A stretch of 64,000 bases of DNA from Mycetocola manganoxydans (GTDB lineage Bacteria; Actinomycetota; Actinomycetes; Actinomycetales; Microbacteriaceae), in contig NZ_RCUV01000003.1 of the NCBI RefSeq assembly GCF_003667545.1, forward strand, positions 1 to 64,000. The letters are read 5' to 3'. Shown here piece by piece: positions 1 to 64,000 of the stretch; positions within the stretch are counted from its first letter, which is position 1, and each line of letters opens with the position of its first letter. The position numbers were made by a program, and so were the translations under genes. The notes under the pieces are model-generated. The model ran no database searches. It saw only the letters and a program-made list of their open reading frames with translations, and was not told where the DNA came from.

Positions 1-336
1 GCGCTCACCACGGTTGTACGACGGACGCTCGTTCCGGTCCGGACGGTTCTCACCGCGGTTGTACGCGGGGCGGTCGGAGCTGCGTGCGGCAGGAGCGTCA
101 TAGCGCTCGTTGCGTGGCGCGCGCTGTTCGCGCGGCTCGTCCGAGTGACGGCGGGCGGCACGCTCGTCGGCGTTCCAGCGCGCCTTCTTGGGGGCGTCAC
201 CCTCGACGGGGCGGTACCCGCGGTGTCCGGCGCTGCGGCTGCCCGGAGCTCCTGCGGGTCCACCACTCTTGCGGGCGTAGCCGGGATCGAAGTTCTTGGC
301 GGGGCGTCCGCCAACTGGCTTGTTGTTTTTAGGCAT
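1..336 (-). CDS. N-terminus of basic low-complexity protein, probably DEAD-box RNA helicase (partial)
   Basis: The reading frame starts at an ATG (334-336) with GGAAAG six bases upstream and runs off the left edge after 112 codons without a stop. The visible part is very basic and Gly/Pro/Arg rich, begins MPKNNKPVGGRPAKNF, has a stretch HRGYRP followed by KKARWNADERAARR, and ends in two copies of a YNRGE-type repeat. From memory, this kind of disordered N-terminus precedes the helicase core of DEAD/DEAH-box RNA helicases in Microbacteriaceae. The core itself lies outside the window, so the assignment is an inference. Another RNA-binding protein with an RG-rich tail is possible. Confidence 0.55.
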   Translation of the reverse strand, partial: MPKNNKPVGGRPAKNFDPGYARKSGGPAGAPGSRSAGHRGYRPVEGDAPKKARWNADERAARRHSDEPREQRAPRNERYDAPAARSSDRPAYNRGENRPDRNERPSYNRGER

Positions 337-718
337 AGTACTTTCCGGGTTTTAGATATGCATGAATCGCAAGCGCGCGCAGAAAAACCGCGGCATTCTT
401 ATACCCGAGCAGTCGATGGCCGGGACCGTTTCACATCGTGTGAATACGTACGCGTTATCGCGACGTACAACCGGCCCACCAGACTTACAAACCCTTCCGC
501 GGTACATTCCGCGGTGTCCAGAGCCGACCCGGCAATATTACCCGAGTTCGACCGTCCTGTCACGTGAAGAACCCAAATAGACCCGAAAGATCACATATTC
601 GCGGCGAATCCCCAGAATCGGGGCCATCAGCGGTATCCTTCAGTTACACCCGCCTAACCCGGCGGCGAACCCGAGTCCCGGGCTCGGGACGACGTACTGA
701 ACAAATGGAGGTGGAGCT
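337..718. other. 382-bp intergenic region with palindrome and direct repeat
   Basis: I see no credible gene here. The region separates the leftward helicase-like gene from the rightward glsB-like gene. It holds a perfect palindrome TTCACA-TCG-TGTGAA at 430-444 and a 9-bp direct repeat TTCCGCGGT at 495-503 and 507-515. Both could be regulatory sites. The last bases carry the ribosome binding site of the next gene. Confidence 0.5.
707..716 (+). promoter_or_regulatory. Ribosome binding site that fixes a TTG start
   Basis: GGAGGTGGAG lies just upstream of a TTG codon at 719. The strong Shine-Dalgarno match is the reason for taking TTG as the start of the GlsB-like gene; no ATG or GTG lies at a suitable distance. 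Confidence 0.75.
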
Positions 719-988
719 TTGAGCTTCCTCGCGTTTCTTCTACTCGGTCTGATCGCTGGTGCGATCGCCAAGGCCATCCTTCCTGGCAGGCAGGGCGGTG
801 GCTGGTTCATGACGCTGCTGCTCGGTGTCGTCGGAGCTTTGCTCGGCGGCTGGCTGGGCGGGCTACTGTTCAATGTCGACCTGCAGGAGTTCTGGAGCAT
901 CCAGACCTGGCTCGTCGCCATCGTCGGTTCCATCATCGTGCTCCTCATCTACGGACTGCTTACGCGTAACTCGCGGAAGGCCGCGTAA
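719..988 (+). CDS. GlsB/YeaQ/YmgE family stress-response membrane protein
   Basis: An 89-residue protein with three hydrophobic segments (about residues 2-20, 28-48 and 60-82) and the glycine-rich loop KAILPGRQGGGWF after the first one. This is the pattern of the transglycosylase-associated (GlsB/YeaQ/YmgE) family of small integral membrane proteins linked to general and envelope stress. The biochemical role of the family is not settled. The TTG start is supported by a strong GGAGGTGG ribosome binding site. The gene stands alone and ends just before a strong terminator. Confidence 0.88.
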   Translation: MSFLAFLLLGLIAGAIAKAILPGRQGGGWFMTLLLGVVGALLGGWLGGLLFNVDLQEFWSIQTWLVAIVGSIIVLLIYGLLTRNSRKAA

Positions 989-1003
989 CTCGCGACCTAC
1001 TCG

Positions 1004-1045
1004 ACGGATGCCTCCCCGCACACAGCGGGGAGGCATCCGTTTTCT
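1004..1045 (+). terminator. Rho-independent terminator after glsB-like gene
   Basis: A perfect 16-bp stem (1004-1019 with 1025-1040) and a 5-base ACACA loop, followed by TTTCT. The stem is built on the CGGATGCC/GGCATCCG word that is abundant in this genome. Confidence 0.88.
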
Positions 1046-1162
1046 AAGCCTTCATGTGCTGGATGTTCATGTGAATGGCCTCCGAACTCAGCCGAGATGT
1101 TGAGATCGGCAACGTGGTGCGGAAGGGTGGGACACTTCTATTCGCCAACCGGAAGGACGCAC

Positions 1163-1456
1163 ATGCTCACCCTCACCGAGAACGCAAGCACGATCGTACG
1201 AACCATCACCACCCAGACCGCCGGAGCTGAAGAGGGCGGACTGCGCATCTCCAGCCCCGCACCCGAAAGCACCGACCTCGCCGTCGCCGTCGCGCCGGCC
1301 CCCGAGCCGCAGGATGAGGTCGTCGAGGCCTCCGGTGCCCGCATCTTCCTCGAGGAGAACGCCGCAGCCCTGCTCGGCGACAAGATCCTCGACGCCGACG
1401 TTGATGAAGCCGGAGCGGTTCGCTTCGCGATCGGCGAGCAGACCGCCCAGGCGTAA
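1163..1456 (+). CDS. HesB/IscA-like Fe-S assembly family protein lacking cysteines
   Basis: A 97-residue acidic protein beginning MLTLTENASTIVRTIT, with GLRIS and GARIFLEENAAALLGDKILDADV further on. The layout resembles the HesB/IscA (A-type carrier) fold, and related actinobacterial proteins are usually labelled HesB. The three cysteines that bind iron-sulfur clusters in true A-type carriers are absent, since the protein has no cysteine. A cluster-carrier role is therefore doubtful. The ATG at 1163 is preferred over an in-frame ATG 66 bases upstream because AAGGAC lies just before it and the family motif starts there. It is monocistronic, with a hairpin after the stop. Confidence 0.7.
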   Translation: MLTLTENASTIVRTITTQTAGAEEGGLRISSPAPESTDLAVAVAPAPEPQDEVVEASGARIFLEENAAALLGDKILDADVDEAGAVRFAIGEQTAQA

Positions 1457-1473
1457 GCCAGCAGCTGCATATC

Positions 1474-1508
1474 GAGGGCGGCCCCGCGTTCAGCGTGGGG
1501 CCGCCCTC
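1474..1508 (+). terminator. Hairpin terminator after HesB-like gene
   Basis: A 15-bp GC-rich stem with one G-T wobble (1474-1488 with 1494-1508) and a TTCAG loop. No clear T-run follows, so termination is likely but less certain than at 1004-1045. Confidence 0.65.
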
Positions 1509-1623
1509 GTGCGTGCGGCCAGCACTTTCGGACAGCACCGCGCCCACATGTCGTCCGCTGGTCTGACACCGGCGATACCTGCGGTGGACTCTCCAGAACT
1601 CCCGCATCTCTAGCGTCGAAGAC

Positions 1624-2466
1624 ATGGACTTGATCTCCGACGCCATCCTGCAGACAGTCGCCTCCCCCTGGATCTACGCGATCGTCTTCGCCGTCGTCGT
1701 GATCGACGGGTTCTTCCCGCCCGTGCCCAGCGAGACCGTGGTCGTCGCGGCAGCGGCACTGGGCGTGTCCACCGGCGCACCGAACCCCTGGCTGATCGTC
1801 GCGGTCGCTGCCGTCGGAGCGGCCATCGGTGACAACATCGCGTTCGCGCTTGGCCGATCGATCGGTACCCGGCGGTTCGCGTGGATGCGGCATCCCCGCA
1901 CCGTGCGCGCCTTCGACTGGGCGGCTCGTGGCATCCGGCGCCGGCCTGCCGCACTCATCCTGACCGCTCGGTACATCCCGGTCGGCCGGATCGCCGTGAA
2001 CATGACCGCGGGGGCCGTTGGGTTTCCCCACCGCCGGTTCTGGCCGCTCACACTAATCGCAGGGGCCACCTGGGCCGTGTACTCCGTACTCATCGGCGTC
2101 CTGGCCGGTCACTGGGTGAAGGACCAGCCGCTCCTCGGCGCCGCCATCGGCGTGGTACTCGCCATCGTGCTCGGGATCCTCGTCGACCGCGTGATGATGC
2201 GGATATCCCGCAGACGAGAAGAACGCGCCACTCAGGACCGGCCGCTGATCCGACGGGACAACTCGGACGCCGCTGCCGAGACATCCCCCGCGAGCCCGGA
2301 CGGCTCATGGCCGGAGGGGAAGGTCACGGCGATGGCAGCGGCCGGCCAGCCGACGTGGTCGGTGACGGCAGCGGCGACGGATGCCATCCCTTCCGTCACT
2401 TCTCCATCCTCCGTCGCGATCCCGCCCGCGCCGACGGCATCGAGCAGTGACCGCAACTCGCGATAG
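1624..2466 (+). CDS. DedA family membrane protein with long C-terminal tail
   Basis: A 280-residue polytopic membrane protein. It has the DedA/SNARE-associated signature: FFPPVPSETVVVAAAALG near residues 31-48, GAAIGDNIAFALGRSIG, and the second-half motif ARYIPVGRIAVNMTAG. Family members are lipid scramblases/flippases or half-transporters and usually have about 200-220 residues. Here the conserved part ends near residue 203; the remaining ~77 residues are Ala/Ser/Pro rich and are encoded opposite the 3' end of the iclR gene. The transcript looks leaderless: TAGCGT (1611-1616) lies seven bases before the ATG. Confidence 0.85.
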   Translation: MDLISDAILQTVASPWIYAIVFAVVVIDGFFPPVPSETVVVAAAALGVSTGAPNPWLIVAVAAVGAAIGDNIAFALGRSIGTRRFAWMRHPRTVRAFDWAARGIRRRPAALILTARYIPVGRIAVNMTAGAVGFPHRRFWPLTLIAGATWAVYSVLIGVLAGHWVKDQPLLGAAIGVVLAIVLGILVDRVMMRISRRREERATQDRPLIRRDNSDAAAETSPASPDGSWPEGKVTAMAAAGQPTWSVTAAATDAIPSVTSPSSVAIPPAPTASSSDRNSR

Positions 2467-2987
2467 CGGCTGGGGCCGACCCCTGTGCGGTCGACGAAGG
2501 CGGCGGCATCCGGGAACAGTGCCCGGACCTGCTGCCTCGGGAGCCGCGCGAGCATTGCCCGGCCGGACGCCGTGAGGTGCGCTGGAAGCCGGACTCCGAC
2601 GTCGGTGACGAGGTGGGGCCTTCGCGGAGCGCGCTCCTCGACGAGGTAGAGCACGTCGCGTCCGTGGAGCACCGCGAGGTGGGCGCTTTCACCAACCCGG
2701 TCGACGAGCTCGGCGAGCAACGGATGGCCGAGCCGGCTCAGCGGCTGCTGCCGTGCGAAGCCGCCGGAGAGCTCGAACGCGGCGACACCGAGCCCGTACC
2801 GGCGTGCTTCGGGCAGGTGGACGACGAACCCGCGCTCCTGAAGCACAGCGAGCAAGTGATAGACCGTTGACCGCGGCAGCTCGAGCGCCGCGGCGATGGA
2901 CGCCGCCGCGACCGGACCCCGCTGGGTTGCGAGGTGGCTGAGAATGCGCAGCGTGGCATCCGCAGCCGGTACCTTCGAGTCGGTCAT
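2232..2987 (-). CDS. IclR family transcriptional regulator, likely hut regulator
   Basis: A 251-residue protein. It has an N-terminal winged helix (ADATLRILSHLATQRG, then LPRSTVYHLLAVLQERGFV) and a C-terminal IclR effector domain (LYLVEERAP, RLPAHLTASGRAMLARL, and GIATEDGEVTEGMASVAAAV). IclR proteins bind small aromatic or organic acids and act as repressors or activators. It is divergent from hutH with an 83-base gap, so control of histidine utilisation, with urocanate or a related compound as ligand, is the simplest inference. Its 3' end overlaps the tail of the convergent DedA gene by 235 bases. Confidence 0.88.
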   Translation of the reverse strand: MTDSKVPAADATLRILSHLATQRGPVAAASIAAALELPRSTVYHLLAVLQERGFVVHLPEARRYGLGVAAFELSGGFARQQPLSRLGHPLLAELVDRVGESAHLAVLHGRDVLYLVEERAPRRPHLVTDVGVRLPAHLTASGRAMLARLPRQQVRALFPDAAAFVDRTGVGPSRYRELRSLLDAVGAGGIATEDGEVTEGMASVAAAVTDHVGWPAAAIAVTFPSGHEPSGLAGDVSAAASELSRRISGRS

Positions 2988-3005
2988 GGACGCCCCTATC
3001 GTCTG

Positions 3006-3019
3006 GGATTCCGGACTCC
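3006..3019. promoter_or_regulatory. Candidate IclR operator between iclR and hutH
   Basis: GGATTCC followed directly by GGACTCC forms both a tandem repeat and a near-palindrome (one mismatched pair) in the 83-base divergent region. Size and place suit an IclR-type site, but no binding data are implied. Confidence 0.4.
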
Positions 3020-3070
3020 TCCGAGCATACGGCTGTTGCCGCGTGCCCGACGGGCTGGTCGACTCGAATC

Positions 3071-4642
3071 ATGCTCAGCACCACAGATTCCGCCGCAACC
3101 TCGACGCGCTCCGTCACCATCGGAGTCGGCGGCGTCTCGTTCGACGAGATCGTCGCCGTCGCCCGCGGCGGAGCGCGCGTCGAGCTCGATTCGGCCGCGC
3201 TCGACGGCGTCAGCGCCACCCGCCGGATCATCGACGACCTCGCCGCCGACCCGAAGCCGCACTACGGAATCTCGACCGGTTTCGGCGCACTCGCGACGAC
3301 ATACATCGACGCCGACCGGAGGGCACAACTGCAGCAAAGCCTCATCCGCTCCCACGCGGCAGGCTCTGGCGCCGAAGTGGAACGGGAAGTCGTGCGCGCG
3401 CTCATGCTCCTTCGCCTCTCGACCCTGATGACCGGACGCACCGGAGTCCGCCCGACGACCGCCGAGGCTTACGCCGCGATGCTCAATGCGGGCATCACCC
3501 CGGTCGTACGCGAATACGGCTCGCTCGGCTGCTCGGGCGACCTCGCGCCCCTCGCCTCCTGTGCCCTGGCCATCATGGGCGAGGGTGACGTCCGCGACGC
3601 GGCGGGCGCTCTGGTTCCCTCAGTTGTCGCCCTCCGCGCCGCCGGCCTGGCACCCGTGCAACTCGCCGAGAAGGAGGGGCTGGCCCTCATCAACGGCACC
3701 GACGGGATGCTCGGCATGCTGGTGCTCGCCCTCGCCGATCTGCGGATGCTGCTCACGACCGCCGACATCGCCGCAGCGATGAGCGTGGAGGCACTCCTCG
3801 GAACGGATGCCGTCTTCGCGGCGGACCTGCACGCGTTGCGACCCCAGCTGGGGCAGTCGCTGTCGGCGGCCAACCTCCGATCGCTCCTCGACGGTTCCGC
3901 GATCACCGCCTCCCACGCCGGACCGGAATGCACGACGGTCCAGGACGCGTACTCGCTGCGCTGCAGCCCGCAAGTGCACGGAGCCGCTCGTGACACCGCC
4001 GACCACGCAGCCACCATCGCGAGCCGCGAACTGGCGAGCGCCGTCGACAACCCGGTGGTGACCGTCGACGGACGGGTCGAGTCGAACGGGAACTTCCATG
4101 GCGCCCCGATCGGGTATGTGCTCGATTTTCTTGCGATTGCCGTTGCCGATATCGCGTCAATGTCCGAGCGTCGCACCGACCGGCACCTCGACGTCGCGCG
4201 CAACAAGGGCCTGCCGCCGTTTCTCGCCCACGAAGCCGGTGTCGACTCCGGGCTGATGATCGCCCAGTACACCGCAGCGGGCATCGTGTCCGAGCTCAAG
4301 CGGCTCGCGGCCCCGGCCTCCGTCGACTCGATCCCGTCATCAGCGATGCAGGAGGATCACGTCTCGATGGGTTGGGCCGCCGCCCGGAAACTGCGGCGCT
4401 CGATCGACGGGCTCGCCCGCGTCCTCGCCATCGAGGCGATGACGGCGGCACGTTCGCTCGACCTGCGTGCTCCGCTCACGCCTGCGCCTGCGACCGCCGC
4501 TGTGCGGGACGCCATCCGCACGGTCGCTGCCGGACCCGGCCCCGACCGCCACCTCTCCCCCGAGATCGAGGCCGTGTACGACCTCGTCCGCACCGGATCG
4601 ATAGCGGATGCCGCGGCATCCGTCACGAAAGGACTCGCATGA
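3071..4642 (+). CDS. hutH: Histidine ammonia-lyase
   Basis: A 523-residue enzyme that deaminates L-histidine to trans-urocanate, the first step of histidine degradation. It shows the MIO-lyase signature: YGISTGFG at residues 65-72 with the catalytic Tyr65, then [13 protein letters not shown], in which Cys154-Ser155-Gly156 would cyclise to the MIO electrophile (Ala-Ser-Gly in many enzymes). [10 protein letters not shown] and the C-terminal helices are also present. Length is normal for the family. hutH is the first gene of a tightly packed hutH-hutU-hutI operon and overlaps hutU by four bases (ATGA). No strong ribosome binding site is visible before the ATG. Confidence 0.96.
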
Positions 4643-6297
4643 GCACGCCCCGCCCCGTCCGCGCTGCCCGCGGTAACACCCTCTCGGCGAAGAGCTGGCA
4701 GACCGAGGGCCCGCTCCGGATGCTCATGAACAATCTCGACCCGGACGTCGCCGAACGCCCCGACGACCTCGTCGTCTACGGCGGTACCGGGAAGGCGGCG
4801 CGCGACTGGGCCGCATTCGACGCGATCGTGCGCACCCTCGAGTCGCTCGAGTCCGACGAAACGCTCCTGGTGCAGTCGGGCAAGCCGGTCGGGGTCTTCC
4901 GCACCCATGAGTGGGCACCGCGCGTACTCATCGCGAATTCCAATCTCGTCGGCGATTGGGCCACCTGGCCGGAGTTCCGTCGGCTGGAGTCGCTCGGGCT
5001 GACCATGTACGGGCAGATGACCGCAGGATCGTGGATCTACATCGGAACGCAGGGAATCCTGCAGGGCACCTATGAGACCTTCGCCGCCGTCGCCGCCAAG
5101 CGGTTCGGCGGTTCCCTCGCCGGCACCCTCACCCTGACCGGCGGCGCTGGTGGCATGGGCGGCGCCCAGCCCCTCGCCGTCACGATGAACGACGGCGTCG
5201 TGCTTCTCGTCGACGTCGACGTCACCCGGTTGCAGCGCCGCGTCGACCACGGCTACCTCGATGAACTCGCCCCATCGCTCGACACCGCTGTCGAGCGTGC
5301 ACTAGCGGCGAAGGCATCCAGGACCCCGCTGTCGATCGGCGTGGTCGGCAATGCAGCGACGGTGTTTCCCGAGCTGCTCGACCGCGGCGTGCCGATCGAC
5401 GTCGTGACCGACCAGACGAGCGCTCACGACCCGCTCTCATACCTGCCCGAGGGTGTCTCGGTCGAAGCGTGGCACGCTCTCGCCGCAGAGGATCCGGCCG
5501 CATTCACCGAGCGTGCCCGGGCGTCGATGGCGAAACACGTCTCCGCGATGGTCGGATTCCAGGACGCCGGAGCCGAGGTCTTCGACTACGGCAACTCGAT
5601 CCGCGCGGAGGCACGGCTCGGTGGATGCGAGCGGGCGTTCGACTTTCCCGGGTTCGTGCCCGCGTACATCCGTCCCCTCTTCGCGGAAGGCAAGGGCCCG
5701 TTCCGCTGGGCGGCGCTCTCGGGCGACCCCGCCGATATCGCCGCGACTGACAGGGCAGTGCTCGACCTCTTCCCAGACGACGAACACCTGCACCGCTGGA
5801 TCACGAAGGCGCAGGAAAAGGTGCAGTTCGAAGGGCTGCCGGCCCGCATCTGCTGGCTCGGCTATCAGGAACGGCACCTCGCCGGGCTCAGATTCAACGA
5901 GATGGTGGCGTCGGGCGAGCTCTCGGCACCGGTCGTGATCGGCAGGGACCACCTCGACTCCGGGTCCGTCGCCTCGCCCTATCGGGAGACCGAGGGAATG
6001 GCAGACGGCTCGGATGCGATCGGCGACTGGCCGCTTCTCAACGCTTTGCTCAACACGGCATCCGGGGCGACCTGGGTCTCGATCCACCACGGCGGGGGCG
6101 TGGGCATCGGCCGGTCGATCCATGCCGGACAGGTGATCGTCGCCGACGGCACCCCGCTTGCCGCGGAAAAGATCGCGCGGGTACTCGTCAACGACCCAGG
6201 CACAGGGGTCATGAGACACGTCGATGCGGGATACGACCGAGCGGCAGAGGTCGCGCGCGAACGCGGGCTGAGGGTGCCCATGCTGGAGTCGGAATGA
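4639..6297 (+). CDS. hutU: Urocanate hydratase
   Basis: A 552-residue urocanase that converts urocanate to 4-imidazolone-5-propanoate with tightly bound NAD+. The NAD-binding glycine cluster [13 protein letters not shown], the active-site region [18 protein letters not shown] and the C-terminal [15 protein letters not shown] are all present. The start is the ATG at 4639, in the ATGA overlap with the hutH stop, which points to translational coupling; the frame stays open further upstream but only antisense-like sequence lies there. The 3' end overlaps hutI by four bases. Confidence 0.97.
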
Positions 6298-7460
6298 GTG
6301 AGCTCCTCACCGGCATCGGGCAGCTCGTCACGAACGATCCCGATCGAGGCGGCACCCTCGGCACGATTTCCGACGCCGCCCTGGTGATCGAGAAAGACCG
6401 CATCGCCTGGGTCGGGCGAGCGGTCGACGCTCCGGCAGCGGATACTCGAACGGATGCCGGGGGCGCTGCGGTCATGCCCGGTTACGTCGACAGTCATACC
6501 CACCTCGTGTTCGGCGGCGACCGCGCGGCGGAATTCGACGCTCGCATGACCGGGCAGCGGTACTCGGCCGGCGGCATCCGCAGTACCGTTTCGGCGACCC
6601 GCGCCGCGACGGACGACGAGCTTCGCGCCCGCCTGGCCGGATTCGCCACGGAACTGCACGCCCAGGGAACCACGACCGTCGAGATCAAGAGCGGGTACGG
6701 GCTCAGCGTCGCCGACGAGGAGCGGCTCGTCCGGCTCGCCGCAGAGGTCACGTCCGAGGTCACCTTGCTCGGGGCGCACGTGGTCGCCCCGGAGTTCGCA
6801 GGCCGGGCAGACGACTACGTCGACCTCGTCACCGGTGCCATGCTCGACGCGTGCGCGCCACACTCCCGCTGGATCGATGTGTTCTGTGAGACCGGGGCGT
6901 TCACGGTGGAACAGTCCCGCCGTGTGCTCGAGGCCGGAGCCGCTCGGGGGCTCGGCGTGCGCGTGCACGCCAACCAGCTGGGGGCGGGTGGCGGGGTGCT
7001 CCTCGCCGTGGAACTCGGCGCCGCGAGCGTCGACCATTGCACCGTGCTGAGCGAAGACGATGTGGCCGCACTCGCGGCATCCGACACCGTGTGCACGCTG
7101 CTGCCCGGCGTCGAGTTCTCGACGAAACAGCGGTATCCGGATGCCAGGCGACTGATCGACGCGGGCGTGACCGTCGCGCTCGCGAGCGACTGTAACCCCG
7201 GCTCGAGCTTCACGTCGTCGATGGCGTTCTGCATCGCGCTCGCCGTTCGCGAGATGGGGATGACGCCGGAGCAAGCGGTCTGGGCGGCGACGGCCGGTGG
7301 AGCGGCCGCACTGCAGCGGACGGATATCGGGCGGATCGGGCCGGGGGCGCGTGCGGACGTGCTGCAGCTGCGTGCCCCGTCCGTCGGGTACCTCGCCTAC
7401 CGGCCTGGTGTGCCGCTCGTCGCGCGGGTCTGGAAGGACGGAGCGCTCGTCGTCGGCTGA
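6294..7460 (+). CDS. hutI: Imidazolonepropionase
   Basis: A 388-residue amidohydrolase that hydrolyses imidazolonepropionate to N-formimino-L-glutamate. The metal-binding motif [10 protein letters not shown], the substrate-binding stretch [23 protein letters not shown], the metal histidines near [10 protein letters not shown] and HANQLG, and the late aspartate in [11 protein letters not shown] are all in place. The start overlaps the hutU stop (ATGA). It ends five bases before the stop of the convergent hutG. Confidence 0.97.
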
Positions 7461-7465
7461 TCCGC

Positions 7466-8371
7466 TCAGCGAACCGTGAGTCCCGCTGCCACCTCGAGCA
7501 CGCACAGGGCAGCAAGCCGGACGGTGCGGCCGTCGGGGGCATCGGCGAGCGCGTCCACCTCGGTGATATCGACCGAACGCACCCGGGGGTCGGCGCCGGC
7601 CGCACGGGCAGCCCACCGCAATTCGTGTGCAGCGATACCGCCGGGAACGGATGCCGGGCAGCCGGGAGCGACGGACCGGTCGCAGACGTCGACGTCGAGA
7701 TTTACATGCACCGGCCCTCCCCCCGCCCCGGCGATGTCGAGAGCTTCGGCCATCACGTCGGCCATCGGTCTGGAGTGAAGGGCGCCTCGCGGGACGACGG
7801 TGATCCCGAGGTCGCGCGCGCGCTCGGTATAGACCCGCGAGTTCGCGAAGTCGGCGATGCCGACCTGCACCACCCGCCGTCCGTCGAGGCCAGCCTCGAT
7901 CAGTCTGCGCACCGGCGAACCGTTCGAGATTCCATCCCGCAGGTCATGGTGGGCGTCAAGGGTCACCAATCCGGCGGAGCGGATCGTGTCACCCCACGCC
8001 CCGAGAGCCGCGGGAACGGTGGCGGCGTTGTCACCGCCGAGCGCGACCGTCACCCTCGATCGTGCGACAGCATCGGCCATGAATCGGCGCGCAGTCGGTT
8101 CCCCGTCCGGACCGTCGGGTTCGACCGCATCCCCGAAATCGGCGAACACGAGCTCGTCCACGTTCCGCCCGTCCGCCGTCGCGGCGAATGGGGTGAACCG
8201 GCGGAGCGCCGCGCGAACCGCGGCCGGGGTGGCGTGTGCAGAGGTGGGCGACAGCGATGTACGCCAGGTCGGGATTCCGATGAGCGCGAGATCGATCGGT
8301 CCGTCGACGTCGCGCGGCCAGTCGCCCGCGCGCGGCCAGAGCGGATCGGTCGGCAGCGCGGGAGTAACCAT
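7466..8371 (-). CDS. hutG: Formimidoylglutamase (arginase family)
   Basis: A 301-residue binuclear manganese hydrolase. It should split N-formimino-L-glutamate into glutamate and formamide, completing the pathway begun by hutHUI. Ureohydrolase motifs are GGDN, DAHHDLRDG, then SNGSPVRRL and NLDVDVCDRSVAPGCPAS. GGDN in place of GGDH or GGGH matches, from memory, the Bacillus-type HutG. No formimidoylglutamate deiminase gene is nearby, which agrees with a one-step route. The mRNA is probably leaderless: TAACGT lies six bases before the ATG on this strand. It is convergent with hutI and divergent from the transporter gene. Confidence 0.9.
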   Translation of the reverse strand: MVTPALPTDPLWPRAGDWPRDVDGPIDLALIGIPTWRTSLSPTSAHATPAAVRAALRRFTPFAATADGRNVDELVFADFGDAVEPDGPDGEPTARRFMADAVARSRVTVALGGDNAATVPAALGAWGDTIRSAGLVTLDAHHDLRDGISNGSPVRRLIEAGLDGRRVVQVGIADFANSRVYTERARDLGITVVPRGALHSRPMADVMAEALDIAGAGGGPVHVNLDVDVCDRSVAPGCPASVPGGIAAHELRWAARAAGADPRVRSVDITEVDALADAPDGRTVRLAALCVLEVAAGLTVR

Positions 8372-8513
8372 GGGGGAACGTTAGCAATCGGATGCAGCGC
8401 CGCGACAGCATCCGTTCGTCACCCGCGTCTGCGATCCCGGACGGTGAGCAGGAACCGGCCCGCCCCCGAACGCGGTCCTCGGCCCACCGCATTCGAGGCC
8501 CTAGGCTGCGGTC

Positions 8514-9893
8514 ATGGACGCAACGGTGCAGCCGCTCGATCGGAGAACCCTCGCGAGGTATGCGATCGGTTCGCTCGGAACCGGTGGGTTCGCGACCCTT
8601 CCAGGACTCGTGCTCGTCTACTACCTGACGGACACTCTCGGTGTCGCCGCGCTCGCCGCCGGCCTTCTCGTCGCCGTCGCGAAGATCTGGGACGTCGTCA
8701 TCGACCCGGTGATCGGAAACCGGAGCGACCACAGCCTCGCGACGACCGGATCCCGGCGACGGTTCATGCTGATCGGCGCGCTTGCCCTTCCGGTGTTCTT
8801 CGCGCTCACCTTCGCGGTACCTGCCGCACTCAACCCGGCAGCGTCGATGGCCTGGGTCGCGGTCGCGTTCCTCGGCTGTGCGACGGCATTCAGCCTGTTC
8901 CAGGTGCCGTACATCGGTCTGCCCGCCGAACTCACCCGACGGTACGACGACCGGACCCGGTTGCTCACCTGGCGCGTGGTCGTCCTGACCATCGCCATCC
9001 TCCTCTTCGGAGCGGGAGGACCGATCCTCCGCGGGCTGAGCGACGATCCGCGCGTGGGGTACCTGCTCATGGCCGTCGTGGCTGGGGTCGTCATCGGAGC
9101 CGGGCTCCTCGTCTCGACAACGATCGCACCCCTGAATCCACCGATCGCACGCCGCTCGCCGAACGCTCCCCTCGCCGAGAGCTACCGCGCCGCTCTCGCG
9201 GCGCTGCGGCGCAGTGTTCCGTTCCGCACCCTGCTGGGAACCTTCGTCCTGCAGGCGGTCGCGACCGGAATGATGCTCGCAGGCGCCCAGTACGTCGCGA
9301 CGTGGGTCCTCCGCTCCGAGGCTGCGGTGACCCTGCTGTTCGTCGCACTCATCGCTCCCGCCCTGCTGTGCGCACCGCTGTGGGGCCGGTTCGCCCAACG
9401 GGTCGGCAAGGAGCGAGCGTTCGCCCTCTCCAGCACCGTCTTCGCGGTCGCAGCGCTGTCCCTTCTCGGCATGCTGGTGGTGCCTGGCTCGTGGGTGTAC
9501 GTGCCGGTGGCCGTGGCCGGTGCCGCGTACGCTGGCATGCAATCGCTGCCGCTCGCGATGCTTCCCGACGTCATCTCGGCGGACGCCAGGACCTCGGGCG
9601 ACGGTCACGCGGGAACCTTCAGTGGGGTCTGGACCGCGGGCGAAACGATGGGGATGGCCTTCGGCGCGACGGCGCTCACGCTCGTCCTCGCCGTCACCGG
9701 CTACGCCGAACGGATCGCAGGCGAGACCGTCGAGCAGTCCGGCACCGCGGTCACCGGGATCATTCTGAGCTTCAGCGTCGTTCCCGCGCTGCTCATCGTC
9801 ACGAGCCTGCTTCCGCTCCGCCGGTACCGCCTCCGCCGGGCGGACATCGACACCATCGCCCCACTGAACCGCCAACGGAAAGACGCTTCATGA
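8514..9893 (+). CDS. MFS transporter of the glycoside-pentoside-hexuronide (GPH) type
   Basis: A 459-residue, 12-helix membrane transporter. The early motif KIWDVVIDPVIGNRSD and the FQVPYIGLPAELT stretch match the MelB/GPH cation-symporter group. The real substrate of such proteins is often not a sugar. The last base of its stop overlaps the start of the PLP lyase gene (ATGA at 9890), so the transporter may carry the substrate or product of that enzyme. The transcript looks leaderless, with TAGGCT (8502-8507) six bases before the ATG. It is divergent from hutG, which has a similar start, so a link to histidine metabolism cannot be excluded. Confidence 0.85.
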   Translation: MDATVQPLDRRTLARYAIGSLGTGGFATLPGLVLVYYLTDTLGVAALAAGLLVAVAKIWDVVIDPVIGNRSDHSLATTGSRRRFMLIGALALPVFFALTFAVPAALNPAASMAWVAVAFLGCATAFSLFQVPYIGLPAELTRRYDDRTRLLTWRVVVLTIAILLFGAGGPILRGLSDDPRVGYLLMAVVAGVVIGAGLLVSTTIAPLNPPIARRSPNAPLAESYRAALAALRRSVPFRTLLGTFVLQAVATGMMLAGAQYVATWVLRSEAAVTLLFVALIAPALLCAPLWGRFAQRVGKERAFALSSTVFAVAALSLLGMLVVPGSWVYVPVAVAGAAYAGMQSLPLAMLPDVISADARTSGDGHAGTFSGVWTAGETMGMAFGATALTLVLAVTGYAERIAGETVEQSGTAVTGIILSFSVVPALLIVTSLLPLRRYRLRRADIDTIAPLNRQRKDAS

Positions 9894-11383
9894 CATCCGC
9901 CCTGTCCGACCGATCCACAGACATCCTCGCCCGGCTCACAGCACTGAGGCAGGCCGATGCTCCGACCCACGGCGGCCGGGTCCTCTCCTACGTCTATGAC
10001 TCCGGGCTGGCAGAACTGGACGAACTCGCGGCCGAGGCGATCCGCATCATGCAACCCGTGAACGGACTCGACCCGACCACCTTTCCGTCGGTCGCGGCGA
10101 TGGAACGCGACCTCGTGGGGTTCGCACGACGGATGCTGCACGGGGGCGACGACGTCACCGGCTCTGTCACCTCCGGCGGCACCGAAAGTTGCCTTCTCGC
10201 CGTGAAGACGGCGCGTGACGTGTGGCGCGCCGCCGGAGGCGCGGGTGCGCCTCGCCTGGTCGCACCCGTCACCGTGCACGCCGCGTTCTCGAAGGCAGCG
10301 CAGTATCTCGGTCTCGATCTCGACCTCGTGCCGGTCAGCGCAGACGGCCAGGTCGCCGCTGACGCCCTCACCGCACGGTTCGGTCCGGATGTCGCGCTCG
10401 TCGTCGTGTCCGCACCCGCATACCCCCATGCGTCGCTCGACCCGATTGCCGCGGTGGCCGCGGCTGCCCAGGCGGCTGGCATCGCGTGCCACGTCGACGC
10501 CTGCATCGGCGGCTGGGTGCTCCCGTGGTGGTCGCCGGACGACCCCCTGCCGACGTGGGATTTCGCCGCCCCCGGAGTCACGAGTATCTCTGCCGACCTG
10601 CACAAGTTCGGGTACGCGCCGAAGGGAGCATCCGTTCTGCTGCATCGCGGCCGTGACCGCCATCGGGCCCAGTACTTCGCCACGAGACGCTGGCCCGGTT
10701 ATCCCGTCGTCAACGCGACGATGCTCGGATCCAAGTCGGCGGGCGCGCTCGCCGCCGCGTGGGCGATCGTCGAGCGGCTCGGCGAATCCGGTTTCGCGGA
10801 GCTCGCCGCCTCCTGTCGCCGGTCGACGGATGCCGTCACCACCGCGATCGACGCCATCGACGGTCTCCGTGTGGTCGGCTCCCCCGTCGGGCCGCTGTGT
10901 GCGGTGGCGACGGACGAGTCCCTCCCCGCCCAGCGGCGCGTCGATCCCCACCACTGGGCCGACCGGGTCCGTTCCCACGGCTGGTTGCTGCAGTTGCAGC
11001 CGGGGCATCTGCAGTCGGACGGCAGCCGGCTGCCCCACACCACCCACCTCACCATCACACCGGTGACCGAGTCGGTGCTCCCCGACCTGGTCGCTGCCCT
11101 CCGCACCGCAGCCGATGAGGTTCGCGGGGTGCCTGCGGTGACCGCGGACGACGTGCTCGGTGCCCTGCCGGTGGGGTTCGGCGACGTGCTCGGAAGTCTC
11201 GCGAACCGGAGCCGGCCGATCGACTCGGCCGAGGCATCCGCTCTGCTCGCCGGGATCGGAATTCGTTCCGGCGGCGCGCTCCCCGAGCGGATGGCGCCGC
11301 TGCTTGCGCTGCTCGAATCCCTGCCCGCACCGCTGACCGAGCGCCTGCTCGTGGAGTTGCTCGCGGGCCTCGTCGACCCCTGA
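9890..11383 (+). CDS. PLP-dependent lyase/decarboxylase, sphingosine-1-phosphate-lyase-like
   Basis: A 497-residue fold-type I PLP enzyme of the group II decarboxylase superfamily. Key parts are the phosphate-binding VTSGGTESCLLAVK, the aspartate of CHVDACIGGW, and the lysine in SADLHKFGYAPKGASVLL that would bind PLP. HKFGYAPKG closely follows the sphingosine-1-phosphate lyase pattern rather than that of glutamate or aromatic decarboxylases. A C-terminal extension of ~60 residues (from about residue 435) is not part of the core. The start is the ATG in the ATGA overlap with the transporter stop. The substrate is unknown: a phosphorylated amino alcohol or an amino acid are the options. Confidence 0.82.
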   Translation: MTSALSDRSTDILARLTALRQADAPTHGGRVLSYVYDSGLAELDELAAEAIRIMQPVNGLDPTTFPSVAAMERDLVGFARRMLHGGDDVTGSVTSGGTESCLLAVKTARDVWRAAGGAGAPRLVAPVTVHAAFSKAAQYLGLDLDLVPVSADGQVAADALTARFGPDVALVVVSAPAYPHASLDPIAAVAAAAQAAGIACHVDACIGGWVLPWWSPDDPLPTWDFAAPGVTSISADLHKFGYAPKGASVLLHRGRDRHRAQYFATRRWPGYPVVNATMLGSKSAGALAAAWAIVERLGESGFAELAASCRRSTDAVTTAIDAIDGLRVVGSPVGPLCAVATDESLPAQRRVDPHHWADRVRSHGWLLQLQPGHLQSDGSRLPHTTHLTITPVTESVLPDLVAALRTAADEVRGVPAVTADDVLGALPVGFGDVLGSLANRSRPIDSAEASALLAGIGIRSGGALPERMAPLLALLESLPAPLTERLLVELLAGLVDP

Positions 11384-11402
11384 GCGCGCCCGCAGAGCCG
11401 GC

Positions 11403-11468
11403 GTTTTCACTCCTCCCGGACCGGAACACCCGGTACGCCGGGTGATTCCGTCCGGGACGGGTGAAAAC
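11403..11468. terminator. Large bidirectional hairpin between convergent genes
   Basis: Two 31-base arms (11403-11433 and 11438-11468) pair with only about four mismatches around a TACG loop. Each arm begins or ends with GTTTTCAC/GTGAAAAC, so a T-rich side is present on both strands. It lies between the stops of the PLP lyase and the RND gene and would end both transcripts. Confidence 0.8.
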
Positions 11469-11485
11469 GTGCGAGCGGATGCCGC

Positions 11486-14400
11486 CTACGCGTCTCGCGC
11501 GGCCCGTCGCGCGAGACGTCGCTCGCGGGCGCCCTCGACGAGGTTGTAGAGCGTCGGCAGCACGATGAGCGTGAGGAACGTCGACGATACGAGCCCGCCG
11601 ATGACGACGATCGCGAGCGGCTGCGAGATGAAGCCGCCGTGACCGGTGATGCCGAGAGCCATGGGCACGAGCGCGAAGATCGTCGCCAGCGCGGTCATGA
11701 GAATCGGGCGGAGCCTGCGGCTCGAACCGTGTCGAACCGCATCGGCGACGGCCATGCCCCTGTCCCGGTACTGGTTGACGAGGTCGACGAGCACGATCGC
11801 GTTGGTGACGACGATTCCGATGAGCATGAGCACACCGATGAGGGATGCCACGCCAAGCGGAACACCGGTCAGCACCTGCAGGCCGATCGCACCGGTTGCC
11901 GCGAACGGCACGGACACGAGCAGAAGCAGCGGCTGCCGCAGCGACCGGAAGGTGGCCACCATGACGACGTACACGATGAGGATCGCGGCGAGCAGGGCGA
12001 GTCCGAGCTGCTGGAATGCGGTCGACTGGTCGGCCGTCACGCCGCCAAGGGTCGCCGTGGCTCCGCCATCGAGGTCGAGCTCGTCGACCGCTGTGGCGAC
12101 CTCCGCGCTCGCTGTGCCGATGTTGTCGCTCGCCGGTGTGATCGCGACGGTTGCTGACCGCTGCCCGCGCACCGTCGTGATCGACGACGGTCCATCGACC
12201 TCGCCGACGGTCGCGAGCGAGTCGAGACGTACCGGGCCGAGCACCGTCGGAACGGTGAGGGCCGAGAGCTCATCGACGGACGCGGGCGGGTCCTCGCTCG
12301 CGAGGTAGATGCTCACGGTGGTCTCGTCGATGACGACGGTACCGATCGTCGACGGCTGCATCGCGGCAGACACGAGTCCGCCGAGCGCGACCTCGGAGTA
12401 GCCGGCCTCTGCGGCGCGAAGCCGGTCGACCTGCACCGCGATGTATGGCCGCGAGTCGCTCAGGTTGTTGGTGACCTGGCGCATCCCCTCGAGGTCTCGC
12501 GCCGCTTCGGTCACGGCATCCGTCGCCTCGCGCAGGGTCTCTTCGTCCGGAGCGGTGATGTCGACCTCGATGTCGCTGGACGCACCGAACCCACCGGATG
12601 CCGCCACCTCGATCTCGCCAGCTCCCTCGATCTCGGCGAGCTCATCGCGCACGCGGGACTGAAGGGCTTCCTGGTCGGCGTCTTCGTTCGTGGTGATCGA
12701 ATAGGTGATGCTTCCTGAGCCTCCGCCGACGAAGGCGTCGCGGATCGAGCTGCCGGAGGACCCGATCGAGAGCTGGACGCTTTCGATGTCGTCGATGTCG
12801 CGCAGGGCGTCCTCGACGAGGGTCGCCGCGGCATCCTGCGATTCGAGGCTCGCGCCGACCGGGAGGGTCTGCGACACGTTGAGCGTGTTCTGACCCGAGT
12901 CGCCGAGGAAGTTGGTCTTCATGAACGGCACGAGAGCGAGGGTCCCGCCGAGGACGAGCACGGCGAGGAGAATCGTCACGACCGAGTGCTGGAGCGTCCA
13001 GTTGAGAACCGGGAGGTAGCCCTTCTGCAGTCGCGTCGGCGAGTCGAGTTCGTCATCGATGTCACCGCCGTTCCTGCGGCCGCGGCGCGTGACGGCGCCC
13101 GAGGGAGTCGCGGACGCGGTTTCATCGGCGGAGAGCACGGCGACGGCGGGCGACTCGGAGTTCGTTGTCGCCTCGGCCGCAGCGGCAGCACCGGTGCGTT
13201 TGGGTGCCGTCAGGTGCTCGTCACCGACGATCGCCGGTGACGCGAAGACCCCGGCGGGAAGGTCGCGCGCGGTCTCTGCGGCCGGCTCGACAGGTGCGGG
13301 GGCGGCATCCTCTGCGCTCGCCGTGGCCTTCGCGACCGTCGCGGCCTTCCTGGCCTCGGCGCGGGAGACGCGCGCGGGGCGGACCCCAGTAGCCTCGCCC
13401 TTCGACTCTTTGGCGCGGAGGAACCAGTACGCGAGTACCGGCACGATCGTGAGCGAGACGAGGAGCGACGCGAGCAGTGCGATGGTCACGGTGAGCGCGA
13501 ACGGGCGGAACAGTTCCCCGGTCATGTCGCCGACGAAGGCGAGCGGGAGGAACACCGCAACGGTGGTGATCGTCGACGCGGTGATCGCGCCGGCGACCTC
13601 ACGCACAGCGGTGAGAATCGAGAAAGCACGGCCGTCAGGGCTGCGGTCCCTGGCGTTGGACATGTGGCGCTTGATGTTCTCGATGACGACGATCGAGTCG
13701 TCGACCACCCGGCCGATCGCGATCGTGAGAGCACCGAGCGTCAGGATGTTGAGGGTGTAGCCGGTGGCCTGCAGGCCGATGAACGTGATGAGCACCGACG
13801 TCGGGATGGAGATGGCGGTGACGAGCGTCGCGCGGACGTCGAGGAGGAACACGAGGATGATGAGCACCGCGAACACGAGGCCGAGCAGCCCCTCGGTCGC
13901 GAGAGCTTCGATCGATTCCTCGATGTACGGCGCCTGGTCGAAGACGATGGCGAGTTCGACGTCACTGCCGAGCGATTCTTCAAGGCCGGGGATGAGAGCG
14001 CGGACGCCTTTCGACACATCGACGGTGTTCGCTGCGGGGAGCTTCGTCACCGCGATGGTGAGCGCTGGCTGCCCGTCGACGCGCGAGATACTCGTGACGG
14101 GGTTGTCGGTGAGGGCGACGGATGCCACGTCGCCGAGAGTGCGGACCTCACCCGACGACTGTCCGACGAGCGGCAGGGCGGCGATGTCCTCGACGGAGCC
14201 CAGCTTCGACCCGGTCTGCACGGCGAAGGTGGTGTCGCTCTCGGTGATGTCACCGGCCGGCTGGAGAACACCGTTCTGCTGGAGGGTTCGGCTGATCGCC
14301 GCGGTGGTGAGGCCTGCACCCTGCAGCTCGGCGGCATCCGGGGTGATCGTGACACGCTGGCCGACGTTGCCGACCACGGCGGCTTCGCGAACGCCGTCCA

Positions 14401-14902
14401 CGTCTTCGATGTCGGGAACGGCGGTACGGGCGAGAGCATCGGAGAGGGCGTCCGTGTCGCCATCTGCTCCGGTGGCAGCGAGCTGCAGCACGGGGAGATC
14501 GTCGAGGCTGCCCGACAGGACCTGGGGGTCGACGTCGGCGGGGAGCTGGGACTTGATCCGGTTGATCGCCTGGTTGATCTTCTGCTCAGCGGTCGCGAGA
14601 TCGGTGCCGTAGGTGAACGTCGCTGAGATGAGGCTGAGGTTCGTCGACGATGTGGCCGCTGTCGATTCGAGGCCGGCGACGCCCTGGATGGCCGTCTCGA
14701 TCGGCGTGGAGACGTCGTCGTTGACCACGGCCGGCGCTGCACCGGGGTAGTTGGTGATCACGGCCAGCTGCGGGAACTGCACGCTGGGTGCGAGCTCCTG
14801 CTTGAGGCTCGTCAGCGCGATACCGCCGAACACGGCGGCGACGATGGTCACGAGCGCGATGAGCGCACGGTTTTTCATGCTCAGAACAGCGAGGGCGTGC
14901 AC
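11486..14902 (-). CDS. RND (AcrB/HAE1-type) efflux permease
   Basis: An 1138-residue inner-membrane exporter. The N-terminal helix, the porter domain motif YPGAAPAVVNDDVSTPIE, and the helix-4 proton relay GRVVDDSIVVIENIKRH with its Asp pair mark it as an AcrB-like RND pump. A second transmembrane set (IGIVVTNAIVLVDLVNQYRD) follows. Between the two halves is an Ala/Pro-rich insertion of about 120 residues (roughly 500-625). There is no membrane-fusion or outer-membrane partner nearby, as expected for a monoderm actinobacterium. Substrates could be drugs or lipids. The start at 14902 sits ~150 bases from the stop of the upstream MocR gene, so it probably has its own promoter. Confidence 0.93.
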   Translation of the reverse strand: MHALAVLSMKNRALIALVTIVAAVFGGIALTSLKQELAPSVQFPQLAVITNYPGAAPAVVNDDVSTPIETAIQGVAGLESTAATSSTNLSLISATFTYGTDLATAEQKINQAINRIKSQLPADVDPQVLSGSLDDLPVLQLAATGADGDTDALSDALARTAVPDIEDVDGVREAAVVGNVGQRVTITPDAAELQGAGLTTAAISRTLQQNGVLQPAGDITESDTTFAVQTGSKLGSVEDIAALPLVGQSSGEVRTLGDVASVALTDNPVTSISRVDGQPALTIAVTKLPAANTVDVSKGVRALIPGLEESLGSDVELAIVFDQAPYIEESIEALATEGLLGLVFAVLIILVFLLDVRATLVTAISIPTSVLITFIGLQATGYTLNILTLGALTIAIGRVVDDSIVVIENIKRHMSNARDRSPDGRAFSILTAVREVAGAITASTITTVAVFLPLAFVGDMTGELFRPFALTVTIALLASLLVSLTIVPVLAYWFLRAKESKGEATGVRPARVSRAEARKAATVAKATASAEDAAPAPVEPAAETARDLPAGVFASPAIVGDEHLTAPKRTGAAAAAEATTNSESPAVAVLSADETASATPSGAVTRRGRRNGGDIDDELDSPTRLQKGYLPVLNWTLQHSVVTILLAVLVLGGTLALVPFMKTNFLGDSGQNTLNVSQTLPVGASLESQDAAATLVEDALRDIDDIESVQLSIGSSGSSIRDAFVGGGSGSITYSITTNEDADQEALQSRVRDELAEIEGAGEIEVAASGGFGASSDIEVDITAPDEETLREATDAVTEAARDLEGMRQVTNNLSDSRPYIAVQVDRLRAAEAGYSEVALGGLVSAAMQPSTIGTVVIDETTVSIYLASEDPPASVDELSALTVPTVLGPVRLDSLATVGEVDGPSSITTVRGQRSATVAITPASDNIGTASAEVATAVDELDLDGGATATLGGVTADQSTAFQQLGLALLAAILIVYVVMVATFRSLRQPLLLLVSVPFAATGAIGLQVLTGVPLGVASLIGVLMLIGIVVTNAIVLVDLVNQYRDRGMAVADAVRHGSSRRLRPILMTALATIFALVPMALGITGHGGFISQPLAIVVIGGLVSSTFLTLIVLPTLYNLVEGARERRLARRAARDA

Positions 14903-15050
14903 GATTCTCCTGAAGGCCAGCGAAGGATGCCGCGATCGCGACGGAGCGAGCGATCTTTCGGCCGCTCAGCCTGTAAAAGTCTGTCACAGCGGCGGGTCGG
15001 CCCAGCACCGTTTGCCCGGCGAATCCGGTACCTCAGGGGATGCTCCCAGT

Positions 15051-16484
15051 TCAGACCATCTCGGAGAGGAGCGCTGCGTCCGGAACCGGCGCCCGCATGA
15101 TGGATTGCCAGGCACCGGCGAGGGCGTCGAGGGCGCGTTCCGTGTCTCCGACGGCATAGGTGATGGGGATGCGAAGGAACCTCTCGAAGGCACCGTCAAC
15201 ACCGAATCGCGGACCCGCCGCGATGAGAAGGCCCTGGCTGCGGGCCGCGAGGACGAGTTGCGAACTCACCGGTGCGCCGAGGCTCGTCCAGATCGCGAGC
15301 CCGCCCTGCACGTGCGGAACATCCCAGTGCGGCAGACGGTCGGCGAGGATCTCTTCGACGCGGTCCCTCGTCGCCGCGAGCTGCCTGCGCCGACCGGCGA
15401 GGATCGCATCCATCTCTGGAAGCAGTTCGAGCACGGCGAGTTGCTCGAGCACAGGCGTTCCCAGGTCACCGACGCTGCGGGCGGCGACGAGTTTTCGGAT
15501 GACTCCCCGATCGGCGCGGATCCAACCGACCCGGAGTCCGCCCCAGATGGTTTTGCCGACAGACCCGATGGTGAGGATCTTCGCCCCGGCATCGTCGGAG
15601 GCGGCGAACGGGACGAACGGGGTCCCCCTGTCGATGTCGAGTTCGGCCGTGGTTTCGTCGATGACGAGGACGGTGCCCTGGCGTGCGGCCGCGCGGCATA
15701 CCCGCCGTCGGGTTCCGGCGGGCATCGTCGCGCCGGTGGGATTGTGGAAGTCCGGCATCAGGTATGCGAGCGTCGGTGACGACCGGTCGATCGCCTGCTC
15801 CAGCTCATCGGTGTCCCAGCCGCCGTCGGTCGTCACCGCAACGGGAACGAGGCGGGCTCCCGCCGACCGCAGCGCGTCGTGCGCATGCGGATAGGTGGGA
15901 TGCTCGATCACGGCACGGTCTCCGCGCGAGAGGTGCGTCCTCGCGATCAGGCCGATCGCGTGCTGGGCGCCGAGGGTGACGAGAATCTCGTCCGGCGAGG
16001 TCGGCAGCCCGGCGTCGATGTACCGCTCGGCGATCGCCGCTCGAAGTTCCGGGAGCCCGATCGTGTCGTAGTCGAAGGAATCGAGGTAGTGCGGCAGCTT
16101 CAGCGCGGCGCGTTGCGCGGCCTCCACCAGGCGGGGATCCGCCGGGAGCGCCGCCTTGCTGAAGTCCAGATACCCGAAGGCACTCGACGGCCCTGGTCCC
16201 GGTCGCGCTCCTGGCAACTGGGCAACGCTGCCTGATCCGCGCACGCTCTCGAGGTAGTCGCTGTCACGAAGTTCGCGGTACGCAGCCGTGACGGTCGTCC
16301 TCGAGACGTCGAGACGCTCGGCGAGGTCGCGTTCGGCGGGAATACGGGTACCAGCGGGAATCCGCCCGTCTACGATGAGGAGACGGATGCGACCGGCCAA
16401 CGAACGATAAGCGGCTTCGTCGTCGGTGCGCCACCTCCCCAGAAGGGCGGCGAGCGCTCGGGCCGTGATGTGGACCTCTGACAT
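15051..16484 (-). CDS. MocR-type (GntR winged helix + aminotransferase) regulator, YczR-like
   Basis: A 477-residue protein. It has an N-terminal GntR winged helix (LAGRIRLLIVDGRIPAG, then DVSRTTVTAAYRELR) fused to a fold-type I aminotransferase domain from about residue 105. That domain keeps PDFHNPTGA, VIDETTAELD and the PLP-lysine segment GSVGKTIWGGLRVGW. MocR proteins use PLP or PLP adducts as effectors. It is divergent from a yczE-type membrane gene only ~60 bases away. From established comparative work, MocR regulators paired with YczE proteins (the YczR group) control that neighbour. The intergenic ATTGG/CCAAT half-sites support this here. Confidence 0.92.
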   Translation of the reverse strand: MSEVHITARALAALLGRWRTDDEAAYRSLAGRIRLLIVDGRIPAGTRIPAERDLAERLDVSRTTVTAAYRELRDSDYLESVRGSGSVAQLPGARPGPGPSSAFGYLDFSKAALPADPRLVEAAQRAALKLPHYLDSFDYDTIGLPELRAAIAERYIDAGLPTSPDEILVTLGAQHAIGLIARTHLSRGDRAVIEHPTYPHAHDALRSAGARLVPVAVTTDGGWDTDELEQAIDRSSPTLAYLMPDFHNPTGATMPAGTRRRVCRAAARQGTVLVIDETTAELDIDRGTPFVPFAASDDAGAKILTIGSVGKTIWGGLRVGWIRADRGVIRKLVAARSVGDLGTPVLEQLAVLELLPEMDAILAGRRRQLAATRDRVEEILADRLPHWDVPHVQGGLAIWTSLGAPVSSQLVLAARSQGLLIAAGPRFGVDGAFERFLRIPITYAVGDTERALDALAGAWQSIMRAPVPDAALLSEMV

Positions 16485-16500
16485 GAGGCCACTCTAGATC

Positions 16501-16537
16501 GATTGGCCTCTTGTCGAAAGGCCAATTTTGAAATTGG
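16501..16537. promoter_or_regulatory. Candidate MocR/YczR operator
   Basis: The 60-base divergent region holds ATTGGCCT (16502-16509) facing AGGCCAAT (16519-16526), and a second dyad CCAATTT-TG-AAATTGG (16522-16537) sharing the middle half-site. The 12-mer GATTGGCCTCTT at 16501-16512 is repeated inside the yczE coding start at 16573-16584. Confidence 0.6.
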
Positions 16538-16546
16538 ATTGTGATC

Positions 16547-17194
16547 ATGCTCCGACGCGCCCTCCAACTGCTGATTGGCCTCTTCCTGTACGGCATCGCG
16601 CTCGCGTTGATCGTGCGCGCCGCCATCGGCGTCGCCCCGTGGGATGTCCTGACGCAGGGTCTCTCGCTCAAGACCGGCTGGGGCTTCGGCGCGCTGACGA
16701 TCGTGATCGGCGTGATCGTCCTCGTTCTGTGGATCCCGCTCAAGCAGAAGCCGGGAGTGGGAACCGTGCTCAACGTGCTGCTCGTCGGCCCGGCCGCCGA
16801 CTTCGGGCTCTGGTTGATTCCCGAGGGCCTCGACCTGTGGCTCCGCATCCTGATGTTCCCTGCGGGACTGTTCGTGCTGGCTCTCGCAACGGGCCTCTAC
16901 CTTGGTGCCCGTTTCGGCGCCGGCCCGCGCGACGGCCTCATGACCGGCATCCACGAGCGGACCGGGTGGCCGATCTGGGTCGGTCGCACGCTCATCGAAG
17001 CCTCGGTGCTCGCCGCCGGCTGGGTTCTCGGCGGCAACGTCGGTGTCGGAACCGTGCTGTTTGCTCTTCTCGTCGGACCGCTCTGCAACATCACCATCCC
17101 GTGGTTCCGGATCGAGCTTCCCCGCGAGGAGAAGCGGGAACTCGAAGGCTCCGTCAAGCCGAGCGAACCGTTCGTCGACTCCCCCGCCAACTGA
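16547..17194 (+). CDS. yczE: YczE/YyaS/YitT family membrane protein
   Basis: A 215-residue protein with about five hydrophobic helices. It carries the YczE motifs GLFLYGIALALIVRAAIGVAPWDVL, here near residues 10-34, and LGARFGAGPRDGLMTGIHERTG near the middle. The molecular function of the family is unknown; transport has been proposed. The divergent MocR regulator is its usual partner. A GTG at 16541 is an alternative start. Neither has a visible ribosome binding site, and the transcript may be leaderless or nearly so. It is followed by a strong terminator shared with the convergent merR gene. Confidence 0.88.
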   Translation: MLRRALQLLIGLFLYGIALALIVRAAIGVAPWDVLTQGLSLKTGWGFGALTIVIGVIVLVLWIPLKQKPGVGTVLNVLLVGPAADFGLWLIPEGLDLWLRILMFPAGLFVLALATGLYLGARFGAGPRDGLMTGIHERTGWPIWVGRTLIEASVLAAGWVLGGNVGVGTVLFALLVGPLCNITIPWFRIELPREEKRELEGSVKPSEPFVDSPAN

Positions 17195-17233
17195 AGCGGC
17201 ATCCGCTCGTCGCGAGGAAGAACGGATGCCGCT
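17195..17233. terminator. Bidirectional terminator between yczE and merR genes
   Basis: A perfect 11-bp inverted repeat (17195-17205 with 17223-17233), again made of GCGGCATCCG/CGGATGCCGC, with a 17-base loop, between two convergent stops. Confidence 0.72.
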
Positions 17234-17244
17234 CGCCCCGACTC

Positions 17245-17988
17245 CTACAGGTGGCGGTCTGCGTACACCGCGAGGGCATCGCGCACGAATTCGGCGCCGG
17301 CGACCCCGCCGTAGTTCGCAGCGAAGCGCTCGTCGGCGACGTACATGTCGCCGAGGCCCGTCACGTATTCCTTCACCGCTCCCGGGGTTCCGGGAATCGA
17401 TGAGAGCCACTGGACGTGACGCTCGGCAAGAGTCTGGGCACCATCGCTGTCCGGGGCGATGCCGGATTCCGCTGCCGCCGCCCAATCTGAGCCGAGAGCG
17501 GAGACCCGCTCCTGCCACTTCGCCTTCTCCGCGTCACTCATCGAGCGCCACCACGCGTCGCTCGTCGCGTAGGCCTCCTTGCCCCAGCGTTCTTCGACCT
17601 CTTCCTGGTACTGGGTGTGGTCGAATCCGTCAAACATTTTCTCTGCCATCAGTTGTTCACCTCCCTTCAGTGCTTTCAGGGTTTCCTCAACGGCTGCGAT
17701 TTGGCGCGCGAGCCTGTCTCGCTCGCGGCGTAACCAGTCCAGATGGGTCCCAAGCGCAGCGACCGGTTCCGTCGACGCCGTCAGTACGCCGGCAATCGCC
17801 GGCAGCCCCAGCCCGAGATCGCGAAGGAGCAGGATCCGCTGGAGCTTCACGAGCGCCTGCTCGTCGTAATAGCGGTACCCGTTGGATCCGATGCGGCTCG
17901 GCGCCAGCAATCCGATGTCGCCGTAGTGCCGCAACGCCCGGCTCGTGGTTCCCGCATGGCGGGCGATCTCCTGGATGGACCAGTCCAT
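17245..17988 (-). CDS. MerR family regulator with TipAS antibiotic-binding domain
   Basis: A 247-residue protein. It has a MerR winged helix at residues 1-70 (SIQEIARHAGTTSRALRHY, then RYYDEQALVKLQRILLLRDLG), a long coiled-coil dimerisation helix, and a C-terminal TipAS domain (MFDGFDHTQYQEEVEERWG, then the MSDAEKAKWQ segment). TipA-like regulators sense thiopeptides or other multidrug ligands and usually activate their own gene. An AGGAGG-type ribosome binding site lies just before the ATG, and a MerR-style promoter with a 19-base spacer lies upstream, so self-activation is likely. No resistance pump is directly linked. Confidence 0.92.
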   Translation of the reverse strand: MDWSIQEIARHAGTTSRALRHYGDIGLLAPSRIGSNGYRYYDEQALVKLQRILLLRDLGLGLPAIAGVLTASTEPVAALGTHLDWLRRERDRLARQIAAVEETLKALKGGEQLMAEKMFDGFDHTQYQEEVEERWGKEAYATSDAWWRSMSDAEKAKWQERVSALGSDWAAAAESGIAPDSDGAQTLAERHVQWLSSIPGTPGAVKEYVTGLGDMYVADERFAANYGGVAGAEFVRDALAVYADRHL

Positions 17989-18013
17989 GGCATCCCTCCT
18001 CTCTGTTCCTCCG

Positions 18014-18044
18014 ACGATAAAGGTTTACGCTGCGTCAAGGTCAA
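18014..18044 (-). promoter_or_regulatory. MerR-type promoter with 19-base spacer
   Basis: On the minus strand a -35 box TTGACC (18039-18044) and a -10 box TATCGT (18014-18019) are separated by exactly 19 bases. Between them is the partial dyad TTGACG-CAG-CGTAAA. An over-long spacer bridged by a dyad is the hallmark of promoters activated by MerR proteins. Confidence 0.72.
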
Positions 18045-18116
18045 GTGAGGCTGCAGAATTGCGGATGCGTGTCCGCTCACGAATAATCACACGGACACCC
18101 CTGCAGATTGGACACC

Positions 18117-18416
18117 ATGGACACCATCACCGTCGCCGAGCTCGCCGCCCTGAAGGACGCTGCCATCATCGACGTGCGCGAGCCAGATGAATTCGCCGCT
18201 GTCCGGGCGGTCGGCGCCGTCAGCATCCCGATGAGCCAGTTCGTTGAGCGCATCGGCGAGCTTCCCGCCGACGAAACGTTCTACCTCATCTGCGCGTCGG
18301 GCGCACGAAGCGCACGGGTGGCCGAGTACCTCGAGGATCGCGATTACCGCGCCGTCAACGTCGAGGGCGGAACTCACGCCTGGCAGGACGCGGGGCTTCC
18401 CACCAGCCAGGGCTGA
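18117..18416 (+). CDS. Single-domain rhodanese-like protein
   Basis: A 99-residue protein covering one rhodanese domain. IIDVREPDEFAAVRAVGAVSIPM is near the start, the active-site loop is CASGARSARV with the catalytic cysteine, and GGTHAWQDAGLP closes the domain. The family transfers sulfane sulfur to cyanide or thiol acceptors; the physiological acceptor is not evident from the neighbours. A TTG at 18108 would add three residues. No clear ribosome binding site precedes either start. It reads away from the merR gene and stands about 125 bases before the DUF4097 operon. Confidence 0.85.
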   Translation: MDTITVAELAALKDAAIIDVREPDEFAAVRAVGAVSIPMSQFVERIGELPADETFYLICASGARSARVAEYLEDRDYRAVNVEGGTHAWQDAGLPTSQG

Positions 18417-18446
18417 CCCCGTTTCCTGAGTCTTCCTCGATACCTC

Positions 18447-18501
18447 TTGATGTCCCGCTATTCGCGATATATCGTGTCTGTCAACGTTGCGATATATCGT
18501 G
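18447..18501 (+). promoter_or_regulatory. Promoter and paired operators of the DUF4097-PadR operon
   Basis: A 13-base element GCGATATATCGTG occurs twice (18464-18476 and 18489-18501), 25 bases apart, each holding the palindrome CGATATATCG. A promoter TTGATG-17-TATCGT (18447-18452, 18470-18475) overlaps the first copy and the second lies near the expected start of transcription. Repression by the PadR protein encoded in the operon is inferred. Confidence 0.65.
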
Positions 18502-18541
18502 ACTTCGAATTCGGCCGTCGGCCGGCACAGAAGGAAGAACA

Positions 18542-19399
18542 ATGGCATTGGAAAAATGGGTCATCCTCCCCGGGGAATCCCGCGTCATCGACGTTGAACT
18601 CGTACGGAAGCTCAAGGTCGGACTCATCGGGGGCCAGATCGACATCATCGGCCACGACGAGGACTCAGCTCGCATCGAAGTGCACAGCGTCACGGGAAAA
18701 GACCTGAAGATCTCCATCGACGGCGACGTTCTCGAAATCGACCACCCGCAGCTCGGCTGGGAGAATTTTCTCGACGTCTTCAAGTCGTTCGGGCAGAACT
18801 CAGCAAAAGCCGAAATCAGCGTCCTCGTTCCGCGCCGGGTGGCGCTGACATTCGGGATGGTGTCGGCGAACGCGCTGGTCTCCGGCCTGACGACGAGCGC
18901 CAGGCTCTCGACGGTGAACGGCGAGCTCCAGGTCGAGGGGATCACGGGCGACCTCGACCTCAACAGCGTCTCCGGCGAGATGAGCGTGCAGTCCCACACC
19001 GGAGCGATCAACGCCCACACCGTCTCCGGCGACATCACGGCATCGGGCAACATCTCGAGGTTCTCGAGCGACGGCGTCTCAGGCGACGTCTTCGTCGACG
19101 CCCAGGGGCACTGCGACCGGATTTCGACCAACACGGTCTCCGGCCACCTGACCGCGCGCCTGTCGGCCGACGTCGGCACCCGCTACGTCGTCAACACGGT
19201 GTCCGGAAAACTGCAACTCGACAGCTCGGTGATCAAGGGCACGCGTGGGCGTGGATTCAGGAGCACCACGGAGGGTGACGGCAACTTCTATACCGATGTC
19301 GTCGCCAATTCCGTCTCCGGCAACGTCACGGTCATTCGCCGGGCGGATACCTCTTCGGCCTCTACCGACGACGCTTTCTCGACGGAAGGCATGGCATGA
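18542..19399 (+). CDS. DUF4097 family beta-strand repeat protein
   Basis: A 285-residue protein with no signal peptide. From about residue 95 it is made of repeated short strands with the recurring motif NSVSG/TVSG/GVSGD (for example LDLNSVSGEMSV, AHTVSGDIT, DGVSGDVFV, NTVSGHLT, NTVSGKLQ, NSVSGNVTV). This is the DUF4097 adhesin-like right-handed beta repeat. Its role is unknown. It is regularly found in operon with PadR regulators, as here. An AAGGAAG ribosome binding site precedes the ATG. The stop overlaps the padR start (ATGA). Confidence 0.88.
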   Translation: MALEKWVILPGESRVIDVELVRKLKVGLIGGQIDIIGHDEDSARIEVHSVTGKDLKISIDGDVLEIDHPQLGWENFLDVFKSFGQNSAKAEISVLVPRRVALTFGMVSANALVSGLTTSARLSTVNGELQVEGITGDLDLNSVSGEMSVQSHTGAINAHTVSGDITASGNISRFSSDGVSGDVFVDAQGHCDRISTNTVSGHLTARLSADVGTRYVVNTVSGKLQLDSSVIKGTRGRGFRSTTEGDGNFYTDVVANSVSGNVTVIRRADTSSASTDDAFSTEGMA

Positions 19400-20022
19400 G
19401 CCCCGTCTTCAGCCACGGCAGCCTTCGCCTGTACCTGCTGAGCCTCCTCGCCGAGGGGCCGAAGCACGGCTATGAACTCATCCAGTCGCTGTCCGAACGA
19501 TTCGGTGGGACATACTCACCGAGCGCAGGCACGATCTATCCGCGTCTCGGCAAGCTCGAAGAAGAGGGGCTCGTGACGAAGGAAAGCGACGGGCGCAAGA
19601 CCGTCTATTCGATAACGGATGCCGGCCGTCGCGAGCTCGAGGAACGCCGCGGCGATCTCGATGCGATCGAACTCGAGCTCACCGATTCGGTCCGCCGGCT
19701 CGCCGATGAGGTCAGAATAGGGGTCACGGATGCGATGCGGAGCCTCAAAGCGGATCTCGCGTCCGCCGCGCGGCAAGCCACCCAGGCAGCTTCGGGAGCT
19801 CCGTCCGTCTCGACCGAAGAGCCCGACCTCCGCACGCGCAGCCGGATCGCCCTCCACGATGCGGATACGGTCATCGCCCAGTTCCGCCAGCAATTGCGCT
19901 CAGACCTGCGCGGGCAGGTGGAGACCGGTGCACTGACGGATGCTACGGTTCGGCAGTTACGTGACGATCTCGATCGCGTGCGGAACGGCATCCGAGCGAC
20001 CTTCGGAACGACGACCGAATAG
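19396..20022 (+). CDS. PadR family transcriptional regulator
   Basis: A 208-residue protein. It has an N-terminal PadR winged helix (LRLYLLSLLAEGPKHGYELIQSL, SPSAGTIYPRLGKLEEEGLV, then KTVYSITDAGRRELEERR) and a long charged helical C-terminal region (residues ~95-200) that probably dimerises. It is co-translated with the DUF4097 gene through a four-base overlap and is the likely repressor acting on the tandem CGATATATCG sites ahead of that gene. Confidence 0.92.
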   Translation: MSPVFSHGSLRLYLLSLLAEGPKHGYELIQSLSERFGGTYSPSAGTIYPRLGKLEEEGLVTKESDGRKTVYSITDAGRRELEERRGDLDAIELELTDSVRRLADEVRIGVTDAMRSLKADLASAARQATQAASGAPSVSTEEPDLRTRSRIALHDADTVIAQFRQQLRSDLRGQVETGALTDATVRQLRDDLDRVRNGIRATFGTTTE

Positions 20023-20045
20023 CATCGCGTCCACCAGCACGCGCT

Positions 20046-20075
20046 CAGGCCGGGATCCGGGAGGGTTCCGGCCTG
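20046..20075 (+). terminator. Hairpin after padR
   Basis: CAGGCCGG (20046-20053) pairs with CCGGCCTG (20068-20075) just after the padR stop. There is no T-run, so the terminator call is tentative. Confidence 0.45.
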
Positions 20076-20131
20076 CGCCTGTTCCGCCGCGCACCGCCCA
20101 GCAGCGGCCTTTCACGGCGGGCCGTCATGCT

Positions 20132-20196
20132 AAGATCGAGGTTAGTCTTTATCGTTCCCTGGTGGGTGAAAACCATAGGGCGGATCTTCACCGCCC
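20132..20196 (+). promoter_or_regulatory. Promoter and folded leader of the DUF3073 gene
   Basis: A -10 box TAAGAT (20132-20137) gives a leader of about 80 bases. Two overlapping stems are possible: GGTGAA/TTCACC (20165-20170 with 20187-20192) and GGGCGG/CCGCCC (20178-20183 with 20191-20196). They share bases and exclude one another. An AAGGGGG ribosome binding site follows. Confidence 0.4.
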
Positions 20197-20223
20197 CGCT
20201 ACTAATTCGTAAGGGGGTCTCGC

Positions 20224-20418
20224 ATGGGGCGTGGCCGTCAGAAGGCAAAGCACACCAAGATCGCGCGTGAGCTGAAGTCGTTTAGTCCTGATGTGAACTA
20301 CGACGCTCTTGAGCGCGAGCTCACGGGCCATTCACACGACGACACTTACAGTGACGAAGCGGCGAAGTGGTCGGAATACACCGACGACTTCCCCGCGGGC
20401 GAGCCCAAGCGGGCCTGA
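20224..20418 (+). CDS. DUF3073 family small protein
   Basis: A 64-residue, very polar protein beginning MGRGRQKAKHTKIARELK, with YDALERELTG and a C-terminal acidic stretch ending DDFPAGEPKRA. It matches the short actinobacterial DUF3073 family, which has no known function. The strongly basic N-terminus suggests nucleic-acid or ribosome contact, but this is inference. The ATG has a good AAGGGGG ribosome binding site. It is convergent with the TIGR02611-type gene. Confidence 0.88.
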   Translation: MGRGRQKAKHTKIARELKSFSPDVNYDALERELTGHSHDDTYSDEAAKWSEYTDDFPAGEPKRA

Positions 20419-20436
20419 TCTCGGCGTTGCCTGGTT

Positions 20437-20453
20437 ACTGAGCCTGTCGAAGT
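20437..20453. repeat. TTCGACAGGCTCAG-type dispersed repeat
   Basis: ACTGAGCCTGTCGAAGT lies between two convergent stops. This word is, from memory, a widespread intergenic repeat in GC-rich bacteria. A related copy with the core CTTCGACAGGC is at 49967-49977. Confidence 0.5.
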
Positions 20454-20470
20454 ACGATCACCGGGGCGCC

Positions 20471-20806
20471 CTATGCTCGGGCCGTTTTCCGGGAGTTCCA
20501 CCATGCCCAGAAACGGGCGAGGAGTCGCTTGAGTGCGTTCGCGGCCCGTTTGGCCCAGCGGAACTCTGTTCCGAGGATGGCGAGACCGAGGAACACCACG
20601 AGCCAGCCCGGTCCAGGCAACGGCACGAGTAAGAGCCCGAGAAGCGCGATGCCTCCGCCGAGGATCCCGACGGTGAGTCGGTAGATGCTCCTGAGGCGGG
20701 GCCGGGTGTCGATCCAGGTGCGGAGTCTCCGGAGCGACCTGCGAAGGGGCCGGTCAGGGCTCTCGCCTGCGGCGATGTCGTCGTTCAGTTCGGCTTGGGA
20801 GACCAT
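20471..20806 (-). CDS. TIGR02611/PGPGW family transmembrane protein
   Basis: A 111-residue protein. A basic N-terminal half (residues 1-42) is followed by two close hydrophobic segments around the signature LLVPLPGPGWLVVFLGLAILGTEF, then a basic amphipathic C-terminus (RWAKRAANALKRLLARFWAWW). The PGPGW motif defines the family, whose function is unknown. The transcript appears leaderless: TAGCGT lies six bases before the ATG on the minus strand. Confidence 0.88.
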   Translation of the reverse strand: MVSQAELNDDIAAGESPDRPLRRSLRRLRTWIDTRPRLRSIYRLTVGILGGGIALLGLLLVPLPGPGWLVVFLGLAILGTEFRWAKRAANALKRLLARFWAWWNSRKTARA

Positions 20807-20847
20807 GGCCTCACGCTAGAGCGTGGAACTGGGATTTTGCGGCGAGA

Positions 20848-21006
20848 TCAGGCTGTCGTCGCGACGACGGTCCAGGCGATTGCTGTCGCGACCGAAAGGA
20901 TGCCAGTAGCGCCCGCTGCGACCATCAGGAGTTCGTCCCGTGCGGCCTCGCGCACCTCGCTGAATACGCTCGTGCGTCGTTCGTTGTGCCGTGTAATGAT
21001 GCTCAT
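20848..21006 (-). CDS. Small single-pass membrane protein (52 aa)
   Basis: A 52-codon gene, ATG at 21006, TGA at 20848-20850. The protein starts MSIITRHNERRTSVF, has a charged amphipathic stretch (EVREAARDEL), and ends in one hydrophobic segment from about residue 28 to the end. GAGGA lies at a good distance before the ATG. It sits between the TIGR02611 gene and purF, on the same strand as both. I do not recognise the family. The start signal, spacing and membrane segment make it a credible small gene rather than a chance frame. Confidence 0.6.
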   Translation of the reverse strand: MSIITRHNERRTSVFSEVREAARDELLMVAAGATGILSVATAIAWTVVATTA

Positions 21007-21087
21007 GTGTCCTCACTCCCTCGTAAACGACTGTTTCACGATTGAGGAGCATCACCGCAGCATTGACAGTGGAGCGATCTTTACGAT

Positions 21088-21106
21088 ACGGCTCGCGCCG
21101 AGCCGT
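21088..21106 (-). terminator. Hairpin after purF
   Basis: A perfect 8-bp stem ACGGCTCG/CGAGCCGT with a 3-base loop lies just beyond the purF stop on the minus strand. The T-run is on the plus-strand side, so efficiency for purF is uncertain. Confidence 0.5.
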
Positions 21107-21114
21107 TTTCGCCG

Positions 21115-22572
21115 CTAGGAGAGCTGGTTGCGCTCGACCCACTCGAGGTATTCAGGGGTCACGGTTCCGGTGACGTAGTCACCGGTGAAGCAGCTCATCT
21201 CGAGTTCGGTGACAGAGGATCCCTGAATGATTGCCTGCTTCATGTCCTCGACCTCCTGGTAGATGAGGCGGTCAGCGCCGAGTTCGCGGGCGATCTCCGG
21301 GATCTTGCGATTATGGGCGACGAGTTCCGACCGCGACGGCATGTTGATGCCGTAGACGTGCGGGTAACGCACGGGAGGGGCGGCCGAGGTGAACGTCACT
21401 TTGTTGGCGCCTGCCGCGCGGGCCATGTCGACGATTTCTTTCGACGTCGTGCCGCGCACGATCGAGTCGTCGACGATGAGGATGTTCTTGCCCGCGAACT
21501 CCGTCGACATCGCGTTGAGCTTCTGCCGCACGCTCTTCTTACGCTGCGCCTGGCCGGGCATGATGAAGGTGCGGCCGACGTACCGGTTCTTGTAGAACCC
21601 TTCGCGATACTCGATGCCGAGCTTCTGGGCGACCTGCATCGCCGCCGGCCGGGATGAGTCCGGGATCGGCATGACGACGTCGATGTCGCCCATCGGCGTG
21701 TACTCGGCGATGGTGTCCGCGAGCCGGTCTCCGAGGCGGAGCCGCGCTTCGTAGACCGAGATGCCGTTCATCACCGAGTCGGGACGGGCAAGGTAGACGT
21801 ACTCGAACGAGCAGGGTACGAGCCGCGGGTTCTTGGCGCACTGGCGGGAGTACATCTCGCCAGACGTCGTGATGAAGATCGCTTCGCCCGGCGCGACCTC
21901 ACGCACGACTTCGTAGCCGGCACTTTCGAGCACGAGGGACTCCGAGGTGACGATCCACTCGTCGCCGAGCAGACCGGCGGCGCGGCGGCCGAGGATGAGC
22001 GGGCGGATGCCGTACGGGTCACGGAAGGCGAGCAGACCGTGGCCGGCGATCATGGCGATCGCCGCGTACGACCCCTCGACGCGCTCGTGCACCTGCGACA
22101 CCGCGGTGAACACCTGGTCCGGGTCCAGCTCGAGCCCGGTGATCTGGGACTGGAGTTCGGTGGCGAGCACGTTCAGGAGCATCTCCGTGTCGCTCGTGGA
22201 GTTCACGTGACGGCGGTCGATGTGGAACAGGTCATCAGCCAGTTCGCGGGTGTTCGTGAGGTTCCCGTTGTGCACGAGGATGATGCCGTACGGCGCGTTC
22301 ACATAGAACGGCTGGGCTTCCTGCTCGTTGTCGGCGAGGCCCTTGGTGGCGTACCGCACGTGGCCGAGGCCCATCTTGCCCTGGAGCGAGCGCATGTCCC
22401 GCGTGCGGAACGCCTCCCGCACCTGGCCCTTGGCCTTGTGAATGTGGAAGGTGGGGCCGTCAGCGGTCGCGATCCCCGTCGAGTCCTGGCCGCGGTGCTG
22501 CAGCAGCAGCAAAGCGTCGTAGACCTGCTGGTTGACCGGTTCCGGTGAGACGATTCCGACGATGCCGCACAT
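21115..22572 (-). CDS. purF: Amidophosphoribosyltransferase
   Basis: A 485-residue enzyme for the committed step of purine synthesis, making 5-phosphoribosylamine from PRPP and glutamine. It opens MCGIVGIVS, so Cys2 becomes the N-terminal glutaminase nucleophile after Met removal; there is no propeptide. The glutaminase domain (HRGQDSTGIA, HVRYATKG, HNGNLTN) is followed by a phosphoribosyltransferase domain with the PRPP loop ILIVDDSIVRGTTSKEIV. AAGGAG lies ten bases before the ATG. The gene is 45 bases downstream of purM on the same strand and they are likely co-transcribed. Confidence 0.97.
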   Translation of the reverse strand: MCGIVGIVSPEPVNQQVYDALLLLQHRGQDSTGIATADGPTFHIHKAKGQVREAFRTRDMRSLQGKMGLGHVRYATKGLADNEQEAQPFYVNAPYGIILVHNGNLTNTRELADDLFHIDRRHVNSTSDTEMLLNVLATELQSQITGLELDPDQVFTAVSQVHERVEGSYAAIAMIAGHGLLAFRDPYGIRPLILGRRAAGLLGDEWIVTSESLVLESAGYEVVREVAPGEAIFITTSGEMYSRQCAKNPRLVPCSFEYVYLARPDSVMNGISVYEARLRLGDRLADTIAEYTPMGDIDVVMPIPDSSRPAAMQVAQKLGIEYREGFYKNRYVGRTFIMPGQAQRKKSVRQKLNAMSTEFAGKNILIVDDSIVRGTTSKEIVDMARAAGANKVTFTSAAPPVRYPHVYGINMPSRSELVAHNRKIPEIARELGADRLIYQEVEDMKQAIIQGSSVTELEMSCFTGDYVTGTVTPEYLEWVERNQLS

Positions 22573-22617
22573 ACCTAGCGGACTCCTTGCGTGGGGGTGA
22601 TGTTTCGTGGGGTGATG

Positions 22618-23739
22618 TTATTGGGAGTAGCTTCCGACGAGGCGCACGGCGCCGCCGTCGACACCCTTCGCGCCCTGCTCGAAACCGGTGAGGTCCCTGG
22701 TCGAGGTGTGTACCGTTCCGACCTGCCAGGCGGGGATACCGCCTGCGGTGAGATCCGCGGTGATCGCACTCGCGGCATCCGCGGAGACCACGGCGAAGAA
22801 TCCGATGCCGAGGTTCCAGGTCCCCTCCGCGCTTTCGAGCGTGGAGCCGGCGAGGTCGCTGAGCGCCCGGAAAACGGGAGCGGGCGACCAGGTGGTGCGA
22901 TCGACCTCGACCCAGCTCCCGACGGGAAGCACCCGCGCCAGGTTGGCAGCGATACCGCCGCCGGTGACGTGGGAGAGCGAGTGGACGGCACCCGGGTGAC
23001 GGCCGATCAACTCGAGCAGCGGCGAGGTGTACAGGCGCGTCGGCTCGAGGAGCACTTCGCCGACGACACCGCCCAGCTCGGCCGACGTGTCGGTGAACGA
23101 GATGTTCCGTTCGGCGAGGATGTGCCGCACGAGCGAGTAGCCGTTGGAGTGGAGCCCGGAGGATTCGAGCGCGATGACCGCGTCCTGGTCCCTGACCAGG
23201 TGGGCACCGAGCAGGTCGTCTGCTTCGATCACGCCGGTGGCTGCGCCGGCAACGTCGTAGTCATCGGGGCCGAGGAGGCCGGGGTGCTCGGCCGTCTCGC
23301 CGCCGACGAGGGCGGTGCCCGTTGCTGAACAGGCGCGGGCGATGCCGGCGACGATGTCGGCGATCCGCTGTGGGACCACCTTGCCGCACGCGATGTAGTC
23401 CGTCATGAACAGCGGCTTCGCTCCGACGACGACGATGTCATCGACGACCATGCCGACGAGGTCCTGTCCGATGGTGTCGTGCTTGTCGATTGCCTGGGCG
23501 ATCGCGACCTTTGTGCCGACACCGTCGGTCGAGGTGGCGAGCAGCGGCCGCCGGTACGAGGTGAGGAACGAGACGTCGAAGAGACCGGCGAATCCGCCCA
23601 CTCCGCCGAGGACCTCGGGGCCGTGGGTATTCGACACGGCCGACTTCATCAGCGAAACGGCGAGGTCACCGGCGGCGGTGTCGACACCAGCCTGCCGATA
23701 ACTCGAGGAGGAGTCGTCGGCCGGGGTGGATGTGCTCAC
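22618..23739 (-). CDS. purM: Phosphoribosylformylglycinamidine cyclo-ligase (AIR synthetase)
   Basis: A 373-residue ATP-dependent enzyme that closes FGAM to AIR. Recognisable parts are GVDTAAGDLAVSLMK near the start, GGVGGFAGLFD, TDGVGTKVAIA, the dimer-interface stretch MVVDDIVVVGAKPLFM and GGETAEHPG. It overlaps the upstream membrane protein gene by four bases (ATGA) and is followed closely by purF. Confidence 0.97.
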   Translation of the reverse strand: MSTSTPADDSSSSYRQAGVDTAAGDLAVSLMKSAVSNTHGPEVLGGVGGFAGLFDVSFLTSYRRPLLATSTDGVGTKVAIAQAIDKHDTIGQDLVGMVVDDIVVVGAKPLFMTDYIACGKVVPQRIADIVAGIARACSATGTALVGGETAEHPGLLGPDDYDVAGAATGVIEADDLLGAHLVRDQDAVIALESSGLHSNGYSLVRHILAERNISFTDTSAELGGVVGEVLLEPTRLYTSPLLELIGRHPGAVHSLSHVTGGGIAANLARVLPVGSWVEVDRTTWSPAPVFRALSDLAGSTLESAEGTWNLGIGFFAVVSADAASAITADLTAGGIPAWQVGTVHTSTRDLTGFEQGAKGVDGGAVRLVGSYSQ

Positions 23740-24215
23740 GCTTTGCCCTCGTTCGTGGTGGGGTATGCCTGCGGGGGATTGTGCTCGATGGCCGGTGCGT
23801 CTGCCGCGTCGACGGCATCCGTTTCGATGTCGGCGGACGGGACGGGAGCCTCGCGCACGTCCACCCTATCCGCTTCGACGTAGCGCCTCTTCTTGCTGCT
23901 CCTGCGATCGAGCAGGATCGCGATCGTCAGCGCGATGGCGATGCCGACGACGACGCCGATGAGAAGAAGGAAACCGAAGATCTGCATTTGCGAGTATTCG
24001 GCGAAGCCGTTGGCGCGGGCATACTCGAGATCCTGGGGAATCGACACGGTCAGGATGAAGGCAGCCACAGCGCCGAGGAGAGCACCGAGCATGGCGAAGT
24101 TGGCGAACTTCGGTGAGCGCCTCACGGCCACACGCTGACGACCCTCCGGAATACCGGAGCTGTTCGATGATGCGGGTGGGGAGTCTGGCGCAGGACGGGC
24201 TGGCTCAGTGTTCAT
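23736..24215 (-). CDS. Two-helix membrane protein upstream of purM, unknown function
   Basis: A protein of about 159 residues. A Pro/Ser-rich N-terminus (about 30 residues) is followed by a basic patch, a first membrane helix (ANFAMLGALLGAVAAFILTV), a loop with two tyrosines, a second helix (MQIFGFLLLIGVVVGIAIAL), a basic stop-transfer DRRSSKKRR, and an acidic Ala/Asp-rich tail. I do not recognise a functional family. The start is uncertain: ATG at 24215 follows AGGAGT with too little spacing, and ATG at 24233 has no ribosome binding site. The four-base overlap with purM suggests co-translation. Confidence 0.7.
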   Translation of the reverse strand: MNTEPARPAPDSPPASSNSSGIPEGRQRVAVRRSPKFANFAMLGALLGAVAAFILTVSIPQDLEYARANGFAEYSQMQIFGFLLLIGVVVGIAIALTIAILLDRRSSKKRRYVEADRVDVREAPVPSADIETDAVDAADAPAIEHNPPQAYPTTNEGKA

Positions 24216-24273
24216 ACTCCTATTGTCGCCCATGAAACCGAGCGTGCGCTCCGCCGGGCGCTACCCTGATTCC

Positions 24274-25053
24274 ATGACGGGCACGACGACCAAGACCGGG
24301 TTTCTGGCCGGCTTCAGCATGGGCATCCGCCTGCTCGGACGGGGCTTCAGGGTGTGGAGCACGTCACCGCGACTGATGTTCATCGGCGCGATCCCCGGGC
24401 TCGTGACGCTCGTCCTCATCCTCGCGGCAGCGACGGTGCTCGTGCTCAACCTGCAGAACATCGCGACGACGGTCACTCCGTTCGCCGAGACCTGGGACGA
24501 GGTGTACCGGAACGGGATCCGGGTGCTCGTCATGGCAGCTCTCGCCGGCGCGGGCCTCCTGATCTTCGTCTACAGCTATACGGCGATCACCCTGCTCATC
24601 GGCCAGCCGTTCTTCGAGAGGATCTCCGAGCGGGTGGAACAGTCACTCGGTGGCGTCCCGCACGAGGTCGCGGCACCCCTTCTCGCGTCGATCGCCCGGG
24701 GAATCGGAGAGTCGCTTCGGGTCCTCGTCGTCACCGTCGCGATCGGCCTCGGTCTCTTCCTGCTCGGGTTCATTCCCCTGATCGGGACGATCCTCGCCTG
24801 GATTCTGGGCGCGATCACCGGCGGCTGGTTCCTCGCCCTCGAACTGTCGACGCCGGCGTTCGAACGCCGCGGCCTTGCGCTCAAGCAGCGACGGACGGCA
24901 CTCGGCGCCCAGCGCTCCACGACGCTCGGCTTCGGGATCGCCGTGTTCCTGCTCTTCCTCGTGCCGTTCGGTGCCCTCGTCACCATGCCAGCGGCCGCAG
25001 CGGGAGCGACGCTTCTCGCCCGCCGTTCGCTGGGAGAGACGCACAAACCCTGA
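24274..25053 (+). CDS. EI24/CysZ-like membrane protein
   Basis: A 259-residue polytopic protein with four or more long hydrophobic helices. It has the EI24-domain pattern (GFSMGIRLLGRGFRVWS, then SYTAITLLIGQPFFERISERVEQ, FIPLIGTILAWILGAITGGWFLALELS). CysZ, the best known relative, is a sulfate channel; actinobacterial members have no tested role. The ATG at 24274 is chosen because TACCCT (24262-24267) lies six bases before it, as in other leaderless genes here; an in-frame start 66 bases upstream lies within the neighbouring divergent gene. Confidence 0.82.
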   Translation: MTGTTTKTGFLAGFSMGIRLLGRGFRVWSTSPRLMFIGAIPGLVTLVLILAAATVLVLNLQNIATTVTPFAETWDEVYRNGIRVLVMAALAGAGLLIFVYSYTAITLLIGQPFFERISERVEQSLGGVPHEVAAPLLASIARGIGESLRVLVVTVAIGLGLFLLGFIPLIGTILAWILGAITGGWFLALELSTPAFERRGLALKQRRTALGAQRSTTLGFGIAVFLLFLVPFGALVTMPAAAAGATLLARRSLGETHKP

Positions 25054-25064
25054 GTGCTCGCCCG

Positions 25065-25433
25065 TTATGTTGCGATGCCGCGCGCAACGGGGATGTGACC
25101 GGTGAGGTCGGCGCGCGAGCCGGACGCCAGCACGGATCCGGATGCCGCGGCGTCCGTCCACGACAACGCCCCGGTCGCGAGTGCGAGCCAGGTCTCGGCA
25201 TCCGTCTCGATCACATTCGGCGGGGTACCCCGCGTGTGCCTGGGCCCCTCGATGCACTGGACGGCGCCGAACGGGGGAACCCGCACCTCGAGGGTGTTTC
25301 CGCTCGAACGCTCGGCGAGCAACTGCAGGGTGTAGCGAACCGCCGTCGCGATCTCATCGCGCGACGCTGCCTCGCGAACGGCCCGATCGACCGCCTCGCG
25401 CCCCACGTCATCAGGAATACGGGCACGTGCCAT
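25065..25433 (-). CDS. Small sterol-carrier-type protein
   Basis: A 122-residue protein. The central block [15 protein letters not shown], the following [25 protein letters not shown] and a final [10 protein letters not shown] match the short actinobacterial proteins labelled sterol carrier (SCP2-like). These have a single lipid-binding-type domain and no known ligand. The start (ATG at 25433) is only 19 bases from the divergent purD start, and a TAGCCT box lies seven bases before the ATG, so the mRNA is probably leaderless. From memory this gene often sits next to purD in Actinobacteria. Confidence 0.82.
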
Positions 25434-25439
25434 GCGCTC

Positions 25440-25446
25440 TAGGCTA
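25440..25446. promoter_or_regulatory. Shared -10 palindrome for two divergent leaderless genes
   Basis: TAGGCTA serves as the -10 box TAGGCT for purD (GTG seven bases downstream) and, read on the other strand, TAGCCT for the sterol-carrier gene (ATG seven bases downstream). The whole intergenic space is 19 bases. The arrangement is symmetric. Confidence 0.65.
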
Positions 25447-25452
25447 GTACTC

Positions 25453-26742
25453 GTGAAGATCCTTGTCCTCGGCTCGGGTGCGCGAGAGCACGCCATCATC
25501 CTGTCCCTCCTCGGCGAAGAGGAAGGACACGACATCGTCGCTGCCCCGGGTAACGCGGGTATCGCGCAGGTCGCCGAAACCGTCGCGCTCGACCCGAATG
25601 ATCCCGTCGCCGTCGCGAACTTCGCGATCGCCGAAGCCATCGCCCTCGTCGTGATCGGGCCGGAGGCCCCCCTCGTCGCGGGAGTCGCTGACGAACTGCG
25701 GGAGCAGGGAATCCCCGTCTTCGGCCCCGGCCGGGCCGCCGCCGAGCTCGAGGGCTCCAAGACCTTCGCCAAGCGAGTGATGGATGAAGCCGGGGTTCCG
25801 ACCGGGCGGGCCCGTCGCGCGGGAACGCTCGCCGAGGCAGAGGCGGCCATCGACGAGTTCGGTTCGCCCTACGTGGTGAAGGCGGACGGCCTTGCCGCCG
25901 GCAAGGGCGTCCTTGTCACCACCGATCGCGACGCAGCCGTCGAGCATGCCCGCACCTATCTCGATTCCGGCAGCGTGCTCGTCGAGGAATTCCTCGACGG
26001 CCAGGAGGTGTCGCTGTTCTTCGTGAGCGACGGGCACACCGTTGTCCCGCTCTCCCCCGCGCAGGATTACAAGCGCCTCGCCGACGGCGACGAAGGCCCG
26101 AACACCGGCGGCATGGGTGCGTACTCACCGCTCCCCTGGCTCGATGAGACCTTCGGCAGCGAAGAAGCCTTCGTCACCGAGGTTCTCGAGACCATCGCGA
26201 AGCCCGTCATCGCGCAGCTCGCAGAGGAGCAGACGCCGTTCATCGGCCTGCTGTACGCCGGACTCATCCTGACCTCGCGCCGCGAGAATGACGCTGATCG
26301 CGGCATCCGTGTCATCGAATTCAATGCTCGCTTCGGTGACCCTGAGACCCAGGTCGTCCTGCCCCGCCTCACGTCGCCCCTGTCGTCACTCCTCTACGCA
26401 GCCGCGACCGGAACCCTTGCCCAGAGCGACCGTCCGACCTTTGCGGCAGCATCAGCCGTGACCGTCGTGCTGGCGAGCGAGAACTATCCGGGAACCCCCG
26501 TCACCGGACGTCCGATCAGCATGCTCCGCGATGCGGATGCCGTTCCCGGCGTTCATCTTGCCCACGCTGCAACCGCGCAGTCGGGCGACAAGCTCGTGTC
26601 GACAGGCGGCCGTGTACTCAGCGTTGTCGCGCTCGGCGACGACTTCGCCGAGGCTCGGGCCCGTGCCTACGACGTGATCGGCAACATCTCACTCGAGGGT
26701 TCCCAGTACCGGACCGACATCGCGGCCCGCGTCGCCGACTGA
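25453..26742 (+). CDS. purD: Phosphoribosylamine-glycine ligase (GAR synthetase)
   Basis: A 429-residue ATP-grasp enzyme joining phosphoribosylamine and glycine. It starts [15 protein letters not shown], the family N-terminus, so the GTG at 25453 is preferred to an ATG seven codons earlier. [66 protein letters not shown] and [12 protein letters not shown] mark the ATP-grasp and substrate sites. The mRNA is probably leaderless (TAGGCT seven bases before GTG). Confidence 0.97.
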
Positions 26743-26749
26743 CCCGCTG

Positions 26750-27709
26750 CTACCGGCCGGCAGTCGAGCGGCGAGCGGCGACGGCGCTGAGCCCGATGAC
26801 CAGCCACAGGCCCCCGCCCCACCACACGGCGAGCACGAGGAGCCCGGCGTCGAAGACGGCAAGCCCCATGATCGCCACACCGAGCACGCCAACGGTGACG
26901 TCGATGAACCGCACCCGCAGTGCGAACAGCACGCTCACGCCGATCGCCAGGATCGTAACGATCCAGAACGGTGCGCCGGGGTCCAAAAACGTTCCGGTCA
27001 GGGCACCGCCGATGCCGAGAAGCGCGGGCGCGACCATCAGGAGCGCACCGACGATGCGCCACGAACGCCCAACCACAGGGGATGCTCCGCGACGGATCCA
27101 CAGGGGCACGAGAACCGCGGTCCACATCAGGAGAGCAAGCGGGACGAAGAATCCGCCGATCGATAAACCAGCAACGATCGAGAAACCCGTCACAAGCACC
27201 GCGCCCAGCCACGAGACCGGCAAGCGGAGTGAACCGGAGAGAAGTGGGAGTAGCGCGAGGAGCGCAGGCACAAGCGGCAGCAAGGCAACCCCGAGGCCGT
27301 ACTGCTCGAACAAGCCCGTCGCCGTTTGGAGAGTGGAGCCGGTGGAATCACTACTGACGCCGCCCTCTTCGGTGGCGTAGGACGGCAGGATGAAGGCAAC
27401 GAACACAGCAGTGACGACGGCGAGAATGACCGCGGCTCTGTGCAGCATCCGTGAGGCACGATCGGCAGGATTGTCCTGCCTGGACGGATCGGCGCTGATC
27501 CCGAACTGCTCCCGTGCGTCTCGCGCGACGTCCTTCGGGCTACCGAGGGCCGCAAGCACTTCATCGGGTTCACGGCCGGCGTCGACCGCATCCGCGACGT
27601 GGGCTCGCACGTCGTCGATGATCGTTTCGCGGGATGCGTTAGGCACGCGCTGAAGCTCGGAGTTGAGAGCGCGCAGGTACCGCTGAATCGCGGGGTGTTC
27701 CTGGATCAT
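26750..27709 (-). CDS. HAAS-domain/DUF1700-like membrane protein
   Basis: A 319-residue protein. Residues 1-70 form a soluble helical module (IQRYLRALNSELQRVP, then IIDDVRAHVADAVDAGREPDEVLAALGSPKDVARDARE) of the HAAS/DUF1700 type. Two or more hydrophobic helices follow, and the second half is almost entirely membrane segments. HAAS modules are typically encoded with PadR regulators, and here the start overlaps the padR stop by four bases. The function is unknown; a regulator-linked envelope or transport role is plausible. It converges with purD, with seven bases between the stops. Confidence 0.82.
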   Translation of the reverse strand: MIQEHPAIQRYLRALNSELQRVPNASRETIIDDVRAHVADAVDAGREPDEVLAALGSPKDVARDAREQFGISADPSRQDNPADRASRMLHRAAVILAVVTAVFVAFILPSYATEEGGVSSDSTGSTLQTATGLFEQYGLGVALLPLVPALLALLPLLSGSLRLPVSWLGAVLVTGFSIVAGLSIGGFFVPLALLMWTAVLVPLWIRRGASPVVGRSWRIVGALLMVAPALLGIGGALTGTFLDPGAPFWIVTILAIGVSVLFALRVRFIDVTVGVLGVAIMGLAVFDAGLLVLAVWWGGGLWLVIGLSAVAARRSTAGR

Positions 27710-28044
27710 GATTCCTCCTGCAATAGGGCGCCGACCTGCGGCACGATGGTGCGCCAGACGTCTGCGAACGCACGCAGTTGGTCATGGCCGCGAGCGGTGA
27801 TTGTGTAGTAACGACGTGCGCGGCCGACATCCGGAGCGTTCCACCGTGTATCGACGGCACCTGAATCGCGGAGCCGTGCGAGCAGCGGATAGAGACTTCC
27901 CTCGCTCGCGGTCAGGCTCCGTCCGACGAGCTCATTCGCGAGCTCGAGTCCATACATCTCCCGGCGAGCGAGAAGCCCGAGCACGCAGAATTCGAGCACT
28001 CCCTTACGGATGTTGGTCGCGATCCGCTCCTCGTCTTCGTTCAT
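27706..28044 (-). CDS. PadR family transcriptional regulator
   Basis: A 112-residue protein that is essentially one PadR winged helix: NIRKGVLEFCVLGLLARREMYGLELANEL, SEGSLYPLLARLRDSGAV, then RRYYTITARGHDQLRAF. ATG at 28044 is chosen by the usual start of the family; ATG at 28056 is in frame and close to a TTATAC box, so it may be the real leaderless start. It is co-translated with the HAAS-domain membrane gene. A perfect palindrome sits at the upstream ATG. Confidence 0.88.
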   Translation of the reverse strand: MNEDEERIATNIRKGVLEFCVLGLLARREMYGLELANELVGRSLTASEGSLYPLLARLRDSGAVDTRWNAPDVGRARRYYTITARGHDQLRAFADVWRTIVPQVGALLQEES

Positions 28045-28057
28045 GATCGAGACCATA

Positions 28058-28078
28058 CCTTGTATAACAAGGCTTGTA
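28058..28078. promoter_or_regulatory. PadR operator candidate
   Basis: CCTTGT-ATA-ACAAGG (28058-28072) is a perfect palindrome, followed at once by a third half-site CTTGTA (28073-28078). It covers the predicted padR promoter, which suggests autorepression. Confidence 0.6.
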
Positions 28079-28157
28079 CAGCATGGGCTCCGATCGGGTG
28101 CGTAAGTGCAATCTCGCCGGCGCCCTCGCCGGCGACCGCACACGCGATAATGGAGGG

Positions 28158-29051
28158 GTGAGCACATCGACGAACCTGCCCGGCTGGACCCACCTCTACT
28201 CGGGCAAAGTCCGTGACCTCTACGAGCGCCCGGACGACTCCGATGCCCTTCTCGTCGTCGCGAGCGACCGGGTCAGCGCGTTCGACCACGTGCTCTCCCC
28301 CGGCATCCCCGGAAAGGGCGAACTGCTCACCGCGCTCAGCCTCTGGTGGTTCGACCGCCTCGACGTACCCAACCACCTCCTCGCCGAGAAGATGCTTGGT
28401 GACGACGACACCATGCCCGGCCTCATCCCGGCGGAGGTGGCCGGCCGCGCGATGCTCGTGAAGAAGCTCGAGATGTTCCCGGTCGAGTGCGTCGTGCGCG
28501 GCTACCTCACCGGCTCCGGCTGGAAGGAATACGTCGCTTCCCGGAGCGTCTGCGGCATCCCGCTCCCGGACGGCCTCCAGAACGGCGACCGTCTGCCCGA
28601 ACCCCTCTACACCCCGGCATACAAGGCTCCGATGGGCGAGCACGACGAGAACATCTCGTTCGAGCAGAGCATCGAACTTGTCGGCGAAGCGGATGCCACG
28701 GCGCTGCGCGACACGTCCCTCGCGATCTACGCACAGGCATCCGCCATTGCCGAGGAACGGGGGGTGATCCTCGCAGACACCAAGTTCGAATTCGGTCGCG
28801 ACCCGGTCAACGGCGTCCTGACCCTTGGCGACGAGGTGCTGACCTCGGACTCGTCGCGGTACTGGGACGCAGACATCTACGCGACAGCGGGAACCGCCGA
28901 GGACCGCATGGCGAGCTTCGACAAGCAGATCGTGCGCGACTGGCTCGCCGCGAACTGGGACCAGGTCCAGGACCCGCCCGAACTGCCGAACGAGATAGTC
29001 GAAGAAACGACGGCGCGCTACCGCGAATTACTGGAGCGACTGACGGCGTAA
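28158..29051 (+). CDS. purC: Phosphoribosylaminoimidazole-succinocarboxamide synthase
   Basis: A 297-residue SAICAR synthetase joining CAIR and aspartate with ATP. LYSGKVRDLYERPDDSDALLVVASDRVSAFD, here the N-terminal ATP site, PVECVVRGYLTGSGWKEY and LADTKFEFG are diagnostic. The GTG at 28158 is chosen since the family motif starts 14 residues later and GATAAT lies six bases before it (probable leaderless start). purB, purE and purK are not in the window. Confidence 0.96.
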   Translation: MSTSTNLPGWTHLYSGKVRDLYERPDDSDALLVVASDRVSAFDHVLSPGIPGKGELLTALSLWWFDRLDVPNHLLAEKMLGDDDTMPGLIPAEVAGRAMLVKKLEMFPVECVVRGYLTGSGWKEYVASRSVCGIPLPDGLQNGDRLPEPLYTPAYKAPMGEHDENISFEQSIELVGEADATALRDTSLAIYAQASAIAEERGVILADTKFEFGRDPVNGVLTLGDEVLTSDSSRYWDADIYATAGTAEDRMASFDKQIVRDWLAANWDQVQDPPELPNEIVEETTARYRELLERLTA

Positions 29052-29062
29052 GGTTTCGAGAG

Positions 29063-30520
29063 ATGTCTGAACTCTCTCCAAACGAAGCAAGCGCCAACCG
29101 CGTCAAGTGGGAAAGCTTCTGGGTCTGCGCCGGTGTGGCGAGCCTCACGATCCTCGACCTGTCCAAGGTCAACGTCGGACTGCCGTCGATCGAGGAGTCC
29201 CTCGGCGGCGGTGCCACCGAGTTGCAGCTCATCGTCGCGGGCTACGCGCTCGCGTTCGGCCTCGCTCTCGTTCCCGCCGGCCGACTGGGTGACATCCGTT
29301 CACGACGCAACATGTTCCTCATCGGCCTGACCTCGTTCATGCTCGCGAGCCTGCTGTGCGCGATCGCCCCCACCATCGAGGTCCTCGTGATCGGCCGGAT
29401 CCTGCAGGGTGTTGCCGCGGGTATTCAGATGCCTCAGGTCCTCGGCCTCATCCAACAGTTGTTCCAGGGCAGGGAGCGCGGCAAGGCGTTCGGGCTTTTC
29501 GGCGCGACGATCGGGCTGTCAACGGCCTTCGGGCCAACGATCGGCGGTCTGCTCATCGCGGTCGGCGGACTGGAGAACGGCTGGCGGCTCCTGTTCTGGA
29601 TGAACATCCCGCTGGGGCTCATCGCCATCTGGTTCGCCTGGCGACTCCTGCCGCGCCAGCAGGTGCACGACGCGGACGTGAAGAGTCTCGACGTCACCGG
29701 CATCCTTCTCCTCGGTGCCGCGACCTTCAGCCTCATGCTGCCGTTCGTGCTGACCACGGGAGGGCCCGATGACGATCCGAACCGCTGGTTCTGGCTGATC
29801 GGCTTCGTCGTCGCAGCGGCCACTTTCGTCTGGTGGGAACGCCGGTACCTGCGCATCGGGAAGTCACCCGTCGTGCACTTCGGGCTGCTGCGTCTCTCGT
29901 CGTACCGGAACGGCATCCTCATCGCCACCGCTTACTTCGCAGCGATCCCGGCGATGTTCCTCATCGTCACGCTGTTCCTTCAGCAGGGGCTCGGGCTCGA
30001 AGCGGTGTTCGCCGGCATGGTCTCCATCCCGTTCGCGCTCGCCTCCGCCGTCACGTCCTGGCTGGGTGGGCGCATGGTGAACACCTACGGCCGCCCCATC
30101 GTCGTCCTCGGTGTTGCGCTCGCCGGAATCGGTATCGGCGCCACCCTCCCCATCGCGGCTTTCGCCTCCGAAGAGTGGACGCCGTGGCTCATGGCCGCCG
30201 TACTCACCGTCGCGGGTGCCGGTGGCGGATTCGTCATCTCGCCGAACCAGACCCTCACCCTTCAGGATGTCCCGGTCACCCAGGGCGGCGTCGCCGGCTC
30301 CGTTGCGCAAGTCGGCCAGCGGGTCGGAACCGCGATCGGTGTCGCGGTCGCGTCGAGCACGTTCTTCGCAACGCTCTACGCCGAGCAGGGACTCGCCAAC
30401 CCTGTGACGATCTACCGGGATGCCTACGGGCGCGGGACCGCGATCATCGTCGCCCTGCTGGCGCTCGCGTTGATCCTCAGCCTGCTCGACGTGCGTAAAC
30501 GCGCCGCGGCTTCGGCCTGA
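29063..30520 (+). CDS. MFS drug exporter, DHA2 (14-helix) type
   Basis: A 485-residue transporter with about 14 hydrophobic helices. TILDLSKVNVGLPSIEESL in helix 1 and LVPAGRLGDIRSRRNMFLIGL after helix 2 are the DHA2 drug:H+ antiporter marks, and GRILQGVAAGIQMPQVLGLIQ lies in helix 4. The start is the ATG at 29063, twelve bases after the purC stop; a TAAGGT box overlaps the purC stop, so it may have its own promoter. The frame is open far upstream inside purC but that part is not coding. Drug export is the usual role; the substrate is unknown. Confidence 0.88.
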   Translation: MSELSPNEASANRVKWESFWVCAGVASLTILDLSKVNVGLPSIEESLGGGATELQLIVAGYALAFGLALVPAGRLGDIRSRRNMFLIGLTSFMLASLLCAIAPTIEVLVIGRILQGVAAGIQMPQVLGLIQQLFQGRERGKAFGLFGATIGLSTAFGPTIGGLLIAVGGLENGWRLLFWMNIPLGLIAIWFAWRLLPRQQVHDADVKSLDVTGILLLGAATFSLMLPFVLTTGGPDDDPNRWFWLIGFVVAAATFVWWERRYLRIGKSPVVHFGLLRLSSYRNGILIATAYFAAIPAMFLIVTLFLQQGLGLEAVFAGMVSIPFALASAVTSWLGGRMVNTYGRPIVVLGVALAGIGIGATLPIAAFASEEWTPWLMAAVLTVAGAGGGFVISPNQTLTLQDVPVTQGGVAGSVAQVGQRVGTAIGVAVASSTFFATLYAEQGLANPVTIYRDAYGRGTAIIVALLALALILSLLDVRKRAAASA

Positions 30521-30527
30521 CCTTGCC

Positions 30528-30998
30528 TTGCCGAACGAATCGCCACTCGTCGTTGTCCGCCGCGAGTACTCCCACCCGGACACACGGGAACTGATCCGTC
30601 GGCTTCAGGAGTTGTACACCCGGATCTATGGTGGTCCGGATGGCAGCCCGATCCACGAAGCCGAGTTCGTGCCGCCTCGCGGGGCCATCGCTATCGGATA
30701 CGTCGACGGCGAAGCGGTGGCCATGGGCGCGTGGAGGCGGGTCGGCGAGGGACGGGGCGAGTTGAAGCGCATGTTCGTCGACGACCGACATCGGGGAACA
30801 GGCCACTCCCGCACCCTGCTCCACTGGCTCGAGGACTCGGCGCTCGAGCACGGAGTCTCGTCCATGATCCTTGAAACCAACGAGAACCATCCGGAAGCGA
30901 TCGCCCTGTACCGCTCAGCCGGCTATGCCGACATCCCGAACTACGGCCACTACGCCAACAACCTGAAAACGGTGTCGCTCGGCCGGGAGCTTCGGTAA
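30528..30998 (+). CDS. GNAT family N-acetyltransferase
   Basis: A 156-residue acetyltransferase. The core motif GRGELKRMFVDDRHRGTGHSRTLL contains the acetyl-CoA pyrophosphate loop (R/Q-x-x-G-x-G/A), followed by a strand and the ETNENHPEAIALYRSAGY end motif. The acceptor is unknown. A TTG start at 30528 is taken because there is no ATG or GTG in frame before the conserved domain. The gene begins seven bases after the MFS exporter stop and is probably translated from the same mRNA. Confidence 0.85.
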   Translation: MPNESPLVVVRREYSHPDTRELIRRLQELYTRIYGGPDGSPIHEAEFVPPRGAIAIGYVDGEAVAMGAWRRVGEGRGELKRMFVDDRHRGTGHSRTLLHWLEDSALEHGVSSMILETNENHPEAIALYRSAGYADIPNYGHYANNLKTVSLGRELR

Positions 30999-31026
30999 CA
31001 ACGCCGGGGCTTGCTAAATGTTGTTG

Positions 31027-31041
31027 CTACAACTATTGTAG
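31027..31041. promoter_or_regulatory. MarR-type palindromic operator before VOC gene
   Basis: CTACAA-CTA-TTGTAG is a perfect 15-base palindrome, with an overlapping GTTG-CTA-CAAC dyad at 31023-31033. A likely -10 box TATTGT lies inside it. The style resembles MarR sites in front of ring-cleavage dioxygenase genes. No MarR gene is in the window. Confidence 0.55.
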
Positions 31042-31049
31042 ATGACATC

Positions 31050-31931
31050 ATGAACACGACACCGACCGCAGACAAGCTCGCCGCCGACACCGCGATGGGA
31101 CCCGTGACCCTCCTCGTGGCCGACCTCGACGCGATGACGACCTACTACACGGATGCCGTCACCCTGCGTCCCCTCTCGTCGACCGGAAACACCGTGACGC
31201 TCGGTCGCGGCGGCGTACCGGCCGTGATCCTGGAACACGCCCCCGAGCTCAAGCACGCCGCTCCCGGCTCTGCGGGCCTGTTCCACACCGCGATCGTTTT
31301 CGAGACCCAGGCAGCACTCGCTGCCGCGCTGTACTCGGTCGCCCGCAAGTCACCAGGAACCTTCACCGGCAGCGCCGACCATCTCGTCAGCCAGGCGTTC
31401 TACTTCACCGACCCCGAGGGCAACGGTGTCGAACTGTACTGGGACCGCGACCGCACCGAATGGAGCTGGGTCCACGGCCAGGTCGAGATGGCCACGCTGT
31501 ACCTCGACCCCAACGAGTACCTGTCCGAGCACCTCACCGAGCAGGGGCAGACCGTCCCCGGCGATGAATCCGTCTTCGGCAGCGCCCGCATCGGGCACGT
31601 CCACCTCTCCGTCGGCGACGTCGCATCCGCCCGGTCCTTCTACGTCGACACGCTGGGCTTCGACGCCACGGCGTCACTCGGCAACCAGGCCCTCTTCGTC
31701 TCCGCCGGCGGCTACCACCACCACATGGCGATGAACGTCTGGAACTCGCGCGGCGCAGGCCCTCGCATGCCGGCGCTCGGACTCGGCCGCATCGACATCC
31801 AGGTTGGCGAGACGGATGCCGTCGGCGAACTCGCCGAGCGGCTCACGCATCACAGAATCCAGACCCGCGATGACGGGCGCACGCTGAGCTTCGACGACCC
31901 GTGGTCGAACCTCATCCGCGTGACCGTCTAG
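31050..31931 (+). CDS. VOC family protein, catechol-2,3-dioxygenase-like
   Basis: A 293-residue protein with two vicinal-oxygen-chelate modules. The first (GPVTLLVADLDAMTTYYTDAV, then LFHTAIVF and FTDPEGNGVELYWDR) and second (IGHVHLSVGDVASARSFYVDTLGF, then HHHMAMNVWNSRG) have the layout of CatE/MhqO-type extradiol dioxygenases. Metal ligands would be His in GHVHLSV and the Glu near the end of a module. Substrates in this group are catechols or quinone adducts. ATG at 31050 is preferred over an ATG 39 bases upstream because that one precedes the operator. No ribosome binding site is visible. Confidence 0.85.
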   Translation: MNTTPTADKLAADTAMGPVTLLVADLDAMTTYYTDAVTLRPLSSTGNTVTLGRGGVPAVILEHAPELKHAAPGSAGLFHTAIVFETQAALAAALYSVARKSPGTFTGSADHLVSQAFYFTDPEGNGVELYWDRDRTEWSWVHGQVEMATLYLDPNEYLSEHLTEQGQTVPGDESVFGSARIGHVHLSVGDVASARSFYVDTLGFDATASLGNQALFVSAGGYHHHMAMNVWNSRGAGPRMPALGLGRIDIQVGETDAVGELAERLTHHRIQTRDDGRTLSFDDPWSNLIRVTV

Positions 31932-31947
31932 ACCGGCCAGCCTTCCA

Positions 31948-33102
31948 TTACACCCGCGGGTCGATCCCGACCCGCGGGTGCGGACCGGACGCCGCGCACT
32001 CGAGGGCGTCGTCGAGCAGCGCGAGCGGGAAGGTCTCCCCGACGAGATCCGCAAATGGATGACTGTGCCAGGCATCGCTGAGATAGTCGATCGCCTGCTG
32101 CAGGTTCCTGCCCGAGTAGTTGTGCACGCCACGCACCGTCAACGCGTTCCGCACGAGCACCTCCGGATCGAGGGTGACCTCGGCTCCGGGAGACACACTC
32201 CCGACGAGCACGACGATCCCGCCGATTCCTACTGCCCGAAGGGCGGAGCGGAACGCCGCGGGCGACCCGGACGTCTCCAGAACGACGAGCGGTTCCGCGG
32301 CACCGGCAGCGGCGGATGCCGCGAGCACTCCCCCGAGCCCGGTGACCGCGAGGTAGCCGACCCCCGGGTCCGCGACCGCAGCCGCCCCGAAGTCGAAGGC
32401 AGCGCTCCTGCGCGCGGCAACCGGGTCCGACACGATCACGTGCGCACCGGCATCCGTCGCCATCGCGGTCGCAGTGAGCCCGGACATCCCGGCGCCGAGA
32501 ACGAGCACGGTAGCGCCGCGAAGAGGAGCGTGAGCGGATGCCGCCTCGAGCGCGGCAGCCACGGTGGCGGTCGCACACGACGCCGGCGCTGCGACACGGG
32601 CGGGCATGCTCTCACCGACGAGCACAACGGCGGATCCGGCACGCACCTGGACGTGGCTGGCGAAACCCCCGCTCAATTCCCACCCACGGTGCACACGGTC
32701 GTGGCCGTATCTGGCAAGTGTGCGGCACTTCTGCGTCAGGCCGCGCGAGCACCGATCGCAGTTTCCGCAGCTGACCGTGACCGACCAGGCCACGCGCATC
32801 CCCGCGACAATCGGCGTTCCCGTCCAGGTGACGGCACCCTCCCCGACCGCGACGACCCTGCCGACCTGCTCGTGCCCGAGAATCACGGGCGCCGGCCCTT
32901 CCCTCTGGCCGAGCACGGTGTGGACGTCTGAGCGGCAGATGGTCGCAAGTTCCACCTCCACCAGCAGCTCGCCTGGACCGAGCGCCACCCCGGGAACGGC
33001 GAGCGCCTCGTGCGGCGAACCTTTGCCCTGCCACACCATCGCGAACGGTGACGGGCGAACGAGAACGTCGCGCCCCACCTCAGAAATCAGTTGCCGCGTC
33101 AT
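31948..33102 (-). CDS. Zinc-dependent alcohol dehydrogenase, phosphonate-catabolism-associated type
   Basis: A 384-residue medium-chain dehydrogenase. The catalytic zinc region has ICRSDVHT and GHEQVGRVVAVG; the structural zinc site is CGNCDRCSRGLTQKC; the Rossmann loop is LVLGAGMSGL. The stretch GLTQKCRTLARYGHDR with ELSGGFASHV strongly recalls the family labelled as phosphonate-catabolism-associated alcohol dehydrogenase (TIGR03366). No phosphonate gene is nearby, so the substrate is open. It is divergent from the esterase gene and convergent with the VOC gene. Confidence 0.82.
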   Translation of the reverse strand: MTRQLISEVGRDVLVRPSPFAMVWQGKGSPHEALAVPGVALGPGELLVEVELATICRSDVHTVLGQREGPAPVILGHEQVGRVVAVGEGAVTWTGTPIVAGMRVAWSVTVSCGNCDRCSRGLTQKCRTLARYGHDRVHRGWELSGGFASHVQVRAGSAVVLVGESMPARVAAPASCATATVAAALEAASAHAPLRGATVLVLGAGMSGLTATAMATDAGAHVIVSDPVAARRSAAFDFGAAAVADPGVGYLAVTGLGGVLAASAAAGAAEPLVVLETSGSPAAFRSALRAVGIGGIVVLVGSVSPGAEVTLDPEVLVRNALTVRGVHNYSGRNLQQAIDYLSDAWHSHPFADLVGETFPLALLDDALECAASGPHPRVGIDPRV

Positions 33103-33187
33103 TGCGATCTCCCCCCTTGTTGCACATCACGCTAGACAGCCCGGCCCAACGGCACCTCATCATCGGGTAAAGCGCCGGTGAATCAAA

Positions 33188-33199
33188 CGAGACGTCTCG
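33188..33199. promoter_or_regulatory. 12-bp palindrome in divergent intergenic region
   Basis: CGAGACGTCTCG lies in the 165-base region between the dehydrogenase and the esterase genes. It is a perfect palindrome and may be an operator. No other evidence supports it. Confidence 0.3.
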
Positions 33200-33267
33200 G
33201 CGTCAACCGGCCCTGCCAGACGGACCGGGGTTGATACTGTCGAACCCCACGAGATGAAGGGGAACCC

Positions 33268-34437
33268 GTGCCACTCGATCCGTACTTCCGCGACATGTAC
33301 CTGGCCCGGCGGCGCGACATGATCGCCGAGGCACGAGGCGTCGTCACCGGATTCCTGGCGGCTGCTGCCGCGCGACTGGCCCCCTGGCGGCGAGGTGCCT
33401 CCAGGCGTGCGCTCGTCGAATCGCCGTCGCGAACCGTCGGAACCACAGCGGCGGGGACAGCGGTCGCCGGCGCGGAAGCATCCCGGGCACCCGCCGGCAG
33501 TGGGCCGAAGCCCCCGCTCTCGCCCGAAGAGAAAGCGAAGCGCAAGACTCCCGGGTGGAAGAGACGCAACGCGAAGAAATGGGATACCAAGCTCTACGGC
33601 CGCGTCGGCCTCACCCCACCAGACGTCGACATGACGGATGCAACGGTGGACGTACGCGGTTACCCCGCGGTCCGGGTGCGGGTCTACCGCCCGCTCGGCA
33701 GCGGGAATGAACGTTTGCCCGCTGTGCTGGCATTCTTCGGCGGGTCATTCCAGCTCGGAGGGGTCGACTACACCAGCGTCGACGCGACGTTCCGGATGCG
33801 CACCGCCGACGCCAATGTCGTCCACGTCGCTGTCGACTACGCGCTGGCCCCCGAACACCGGTACCCGACCCAGATCGAGCAGGGTCATGCCGCTCTTGAC
33901 TGGTTGTTCCGCTCGAGCGACGAGCTCGGCATCGATGCGGAACGAATCGGGATCAACGGCACGTCGTCCGGAGGCAACATCGCGGCGGCGGTGACGCTGC
34001 TCAACCGGGATCGTGCGAACCACCCCCTGCGGCTCCAGATCCTCGAAGTGCCGGTCACCGACCTCACTGGCCGGAGCATCGACCTCACCCCGATCCGCGA
34101 GATGCGCATCCCCGTGATCCTCGCCCGTCGCGAACTGGTTCAGGTCGCCAACGCGTACCTCGGTGACCGGTCGCGCGCCCGGCAGCCGTATGCCTCGCCG
34201 CTTCGGGCGTCGTCGCACGCCGGCTTGCCGCCCGCTGTGATTCTCACCTCGGAATATGACGCGCTCCGCAAGGATGGTGAAGCCTACGCGGTCGCCCTCC
34301 GCTCGAGCGGAGTCGAGGCAAGCGCCGTCCGTTACGCGGGCGCAACACACGAGGCAGCGATGTACACGAAGGTCGTGCCGCTCGCCCGCCGTTGGCACGC
34401 TGACGTCGTCACCGCCCTGCGCACGCTGCACGGCTAA
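33268..34437 (+). CDS. Alpha/beta hydrolase of the HSL/Est family
   Basis: A 389-residue protein. Residues 1-105 are a variable basic and Ala-rich region with no signal peptide. The hydrolase fold starts near residue 120, with the nucleophile elbow GTSSGG near residue 232, YALAPEHRYP, a late acid in EYDALRKDGEAYA, and the catalytic His in ATHEAAM. The usual oxyanion HGGG is FFGGSFQLGG here, so its first His is missing. Esters are the expected substrates. The start is a GTG with GAAGGGGAA before it. The stop nearly touches the convergent response-regulator gene. Confidence 0.85.
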   Translation: MPLDPYFRDMYLARRRDMIAEARGVVTGFLAAAAARLAPWRRGASRRALVESPSRTVGTTAAGTAVAGAEASRAPAGSGPKPPLSPEEKAKRKTPGWKRRNAKKWDTKLYGRVGLTPPDVDMTDATVDVRGYPAVRVRVYRPLGSGNERLPAVLAFFGGSFQLGGVDYTSVDATFRMRTADANVVHVAVDYALAPEHRYPTQIEQGHAALDWLFRSSDELGIDAERIGINGTSSGGNIAAAVTLLNRDRANHPLRLQILEVPVTDLTGRSIDLTPIREMRIPVILARRELVQVANAYLGDRSRARQPYASPLRASSHAGLPPAVILTSEYDALRKDGEAYAVALRSSGVEASAVRYAGATHEAAMYTKVVPLARRWHADVVTALRTLHG

Positions 34438-34442
34438 GCGGT

Positions 34443-35066
34443 TCAGGCGGGTCGGATGTAGCCGCGTTCGCGAGCGGATGCCACGGCAGCGGTTCGCGAC
34501 GAGACCTGCAGTTTCGTGAAGATGTGCACGAGGTGACTCTTCACCGTCGCCTCGGACAGGAACAGGGTGCGGGCGATATCGCGATTGGAGCGTCCATCGG
34601 CAACGAGGCCGAGCACTTCCGCCTCCCGGCTGGTCAGCGCTTCGTTCGCCGAGTTCTGCCGCGCTTCGAGCCGGCCGGCGACGGCGGGGGCGAGCGCGCT
34701 CTCGCCGCTGGCGGCGGACCGCACGGCTGCAATGAGTTCGACGGGAGGCGCGTCCTTCAGCAGATAGCCGGACGCGCCGGCCTCGACCGCCCCGAGGATG
34801 TCGGCATCCGTGTCGTAATTCGTGAGCACGAGGACGTGCGGCGCTCCCGGCGCTTCGCGGATGCGGCGGGTCGCCTCTGCGCCCTGCATGCCCCCGCCGA
34901 ACTGCAGGTCCATCAGGACAATGTCGACGCCCGTCCTGCTTTGCTCGACGGCGTTCTCGCCTGTCGCTGCTTCCCCGACGACGTGGAGGTCGGGTTCGGT
35001 GGCGAACAGGGCTCGAAGACCGGCACGCACCACGGGATGGTCGTCCGCGATCAGCAACCGGATCAT
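34443..35066 (-). CDS. NarL/FixJ family response regulator
   Basis: A 207-residue protein. A receiver domain (LLIADDHPVVRAGLRALF, phospho-acceptor Asp53 in VLMDLQF, Lys in LLKDAPP) is followed by a LuxR-type helix-turn-helix (ALTSREAEVLGLVADGRSNRDIARTLFLSEATVKSHLVHIFTKL). It is the partner of the histidine kinase encoded immediately upstream, with a four-base ATGA overlap. The signal and targets are unknown; no linked ABC exporter lies beside it. Confidence 0.95.
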   Translation of the reverse strand: MIRLLIADDHPVVRAGLRALFATEPDLHVVGEAATGENAVEQSRTGVDIVLMDLQFGGGMQGAEATRRIREAPGAPHVLVLTNYDTDADILGAVEAGASGYLLKDAPPVELIAAVRSAASGESALAPAVAGRLEARQNSANEALTSREAEVLGLVADGRSNRDIARTLFLSEATVKSHLVHIFTKLQVSSRTAAVASARERGYIRPA

Positions 35067-36304
35067 GCGCGAACTCCCGGCAGGGACGAAGAAACCGGGG
35101 CGGTCTCACGGACCGGGACGGTCACAGCGATGGCGGTGCCCTCGCCGGGGACGGATTCGACGCTGAGAACCCCGCCGAGCGAGTCGACGCGCTGGCGGAT
35201 GGCGCGTAGACCGAACGAATCATCGGTGTCGCCGACGGGAGCAGCGCCCGGATCGAACCCGATGCCGTCGTCCACGATGTCGAGCGACACACTGTCGGAC
35301 TGGTAGGTCAGGGTGATGTCCGCCCTGGTCGCTCGCGCGTGCCGTACGACGTTGGCGATCGCGCCCTGAGCGATCCGCAGAAGTGTGGCGTTGACGTTCA
35401 TCGGCAGCGGCGCAGGAGCACCCTCGAGCTGGAAGTTCACCGCGGCGGGTGTTCCGGATGCACGCAGGGTGTCAGTGGCGGAGCCGGCGAGCCGCGCCAG
35501 AGCCCCGGGCAACGTGCGATCGTCGAGCGCGGGCGGGGTGAGTTCCCGGATGATCCTTCGGGTGTCGACGAGAGACTCAGCGGCCGTCTGACGGGCGAGC
35601 TGCAGTTGCTCGAGCCCCGGCCGATCGCCGTCGAGCCGTTCGGCGGCGTGGAGGAGGAGCTGGATGCTCGACAACCCCTGGGCAACGGTGTCGTGGATCT
35701 CGCGGGCAAGTCGCTCACGTTCAGCGAGCACCCCCGCGGCTCGCTCGGCGGCGGCCAGTTCGCCGCGGGTGTCGACGAGTTCCGTGATGAGCTGCTGGCG
35801 TTCCTCCGCCTCACGGTACAGCGAGCGGTACCCGAACCCGATGGCAACGGCGACACCCGCCCCGATCATCGGGCCGATCACGCCGCCGATCACGAACTCC
35901 GAATGGAGACCGATCGCGACGATCGACAGGGCGGTCGATACGGCAACGGCGCCAAGAGCCACCCGGGAAGGAAGTAACTGCAGATAGAGGAAGAAGAGCG
36001 GGAAGACGATGAATGCGGCATCCGGAGTCAGCCACATCAGGCAGACCCAGAGCCCGCTCAGCGCCCCGACCCAGAGCCAGGGAATCCACCGCGCCGAGCG
36101 GATGGTGGCCGGCCGCAGGTGGGCGAGGAGGGAACCACCGAGGTACACGGCGAGAAGCGTCGCGGCGAGGGCGTGGATCTGGGCGCTGTTCGGCGCATCG
36201 GTGAGAACGGAGCGCACGAGAACCACCGCGATGAGTGCGATCAGCAGCGAGTGCAGCGACCAGCGCAGGCCCGCGAAAACGGGAGTGAGGGCGGAGTGGT
36301 TCAT
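35063..36304 (-). CDS. Sensor histidine kinase, NarX/DesK type
   Basis: A 413-residue membrane kinase. About five N-terminal helices (residues 15-160) form the sensor. A coiled linker leads to the HisKA_3 dimerisation box ERERLAREIHDTVAQGLSS with phospho-acceptor His204. An HATPase domain follows (RIAQGAIANVVRHARAT, DIVDDGIGFDPG, then DSFGLRAIRQRVDSLGG and GEGTAIAVTVP). It has no periplasmic domain of note, so it probably senses the membrane. The start has AAGGGAG upstream. It is divergent from purS. Confidence 0.94.
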   Translation of the reverse strand: MNHSALTPVFAGLRWSLHSLLIALIAVVLVRSVLTDAPNSAQIHALAATLLAVYLGGSLLAHLRPATIRSARWIPWLWVGALSGLWVCLMWLTPDAAFIVFPLFFLYLQLLPSRVALGAVAVSTALSIVAIGLHSEFVIGGVIGPMIGAGVAVAIGFGYRSLYREAEERQQLITELVDTRGELAAAERAAGVLAERERLAREIHDTVAQGLSSIQLLLHAAERLDGDRPGLEQLQLARQTAAESLVDTRRIIRELTPPALDDRTLPGALARLAGSATDTLRASGTPAAVNFQLEGAPAPLPMNVNATLLRIAQGAIANVVRHARATRADITLTYQSDSVSLDIVDDGIGFDPGAAPVGDTDDSFGLRAIRQRVDSLGGVLSVESVPGEGTAIAVTVPVRETAPVSSSLPGVRA

Positions 36305-36360
36305 GGTCTCCCTTTCTCCGAGAGCTTACGTGTGGGAGCGTCAGACGGCATCCATCGATA

Positions 36361-36402
36361 GTTCGAGGTGCCGGTAGGATGAGAAAACCCCCTACCTCGA
36401 AC
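36361..36402. promoter_or_regulatory. Inverted repeat around the purS promoter
   Basis: GTTCGAGGT (36361-36369) and ACCTCGAAC (36394-36402) are perfect 9-base inverted arms 24 bases apart. A -10 box TAGGAT (36375-36380) lies between them. The inner TCGAGG/CCTCGA also flanks the purL promoter. Confidence 0.5.
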
Positions 36403-36418
36403 ACCCGGGAGTCACGCC

Positions 36419-36673
36419 GTGCCCACAATTCTCGTCGAAGTCATGCCCAAGGCTGAACTGCTGGACCCGCAGGGTAAGGCCGTTTCAGGTGCACTGACCC
36501 GGCTCGGCAAGTCCGAATTCACCGACGTGCGGATCGGCAAGCGCTTCGAACTCACCGTAGACGGCCCGATCACGGATGCCGTTCGGAACGATGTGCAGAA
36601 GATCGCCGATGAGATCCTGTCGAACTCGGTCATCGAAGACGTCGTGGCGATCACGTATCCGGAGGCCGAGTAG
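36419..36673 (+). CDS. purS: Phosphoribosylformylglycinamidine synthase subunit PurS
   Basis: An 84-residue small subunit that bridges PurL and PurQ in the three-part FGAM synthase. The family pattern is complete: [25 protein letters not shown] at the start, then RIGKRFEL and [11 protein letters not shown]. The start is GTG, with GGGAG before it. It is followed two bases later by purQ; purL lies about 3.3 kb downstream. Confidence 0.96.
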
Positions 36674-36675
36674 TC

Positions 36676-37371
36676 ATGCGCATCGGCGTCATCACTTTTC
36701 CGGGCTCGCTCGACGAGCGTGACGCCCAGCGGGCGATCCGCATCGCCGGTGCCGAACCCGTCGCTCTCTGGCACGGCGAGCACGACCTGCACGGCGTCGA
36801 CGCCCTCGTTCTTCCCGGTGGATTCAGCTACGGCGATTACCTGCGTGCCGGTGCGATCGCATCCGTGTCCCCGATCATGGCGGAGGTCATCGACGCCGCC
36901 AACAAGGGGATGCCCGTGCTCGGCATCTGCAACGGATTCCAGATGCTCACCGAGGCACACCTGCTGCCCGGCGGGCTCATCCGCAACGAGAGCGGCCACT
37001 TCGTCCGTCGCGACCAGAAACTGCGGGTCGAAAACGCCGACACAGCGTGGACGGCCAACTTCACCGCGAACGACGAAATCGTCATCCCGCTGAAGAACGG
37101 CGAGGGCGGCTTCATCGCGTCCGAAGACGAACTCGACCGGCTCGAGGGCGAGGGCCACGTCGTCTTCCGCTATCTCGAGAAGAACCCCAACGGTTCACTC
37201 CGCGACATCGCCGGCATCACCAACGACCGCGGTAACGTCGTCGGGCTCATGCCTCACCCCGAGCACGCCGTCGAACCCGGTTTCGGCCCGGACACCACGG
37301 ATGCCATGCGTTCGGGAGTCGACGGACTCACGCTGTTCACGAGCGCGATCGCTCAGCTCCAGGCGGTCTAG
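36676..37371 (+). CDS. purQ: Phosphoribosylformylglycinamidine synthase subunit PurQ
   Basis: A 231-residue class I glutamine amidotransferase that supplies ammonia to Pur[20 protein letters not shown] starts the domain, the nucleophile Cys is in [11 protein letters not shown], and the His/Glu pair lies in [10 protein letters not shown]. It forms one unit with purS (two-base gap) and ends at a strong terminator. Confidence 0.97.
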
Positions 37372-37393
37372 AGCGCCTCACGCAGACACCGCA

Positions 37394-37436
37394 AAGGGCT
37401 CCCTGCCCGCGACTTCCGTCGTGGCAGGGAGCCCTT
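37394..37436 (+). terminator. Rho-independent terminator after purQ
   Basis: A perfect 14-bp stem (37394-37407 with 37423-37436), extended inward by a partial CGCGAC/GTCGTG pairing. It would also stop the convergent ABC permease gene, which ends at 37453. Confidence 0.85.
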
Positions 37437-37452
37437 CTCGCGTTGTCGTGAC

Positions 37453-38280
37453 CTACGTCACGTCACGCTTCCACGACACGAAGTAGCCGAGCACGGTGAG
37501 CACGAGCGCGAGGGTACCGAGCAGAAGGCCGCCCTGCCACCACTCGAGCGGGTCCGGACCTCCGGCTGCCATGCCGGCGTTGAAGAGGCTGGGCGCGCCG
37601 ACCAGTGCGTCGCTCGCTGCGCCGGGCAGGAAGCGGCCGAGGGACGCAGCCCAATCGGCGAACATGACGACCGCCCGAAGGGTTGGCTCGACGAACTGCG
37701 TGAACGCGAGGATCACAACGATCGCCGCGACCTGGTTCGGGATGAGCGCCCCGAGACCGACTCCGATGATCGCCCATAGAGCGAGGGCGAGCACTCCCCT
37801 CCCGATCATCGCCCAGGTATCACTGTCGCCGAGCTGCGTGTCGAGGTCGAAGAGCGCGAGCGCTCCCGCTCCGAGACCCACCGATGCGATGACCCCGATC
37901 AATCCATAGAAGAGCCCGAAGAGGAAGAGCGCGAGAGACTTCGCGCCCAGCACGATGCCGCGCTTGGGTGTCGCAAGGAACGTCGGCGTCAGCAGCTGGT
38001 GCCGGTATTCGGTCGTGACGGCCAGGGCGCCGAGCAAAACAGGGAAAACGTAGCCGAACGTGCTGACCGATCCGTAGAGCATCGGAGCGAGGAACTCCGT
38101 CGGAGGCGCCTCATCCCCCATGCCGGATCCTTCCGACGTGGTGAAGAACCCGAACAGCGCCCCGATCCCTCCGGAGACAGCACCGATGTAGAGGAACAGG
38201 ATGATGGCGAGAATCCACCAGGTCCTGGTGGTGAGAAGCTTGGCGATCTCGGCACGGAAGGCCGCGAAGAACATGCTCAC
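37453..38280 (-). CDS. ABC-2 type transporter permease
   Basis: A 275-residue protein with six hydrophobic helices and the ABC-2 membrane-domain layout: a cytoplasmic start RAEIAKLLTTRTWW, helix 1, an extracellular loop, then the TEYRHQLLTPTFLATPKRG stretch that follows helix 2 in this class. The substrate is unknown; lantibiotic, drug or lipid export are typical. It overlaps the ATPase gene by four bases. Confidence 0.9.
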   Translation of the reverse strand: MSMFFAAFRAEIAKLLTTRTWWILAIILFLYIGAVSGGIGALFGFFTTSEGSGMGDEAPPTEFLAPMLYGSVSTFGYVFPVLLGALAVTTEYRHQLLTPTFLATPKRGIVLGAKSLALFLFGLFYGLIGVIASVGLGAGALALFDLDTQLGDSDTWAMIGRGVLALALWAIIGVGLGALIPNQVAAIVVILAFTQFVEPTLRAVVMFADWAASLGRFLPGAASDALVGAPSLFNAGMAAGGPDPLEWWQGGLLLGTLALVLTVLGYFVSWKRDVT

Positions 38281-39182
38281 AGCGATCCCCCCTCTCCGAC
38301 CAGCGCGAGGAACGAGTCCTCGAGTCCCGACTTCTGTCGGTGCAGCGAACTCACCTCCACTCCTGCCATGAAAGCGATATGGCCGACCTGCCCCGGTTCG
38401 AGACCGGAGACGAGGATTCCGGCACGCGCGACCTCGAAGGTGGCGGATGCCGCGGCGAGCGCCGCCATCAGGGCCTCCCGGTTCGGAGAATCAACGATCA
38501 CCCGGGTGGCGGCTCCTTCGATCTCGAGGCTCGACAGCGGACCACGGTGAACGAGTTCACCGCGGGCGATGATGACGACCTCATCGACGCTCTGCTGCAC
38601 TTCGCTCAGCAGGTGCGACGAGATGAGCACGGTGCGCCCCTCGTTGGCGAGTTGCCGGAGGAACCCACGGATCCACTTGATACCTTCGGGGTCCAGACCG
38701 TTGATCGGCTCATCGAGCACGAGCACGCCCGGGTCGCCGAGGAGGGCGAAAGCAAGACCGAGTCGCTGGCGCATACCGAGTGAGTAGCCGCCGACCCGAC
38801 GTTTGCCGTGTTCGCTGAGTCCCACGGTGTCGAGCACCACGTGAACGCGCTTCGGATCGATCCGCGCCGCCTTCGCGTACACGGCGAGGTGATCGTGCGC
38901 TGTCCGGCCGGGGTGGAAGCTCGCGGCTTCGAGGGCGGAACCAACCGACCCGAGCGGTGACGGCAGGTCCTTGTAGCGCACACCACCGATGGTTGCCGAG
39001 CCGGCCGACGGCGCGACGAGACCGAGCAGCATCCGGAGTGTTGTCGTCTTCCCGGCGCCGTTCGGGCCGAGGAAGCCGGTGACGCGGCCCGGTTCAACCG
39101 TGAAGCTGAGGTCGTTGACCGCGGCGACCTGGCCGAACCGTTTCGTGATTCCGGCGAATTCTATGGGGACTCCCGTTGGCAT
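38277..39182 (-). CDS. ABC transporter ATP-binding protein
   Basis: A 301-residue ATPase. Walker A GPNGAGKTTTLRML, signature YSLGMRQRLGLAFALLGDP, Walker B VLVLDEPINGLDPEGIKW and the switch His in LISSHLL are all present; the C-terminal ~80 residues are variable. The start is ATG 39182 with AGGAG five bases before it; the frame is open for ~60 codons more upstream but without a start signal. It is the partner of the ABC-2 permease (ATGA overlap). Confidence 0.94.
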   Translation of the reverse strand: MPTGVPIEFAGITKRFGQVAAVNDLSFTVEPGRVTGFLGPNGAGKTTTLRMLLGLVAPSAGSATIGGVRYKDLPSPLGSVGSALEAASFHPGRTAHDHLAVYAKAARIDPKRVHVVLDTVGLSEHGKRRVGGYSLGMRQRLGLAFALLGDPGVLVLDEPINGLDPEGIKWIRGFLRQLANEGRTVLISSHLLSEVQQSVDEVVIIARGELVHRGPLSSLEIEGAATRVIVDSPNREALMAALAAASATFEVARAGILVSGLEPGQVGHIAFMAGVEVSSLHRQKSGLEDSFLALVGEGGSL

Positions 39183-39394
39183 TCTGCTCCTGAAGTAGAT
39201 GGGCGGGGGTGCGCTTCTACCTTGGCAGGGTTCTTCGCTCCCGAACATCCCCCGCGCGGCGGAGATGACGGCGGATGCCGCCAGCTCCGTCTTTCGGACG
39301 ACGCGACGCCCGCTGCGGCCCTGCGAGAATGGAGTCATCCCGACTGCCGCGCCCCGTGGCATCCGCTCTGCCCCACCTCCCTGGAGTTTCTTCC

Positions 39395-39865
39395 GTGTCT
39401 CCCCGCCTCTTCTTCCGCACGCTCGCGATCGCTGAGGCGGTGACCTGGACGCTCCTCATTCTCGGGCTGCTGATGAAGTACGTCTGGCAGCTCGGTGAGC
39501 TGGGCGACCTGGGTGTGCGAATCGGCGGAACGATCCACGGGTTCGTCTTCCTCGCCTACGGCATGACCGCCGTCCTTGTCGGCCTCAACCAGCGCTGGAA
39601 GATCCCGACCATCGCGCTGGGCGTCGTCACAGCGGTCGTACCGTACGCGACGATCCCGTTCGATCTGTGGGCAGACCGCACCGGACGGCTCGACGGTTCC
39701 TGGCGCAGGGTCGAGACCGACGACCCGCGCGACAAGACCTGGGTCGATCGTCTTCTGCGCTGGTTCCTCACCCACCCGGTGCTGCTCGCCGTGATCTTCG
39801 TCGTCGCACTCGTCGCCATCTTCGCGACGCTTCTCGTGATCGGCCCTCCCGGCGGCGACCACTGA
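39395..39865 (+). CDS. DUF3817 family membrane protein
   Basis: A 156-residue protein with four predicted helices. The first part follows DUF3817: [25 protein letters not shown], then [25 protein letters not shown] with the conserved His-Gly, and a third helix ending at [14 protein letters not shown] fourth helix closes the protein. The function is unknown. The GTG at 39395 has TGGAG nine bases before it. It reads toward purL and is only 82 bases away, so it may contribute to purL transcription. Confidence 0.85.
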
Positions 39866-39905
39866 GAAAGAGGGCTGCCAGACGGCATCCGTTCGCCCGG
39901 ATAGA

Positions 39906-39930
39906 ATCGAGGCATCCGGCATCCCTCGAT
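39906..39930. promoter_or_regulatory. Inverted repeat at the purL promoter
   Basis: ATCGAGG (39906-39912) and CCTCGAT (39924-39930) are perfect 7-base inverted arms. A -10 box TAGAAT (39902-39907) overlaps the left arm. The same TCGAGG/CCTCGA core flanks the purS promoter. Confidence 0.4.
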
Positions 39931-39947
39931 CTAGGAGCCCTTTCCCC

Positions 39948-42242
39948 GTGAGCATCCCCGCAACTTCGGTCGCCGACACCGTCTCCAACGCCATCGCCAC
40001 TCCTGAAAAGGAGCAGCCGTACGCGGCACTCGGGCTCAAGCCCGACGAGTACGAGAAGATCAAGGAGATCCTCGGCCGCCGCCCCACGTCTGGTGAGCTC
40101 GCGATGTACTCCGTGATGTGGAGCGAGCACTGCTCATACAAGTCGAGCAAGATCTACCTCAGGCAGTTCGGCCAGAAGGTCACCCCCGCCATGAAGAAGA
40201 ACCTCATGGTCGGTATGGGCGAGAACGCCGGCGTCGTCGACATCGGCGAGGGCTGGGCCGTCACCTTCAAGGTGGAGAGCCACAACCACCCGAGCTACAT
40301 CGAGCCGTTCCAGGGTGCTGCGACCGGAGTCGGCGGAATCGTCCGCGACATCATCTCGATGGGCGCACGCCCGGTCGCGGTCATGGATCAGCTTCGGTTC
40401 GGAGCGATCGACGACCCGGATACCGCGCGCGTCGTGCACGGTGTCACGAGCGGCATCTCGTTCTACGGCAACTGCCTCGGGCTGCCGAACATCGGTGGAG
40501 AGACCTACTTCGACAAGGTCTACCAGGGCAACCCGCTCGTCAACGCCCTCTCGGTCGGCGTGCTCCGCCACGAAGACCTGCACCTCGCCAACGCGTCCGG
40601 GATCGGCAACAAGATCGTTTTGTTCGGTGCGCGCACCGGTGGCGACGGCATCGGCGGAGCGTCAATCCTCGCCTCCGACTCGTTCGACGCCGCCGGTCCG
40701 ACCAAGCGCCCCGCCGTTCAGGTCGGCGACCCGTTCGCCGAGAAGGTCCTCATCGAGTGCTGCCTCGAGCTGTACAAGGAGAAGCTCGTCGAGGGCATCC
40801 AGGACCTCGGTGCAGCGGGCATCTCCTGTGCCACGAGCGAACTCGCCGCGAACGGCGACGGCGGCATGTTCATCGAGCTCTCGCACACGCTGCTGCGCGA
40901 CCCGTCGCTCACTCCGGAGGAGATCCTCATGTCGGAGTCGCAGGAGCGCATGATGGCCGTCGTCGAACCCGACAAGCTCGAGGGCTTCCTCGCGATCACC
41001 GCCAAGTGGGACGTCGAAACCTCCGTCCTCGGTGAAGTGACCGACACGGGTCGCCTCATCATCAACTGGCACGGTGATGAGATCGTGAATGTGGATCCAT
41101 CGACGGTCGCGGTCGACGGCCCCGTCTACGAGCGCCCGGTCGCGTACCCGACCTGGCTCGACGCGCTGCAGGCCGACACGGCATCCGCTCTCGAACGACC
41201 GACGGATACCCAGGAGCTCCGTTCGCAGTTCCTCTCGCTGCTCGGCTCGGCGAACCTCGCCGACAAGAGCTGGATCACCGACCAGTACGACTACTACGTC
41301 ATGGGCAACACCGCGCTGGCGTTCCCCGATGACGCAGGGATGATCCGCGTCGACGAGGAGTCGGGGCTCGGCTTCTCGATCGCGACCGACGCGAACGGCC
41401 GCTACTGCCAGCTCGACCCGTCACAGGGCGCGAAGCTCGCTCTCGCCGAGGCGTACCGCAACGTGGCCTGCACCGGCGCCGTTCCTGCGGCGGTCACGGA
41501 CTGCCTCAACTTCGGATCCCCAGAGAACCCCGAAGTGATGTGGCAGTTCTCGCAGGCCGTCGAGGGTCTCTCCGACGCGTGCCTCGAACTCGAAGTTCCC
41601 GTCACCGGCGGAAACGTCTCGTTCTACAACCAGACCGGCGACACCCCGATCTTCCCGACGCCCGTCGTCGGTGTGCTCGGCGTGATCGACGACGTCGCCC
41701 GCCGGATCCCGAGCGGATGGCAGGATGACGGAGACAACATCTACCTGCTCGGCGTCACGAGCGAAGAGCTCTCCGGATCGGCGTGGGCTGGCACGATCCA
41801 CGACCACCTCGGCGGGCTCCCGCCGGCCGTCGACTTCGACCGCGAAAAGGACCTTGCGGCTCTGCTGCACGCCGGCTCCCAGTCCTCGATCATCGCGTCA
41901 GCGCACGATCTCTCCGACGGTGGCCTCGCACAGGCCCTCGCCGAAAGCGTTCTGCGTTTCGGCGTCGGCGCGCGGGTGTGGCTCGGCGACATCCTCGAGC
42001 GTGACGGCGTCGACGTCGCCACGGCGCTGTTCTCGGAGTCGACCGGCCGCGTGCTCGTGTCCGTGCCGCGCGAGGACGACGTCAAGTTCCGAGGGCTGTG
42101 CGAGGGGCGCAACTACCCCGTTCTCCGCATGGGCGTGACCGACAAGGCGTCGAACTCGCTCGAGATCCAGGACCTCTTCACCGCGACGATCGACGAGCTG
42201 CGCGCGACCCACACGGCGACGCTCCCGGCCGCGTTCGGATAG
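39948..42242 (+). CDS. purL: Phosphoribosylformylglycinamidine synthase subunit PurL
   Basis: A 764-residue small-type PurL, the ATP-dependent amidinotransferase that turns FGAR into FGAM with PurS and Pur[20 protein letters not shown] near residue 55, [35 protein letters not shown] and the second-half repeat [10 protein letters not shown] are typical. The start is GTG with AGGAG about eleven bases upstream. It lies apart from purSQ, with an ABC exporter and a DUF3817 gene between. It ends at a large palindrome. Confidence 0.97.
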
Positions 42243-42248
42243 TCGGTT

Positions 42249-42284
42249 GACGACCGGCGGATGCCATGGCATCCGCCTGTCGTC
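42249..42284 (+). terminator. Near-perfect palindrome after purL
   Basis: A 22-bp perfect palindrome (42256-42277) made of the GGCGGATGCC word and its complement extends to 36 bp with one mismatched pair. It has no T-run. It probably ends the purL transcript. Confidence 0.65.
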
Positions 42285-42286
42285 GT

Positions 42287-42343
42287 TGCTCGGTCGCTTA
42301 TGGTCGGTTCCCGCGCCGCCGTTCGACCATTGTCGACCGAGCA
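42287..42343. repeat. Second large inverted repeat after purL
   Basis: Arms 42287-42306 and 42324-42343 pair at 18 of 20 positions with a 17-base loop. The end word CGACCGAGCAG appears again in direct orientation at about 42365-42375. Confidence 0.65.
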
Positions 42344-42434
42344 GGGTGACTGACCAGCCAAAACCGACCGAGCAGCGCACCCGGGCGGTACCCGGGCGGC
42401 CGATACGATGAAGTTTTCACAGTGAAGGGCCCGC

Positions 42435-43133
42435 ATGACGATCACCGCAGCCGCAGACGGCTCCGCCCTCGGCAACCCAGGGCCGGCCGGCTGGGCCTGG
42501 TACGTCGACGACCTGCACTGGGCGGCCGGCGGCTGGAAGCACGCCACCAACAACCAGGGTGAGCTCAAGGCGGTGCTTGAACTCTTCCGTGCGACAGCGC
42601 ATCTCGACGACGACCTGCTCGTACTGTGCGACAGCCAGTACGTGATCAACACCGTCACCAAGTGGATGCATGGCTGGAAGGCGAAGGGCTGGCGCAAGGG
42701 TGACGGCAAGCCCGTCATGAACCTCGAGCTCGTCAAAGAGCTCGACGAGGCGATGGCCGGTCGCCGCTACAGGTTCGAGTGGGTGCGCGGCCACGCCGGG
42801 CACCCGATGAACGAAGCCGCCGATGCCCGCGCCCGCGCTGTCTCCGAAGCGTTCCAGGCCGGTCGCCCGATTCCGCACGGGCCCGGCTGGCCGCGCGAGG
42901 GCGACGAGAAGGATGCCGCACCGCCCGCCACACGCGCAACCGAGCCCGTCGTCGATGAGGCAGTTCCTGCCGACGACGACATCGACGCCGAGGCTCCCGC
43001 ACTGTTCTCGCTCGACGACCCTGACCTCCACGAGGTCACCCTGTGGCTCACCGACGATGAGCATGTGCGGTTGCACGAGCGCGCGCGTCAGGCCGGGATC
43101 AGCGCCGAGGAACTCCTCCGCACCCTGATCTGA
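42435..43133 (+). CDS. rnhA: Ribonuclease HI with ribbon-helix-helix-like C-terminal tail
   Basis: A 232-residue protein. Residues 1-140 are an RNase HI domain that would cut the RNA strand of RNA-DNA hybrids. The acidic residues are visible in TAAADGSALGNPGPAGWAW, NNQGELKAVLE, CDSQYVINTV and HPMNEAADARA. Residues ~145-190 are a Pro/Ala/Asp-rich linker. The last ~38 residues (HEVTLWLTDDEHVRL, then ERARQAGISAEELLRTLI) look like one strand and two helices of a ribbon-helix-helix unit, which is unusual for RNase HI. AAGGG lies before the ATG. The stop is four bases from the convergent tetR stop. Confidence 0.88.
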   Translation: MTITAAADGSALGNPGPAGWAWYVDDLHWAAGGWKHATNNQGELKAVLELFRATAHLDDDLLVLCDSQYVINTVTKWMHGWKAKGWRKGDGKPVMNLELVKELDEAMAGRRYRFEWVRGHAGHPMNEAADARARAVSEAFQAGRPIPHGPGWPREGDEKDAAPPATRATEPVVDEAVPADDDIDAEAPALFSLDDPDLHEVTLWLTDDEHVRLHERARQAGISAEELLRTLI

Positions 43134-43137
43134 GCGC

Positions 43138-43806
43138 TCAGCTGATCGGTTCGGTCAGCGCGTGCACGAGCGCCGGCAGTGCCGCGCGCGCGAGCGGAGG
43201 GGCGGAGACGGAGTCGCCGTCGTCTCCCTCGAGGATCGCGGCCTGCATGGCCGATTCATAGAGGTTGACGATGATGCCGATGGCTTCGATCGGCTCGATC
43301 GTGAACCGCAGGCCGACGGAGCCGACGGCCGCATCGATCTGCTCGGTCAGCTGCTCGAGGAAGTTCCGCTGGTAGGCGACATAACTCGCGGCGACCTGCG
43401 CGTTCCTCATGGCGAGCAGTTTGAACTCCGACTGCACGATGCACCAGCGGCGGTCGTCCGACTGCAGCTCGAGGAACCGGGTGACGAGTTCGCCGAGGCT
43501 GCGCTCGGTCAGAGCTGCCTCTCCCACCTGGGGGAGGATGACGTCGACGCCCTCCTGCAGTCGCTCGAACCGGATGCGGTTCTCCCGTTCAGCGAGCGCG
43601 AAGAACAGCTCCTCCTTCGTGGCGAAGTTGGAGTAGAACGCGCCCCGGGTGAACCCGGCGCGCTCACTGATCATCTCGACGGATGCCGCGTGGACACCCG
43701 TCTCTGCGAACACCTCATACGCGGCGTCGATAAGTCGATCCCGCGTCTTTCGACGCCGGGCGCTTTCGACCTGGGCGGTCTCAGCGGTCTCAATCTCCGG
43801 GGGCAT
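43138..43806 (-). CDS. TetR family repressor, likely of the MMPL operon
   Basis: A 222-residue protein. Its TetR DNA-binding domain is near residues 18-65 (RDRLIDAAYEVFAETGVHAASVEMISERAGFTRGAFYSNFATKEELF); the helical ligand and dimer domain follows (residues 80-220). The long acidic N-terminal extension (about 17 residues) is variable. It is divergent from the MMPL transporter gene, with two matching GATACA-N4-TGTATC dyads between them, so it probably represses the exporter operon and itself. Confidence 0.93.
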   Translation of the reverse strand: MPPEIETAETAQVESARRRKTRDRLIDAAYEVFAETGVHAASVEMISERAGFTRGAFYSNFATKEELFFALAERENRIRFERLQEGVDVILPQVGEAALTERSLGELVTRFLELQSDDRRWCIVQSEFKLLAMRNAQVAASYVAYQRNFLEQLTEQIDAAVGSVGLRFTIEPIEAIGIIVNLYESAMQAAILEGDDGDSVSAPPLARAALPALVHALTEPIS

Positions 43807-43832
43807 CCTGACACCTTACTGGGAACATTTTG

Positions 43833-43882
43833 CGATACATCAGTGTATCGGATACATTCGTGAAGCGGATACAACGGTGTAT
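43833..43882. promoter_or_regulatory. Two TetR-type operators between tetR and the MMPL gene
   Basis: CGATACA-TCAG-TGTATCG (43833-43850) is a perfect dyad. ATACA-ACGG-TGTAT (43869-43882) repeats the design with centres 34 bases apart. A spare half-site GGATACA lies at 43850-43856. Confidence 0.75.
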
Positions 43883-43929
43883 TTCCCGAACGCAAAACGC
43901 CTCTCCATCCCTCATTTTCAGGAGCCCCT

Positions 43930-46716
43930 GTGTCCTCTCTGCTGTATTCACTTGGACGATGGGCGTTCCGCGCTCGCGGAATCGTCGTGGGTGCCTGGAT
44001 CCTCATCCTCGCGCTCATCGGCGGCGGCGCCCTCCTCTTCAACCAGGGCCTCGACAACGCGATCTCCATCCCCGGCACCGAATCCCAGGCAGCGCTCGAC
44101 TCGCTCTCGACGACGTTCCCCCAGGTGAGCGGGGCGAGCGCCCAGGTGATCGTCGTCGCAGCGGACGGTGACACCGTGACGGACCTCGAGTCGCAGATCG
44201 AGGCATCCGTCGACGCCCTCTCCGACCTCGACCAGGTTGCCGGCGCCGTCTCACCGTTCGACGAGAACGTTTCTGGCGCGGTCAACGAGGACGAGACCGC
44301 CGGGCTCATCAGCATCCAGCTCGATGGTGAGACCGCCGACATCACCGCGGATACCAAGGACGCGCTGCGCGCCGAGATCGATGACCTCAAGGAAGCCCTC
44401 CCGGATGGAGCGGTCGCTGAGCTCGGCGGCCAGCTGTTCAGCAACAACCTGCCGACCCTCTCCATCGTGGAACTCGTCGGTGTCGCCGTCGCGCTCGTGG
44501 TGCTCATTCTCACCTTCGGCTCGTTCCTCGCAGCCGGGATGCCGCTTCTCACCGCCCTGCTCGGTGTCGGCATTTCAATGGCCCTGATCTTCCTCGCGAC
44601 GGCGTTCAGTTCGATCAACTCGACGACTCCCATGCTCGCGCTCATGCTCGGACTGGCGGTCGGGATCGACTATGCCCTCTTCATCATCGCGAGACACCAG
44701 GAACAGCTCCGAGGAGACATGTCTGCCGAGGAATCGGCGGCGCGCTCCACCGCGACGGCCGGTTCCGCCGTCATCTTCGCCGGCCTGACCGTCATCATCG
44801 CGCTGCTCGGCCTCGGCGTCGCCGGCATCCCGTTCCTCACCACCATGGGTGTCGCCGCCGCGGCAGGAGTCGCCGTCGCCGTGCTCGTCTCGATCACACT
44901 CATCCCCGCACTGCTCGGCTTCGCGGGCGACCGGCTGCGCCCCAAGCCGAAGAAACCGTCGCGCCGGAAGCGCAAGGCCCACGCCGCAGCCGCGGCGTCG
45001 GCCGAAGCACCCGTCGCCGCCCCGAAGGCCGAGCACCGCCCGAACCGGTTCTTCACCGGCTGGGTTCGCGCCGTCACCCGGTTCCCCATCGTCACGATCC
45101 TCGCCGTCATCGCCGTCCTCGGCATGGCAGCCCTCCCCGCTCTCGGGTTGCGTCTCGCGCTGCCGGATGCCGGTGGGTTGCCTGCGGACGATCCCGCCCG
45201 CGTCACCTATGACCTCGTCTCGGACAACTTCGGTGAGGGATTCAACGGACCCCTCATCGTCACCGGTTCCATCGTCACTTCGACCGACCCGCTCGGCCTC
45301 ATGGACGACCTCAAGAACGAGATCGAGGACCTCGACGGGGTCGTCGCCGTCCCCCTCGCAACACCGAACGAGACCGCGGACACCGGAATCATCCAGGTGA
45401 TCACCGACGGCGCCCCTGACTCCGAGGAGACCAAGGCCGTTGTCGCCGAGATCCGCGAGATGCACGACTACTTCCTCGAGGAGTACGACGTCGACCTCTC
45501 CGTCACCGGGTTCACCGCCGTCGGCATCGATGTCTCGGACAAGCTCGGAAACGCACTGCTGCCGTTCGGTCTCATCGTCGTCGGACTCTCGCTGATCCTG
45601 CTCACCATGGTGTTCCGGTCGATCTGGGTGCCGATCAAGGCGACCCTCGGCTACCTGCTCAGCGTCGCCGCATCGTTCGGCATCGTCGCGCTGGTCTTCG
45701 AATACGGCTGGTTCGCAGACGCGCTCCACGTCTCCCAGGGGCCGGTGATCAGCTTCATGCCGATCATCCTCATGGGTGTGCTGTTCGGCCTCGCGATGGA
45801 CTACGAAGTCTTCCTCGTCGCCCGGATGCGCGAGGACTACGTCCACTCCGGCAAGGCGCGCGAATCGGTCGAGACCGGTTTCGTCGGCTCGGCCAAGGTC
45901 GTGACCGCAGCCGCCGTGATCATGTTCGCCGTCTTCGCCGCGTTCGTTCCCGAGGGCGACGTCAACATCAAGCCGATCGCGCTCGGCCTCGCCGTTGGTG
46001 TCTTCGTCGACGCCTTCATCGTCCGGATGACGCTGGTCCCCGCCGTCCTCGCGCTCCTCGGCGAGAAGGCCTGGTGGATCCCCAGGTGGCTCGACCGCAG
46101 CCTGCCGTCGTTCGACGTCGAGGGCGAGGGGCTGCACCGCGAGATCGAGTTGCGGGAGTGGCCGACGGCGTCTTCGACGGACATCGTCAGCGCTGAGGGC
46201 CTGTTCCTCGCCGGCGCTCGGGACCCGCTGTTTGCGGGCGTCGACGTCTCGCTGCCCGATGGCGGCACCCTCATCGTCTCCGGCAGCAGGGAGGCGAGCG
46301 TCACCGCTCTGCTCCTGACGCTCTCCGGACGCATGAAAGCCGACGACGGGAAGCTCAAGGTTGCCGGATACGTTCTGCCGGTTCGCACGGCATCCGTCCG
46401 CGCACGGGTCGCGTTCGTCTCGCTGAGCGAGGCCCTCGACCCCGTTCGCACGGTCACCGACGCCCTCCGCGAGTCGCCGCGGATCATCACTCTCGATGGC
46501 ATCGACACGGTGACGGATGCCGTCACTCGCCGCAATCTCCGCGACGCCCTCTCGGATGCACAATCCGAGGCATCCGCGAATGAACGGCCCCTCGCCGTCG
46601 TCGTGGGCACCGCGTTCCCGGACGCACTCGCCGAGGTTGTTCCCGGAGCAGCCGGCGCCGTCCACGTCGCCCTCACATTCTCAGACCTGTCGCACGAAGC
46701 AGAGGTACCCGCATGA
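43930..46716 (+). CDS. MMPL family transporter with fused degenerate ABC-ATPase-like domain
   Basis: A 928-residue protein. Residues 1-~720 form an MMPL/RND exporter with two sets of helices; each has the proton-relay motif (GLAVGIDYALFIIARHQE and GLAMDYEVFLVARMRE). A basic Ala-rich linker lies near residues 340-370. From ~730 to 928 there is a separate soluble domain whose order (a strand, GGTLIVSGSREASVTALLLTLSG, KLKVAGYVLP, RIITLDGIDTVTDAVTRRNL, AVVVGTAFP) mirrors an ABC ATPase. It lacks the Walker A lysine and the LSGGQ signature. It overlaps the YhgE/Pip gene by four bases. Lipid or drug export is the usual MMPL role. Confidence 0.9.
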   Translation: MSSLLYSLGRWAFRARGIVVGAWILILALIGGGALLFNQGLDNAISIPGTESQAALDSLSTTFPQVSGASAQVIVVAADGDTVTDLESQIEASVDALSDLDQVAGAVSPFDENVSGAVNEDETAGLISIQLDGETADITADTKDALRAEIDDLKEALPDGAVAELGGQLFSNNLPTLSIVELVGVAVALVVLILTFGSFLAAGMPLLTALLGVGISMALIFLATAFSSINSTTPMLALMLGLAVGIDYALFIIARHQEQLRGDMSAEESAARSTATAGSAVIFAGLTVIIALLGLGVAGIPFLTTMGVAAAAGVAVAVLVSITLIPALLGFAGDRLRPKPKKPSRRKRKAHAAAAASAEAPVAAPKAEHRPNRFFTGWVRAVTRFPIVTILAVIAVLGMAALPALGLRLALPDAGGLPADDPARVTYDLVSDNFGEGFNGPLIVTGSIVTSTDPLGLMDDLKNEIEDLDGVVAVPLATPNETADTGIIQVITDGAPDSEETKAVVAEIREMHDYFLEEYDVDLSVTGFTAVGIDVSDKLGNALLPFGLIVVGLSLILLTMVFRSIWVPIKATLGYLLSVAASFGIVALVFEYGWFADALHVSQGPVISFMPIILMGVLFGLAMDYEVFLVARMREDYVHSGKARESVETGFVGSAKVVTAAAVIMFAVFAAFVPEGDVNIKPIALGLAVGVFVDAFIVRMTLVPAVLALLGEKAWWIPRWLDRSLPSFDVEGEGLHREIELREWPTASSTDIVSAEGLFLAGARDPLFAGVDVSLPDGGTLIVSGSREASVTALLLTLSGRMKADDGKLKVAGYVLPVRTASVRARVAFVSLSEALDPVRTVTDALRESPRIITLDGIDTVTDAVTRRNLRDALSDAQSEASANERPLAVVVGTAFPDALAEVVPGAAGAVHVALTFSDLSHEAEVPA

Positions 46717-48656
46717 GCACTCCACTCGCACGATTCGAATCAGCCCGCGCCTCAGGCCGGGTGACCTGGCTGTCGATCCTCGGCATCATCCTCGTGCCGC
46801 TCGTCGTCGCCGGGGTGCTGGTGTGGGCGTTCTGGAACCCCCAGGACCGGCTGGAGCAGGTGAACGGGGCGATCGTGAACAACGACTCCCCCGTCGAACT
46901 CGACGGCCAGACGGTTCCGCTGGGGCGCCAGCTCGCCGCGGGTCTCGTCGGAGGCGACGAGTCGAGCGATACCAACTACTCCTGGGTGATCACCGACGAA
47001 GAAGACGCAGCGGACGGCCTCAGCTCCGGCGAGTTCGCCGCCGTCGTGACCATTCCCGAGAACTTCTCCGCTGCAGCCACCTCATTCTCCGGTGAGGCTT
47101 CTGCCGCCGAAAAGGCGACCATCGACGTGACGACGAGCGACAAGAGTCGCCTCGTTGATGACGCTGTCAGCCAGGTCATCACCACAACGGCCGCCGGACT
47201 CGTCGGAAACGAGCTGACCACGACGTACCTCGAGAACATCTACGTCGGATTCAACAGCCTCGGCGACCAGCTCGGTACGGCGGCGGATGGTGCAGCCGAA
47301 CTCGGCGACGGTGCCGACACTCTCGCAGACGGCGCTGCAACGCTCGCCGATGGAACGACCGAGCTCGCCGCCGGAACCGCCGAGCTCTCCACGGGGGCTT
47401 CGGGCCTCGCGACCGGAATCACCTCCTACGTGGGCGGTGTCTCGCAACTCTCGGGTGGACTCGCCGATCTGAACAGTTCGACGAGCGCCCTCCCGACGCA
47501 GGTGCAGGGCCTTGCGACCGGTGCCGCCGGAATCGCTACCGGCGTCGACAGCCTCATCGGAACCGTCGAGGAACAGAGCGGGCTTCTCGCCCAGGTGGCT
47601 CAGGGATGTGACCCGCTCACGGATTCGTACTGCCTCGCCGTACTCCAGTACCTTCAGGCCGCGCAAGAGGCCAACGCCGCGAACCCCAATGCGGCGGCCC
47701 AGCTGAGCGCGGGTGCACAGTCCGTCGCCTCCGGTGCGCAGTCGCTCGCCGACGGCATCCCCGCCCTCACGGGTGGAATCTCGCAGCTCGCGACCGCCGC
47801 TTCGACTCTGTCCACCGCCGGCACGGAACTCAGTTCGGGTGCGACGCAACTCTCGAGTGGGGTCAGCGAGCTGAGCACTGGCACGACGGGTCTGGCCGAG
47901 GGAGCAACCGGTTTGTCCGAAGGTGTGACAGGTGTCGCCGGCGGCGTCAACAGCCTGGCCGATGGACTCGCGGAGGCGGTCGAGGCCATCCCGAGCTACT
48001 CGGAATCCGACCGCAGAAACCTCGCCGACGTCGTCGCCGAGCCTGTTGTCACCGACGGCGAAGACGCCCTCTCACTCGGCACGGCAGGCGTTCCGTTCTA
48101 CGCGGCGCTCGCCCTCTGGCTCGGCGCCTTCGGCAGTCTCATCGTCCTCCGGGCGAAGCCCGTGCGGTCGCTCGGGTCCACCCGGCCATCGATCCTGCTC
48201 GCCCTTCGCACCTGGGCCCCGGCCGCTGCGGTCGGTGCTGTGCAGGGCGTTCTCGTCGCCGGCATCCTCCAGCCGCTCCTCGACCTCGAGGTCGGCGCGT
48301 GGATCGGGTTCGCCGCGCTCGCGGCCCTCACCGGCATCGCCTTCTCGGCAGCGAACCAGGCCCTCAACGCCGTCTTCGGAGGCGCAGGCCGGTTCGTGTC
48401 GATGATCGTAGCCCTCGTGCTCATCGCGACGAGCATCATCGCCACGGTGCCGGCGGCCCTTGATCAGGCTCTGACGTTCCTGCCGGTGCAACCAGCGGTG
48501 AACGCGTTCCACGCGGTGGTCACTTCCGGTGGAGGCCTCGGCGCCGCCATCGTCGGGCTCGTGCTGTGGACGGCTGGATCCCTCATCGCGACGACGATCG
48601 CGATCGCGAAGTCCCGAACGGTGACGGTGCGCCAGTTGGTGCCACGCACCGCTTAG
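46713..48656 (+). CDS. YhgE/Pip family membrane protein
   Basis: A 647-residue protein. One N-terminal helix (residues ~18-42) is followed by a Pip-type extracytoplasmic domain (IVNNDSPVELDGQTVPLGRQL), then a long stretch (about 190-425) of seven-residue repeats of the L-x-x-G-x-x-x type (LADGAATLADGTTELAAG and so on). Five C-terminal helices follow from ~455. This is the plan of YhgE/Pip proteins, related to phage-infection protein and ESX-type or MMPL-linked secretion components. It is co-translated with the MMPL gene. Two cysteines near residue 290 (GCDPLTDSYC) could form a disulfide. Confidence 0.9.
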   Translation: MSTPLARFESARASGRVTWLSILGIILVPLVVAGVLVWAFWNPQDRLEQVNGAIVNNDSPVELDGQTVPLGRQLAAGLVGGDESSDTNYSWVITDEEDAADGLSSGEFAAVVTIPENFSAAATSFSGEASAAEKATIDVTTSDKSRLVDDAVSQVITTTAAGLVGNELTTTYLENIYVGFNSLGDQLGTAADGAAELGDGADTLADGAATLADGTTELAAGTAELSTGASGLATGITSYVGGVSQLSGGLADLNSSTSALPTQVQGLATGAAGIATGVDSLIGTVEEQSGLLAQVAQGCDPLTDSYCLAVLQYLQAAQEANAANPNAAAQLSAGAQSVASGAQSLADGIPALTGGISQLATAASTLSTAGTELSSGATQLSSGVSELSTGTTGLAEGATGLSEGVTGVAGGVNSLADGLAEAVEAIPSYSESDRRNLADVVAEPVVTDGEDALSLGTAGVPFYAALALWLGAFGSLIVLRAKPVRSLGSTRPSILLALRTWAPAAAVGAVQGVLVAGILQPLLDLEVGAWIGFAALAALTGIAFSAANQALNAVFGGAGRFVSMIVALVLIATSIIATVPAALDQALTFLPVQPAVNAFHAVVTSGGGLGAAIVGLVLWTAGSLIATTIAIAKSRTVTVRQLVPRTA

Positions 48657-48682
48657 GTCCCATGGAAGACAACGACCAGCGC

Positions 48683-48701
48683 GACCGCCCCCGGGGTGGT
48701 C
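48683..48701. terminator. GC-rich palindrome between convergent genes
   Basis: GACCGCCCC and GGGGTGGTC pair around one base (one G-T wobble). It lies after the YhgE/Pip stop and before the convergent SDR stop. Confidence 0.45.
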
Positions 48702-48719
48702 TTGCTGGAGTGGCCGAAC

Positions 48720-49637
48720 CTAGAGGAGCGTCGTGCCGGTCGCGACCTCGGCCTCGGCCCAGATCGCCCGGGCGGTTCGCTCATCTGTCGTGATCGGGGC
48801 GGGCTTCACGAAGCGGGCTTCACCCTTCAGCAGGAAGCGCGGCCCGAGAGAGGAGCCGCCAGCGGCATCCGGGTCGGTGATCGCCCGCAGCACGGGTTCC
48901 GCGCCCTGGTTCTTGCCTTGCGTGAATGGGCCCTGCAGCGCGTCGACGAAGCGTTTGAGCCGGCTCGGCTCGTTGACGCCGGGGACTCGTGGAGTCCGAC
49001 CGGAGATCGAATATCCCGGGTGCGTGACGAGGGAACGGATGCCGCTCCCCTGCGCGCGCAAGCGGCGATCGAGTTCGAATCCGAACGACGACAGCATGAT
49101 CTTCGACTGGGCGTAGGCCTGCCAGCTCGAGTAACGTCGCGTGAGCTGGAGGTCGTCGGTCCGCAGCGACACCAGCATGCTCGCGATGCTGCCGAGCGAA
49201 ACGACACGTGAGTCTGGCGTCCGGTCGAGGGCAGGCAACGCGGCGGCCGCCAGCGCGAAGTGCCCGAAAAAGTTCGTCGCGGCGATGAGTTCGAGGCCGT
49301 CAGCGGTCTCGGCGCGGTGCTTCGGCGGGTGAACGATTCCCGCGTTGAGAACGAGCGCGTCGAGACGGGCGAGCCCGCCCAGGTGCTCCCCCGCAGCACG
49401 CACCGACGAGAGGTCGGCCGTGTCGAGTTTCAGAACCGACAGGTCCGCGTCTGGGACGTGTGCACGGATCGCCCGCACCGCGGCATCCGCTCGCCCCTCG
49501 TCCCTGCACGCGAGGACGACGGATGCTCCCGCACCCGCGAGCGCGTACGAGGTCCAGAATCCAAGTCCCGCGTTCGCTCCCGTGACGGCAACGGTGCGTC
49601 CACTCTGAGAAGGAAGCCGGGCAGGATCCCAGCTCAC
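48720..49637 (-). CDS. Short-chain dehydrogenase/reductase
   Basis: A 305-residue NAD(P)-dependent enzyme. The cofactor loop TGANAGLG, the NAG motif (ALVLNAGIV), the catalytic Ser in VSLGSIAS and Tyr-Lys in YAQSK are all in place. The layout resembles the retinol-dehydrogenase/protochlorophyllide-reductase-like SDR group. The substrate is unknown. It overlaps the chorismate mutase gene by four bases, so the two are co-translated, although a functional link is not obvious. Confidence 0.9.
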   Translation of the reverse strand: MSWDPARLPSQSGRTVAVTGANAGLGFWTSYALAGAGASVVLACRDEGRADAAVRAIRAHVPDADLSVLKLDTADLSSVRAAGEHLGGLARLDALVLNAGIVHPPKHRAETADGLELIAATNFFGHFALAAAALPALDRTPDSRVVSLGSIASMLVSLRTDDLQLTRRYSSWQAYAQSKIMLSSFGFELDRRLRAQGSGIRSLVTHPGYSISGRTPRVPGVNEPSRLKRFVDALQGPFTQGKNQGAEPVLRAITDPDAAGGSSLGPRFLLKGEARFVKPAPITTDERTARAIWAEAEVATGTTLL

Positions 49638-49933
49638 CGGTGTCCGCTGGCGATCTGTTCGTGGTGGTGGATTACCTCAGCGACGACGAAGTTGAACCAT
49701 TTCTCGGCGAAAGCGGGGTCGAGATGCGCCTCTTCGGCGAGTCCGCGGAGACGGGCGATCTGACGTTTCTCGCGCTCGGGATCCGCGGGCGGGAGACCGT
49801 GCTCGGCTTTCAGCGTTCCGACCTGCTGAGTCGCCTTGAACCGCTCAGCCAGCATGTGGATGAGGGCGGCATCGATGTTGTCGATGCTCCGTCTCAGACT
49901 GGTGAGCTGCGCGGTTACTTCGTCATCGGCCAT
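49634..49933 (-). CDS. Chorismate mutase, AroQ type
   Basis: A 99-residue all-helical protein: SLRRSIDNIDAALIHMLAERFKATQQVGTLKAEHGLP, then DPEREKRQIARLRGLAEEAHLDPAFAEKWF. Arg and Lys residues at the expected places (RRSID, RF, VGTLKAEH, DPERE) would bind chorismate. The product is prephenate for Phe/Tyr synthesis. It is a stand-alone, intracellular type with no signal peptide. It is first in a two-gene unit with the SDR. Confidence 0.92.
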   Translation of the reverse strand: MADDEVTAQLTSLRRSIDNIDAALIHMLAERFKATQQVGTLKAEHGLPPADPEREKRQIARLRGLAEEAHLDPAFAEKWFNFVVAEVIHHHEQIASGHR

Positions 49934-49981
49934 GCTCTCAATCTACCGCCAGCGCGCCTGCGACTCCTTCGACAGGCCCGG

Positions 49982-50080
49982 ACCCCCCGGGCGGGGGGTT
50001 TACATCACCGGGCAAAGAGAGGACAAATGCTTCTCAGAGGGGGTTCTATGGCCGTGGCGTCTGAGCCTCGGCCCGGAGAG
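49982..50080 (+). promoter_or_regulatory. Structured leader ahead of the metallophosphoesterase gene
   Basis: A strong hairpin ACCCCCC-GGGC-GGGGGGT (49982-49999) is followed by nested pairings CCGGGC/GCCCGG (50008-50013 with 50071-50076) and CTCAGA/TCTGAG (50033-50038 with 50060-50065). The ribosome binding site GGAGAGAGG follows at once. I do not recognise a known riboswitch class. Confidence 0.4.
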
Positions 50081-50090
50081 AGGCCATCCC

Positions 50091-52391
50091 GTGAAAACCT
50101 TCCGCGCCCTTGTCACCGTCACCACGATGGCGGTTGCTGCCGTCCTGCTGACCGCGCCACCCGCCTCAGCGGCGGACACTGTCGTGAGTGCGTCCGCTGT
50201 CGCCGATACGTATACGGCGTCGTCGTCGCCGTCGACGAACTACGGCACGAGTGCGTCGCTCGCCGCCTACTCCACGCCGGGAATCACGTCGCTTCTGCGT
50301 TTCACCATTCCCGCGACACCCGCAGGCCAGACCCTCACCGGGGCCGTCCTGCGACTGAGCACGACGAACATCACCTCAGCCGGATCAGCGAACCCGGCCA
50401 ACGTCCGCACCGCCGCAGACACCTGGTCCGAAGCGTCCACCATCTACACCAACCGTCCCGCCGTGTCCGGCCCGGTGCTCGGCACCCTTCCCGGCGGCAC
50501 AGCCCCGAACACCCGCTACGCCGTGACCCTCACCCCCGCGGCACTGGCCGCAGGATCGATCACCCTCGCGATTGAAGGAACCGGCACCGACAGCCTCTGG
50601 CTCTGGTCCCGCCAGGCACCAGCCACCGCCACCCGCCCCGTCCTCGACCTCACCTACACCGACGATACGGCTCCACCACCCGACACCACCGCACCGGGTG
50701 CTCCCGCCGCACTCGCGGCATCCGTCACCGGCACCACCGTGGCGCTGAGCTGGCAGGCGTCGACGGACAACGTCGGGGTCACCGGGTACACCGTGCACCG
50801 CTCGTCCACGGCGAACTTCACCCCGACCGCGGCTACGGTGATCGCCACCGTCCCTGGCACCAGTTTCTCGGATACCGACCGGCCAGCGGGAACCTGGCAC
50901 TACCGCGTGACGGCAGGCGATGCTGCCGGCAACACGAGTGCGCCGTCATCTCCGGCGAGTGCGACCGTGTCACCCCCGGCTCAGCCGACGACGGCAAGCG
51001 TCGCCGCTGTCGCCGATACGTACACGGCATCGTCGTCGCCGTCGACGAACTACGGCACGAGTGCGTCGCTCGCCGCCTACTCCACGCCGGGAATCACATC
51101 GCTTCTGCGTTTCACCATTCCCGCGACACCCGCAGGCCAGACCCTCACCGGGGCCGTCCTGCGACTGAGCACGACGAACATCACCTCAGCCGGATCAGCG
51201 AACCCGGCCACCATCCGAACCGCCGCAGACACCTGGTCCGAAGCTGCCACCACCTACACCAACCGACCCGCCGTGTCCGGGCCGGTGCTCGGCACCCTCC
51301 CCGGCGGCACAGCCCCCAACACCCGCTACGCCGTGACCCTCACCCCCTCGGCACTGGCCGCAGGATCGATCACCCTCGCGATTGAAGGAACCGGCACCGA
51401 CAGCCTCTGGCTCTGGTCCCGCCAGGCACCAGCAACCGCCACCCGCCCCGTCCTCGACCTCACCTACACCGGAGGAACCCCGCCTCCCCCGCCGGAGACC
51501 GCAACGATCATGGCGGTCGGCGATATCGCGTGCCAGTCGGGAACCGCCATCACGTCGACGGCCTGCAGGCACGGAGAGGTGGCATCCCTCATCCGGGCAG
51601 CGAACCCCGACCGGTTCATCGGGCTCGGAGACCTGCAGTACCAGCAGGCGACCTACGCTCAGTTCATGGCATCCGGCGCCTATAACGACACGTTCGGGCC
51701 ACTCAAGCCGATCACCCTGCCGGTGCTCGGCAACCACGAGTACCTCGACTCGACGAACGGGTACTTCGATTACTTCTATGGCAGCGGGGTGTCGTCCGGT
51801 CCGCTTGGCAGCCGGCCGAACGGCTACTATTCGACGCAGATCGGCTCGTGGACCTTCATCGGCCTGAACACCGAATGCGGTACCGGCGGGGTAACGGGCG
51901 GATGTGGCGTCGGCAGCCCGCAGTACACCTGGCTGCAGGACCAACTGGCGTCGTCGAGCTCCTGCACCGTCGTGGCGACGCACCGTCCGCGCTGGTCAAC
52001 CGGCGCGAGCCACGGCTCCTACCCGCAGATGTCCGCACTGTGGGATCTGATGGCTGTGAACGGTGTGGACATCACGATCAGCGGTCACAACCACGTCAGC
52101 GAGATCTTCAAGCCGATCGGGGTCTCAGGATCAGGGTCGACCCCTGCAATGGATGCGAACGGAATCCGCGCGTTCACTGCTGGGGGCGGCGGTGCCAACA
52201 TCCAGGGCCTCACACCGACGACGGACCCGCTGATCTCAGCGCTGGAGGCCCGAAGCCGGGTGGCGTTCGGGCCTCTCGAGCTCGTCCTCGGTGATGGCGA
52301 GTATTCGTGGCGGTTCATCCCGATCTCCGGGATGACCTTCACCAACAGCGGCACCACCGGGTCATTCTCCGGATCGGATGACTGCCACTGA
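50091..52391 (+). CDS. Secreted metallophosphoesterase with two duplicated CBM96/DNRLRE-type domains and an Fn3 domain
   Basis: A 766-residue exported protein. Its signal peptide ends at ASA-AD (residue 27). Residues ~35-190 and ~305-460 are two almost identical beta-sandwich modules (ADTYTASSSPSTNYGTS, then SLLRFTIP and WSEA) of the DNRLRE/CBM96 type. Between them (~196-292) is a fibronectin type III domain (TVALSWQASTDNVGVTGYTVHR). A metallophosphatase domain follows from ~470 with AVGDIACQSG, GLGDLQYQ, GNHEY, ATHRPRW and GHNH. Extracellular phosphate release or wall and polysaccharide binding is inferred. GTG at 50091 has GGAGAGAGG upstream. Confidence 0.9.
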   Translation: MKTFRALVTVTTMAVAAVLLTAPPASAADTVVSASAVADTYTASSSPSTNYGTSASLAAYSTPGITSLLRFTIPATPAGQTLTGAVLRLSTTNITSAGSANPANVRTAADTWSEASTIYTNRPAVSGPVLGTLPGGTAPNTRYAVTLTPAALAAGSITLAIEGTGTDSLWLWSRQAPATATRPVLDLTYTDDTAPPPDTTAPGAPAALAASVTGTTVALSWQASTDNVGVTGYTVHRSSTANFTPTAATVIATVPGTSFSDTDRPAGTWHYRVTAGDAAGNTSAPSSPASATVSPPAQPTTASVAAVADTYTASSSPSTNYGTSASLAAYSTPGITSLLRFTIPATPAGQTLTGAVLRLSTTNITSAGSANPATIRTAADTWSEAATTYTNRPAVSGPVLGTLPGGTAPNTRYAVTLTPSALAAGSITLAIEGTGTDSLWLWSRQAPATATRPVLDLTYTGGTPPPPPETATIMAVGDIACQSGTAITSTACRHGEVASLIRAANPDRFIGLGDLQYQQATYAQFMASGAYNDTFGPLKPITLPVLGNHEYLDSTNGYFDYFYGSGVSSGPLGSRPNGYYSTQIGSWTFIGLNTECGTGGVTGGCGVGSPQYTWLQDQLASSSSCTVVATHRPRWSTGASHGSYPQMSALWDLMAVNGVDITISGHNHVSEIFKPIGVSGSGSTPAMDANGIRAFTAGGGGANIQGLTPTTDPLISALEARSRVAFGPLELVLGDGEYSWRFIPISGMTFTNSGTTGSFSGSDDCH
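50194..50660 (+). repeat. Intragenic duplication, copy 1 (467 bp)
   Basis: The first copy of the CBM96-type module. It aligns without gaps to copy 2 exactly 810 bases downstream; I counted about 16 base differences by eye. Confidence 0.88.
51004..51470 (+). repeat. Intragenic duplication, copy 2 (467 bp)
   Basis: The second copy of the module at 50194-50660. Most differences are silent or in one short stretch (NVRTAADTWSEASTIY versus TIRTAADTWSEAATTY). Confidence 0.88.
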
Positions 52392-53780
52392 TCACATCCG
52401 TTCCGGCTCCGACAGAACCCGCGTCATCACCGGTGCGGTGGCTTTGATCGTTCCCCACACCATGAGAACACCGGCGACGAGGCAACCGACGATCACCACC
52501 AATGACACCGGCGCGAAGATGAGCGCGAGCGAGGTGAGCGGGAAGACGAGGACCCCACCGACAAGCGCCGAACCGAACGTCGTGAAGCGCAGCGGTCCGA
52601 GGATCGCACGCGACCGGGACTGCTCGATGACGCTGCGCGGCATCCCGAGCCGGTCGAGGCTGACGTACAGGTCACGACGGTCGAGGATCCCGGCGGCCTG
52701 ATTCACACCCACCGAGCATGCGACCATGAGGAATGAGATCAGGACCGTCACGAGGATGCCGGTCCTGATGTCAGCCATGAGCATGCGGGTGGGAGCGTCG
52801 TAGTCACCCTGGAACTGGTCCATGAACGAGACGCCTGTGCCGGCGACGACCGCGATGAAGCTCGTCATCGCGACACCGGAGACCTGCCTCCACGTCGCCT
52901 TGGGCGATTCGAGAATGGACCGGGCTGCGATGAGTCTGGACGCGGTCTTCGCCCGGCGGAGCGCAAGGCGAGCGGCCATGCCGATGGCCCACGGACCGAT
53001 CAGATTGAGGATGCCGACACCGATTCCGAGGCCGGTTCCCAGAACGATGATGGTGAGCATCCAGTCGCCGCTGGAGCCAAGTGAACCGAGCATCACGTAC
53101 GCAGCAAGAATCGCAACGACGCTGACGACGACTCGCGACCAGTGCAGTCGGGGAGCCGACTGCCTGGTCCGGACACCGAGCGGCGAGATCGTCACCTGGC
53201 GCAGACCGATGGCAGCGCTGACCGCGGCGAGGGCCGCGACCGCGAGGATGACGAGGAGAATCGCGCCGGGGCCGACCCACAGCGCTCCTGCTCCGATGGG
53301 CTCACCCTGGAACGGCAGAAGCCCGACGATCGGCATGGCGATGAGGTAGAGAACGACACCGGCGAGAGCGCCGAGGGTGGCGACGGCCGTCGACTCGAGG
53401 ACCGTCATGCGGGTGACGACCCCCGGCGTTGCACCGATCAGCCGCAGTGTGGCAAGCCGGTCGTCGCGCCGGCGGGCAGACAGGCGTGCCGCGGCGCCGC
53501 CGAGGGCGATCAGCGGCACGATCAGGAGGACGAGCGCGATGACGCTGAGCATCTGGTAGAGGTCGGCGTCGGCGATGGTCCACCGCCAGAACATCATGAC
53601 GCCGCCGAGCACGATGAGCAGTAGTGCGGTCGTCACGGCGAATGCGATGGCTGGCAGCGCCAGCACGGCTTTGGTCTGCGCGGTCGGTCGAGACAGCAAC
53701 CAGGTCAGTCGGCCGATAGGGGCGCGTCCGGAGCGAGAAGCGGATGCCGGTGGCGGCGGCGCGAGAGTCGTGGCGGTCAT
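52392..53780 (-). CDS. FtsX-type ABC transporter permease
   Basis: A 462-residue membrane protein with about eight to ten helices. An N-terminal cytoplasmic stretch and a helix are followed by a FtsX-like segment (RRRDDRLATLRLIGATPGVVTRMTVLES), then a second half with DRRDLYVSLDRLGMPRSVIEQSR. Such permeases with a MacB-type ATPase export or sense peptides and antibiotics. The start is ATG 53780 in the overlap with the ATPase stop (ATGA); an upstream open stretch lacks a start signal. The stop is immediately against the metallophosphoesterase stop. Confidence 0.87.
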   Translation of the reverse strand: MTATTLAPPPPASASRSGRAPIGRLTWLLSRPTAQTKAVLALPAIAFAVTTALLLIVLGGVMMFWRWTIADADLYQMLSVIALVLLIVPLIALGGAAARLSARRRDDRLATLRLIGATPGVVTRMTVLESTAVATLGALAGVVLYLIAMPIVGLLPFQGEPIGAGALWVGPGAILLVILAVAALAAVSAAIGLRQVTISPLGVRTRQSAPRLHWSRVVVSVVAILAAYVMLGSLGSSGDWMLTIIVLGTGLGIGVGILNLIGPWAIGMAARLALRRAKTASRLIAARSILESPKATWRQVSGVAMTSFIAVVAGTGVSFMDQFQGDYDAPTRMLMADIRTGILVTVLISFLMVACSVGVNQAAGILDRRDLYVSLDRLGMPRSVIEQSRSRAILGPLRFTTFGSALVGGVLVFPLTSLALIFAPVSLVVIVGCLVAGVLMVWGTIKATAPVMTRVLSEPERM

Positions 53781-54556
53781 GCGGTCACCGCGTTCGAACC
53801 GAAAGTGGTACCGACTGCCGTGTGAGACAGCACGCGACCGTCGCGCAGCCGAACGACGCGAGAACACCGCGCGGCGACGGTTTCGTCGTGGGTGACGACG
53901 ACGAGGGCGTGACCCTGCCCGACGGTCGATCCGAGGAGGGCGCTCATCACGTCTTCGCTTGTCGCCGAGTCGAGGGCACCCGTCGGTTCGTCGGCGAAGA
54001 CCACCGTTGCTCCGGTGACCTGCGCCCGGGCGATCGCGACGCGCTGGGCCTGACCGCCGGAGAGCTCACCGATGCGGCGGGTTTCCATCCCCCCGAGGCC
54101 GAGTGCGACCAGCCAGTGCTGCGCACGACCTTCGGCCTCCCGACGCGGATAGCCCGCGAGCATGAGCGGGAGTGCCGTGTTCTCGAGAGCCGTGAGTTCG
54201 GGAATGAGCAGTCCCTGCTGGAACACGAAACCGAACGCTTCTCGGCGCAACCGGGAACGTTCGCTCTCGTTCATCGCGGTGACATCCACCAGGCCGGACG
54301 CGGAGTAGAACCCGACATGTCCGGAGTCCGAGGGCGTGATGCCGGCGAGCGTGTGCAGAAGAGTCGTCTTGCCCGAGCCGGAGGCTCCCATGATGGCGAC
54401 GGATTCGCCCGCGGCAATGGCGATGTCCACTCCGGCGAGCGCGGTGCTCGAGCCGTAGGTCTTCACGAGGGAGGAGCCGGTGAGGATCGGCGGGCGCTGC
54501 GCGGAATTCGCGGGCGGCATGGCGTTCGTGGGCTGTGGGGGCGTGAAGAAGTTCAT
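53777..54556 (-). CDS. ABC transporter ATP-binding protein, MacB/LolD type
   Basis: A 259-residue ATPase. Walker A GASGSGKTTLLHTL, the Q-loop in FVFQQGLLIPELTALEN, signature ELSGGQAQRVAIARA, Walker B VVFADEPTGALDS and the His switch in VVVTHDE are all present. The FQQ-x-x-L-x-x-x-L-T-A-x-EN pattern is that of the MacB/LolD group that works with FtsX permeases. ATG 54556 has GGAGGG upstream and is preferred over an ATG 33 bases earlier. The first ~35 residues are a Pro-rich variable tail. Confidence 0.92.
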   Translation of the reverse strand: MNFFTPPQPTNAMPPANSAQRPPILTGSSLVKTYGSSTALAGVDIAIAAGESVAIMGASGSGKTTLLHTLAGITPSDSGHVGFYSASGLVDVTAMNESERSRLRREAFGFVFQQGLLIPELTALENTALPLMLAGYPRREAEGRAQHWLVALGLGGMETRRIGELSGGQAQRVAIARAQVTGATVVFADEPTGALDSATSEDVMSALLGSTVGQGHALVVVTHDETVAARCSRVVRLRDGRVLSHTAVGTTFGSNAVTA

Positions 54557-54636
54557 GTTCCCACCCTCCCCTGCCCGGGGCATCCGCACATCGTGCGCCC
54601 GGCTGATCCGGCGTCATCCTCCCGGGTGACGTTGGG

Positions 54637-55596
54637 TCAGGCGACGGTACCCCGGTGCAGCCGGATGCGCTGCTGGGTGAGCAGAATGCCCACGAAGACG
54701 AGAACCGCTCCGAGCGGCTCGTGCCAGCTGAGCGACTCCTGCAGCAGAAGCACCCCGAGGACCACTCCGACGACCGGTGTGACGTAGGTGACCCCGCTGG
54801 TGGCCGTTGGACCCCACGCGGTGAGGACGTTCATGTTCCAGATGTAGACCACACCGGTTCCGAGCACGCCGAGTCCGACGAGGCTGAGCACCACCCAGAG
54901 GTCCAGGGACACCGGATGCCACGCGACAATCGGGGTGAGGACGGCCATGATCGCCGCGGCGAGGCCGATGTACATGAACGCGGAGGTGATCGATGGGACC
55001 TTGTACGGTGCGAGGAACTTGCGCAGGTAACCCAGCGCAAAGCCGTAGCAGGTGACAGCTCCCAGGCAGGCGAGCTGGCCGCGCCAGTCGCCGAGCAGCG
55101 TGCCCACCTGCCACGGGGCGACGATGACGAGCACACCGACCATCCCGAGGAGCACGCCGAGGACCTGGCCGAGATTGAGCTTCTCGACCCGGAATGCGAG
55201 CGTGGCGAGGACCGCCGTCGTGATCGGGGTGACGGCGTTGAGGATCGAGGCGAGGCTCGACGAGATGTATTGCTCCGCCCACGCGAACAACAGATACGGC
55301 ACGACGCAGAACGTGACGGCGATGACCGTGAAGTGGAACCAGATGATGGGCCTGCGCGGCAGGCGTGCCCGCGTGACGAGGGCGATGATGCCGAGGGTGA
55401 GCGCGCCGAGCATGATCCGGGTCCAGGCCACTTGCCCGAAGGAGACACCGGTCAGCGCAACCTTCATGAAGAGAAAGCTGGATCCCCAGATCAGTCCCAT
55501 TCCGACGAATTGCAGAACGATTCGTGGCTGCGCCGCGGGCAGCGGTGCGGTCGTGGGGCCGTCGCCGAGTCGGGCGGGAGCGGTGGATGTTTTCAC
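54637..55596 (-). CDS. EamA/DMT superfamily transporter
   Basis: A 319-residue protein with ten hydrophobic helices in two EamA repeats. GLIWGSSFLFMKVALTGVSFGQVAWTR starts the first; the second begins near the AVTCYGFALGYLRKFL segment and ends WHEPLGAVLVFVGILL. Such proteins export metabolites or amino acids; the substrate is unknown. The mRNA is probably leaderless: TAGATT lies six bases before the GTG on this strand. Confidence 0.9.
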   Translation of the reverse strand: MKTSTAPARLGDGPTTAPLPAAQPRIVLQFVGMGLIWGSSFLFMKVALTGVSFGQVAWTRIMLGALTLGIIALVTRARLPRRPIIWFHFTVIAVTFCVVPYLLFAWAEQYISSSLASILNAVTPITTAVLATLAFRVEKLNLGQVLGVLLGMVGVLVIVAPWQVGTLLGDWRGQLACLGAVTCYGFALGYLRKFLAPYKVPSITSAFMYIGLAAAIMAVLTPIVAWHPVSLDLWVVLSLVGLGVLGTGVVYIWNMNVLTAWGPTATSGVTYVTPVVGVVLGVLLLQESLSWHEPLGAVLVFVGILLTQQRIRLHRGTVA

Positions 55597-55670
55597 TCAG
55601 TCAATCTAACGACAGCGGATGCCGCGTACTGGCGGATTCCGGCCACGTCACCACGAATTCCTGCCCTCGT

Positions 55671-56306
55671 TCAGCGGTCTGTGAGGGCGACGGGCTCATC
55701 GATGCGCGCGAGTCTCTTCTCGAGCCCCGCACGAATCGCGGGCCACTCCTCGACGAGAACCGAGTAAACCGCGCTGGTGCGCCAGCTTCCGTCTGCCCGC
55801 CGCTTGTCCCGGCGGATCAGCCCTTCGAACGTCGCGCCGATTCTCGCGATCGCGGCACGGGACTGTGCATTGCGTTCATCGGCCTGCAACTTCACCCTCC
55901 CGAAGCCGGAGTCGAATGCCAGGCCGAGCAGGAGAAGTTTCGCTTCCGGGTTGACCGCCGTTCCCCAGACGCGCGGGTCGTATGCGGTCCAGCCGAGATG
56001 GGCGTGCTCGTTTGCTTCGTCGAAGTCGCCGAGGGTCGATGTGCCGACGATGAGCCCGTCCGACTGTCCACCGACGAGCCGGATGGTGAACGACTGGTTC
56101 GTGCCCCCGTTGTAATAGCCGGCCGCGAACGAGGCGAACTCGTCGAGGTCTCGGGGCAGCCCTGCTGCACCGCCGCCGTAGCCGCCGGCGAAGACCTCGG
56201 GTTTGGCGACCGCGTCGAAGAGCCCCGGGTAGTCGTCGGCCGTCATCGGGTCGAGGCGCACGAAGTGGCCGGGGAGCGGTGCTGGTTCGGGAACGGTCGC
56301 TGTCAC
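55671..56306 (-). CDS. GNAT family acetyltransferase, RimJ/RimL type
   Basis: A 211-residue acetyltransferase. GHFVRLDPMTADDYPGLFDA begins the fold, VGTSTLGDFDEANEHAHLGW gives the central strands, and NPEAKLLLLGLAFDSGFGRVKLQADERNAQSRAAIARIGATFEG is the acetyl-CoA and end region. The RimJ/RimL-like length and order suggest N-terminal or small-molecule acetylation. The start is a GTG with TAAACT six bases upstream, so it is likely leaderless; this -10 box overlaps the stop region of the lactonase gene. Confidence 0.87.
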   Translation of the reverse strand: MTATVPEPAPLPGHFVRLDPMTADDYPGLFDAVAKPEVFAGGYGGGAAGLPRDLDEFASFAAGYYNGGTNQSFTIRLVGGQSDGLIVGTSTLGDFDEANEHAHLGWTAYDPRVWGTAVNPEAKLLLLGLAFDSGFGRVKLQADERNAQSRAAIARIGATFEGLIRRDKRRADGSWRTSAVYSVLVEEWPAIRAGLEKRLARIDEPVALTDR

Positions 56307-56315
56307 TCGCCCAGT

Positions 56316-57449
56316 TTAGAGTCGGGCTCGAACGAGGCAGGTCGGTGAACCGGCCTCGACGGCGCCGATCTGCTTCGACGGCACCCCGCGGGCATCCAGC
56401 CGGAAACTCGATACGTGACCGGATCTCTCATTCGCGACGTGCAGGTACTCTCCCGACTCGACGTGGTGCCTCGGCCAGTTGCCGCCGCTCTCGACGTCGC
56501 CGACCGCACGCAGCGTCGATCCGTCCCCCGAGATCGCGAGGGTTGCGACCCGGTTGCTTCCGCGAATCGACACGTGCAACGAATCGCGCGACGCCGCGAG
56601 AGAGATCTCTGAAGCGTTGTCGCCGTCTTCGATCGAGTCTGCTGTCGCGAGGACGGATGCCACGACGCGCCATTTCCCATCGTCGCTCCGTCCGAGCGTG
56701 AAGACCTCGTTGGAGTATTCGGTCACGAGGTGAACGTGGCCTGACGGGTGAGCCACGAGGTGGCGCGGCCCGACTCCGAACGGCAGGACGATCTCCTGGC
56801 TCGGCAGCAGCCGGCTGCCGACGCGAGCCCAGATCCGCACCGTGTCGTGTCCCAGGTCCGTGGTCGCGATTCTGCCCTCGGGCAGGACGAGCGACGCGTG
56901 CGCGCGGGACTGACGGTCCACAGCGGCGTCGCTGATCGCTTTGGCGAGGGCGAGTTCCGCGAACGGGTCGTCGCCGAAGTCCACCGGCTCGTCGGATGCC
57001 GCCTGCGCGGCGAGCGGGTTCCCGTACGGGTCGTGCGACGCATCCGCGACGACGCCGTCGGCCGCGAACGATCCGTTCGCAGCGAGCGCGAACACGACGA
57101 CACGACCGTCGCCGTAACAACTCGCGATGAGCGCGGAACCATCCGGGGCCACGGTGAGCTGGCACACCGATTCGCCCGCTTCGATCGGTCTACCGAGCGG
57201 CACAAGCCCGAACTCGCCGCGGCGTGCGAGGGCCTCGACCGTGCCGGAAGGCTCGAGCGCGGCGTACACGACAGGGAGGGTGGGATGGGTGGCGACGAAT
57301 GACGGGGAATCGAGGGCGGAGGATGACAACGGATGCAGCGTCCCGCGCTCTTCCTGGCGCAAAGCCGTGATCCCCGCCCCGCTTCCTCCGGCATCTTCTG
57401 TATACGAGCCGAGCCAGAACAGGGGGTGGGGAACGTCAAGCTGAGCCAT
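56316..57449 (-). CDS. Lactonase family (6-phosphogluconolactonase-like) beta-propeller protein
   Basis: A 377-residue protein with the lactonase/YbhE beta-propeller pattern. FWLGSYTEDAGGSGAGI opens it, PSFVATHPTLPVVYAALEP and CQLTVAPDGSALIASCYGDG are propeller blades, and GVGPRHLVAHPSGHVHLVTEYSNEV and GNWPRHHVESGEYLHVANERSG carry the typical PRH motifs. The family includes 6-phosphogluconolactonase and other lactone hydrolases. ATG 57449 is taken; an ATG 33 bases upstream is possible. It is divergent from the maleylpyruvate-isomerase-like gene. Confidence 0.87.
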   Translation of the reverse strand: MAQLDVPHPLFWLGSYTEDAGGSGAGITALRQEERGTLHPLSSSALDSPSFVATHPTLPVVYAALEPSGTVEALARRGEFGLVPLGRPIEAGESVCQLTVAPDGSALIASCYGDGRVVVFALAANGSFAADGVVADASHDPYGNPLAAQAASDEPVDFGDDPFAELALAKAISDAAVDRQSRAHASLVLPEGRIATTDLGHDTVRIWARVGSRLLPSQEIVLPFGVGPRHLVAHPSGHVHLVTEYSNEVFTLGRSDDGKWRVVASVLATADSIEDGDNASEISLAASRDSLHVSIRGSNRVATLAISGDGSTLRAVGDVESGGNWPRHHVESGEYLHVANERSGHVSSFRLDARGVPSKQIGAVEAGSPTCLVRARL

Positions 57450-57459
57450 GCTCTTCAGT

Positions 57460-57479
57460 CTGGCAGCAGTTTCTGCCAG
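57460..57479. promoter_or_regulatory. Perfect inverted repeat between divergent genes
   Basis: CTGGCAG-CAGTTT-CTGCCAG lies in the 38-base gap between the lactonase and maleylpyruvate-isomerase-like genes. It covers both likely promoters and is a good operator candidate. Confidence 0.5.
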
Positions 57480-57487
57480 CATGAAGC

Positions 57488-58096
57488 ATGGGCACAGCCT
57501 CCAGCTTCTCTCGCGCAGCAGACGCTTTCGTCGATCTCGTCCGTGGCATCCGTTCCGACCAGTGGGGTGCCCCCGGTCTCGGCGTCTGGGATGTGCGATC
57601 ACTCGTCGGGCACACCACCCGCGCACTCATCACTGTCCGCGACTATCTCGAACTCGACCCCGCCAACCAGGTCGACATGGAGACCGCGGGCGACTACTAC
57701 GGGCAGATCTACCTCGTCTACACGAACCCGCAGGCGATCGCGCAACGCGGCATCGACGCCGGCATCGCCCTCGGTGACGACCCAGTGGAGCGAATAGAGG
57801 CGCTCAAGGCGCGGGCGCTCGAGCTGATCCTCGCGCAGGAGCCGTCACGGCTGGTGTCACTCGGCGGCATGGGCATCCCGCTCGACGAGTACTTGCGCAC
57901 CCGGGTGTTCGAGTTGGTGGTGCACTCCATCGACATCGCGAGAGCGACCGGGCAACAGCCGCTTCTCGACCCGGACCTCATCGAGGAGTCGGCAGCGCTC
58001 GCGGGCGGTATCGCCGCACGGAAGGGCGACGGTGAGCAGGTGCTGATGGCGCTGACTGGTCGCGAGAGACTGCCTGAGGGATTCAGCGTCGTCTGA
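57488..58096 (+). CDS. Maleylpyruvate isomerase/DinB fold mycothiol-type protein
   Basis: A 202-residue protein. The N-terminal helical bundle SFSRAADAFVDLVRGIRSDQW, then DVRSLVGHTTRALITVRDYL with the metal His, and a later EYLRTRVFELVVHSIDIARATG giving further His ligands, match the mycothiol-dependent maleylpyruvate isomerase N-terminal (DinB-like) domain. Actinobacterial members use mycothiol as cofactor in detoxification or transfer reactions. The exact reaction is unknown. Confidence 0.85.
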   Translation: MGTASSFSRAADAFVDLVRGIRSDQWGAPGLGVWDVRSLVGHTTRALITVRDYLELDPANQVDMETAGDYYGQIYLVYTNPQAIAQRGIDAGIALGDDPVERIEALKARALELILAQEPSRLVSLGGMGIPLDEYLRTRVFELVVHSIDIARATGQQPLLDPDLIEESAALAGGIAARKGDGEQVLMALTGRERLPEGFSVV

Positions 58097-58113
58097 CGCA
58101 GCGAAATTACCTC

Positions 58114-58141
58114 TTGACCGCTGAGCGTCGAGGAGTACGGT
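58114..58141 (+). promoter_or_regulatory. Consensus-like promoter of the Drr-type operon
   Basis: TTGACC (58114-58119), a 16-base spacer and TACGGT (58136-58141), with the ATG six bases further on. This is a near-complete leaderless promoter. Confidence 0.65.
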
Positions 58142-58147
58142 CGAAGG

Positions 58148-59137
58148 ATGAATTTCGTTGAGGCCGTCGGCCTCACAAAGACGTACACCCCCAAAGGCGC
58201 TGAGCCGGTCCACGCTCTGGACGGGCTTGATCTCTCTGTGCCGCGTGGAACCATCACGGCGATCCTGGGGCCGAACGGGGCCGGCAAGACGACTGCGGTC
58301 AAGGTCCTGACGACGCTCATCATCCCCGACAGCGGCACTGCCACCATCGGCGGCATCGATGTCGTGAAGCGGCCCGACGACATTCGACCGATCATCGGGG
58401 TCTCCGGCCAGTACGCTGCCGTCGATGAGAACCTGACCGGCTTCGAGAACCTCGACATGGTGGGCAGGCTCTACCACCTGGGGGCTAAAGCTTCACGGGC
58501 CAGGGCGAAGGAACTCATCGAACTCTTCGATCTGACCGAAGCGATGAACCGGCCGGTGAAGGGATTCTCGGGTGGCATGCGACGCAGGATCGACCTCGCC
58601 GGGGCGCTCGTCACTCAACCCGAGGTTCTTTTTCTCGACGAACCGACAACGGGACTCGATCCGCGATCCCGGCTCGGCATGTGGGACATCATCCGGTCGC
58701 TCGTGAGCCAGGGAACCACGGTCCTGCTCACGACCCAGTACCTCGAGGAGGCCGACCAGCTCGCCGACGACATCAGTGTCATCGACGGGGGAAGGGTGAT
58801 CGCGAGGGGCACGGCCGACGAGCTGAAGGCATCCGTCGGTGGGCAGCGTGTCGAGCTGAACCTCGTCACTCCGGACGACACCGCTGCGACGGTCGAGGTG
58901 CTGCGACGCTACGGGAACGCGGAACCTGCGGTGTCGAACGACGCACGCACCGTGACGGTGAGCGTCGCGCGAGGACCCGAAGCACTGCAGCTCGTGTTGC
59001 GTGACCTCGAGCAGCGGAACGTCGCCCTGTACGACGCCGGGATGCGGCGGCCGACACTCGACGACGTCTTCCTCCGGCTGACCGGTCGCACCACCGAAGA
59101 GACCGACTCCGAGGAGTCGAAGGAGAAAGCACGATGA
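58148..59137 (+). CDS. Daunorubicin-resistance (DrrA) type ABC ATPase
   Basis: A 329-residue ATPase. Walker A GPNGAGKTTAVKVL, signature GFSGGMRRRIDLAGALVTQP, Walker B VLFLDEPTTGLDPRSR and LLTTQYLEEADQLAD are typical of DrrA. A C-terminal domain (residues ~235-315, ending RRPTLDDVFLRLTG) follows, as in DrrA. It should power export of a drug or lipid with the next gene. The stop overlaps the permease start by four bases. Confidence 0.94.
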   Translation: MNFVEAVGLTKTYTPKGAEPVHALDGLDLSVPRGTITAILGPNGAGKTTAVKVLTTLIIPDSGTATIGGIDVVKRPDDIRPIIGVSGQYAAVDENLTGFENLDMVGRLYHLGAKASRARAKELIELFDLTEAMNRPVKGFSGGMRRRIDLAGALVTQPEVLFLDEPTTGLDPRSRLGMWDIIRSLVSQGTTVLLTTQYLEEADQLADDISVIDGGRVIARGTADELKASVGGQRVELNLVTPDDTAATVEVLRRYGNAEPAVSNDARTVTVSVARGPEALQLVLRDLEQRNVALYDAGMRRPTLDDVFLRLTGRTTEETDSEESKEKAR

Positions 59138-59979
59138 CCGCCTCGACGGCCACACGAACGGATGCTCCCCCGCAGCCGGGTCCCGCTGCACGCTGGTTGA
59201 ACGACGGCTGGATCACCACCCGCAGGAATCTGATCAAGATCAAGCGAGTTCCTGACATCCTCGTCTTCACGACACTGCAGCCGATCATGTTCGTGCTGTT
59301 GTTCACCTACGTGTACGCGGGCGTCATCGACATCCCGGGCAGCACCTACAACGAATTCATCATGGCGGGCATCTTCGCGCAGACCGTCGTTTTCGGGTCA
59401 ACGTATTCCGGCTCCGCGATGGCGCAGGATCTGAAGGACGGCATCATCGACCGCTTCCGGACGCTGCCGATGAGCCCTTCGGCCGTGCTGATCGGGAGGA
59501 CCAACGGCGACCTCCTCATCAACAGCATCTCGATGGTGGTCATGATGGCGACCGGGTTCATCGTCGGGTGGCGGGTGCGCTCCAGTCTCATCGAAGCGAT
59601 CGCCGGCGTCGGGCTGCTCCTGCTTTTCGCGTACGCACTGTCGTGGGTCATGGCGTTCCTCGGAATGATGGTGCGGAGCCCTGAGGTCATCAACAATGTG
59701 TCGTTCCTCATCCTGTTTCCGCTCACCTTCATTTCGAACGCGTTCGTTCCTGCAGAGACGCTCCCCCCTCCGTTACGCGTATTCGCCGAATGGAATCCCG
59801 TGACCTCTCTCGTGCAGGCCGCGAGGGAGTTGTTCGGCAACGTTCCTGCAGGCACACCGATCGGCGACAGCTGGGTGCAGCAGAACCCCGCTTTCGCTGT
59901 CCTCATCGGCGTCGCTGTCATCCTCATCGTTTTTGTCCCGCTCGCCATTCGTCGTTTCTCACAGGTCACGTCACGCTGA
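59134..59979 (+). CDS. DrrB-type ABC-2 permease
   Basis: A 281-residue protein with six helices. A cytoplasmic start with TTRRNLIKIKRVPDILVFTTLQPIMFVLLF, FGSTYSGSAMAQDLKDGIIDRFRTLPMSPSAVLIGR after helix 2 and LIFPLTFISNAFVPAETLP near the end match DrrB. It is the membrane partner of the DrrA-type ATPase. No obvious terminator follows. Confidence 0.93.
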   Translation: MTASTATRTDAPPQPGPAARWLNDGWITTRRNLIKIKRVPDILVFTTLQPIMFVLLFTYVYAGVIDIPGSTYNEFIMAGIFAQTVVFGSTYSGSAMAQDLKDGIIDRFRTLPMSPSAVLIGRTNGDLLINSISMVVMMATGFIVGWRVRSSLIEAIAGVGLLLLFAYALSWVMAFLGMMVRSPEVINNVSFLILFPLTFISNAFVPAETLPPPLRVFAEWNPVTSLVQAARELFGNVPAGTPIGDSWVQQNPAFAVLIGVAVILIVFVPLAIRRFSQVTSR

Positions 59980-60160
59980 TTTCGCCAATTCAGCACGTCC
60001 CCCAAAGAGGTGTCACAAATGTGTGCCAGAACTTGGGCGAAACTTGAGCAAGGATGGACTGAAAACCTGATTTTGGCGATGCAGAATCTAACTAAGCGGC
60101 AACCCGAATGCCGCTCTACGGGCGGATGCCCGGTGATACGACTCAGGATTGGCAGGCGTG

Positions 60161-60568
60161 GTGAATACCCCCCTCATCACCACGACTCATCCTGACGACA
60201 CCGGCCATCCGCCCCTTCTCGATCCTGCCGCTCTCGATTCCCTCCTCGACTCGCTCGAGTCGGACGAGTCGGCGCTCGACGGGTTCGTCGCGAGATTCAT
60301 GGGCCACTGGCCGGCGCGACTGCAGCGAGCAGAGCTGAGCATCCGGTCCCTCGACACCGTCGCGGCTCAGGATTGCGCATTGAGCATCAAGGTCGCCGCC
60401 CAGATGGTCGGTGCGATGCAGCTCGCTGCATACGGGGCAGCGCTGGAAAGCCTGGCCCGAACCGGCCGGCTCCACGAAGCCGAGCCGTTCCTGCCTGCCT
60501 TGCAGGCGGTCGGCGATGCGACGCTGCGCGAGCTGGCTGTGCTCCGCAAACTGGATCTCGCGGCCTGA
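60161..60568 (+). CDS. HPt-like domain protein lacking the phospho-histidine
   Basis: A protein of about 135 residues, mainly one helical bundle (residues ~20-130). The helix normally carrying A-H-x-L-K-G reads CALSIKVAAQMVGAMQLAAYG, so the histidine is Leu while the Lys and the following small residues and Gly stay. The LESLARTGRLHEAEPF turn also fits an HPt. A histidine relay role is therefore unlikely; binding of the response regulator is possible. Starts at TTG 60149, GTG 60158 or GTG 60161 are all open. It is convergent with the response-regulator gene, with 12 bases between the stops. Confidence 0.68.
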   Translation: MNTPLITTTHPDDTGHPPLLDPAALDSLLDSLESDESALDGFVARFMGHWPARLQRAELSIRSLDTVAAQDCALSIKVAAQMVGAMQLAAYGAALESLARTGRLHEAEPFLPALQAVGDATLRELAVLRKLDLAA

Positions 60569-60580
60569 ACCGCGCGGCGA

Positions 60581-61396
60581 TCAGTCGCGGTTCGGCGAGA
60601 GCCGGTAGCCGACGCCACGCACGGTTTCGATCCAGCGCGGATGCTTCGGGTCATCTGACAGCTTGCGCCGCAGGTTGGCGAAGTGAACTTCGATCGAACG
60701 TTCTTCGGACTCGCTGACGAAATCGTTGGCGACGTACGCTTCGTCGCGGAGTTCCCGCACGAGGTCCGCCTTGGAGCGCACGCGCCGTTTGCTGTGCAGC
60801 AGTGAACGCAGGAGGTCGAACTCGGTGCGAGTGAGTTCGAGCTCGTCTCCCCCGAGCTCGACCGTGCGGGTGTCGGCATTGAGACTCAAGCCATTGTGGG
60901 TGTAGACGAGCTCGTCGTCGTTCGCGGGAACGTCTGGCGCTGGAATGGGAGCCGGAGTCTCGGGGACCGGGGCCGGAGCGGCGGCGGGCGCGGGAGCATC
61001 CGTGTCGAACTGGCTTGCGGCGCGGGGGCGGCGCAACATAGCTTCGATGCGGGCGCGCAGTTCACGGGGACGGAACGGTTTGATGACGTAGTCGTCTGCA
61101 CCGGATTCGAGGCCGAAGAGAAGGTCGGCTTCGTCGGACTGTGCGGTCAGCATGACGATGTAGCAGTCGGTGAAGAGGCGGATGCGGCGGGCAACTTCGA
61201 GTCCGTCGATGTCGATGAGGCCGATGTCGAGTGTGACGACGGTCGGCTTCTTCTCGCGGACGAGTTCGACGCCTTCTGTTCCGCTCGCGGTCGATGTGAC
61301 TTCGAATCCGGCCTGGCGCAGCACTGTTTCGACGAGACCGCGAATGTCGGCGTCATCTTCGATGACTACGGCGGTGCGGCGTATGTCCTCTGCCAT
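60581..61396 (-). CDS. OmpR/PhoB family response regulator with long linker
   Basis: A 271-residue protein. The receiver (AVVIEDDADIRGLVETVL, phospho-acceptor Asp57 in VVTLDIGLIDIDG, Lys in YVIKPFRPRELRARI) is joined by a Pro/Ala-rich linker (about 130-170) to a winged helix (LELTRTEFDLLRSLLHSKRRVRSKADL, then SIEVHFANLRRKLSDDPKHPRWIETVRGVGYRL). No kinase gene is adjacent. ATG 61396 is chosen since the receiver begins there; the frame is open 24 codons further. It lies downstream of, and on the same strand as, the surface-protein genes. Confidence 0.92.
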   Translation of the reverse strand: MAEDIRRTAVVIEDDADIRGLVETVLRQAGFEVTSTASGTEGVELVREKKPTVVTLDIGLIDIDGLEVARRIRLFTDCYIVMLTAQSDEADLLFGLESGADDYVIKPFRPRELRARIEAMLRRPRAASQFDTDAPAPAAAPAPVPETPAPIPAPDVPANDDELVYTHNGLSLNADTRTVELGGDELELTRTEFDLLRSLLHSKRRVRSKADLVRELRDEAYVANDFVSESEERSIEVHFANLRRKLSDDPKHPRWIETVRGVGYRLSPNRD

Positions 61397-61476
61397 GTGG
61401 TGCTGTTCCCCCGGAAGTGCTGTGCACTCCGATGAGCGCCCCTCGATGATCCGATGGAATCGGACCAACAGTCACT

Positions 61477-62211
61477 CTAGTGGGGGTCTACCGCTTCGTC
61501 ACGCCGATTGCGTTTACCGATAAGGAGCAGTCCGATGCAGGTGACGACGGCTGCGGCGATGAGGATGTCGCGGACCGACGCCCCTGTTGAGGGCAGGGCG
61601 GGAGGGGCAGCTCCGTCTGCAGCCGGGATTTCTGTGCCCGGGGTGGGTGCCGGCGTCGGGTCTGCGGGAGGAGCCGGTGTCGTCGGATCGGCAGGGTCCG
61701 TCGATGTGGGGATGTCTGCGGCGACGACCAGAAGGGCCAGGTCGATGGACTGCTGCTGGGTGGCGTTACTCGACGCAAACGGAAGCTCGAAGGTGACGTC
61801 GATGGGAACCGTCGCTGCCGCACTGCGGCCGAGGTCGAGCATGACGTCCCCGTGCATGAGTGCGGCCGCTGAAGAAGCGAGTTCGATGCCGTTGCTCGCG
61901 ACGGTGATGACGACATCCTCTTCGACGGGAGTCGGGGTTGCTTCACGGTCGGACCGGTTGTTGCCGAGAGTGATCATGAGGCTCGATTCGCCGCCACCGG
62001 TGCGGTGGGCGAGAACGGTGGTGCTCACCTTGTCGCCGGGAACCATGGTCCAGTCGGTGAACAGAGTTCCGACGGGTGATCCATCCGTGCGTGTGATGCT
62101 GAGGCTGCGTTCACCGGTGTCGGCGGTGGCGACGGATGCTCCGCCGAGCGTGAGTGCAAGAGCTGCGGCGCTCGCGAGCAGGCCGGCGCCGATGCGGGTG
62201 AAGATTGTCAT
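61477..62211 (-). CDS. LPXTG-anchored surface protein
   Basis: A 244-residue exported protein. Its signal peptide (residues 1-30, ending ATA-DTG) is followed by a single beta-rich domain (about 32-175), a Pro/Thr-rich spacer (DPADPTTPAPPADPTPAP) and a sorting signal of LPSTG, a hydrophobic helix and the basic tail GKRNRR. Sortase would attach it to the wall; no sortase gene is in the window. It is the last gene of a three-gene ATGA-coupled set. The function is unknown; the linkage suggests a surface fibre or matrix role. Confidence 0.85.
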   Translation of the reverse strand: MTIFTRIGAGLLASAAALALTLGGASVATADTGERSLSITRTDGSPVGTLFTDWTMVPGDKVSTTVLAHRTGGGESSLMITLGNNRSDREATPTPVEEDVVITVASNGIELASSAAALMHGDVMLDLGRSAAATVPIDVTFELPFASSNATQQQSIDLALLVVAADIPTSTDPADPTTPAPPADPTPAPTPGTEIPAADGAAPPALPSTGASVRDILIAAAVVTCIGLLLIGKRNRRDEAVDPH

Positions 62212-63395
62212 TTGACGAACACCTCGACTTCCAGGTCTTCCGGCGGCGTTCCCGCACCCCACCATTCGAGGACGACGTACTGAACCTTTGTGCCAGTGGT
62301 GTCGCGCAACAGAGAATCGACGGAACTCGAGCCTTTGGGAAGAACCACCGTTGGCGTGGCGGTTGGCGACGCATCTGCGGTCACCGTCACGTCGATTTCT
62401 CGGGATTGGTACTGCGTCCAGGTGCTGCTCCTCGGGCACGCCGTAGAGCTGTTGTACCAGTTGTCTCTCCAGTCCTCCCACAAAAGCTTGGAGCGACACT
62501 GCAACTGCTGGACGGTTGTCGTTGTCGTTGGCCACGCGCCCGAAGCTGAATAGTACTTCTCCGCGAGGTAGGTCGTTGAGTTCCGGTGAACGGCATTGGC
62601 TGCCGCCGCAGTGTCGACGCCCGAGAACACGTTGTTGTAATTCGTGGCTCCGGATCCACCATCAACTCGGCACGTCTTACTCGCACAGAACGGATCATTC
62701 GCGAAATCGGCGTTCTTGGTTCGACCGTTCGTCAGCATCCAGCTGTAGCGCATAGTCAGGGGGTCGGCATTCGCGCCGGACTGTCCACCAAGCCTGTTGA
62801 TACCTCGGTGGGCGTCTCGAAGTTCCACTCCGGGCCGGGTCGAATTGGTCGTTGAGCCGTTGATCGCCAGAAGCGCGTCGGTGTTCAGGCGCGCGCGAGC
62901 GAACGGTACGGTTGCACTTGGGGCGGCGTCCCATACGAAAGCGCTTGCTGCCGTTGTGGCGTAGTTACCGCGCCAGGCAGTCAGCTTGATCGACTGGGTC
63001 GCACTCATTCCGGGCGTGCAGCTCCACAGCCTCACGCCGAGCTGGTTCTCGACGCCGCCGATGTGAGGGGCCAACGGCTCGACCGGCTCGAAGCTGCCAT
63101 CGTTGACGACGGGCACAACGAGCATTCGAACGGTCGTTTTTCCGGCTCTCGGATCCGTCGTGCTCTCCGGCGCCTGGATTTCGGTGAACTCGCTCAGCTT
63201 ATAAACGTTCGACGCAACAGCGGGGTTCGGAACCGAACACCAGGTGCCCACGCCGGACGAAGCGTGAACCACAGCCGCCTTTATCGTGAGGTGCGCGCCC
63301 GTTGTCGAGGCGGGCAATCCTATGCCGATCATCGTGACGACCGCTGCTGCAGCGACGATCGCTGTACGCGGAACCGTGCGGAAGGAGATCCTCAT
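62208..63395 (-). CDS. Secreted protein of unknown function in surface-protein operon
   Basis: A 395-residue protein. An N-terminal signal-type segment (MRISFRTVPRTAIVAAAAVV...) is followed by a mature part with no helix and no anchor. Cysteines at WCSVP, LWSCTPG, FCASKTC, QCRSK and TACPRSS could pair in disulfides. The middle holds RYSWMLTNGRTKNADFANDP and the end WWGAGTPPEDLEVEVFV. I do not recognise the family. It overlaps the genes on both sides by a few bases, so all three should be made together. Confidence 0.78.
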   Translation of the reverse strand: MRISFRTVPRTAIVAAAAVVTMIGIGLPASTTGAHLTIKAAVVHASSGVGTWCSVPNPAVASNVYKLSEFTEIQAPESTTDPRAGKTTVRMLVVPVVNDGSFEPVEPLAPHIGGVENQLGVRLWSCTPGMSATQSIKLTAWRGNYATTAASAFVWDAAPSATVPFARARLNTDALLAINGSTTNSTRPGVELRDAHRGINRLGGQSGANADPLTMRYSWMLTNGRTKNADFANDPFCASKTCRVDGGSGATNYNNVFSGVDTAAAANAVHRNSTTYLAEKYYSASGAWPTTTTTVQQLQCRSKLLWEDWRDNWYNSSTACPRSSTWTQYQSREIDVTVTADASPTATPTVVLPKGSSSVDSLLRDTTGTKVQYVVLEWWGAGTPPEDLEVEVFVK

Positions 63396-64000
63396 CAATT
63401 TTCCTCTGCCCGGGGCACCTGCGCGAGTGTTGCGTTGGCCGCGAAATCGACCAAAGGGTTCAACGATGCCGAGCCGCGCAGATTCAACAGTGCGCGTGAA
63501 ACATCGACATTCTTTCCGGAGATGTTCGCAACCGCAGGAATGGAGAGGGTTACGGTGACCTTGCAGCTTTCGCCCGGTTTCAACGTCTGGCCAGGCGCGT
63601 TTCCTATGACCCAGCTCGGGGCGCCCGGGGTTTGATTCACCGTGCACTCGCCGACTGTTTCAGCGTTCACAGCAAGGTAGCCCTTGCTGTAGATCTCCGT
63701 CCAGACGCTCGTCGCTGGAGCGCTGATCGAACCGAGGATCCGGCTCTGAACCGCATCGCCCGATCCACTGGCCAGCGTGTAGGTGATTTTCTGGCCGCGT
63801 TTGCCGGGGATCAGACCTTGCGCGCTCGGCGCGGAGACAGTCGACGCGACGTCGGAGGCGGACGCGAGGTCGAAGTAAGTCGCGGTGATTCCGGCGGTGA
63901 TCGAGAGCAGACCAGATTCGATTTGCTGCGGAGTTTGCTCGGTCGCATCGTTCCAGTACGCCATTGTGACTGGTCCACCGATGAGAGCCGCGGCCGCGAC
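63395..64000 (-). CDS. Alternate-type (SipW-dependent-like) signal peptide surface protein, partial
   Basis: At least 202 codons; the 5' end lies beyond the right edge. The first visible residues, AAAALIGGPVTMAYWND, are the end of an alternate-type signal peptide (hydrophobic run, GG, then AYW), the type processed by SipW-like signal peptidases in TasA/camelysin-like proteins. The mature part is beta-rich (LIPGKRGQKITYTLAS, then CTVNQTPGAPSWVIG and GESCKVTVTLSIP) with two cysteines that may pair. A SipW-type peptidase gene is expected just outside the window. Its stop overlaps the next gene's start. Confidence 0.82.
   Translation of the reverse strand, partial: VAAAALIGGPVTMAYWNDATEQTPQQIESGLLSITAGITATYFDLASASDVASTVSAPSAQGLIPGKRGQKITYTLASGSGDAVQSRILGSISAPATSVWTEIYSKGYLAVNAETVGECTVNQTPGAPSWVIGNAPGQTLKPGESCKVTVTLSIPAVANISGKNVDVSRALLNLRGSASLNPLVDFAANATLAQVPRAEEN

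Follow-up and report, generated by a model that had tools for sequence, protein, structure and literature searches.

An MMPL pump of Mycetocola manganoxydans bears a C-terminal tail akin to the ABC ATPases that accompany YhgE/Pip proteins

The window, the whole stretch of 64,000 nucleotides that was analysed, covers positions 1-64000 of its contig in a genome of 3.06 Mb. It contains a pump gene of the MMPL family that is extended by an ABC-like tail and overlaps a downstream YhgE/Pip gene. The features of this locus are as follows.

43138..43806, minus strand: divergent TetR-family repressor gene (Pfam TetR_N, E = 3.1e-15)
43834..43849, plus strand: operator-like palindrome 1, GATACATCAGTGTATC, between the TetR and MMPL genes
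43868..43883, plus strand: operator-like palindrome 2, GATACAACGGTGTATT, between the TetR and MMPL genes
43930..46716, plus strand: MMPL pump gene, with the pseudo-ABC tail fused to it (GTG start; coordinates include the stop codon; product of 928 aa)
46105..46176, plus strand: conserved linker PSFDVEGEG..., which joins the MMPL part to the ABC-like domain, with one predicted helix
46177..46680, plus strand: pseudo-ABC domain (tail residues 25-192, protein residues about 750-917), placed by AlphaFold2 model and structural alignment
46282..46305, plus strand: Walker A relic GSREASVT, placed by alignment (the counterpart in locus L179 is GPSGSGKT)
46405..46422, plus strand: strand RVAFVS at the Q-loop position, placed by alignment
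46480..46518, plus strand: Walker B relic RIITLDGIDTVTD, placed by alignment, with Gly in place of the catalytic Glu (model strand 127-131)
46713..48656, plus strand: YhgE/Pip family membrane protein (647 aa), with a four-base ATGA overlap with the MMPL gene

The window also encodes an RNase H-like protein (42435-43133, plus strand) whose C-terminal stretch weakly resembles NikA (below cut-off, E = 5.6e-4), and a metallophosphatase (49836-52391, plus strand) preceded by two very similar CBM96-type domains, which are not reported as a tandem array.

The 928-residue protein matches the Pfam MMPL family (PF03176) with an E value of 3.1e-88 and 296.4 bits (cut-off 20.5), in two stretches that cover both halves. 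Asp-Tyr pairs, which are the proton carriers in MmpL3, are present as GIDY (starting at residue 245) and AMDY (starting at residue 622), and a pattern search finds a DY motif in both halves of all 97 MMPL bodies compared, the window included. The NCBIfam MmpL3 model matches the protein at E = 5e-60, which lies under its equivalog cut-off. The MMPL part ends at residue 726, where the 203-residue tail begins. One other frame of the genome has strong MMPL matches; these span about 670 of its 767 residues, which leaves little space for a comparable tail. A second RND protein, of the AcrB/AcrD/AcrF type (1138 aa, ACR_tran E = 5.5e-213), is encoded at window positions 11486-14902 on the minus strand of this actinobacterial genome.

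The first-pass annotation had read the tail as an ABC ATPase-like domain that lacks the Walker A lysine and LSGGQ. Structure prediction and structural alignment bear out the fold: the AlphaFold2 model of the window tail is a compact, high-confidence ABC ATPase core, which is preceded by a linker helix (tail residues 6-16) and followed by an extreme C-terminus with pLDDT under 50 (tail residues 193-202). The linker columns P1, F3, D4, E6 and G7 are invariant in 30/30 sequences. The loss of motifs is likewise confirmed by alignment with full-length relatives. The window tail reads GSREASVT and does not match the Walker A pattern GxxGxGK[ST]; the LSGGQ signature and the helical subdomain, which follow the Q-loop strand in the full-length relatives, are absent, and the strand at the Q-loop position runs nearly directly into the helix preceding Walker B. 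The Walker B relic reads LDGID, in which LDG leaves no catalytic Glu. On these four missing elements in the alignment, we reject an active ATPase for the window copy. At the level of profiles, the CcmA model finds weak similarity in the tail (E = 1.7e-7), and the tail alone falls below the Pfam ABC_tran cut-off. A chance resemblance of an unrelated fold could appeal to this sub-threshold score; we reject it on the model and on the P-loop-bearing relatives and consider it almost certainly wrong.

The downstream protein carries the N-terminal domain of the YhgE/Pip family (TIGR03061; 123.7 bits against a cut-off of 96.15, E = 5.3e-36) and LxxG repeats. The C-terminal domain (TIGR03062) scores 76.8 bits, below its cut-off of 102.2 (E = 1.8e-21), and by this model the protein would be at best a divergent member. 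Pfam ABC2_membrane_3 is also matched (42.6 bits against a cut-off of 31.6, E = 5.6e-11). The TIGR03061 search finds this one YhgE/Pip gene in the genome, though a PF12051 search of the same genome gives no match. PADLOC assigns no defence family to the MMPL protein or the tail; its ZorA match at YhgE/Pip residues 286-388 is weak (E = 1.5e-4) and is taken as coiled-coil noise from a segment that includes LxxG-type repeats. To our knowledge, the function of YhgE/Pip proteins is poorly understood. A Streptomyces PIP-family protein has been put in TC 9.B.74 with ABC-2 relatives (PMC3924187).

To follow the fusion beyond the window, 80 named loci were fetched with the linker pattern P[SHR]FD[VI]EG[ED]G, as the best 80 of 139 relatives, and this set is therefore biased to tails with that linker. 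The loci come from Microbacteriaceae, Cellulomonadaceae, Promicromonosporaceae and a few other groups. In 80/80, the tail lies on a frame that matches the MMPL part of the window, and the frame is open to the tail end; the weakest match (E = 5e-152) belongs to L090, where the locus cuts the frame short, and the frames in the other 79 exceed 900 residues. The neighbours were scanned with a Pip profile; the nine YhgE/Pip proteins behind it come from stand-alone-type loci. Although the tail, not Pip, was used to fetch the loci, a YhgE/Pip gene follows downstream on the same strand in 80/80, and its match starts no more than 207 bases past the MMPL stop, which we count in favour of our best explanation below. 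A further 20 loci were hand-picked from profile matches: 16 are MMPL genes with a fused tail, all adjoined by Pip, and in the other four, all of one family, the domain stands alone; Pip is seen in three of these, and the contig ends in the fourth. The same fusion beside YhgE/Pip in other Actinobacteria, for which the first-pass annotation had proposed a profile search, is found in 80/80 named and 16/16 further loci. Across the order, at least 54 of 198 genomes, in nine families, have a match from profile position 1 within a frame of at least 886 residues; since the tail profile also matches ordinary ABC ATPases, the tallies of 109/150 and 198/198 are not fusion counts. The same annotation had held the fusion to be undescribed, and neither an MMPL-ABC fusion nor a Pip-linked ATPase was found in titles and abstracts of the open-licence literature among the matches listed, which agrees with that view and is weak evidence of absence.

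The catalytic motifs were compared in 156 domains (176 less 20 exact duplicates), of which 138 are fused and 18 stand alone; close relatives remain among them, and the counts are not independent cases. Walker A with K or R is present in 29/138 fused domains (K in nine) and in 12/18 stand-alone domains (K in five). Some members of the family may thus still bind nucleotide. That part of the fused family keeps Walker A was beyond the view of the earlier annotation. A Glu occupies the catalytic position in 3/138 fused and 0/18 stand-alone domains, and an Asp is found there in 14/18 of the latter. LSGG-like strings occur in three of the 138 fused domains, all away from the signature position, and in none of the 18 stand-alone domains. 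A helical segment of at least 40 residues is kept by 8/138 fused domains and by 18/18 stand-alone ones.

These counts bear on the proposal that the tail is a half ATPase, which would pair in trans with a canonical NBD as the degenerate sites of heterodimeric ABC exporters do. Degenerate NBDs often work by such pairing, and the P-loop lineages might still bind ATP. However, the signature-length helical segment is absent in 130/138 fused domains, and a tail without it cannot complete the site of a partner; the Walker A of the window copy is gone, and no ABC gene is found among the scanned genes adjoining the operon in the window. We regard this pairing as quite improbable.

Decay also takes other forms. 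Fused tails in a different branch of this family (L144, L149, L155-L158 and L160) retain a segment of helical-subdomain length, but their Walker A is gone, with a gap of one residue; such decay is unlike that in the window's branch. Among the stand-alone genes, the 14 upstream of YhgE/Pip (L162-L171 and L175-L178) are without LSGGQ and the catalytic Glu; five of the 14 (L162 and L175-L178) have also lost Walker A, and it is altered in L166. From these sequences, an odd or dead ABC ATPase family seems to go with YhgE/Pip.

To place the losses of Walker A, a tree was built by a quick method from the 97 MMPL bodies only, with L090 left out as its locus is too short. Walker A is kept in 25 rows of this tree, 24 of which have the form GxHxxG[KR][ST], as in Rathayibacter and Cellulomonas. 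If regain is allowed, a minimum of four changes is required. Loss-only counting gives eight to ten losses, and at least five once weak forks are collapsed; the counts are given as ranges, since the tree is quick and has long branches.

The selection on the tail was estimated from pairs of these sequences. In 22 disjoint pairs without Walker A, the median dN/dS of the tail is 0.19 (range 0.04-0.44), and in nine pairs with Walker A it is 0.23, while the MMPL bodies of the same two groups have medians of 0.13 and 0.14, respectively. The 220 overlapping pairs give medians of 0.26 and 0.18. Between the window and Mycetocola miduiensis (L061), dN and dS are 0.16 and 0.77 for the tail, and 0.08 and 0.75 for the MMPL part. 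In most pairs evolution is faster in the tail than in the MMPL body. By these estimates, constraint on the tail is weaker than on the pump, yet the tail is far from neutral, and the loss of Walker A did not free it from selection. The first-pass annotation had named two outcomes that would speak against its reading, an unrelated fold and poorly conserved filler. Neither is seen: the fold is that of ABC ATPases, 11 columns of the tail are invariant in 30 sequences and its dN/dS is below neutral. A functionless vestige, tolerated as a C-terminal extension, would account for the lost catalytic motifs and for the low pLDDT of tail residues 193-202. It does not fit the frame that stays open in 80/80 loci, the invariant columns, the low dN/dS even in the Walker-A-less pairs or the confident compact fold; vestigial filler is rejected on selection and conservation, and we judge it very unlikely. 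The fold, the linker and the position adjoining YhgE/Pip are kept by selection.

The origin of the tail was traced through YhgE/Pip genes outside the fused set. TIGR03061 matches are found in 69/246 genomes across the phylum, and the loci of 20 of these genomes were hand-picked, mostly as the strongest. In 14 of them, the gene immediately upstream of Pip is a stand-alone relative of the tail. One (L179, from another family of the class) has an MMPL gene fused to a full-length domain with GPSGSGKT, the helical subdomain and VVDDAD. The remaining five (L172-L174, L180 and L181) have no tail homologue beside Pip. L172-L174 belong to one genus, distant within the phylum, in which YhgE/Pip is present and no tail homologue adjoining it is detectable; with the profile built here, Pip is weak in L180 and not found in L181. 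In a genome-wide test, with 100 to 383 first-look candidates per genome and no more than 150 of them scored, the tail profile matches best to the gene adjoining YhgE/Pip in 14/17 genomes. The Pip neighbour is not the best match in G166 and G182, and G163 is interrupted by a contig end. The result in 14/17 genomes indicates that the tail is a fused, shortened form of the YhgE/Pip-linked ATPase family, and its kinship with that family, as a decayed nucleotide-binding domain, is shown by sequence comparison. The stand-alone state is widely spread, from which we infer that the fusion came later and that the direction was from stand-alone to fused.

This kinship separates our preferred reading from its main rival, in which the tail serves to regulate the MMPL protein itself, as a nucleotide sensor where Walker A is kept and a gate or brake where it is not, with YhgE/Pip a mere neighbour. 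The covalent attachment to MMPL and the Walker A kept in 29/138 fused domains are in keeping with such a role. On the other hand, the nearest unfused relatives are Pip-linked ATPases, YhgE/Pip adjoins the gene in 80/80 loci, the fold has been kept through repeated decay of the putative nucleotide site, and the other MMPL protein of the genome leaves little room for a tail of this kind. The first-pass annotation had suggested a control or assembly role for the tail; kinship with the YhgE/Pip-linked family favours docking to YhgE/Pip, and we consider control within the pump alone unlikely, if less so than the other alternatives.

Of the 80 related loci, six were left out for want of upstream sequence; in 69 of the other 74, a TetR-like frame is present upstream. 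In the 3.06-Mb genome the pattern GATACA N4 TGTAT is confined to the two sites described here, and a control pattern occurs nowhere; the operator-like pair is private to this promoter. The two sites in the window are spaced by 34 bases, and neighbouring sites in related loci mostly by 17 (24/35). A slightly looser pattern gives 97 sites in the 80 named loci (1.28 Mb), against 0.03 expected from base composition. Positions were measured from the 5´ boundary of the open frame rather than from the true start; 90/97 of these sites lie close to that boundary of the MMPL frame, and 7/97 lie further inside over-long frames. At least one operator pattern is present in 59/80 named loci, and the exact pattern is missing from 21/80. 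It is found in 5/17 further fused loci (missing from 12/17), among them L179, whose fused frame has it at the 5´ end, and in 1/18 stand-alone loci (missing from 17/18). This single case, L175, has it at the 5´ end of the ABC frame of an ABC-Pip pair, which hints that the fused and stand-alone arrangements may be under one kind of regulator.

Our best explanation overall, which we hold with modest confidence, is that a decayed Pip-linked NBD sits on the MMPL pump and docks YhgE/Pip in a proton-driven system. An ATPase gene just upstream of yhgE/pip would have been fused to the end of an MMPL gene, and both arrangements exist today. Most fused forms are without the helical subdomain and the signature, and Walker A was lost several times. 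Beneath the last membrane segment of MMPL, in the cytosol, the pseudo-NBD would still bind YhgE/Pip at its cytosolic face, thereby tethering the ABC-2-like subunit to the pump. The energy would come from protons via the intact Asp-Tyr pairs of the MMPL part, not from ATP. The TetR repressor, at the paired GATACA-N4-TGTATC operators, may switch the operon on as its ligand, perhaps the exported compound, accumulates. The MMPL fusion and the Pip neighbourhood alone are not proof of binding.

More tentatively, the system could be a hybrid RND-ABC export machine, in which an ABC-2-type subunit has swapped its ATP motor for a proton motor, and its ATPase, fused to MMPL, has been reduced several times to a non-catalytic docking domain; we see this as possible and rather doubtful. 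The arrangement suggests that two kinds of export machine have merged into one.

If the tail is a docking relic of the ATPase of YhgE/Pip, then YhgE/Pip would be the membrane half of an ABC-2-like exporter, and Actinobacteria would hold a natural series, from the stand-alone ATPase through the fused full-length form and the fused form with Walker A only to the fused and dead form. Such a series would separate the parts of an NBD that are needed for catalysis from those needed for assembly only. It would also be directly relevant to the way in which an ABC exporter and an MmpL pump serve one lipid, the situation reported for DrrABC and MmpL7.

The window pump shares with MMPL/RND exporters such as MmpL3 the MMPL domains and the Asp-Tyr pairs in both halves, but adds a C-terminal ABC-fold tail of about 200 residues and a constant YhgE/Pip partner. 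The tail shares the core fold and weak sequence similarity with ABC ATPases of the CcmA/LolD/FtsE type, whereas it is without the Walker A Lys, LSGGQ, the helical subdomain and the catalytic Glu. The downstream gene belongs to the YhgE/Pip (phage infection protein) family (TIGR03061/TIGR03062, TC 9.B.74), with which it shares the ABC-2-like membrane domain. In other Actinobacteria, YhgE/Pip often stands behind a stand-alone ABC-ATPase-like gene, whereas in the window the ATPase-like domain is fused to MMPL and has no catalytic parts. The export of PDIM in Mycobacterium offers a precedent in which one lipid is served by an ABC exporter as well as by an MmpL pump, since DrrABC and MmpL7 are both involved (PMC11539658). 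In that system DrrABC is reported as a true ABC transporter and the two are separate parts, in contrast to the catalytically bare NBD that is fused to MMPL in the window.
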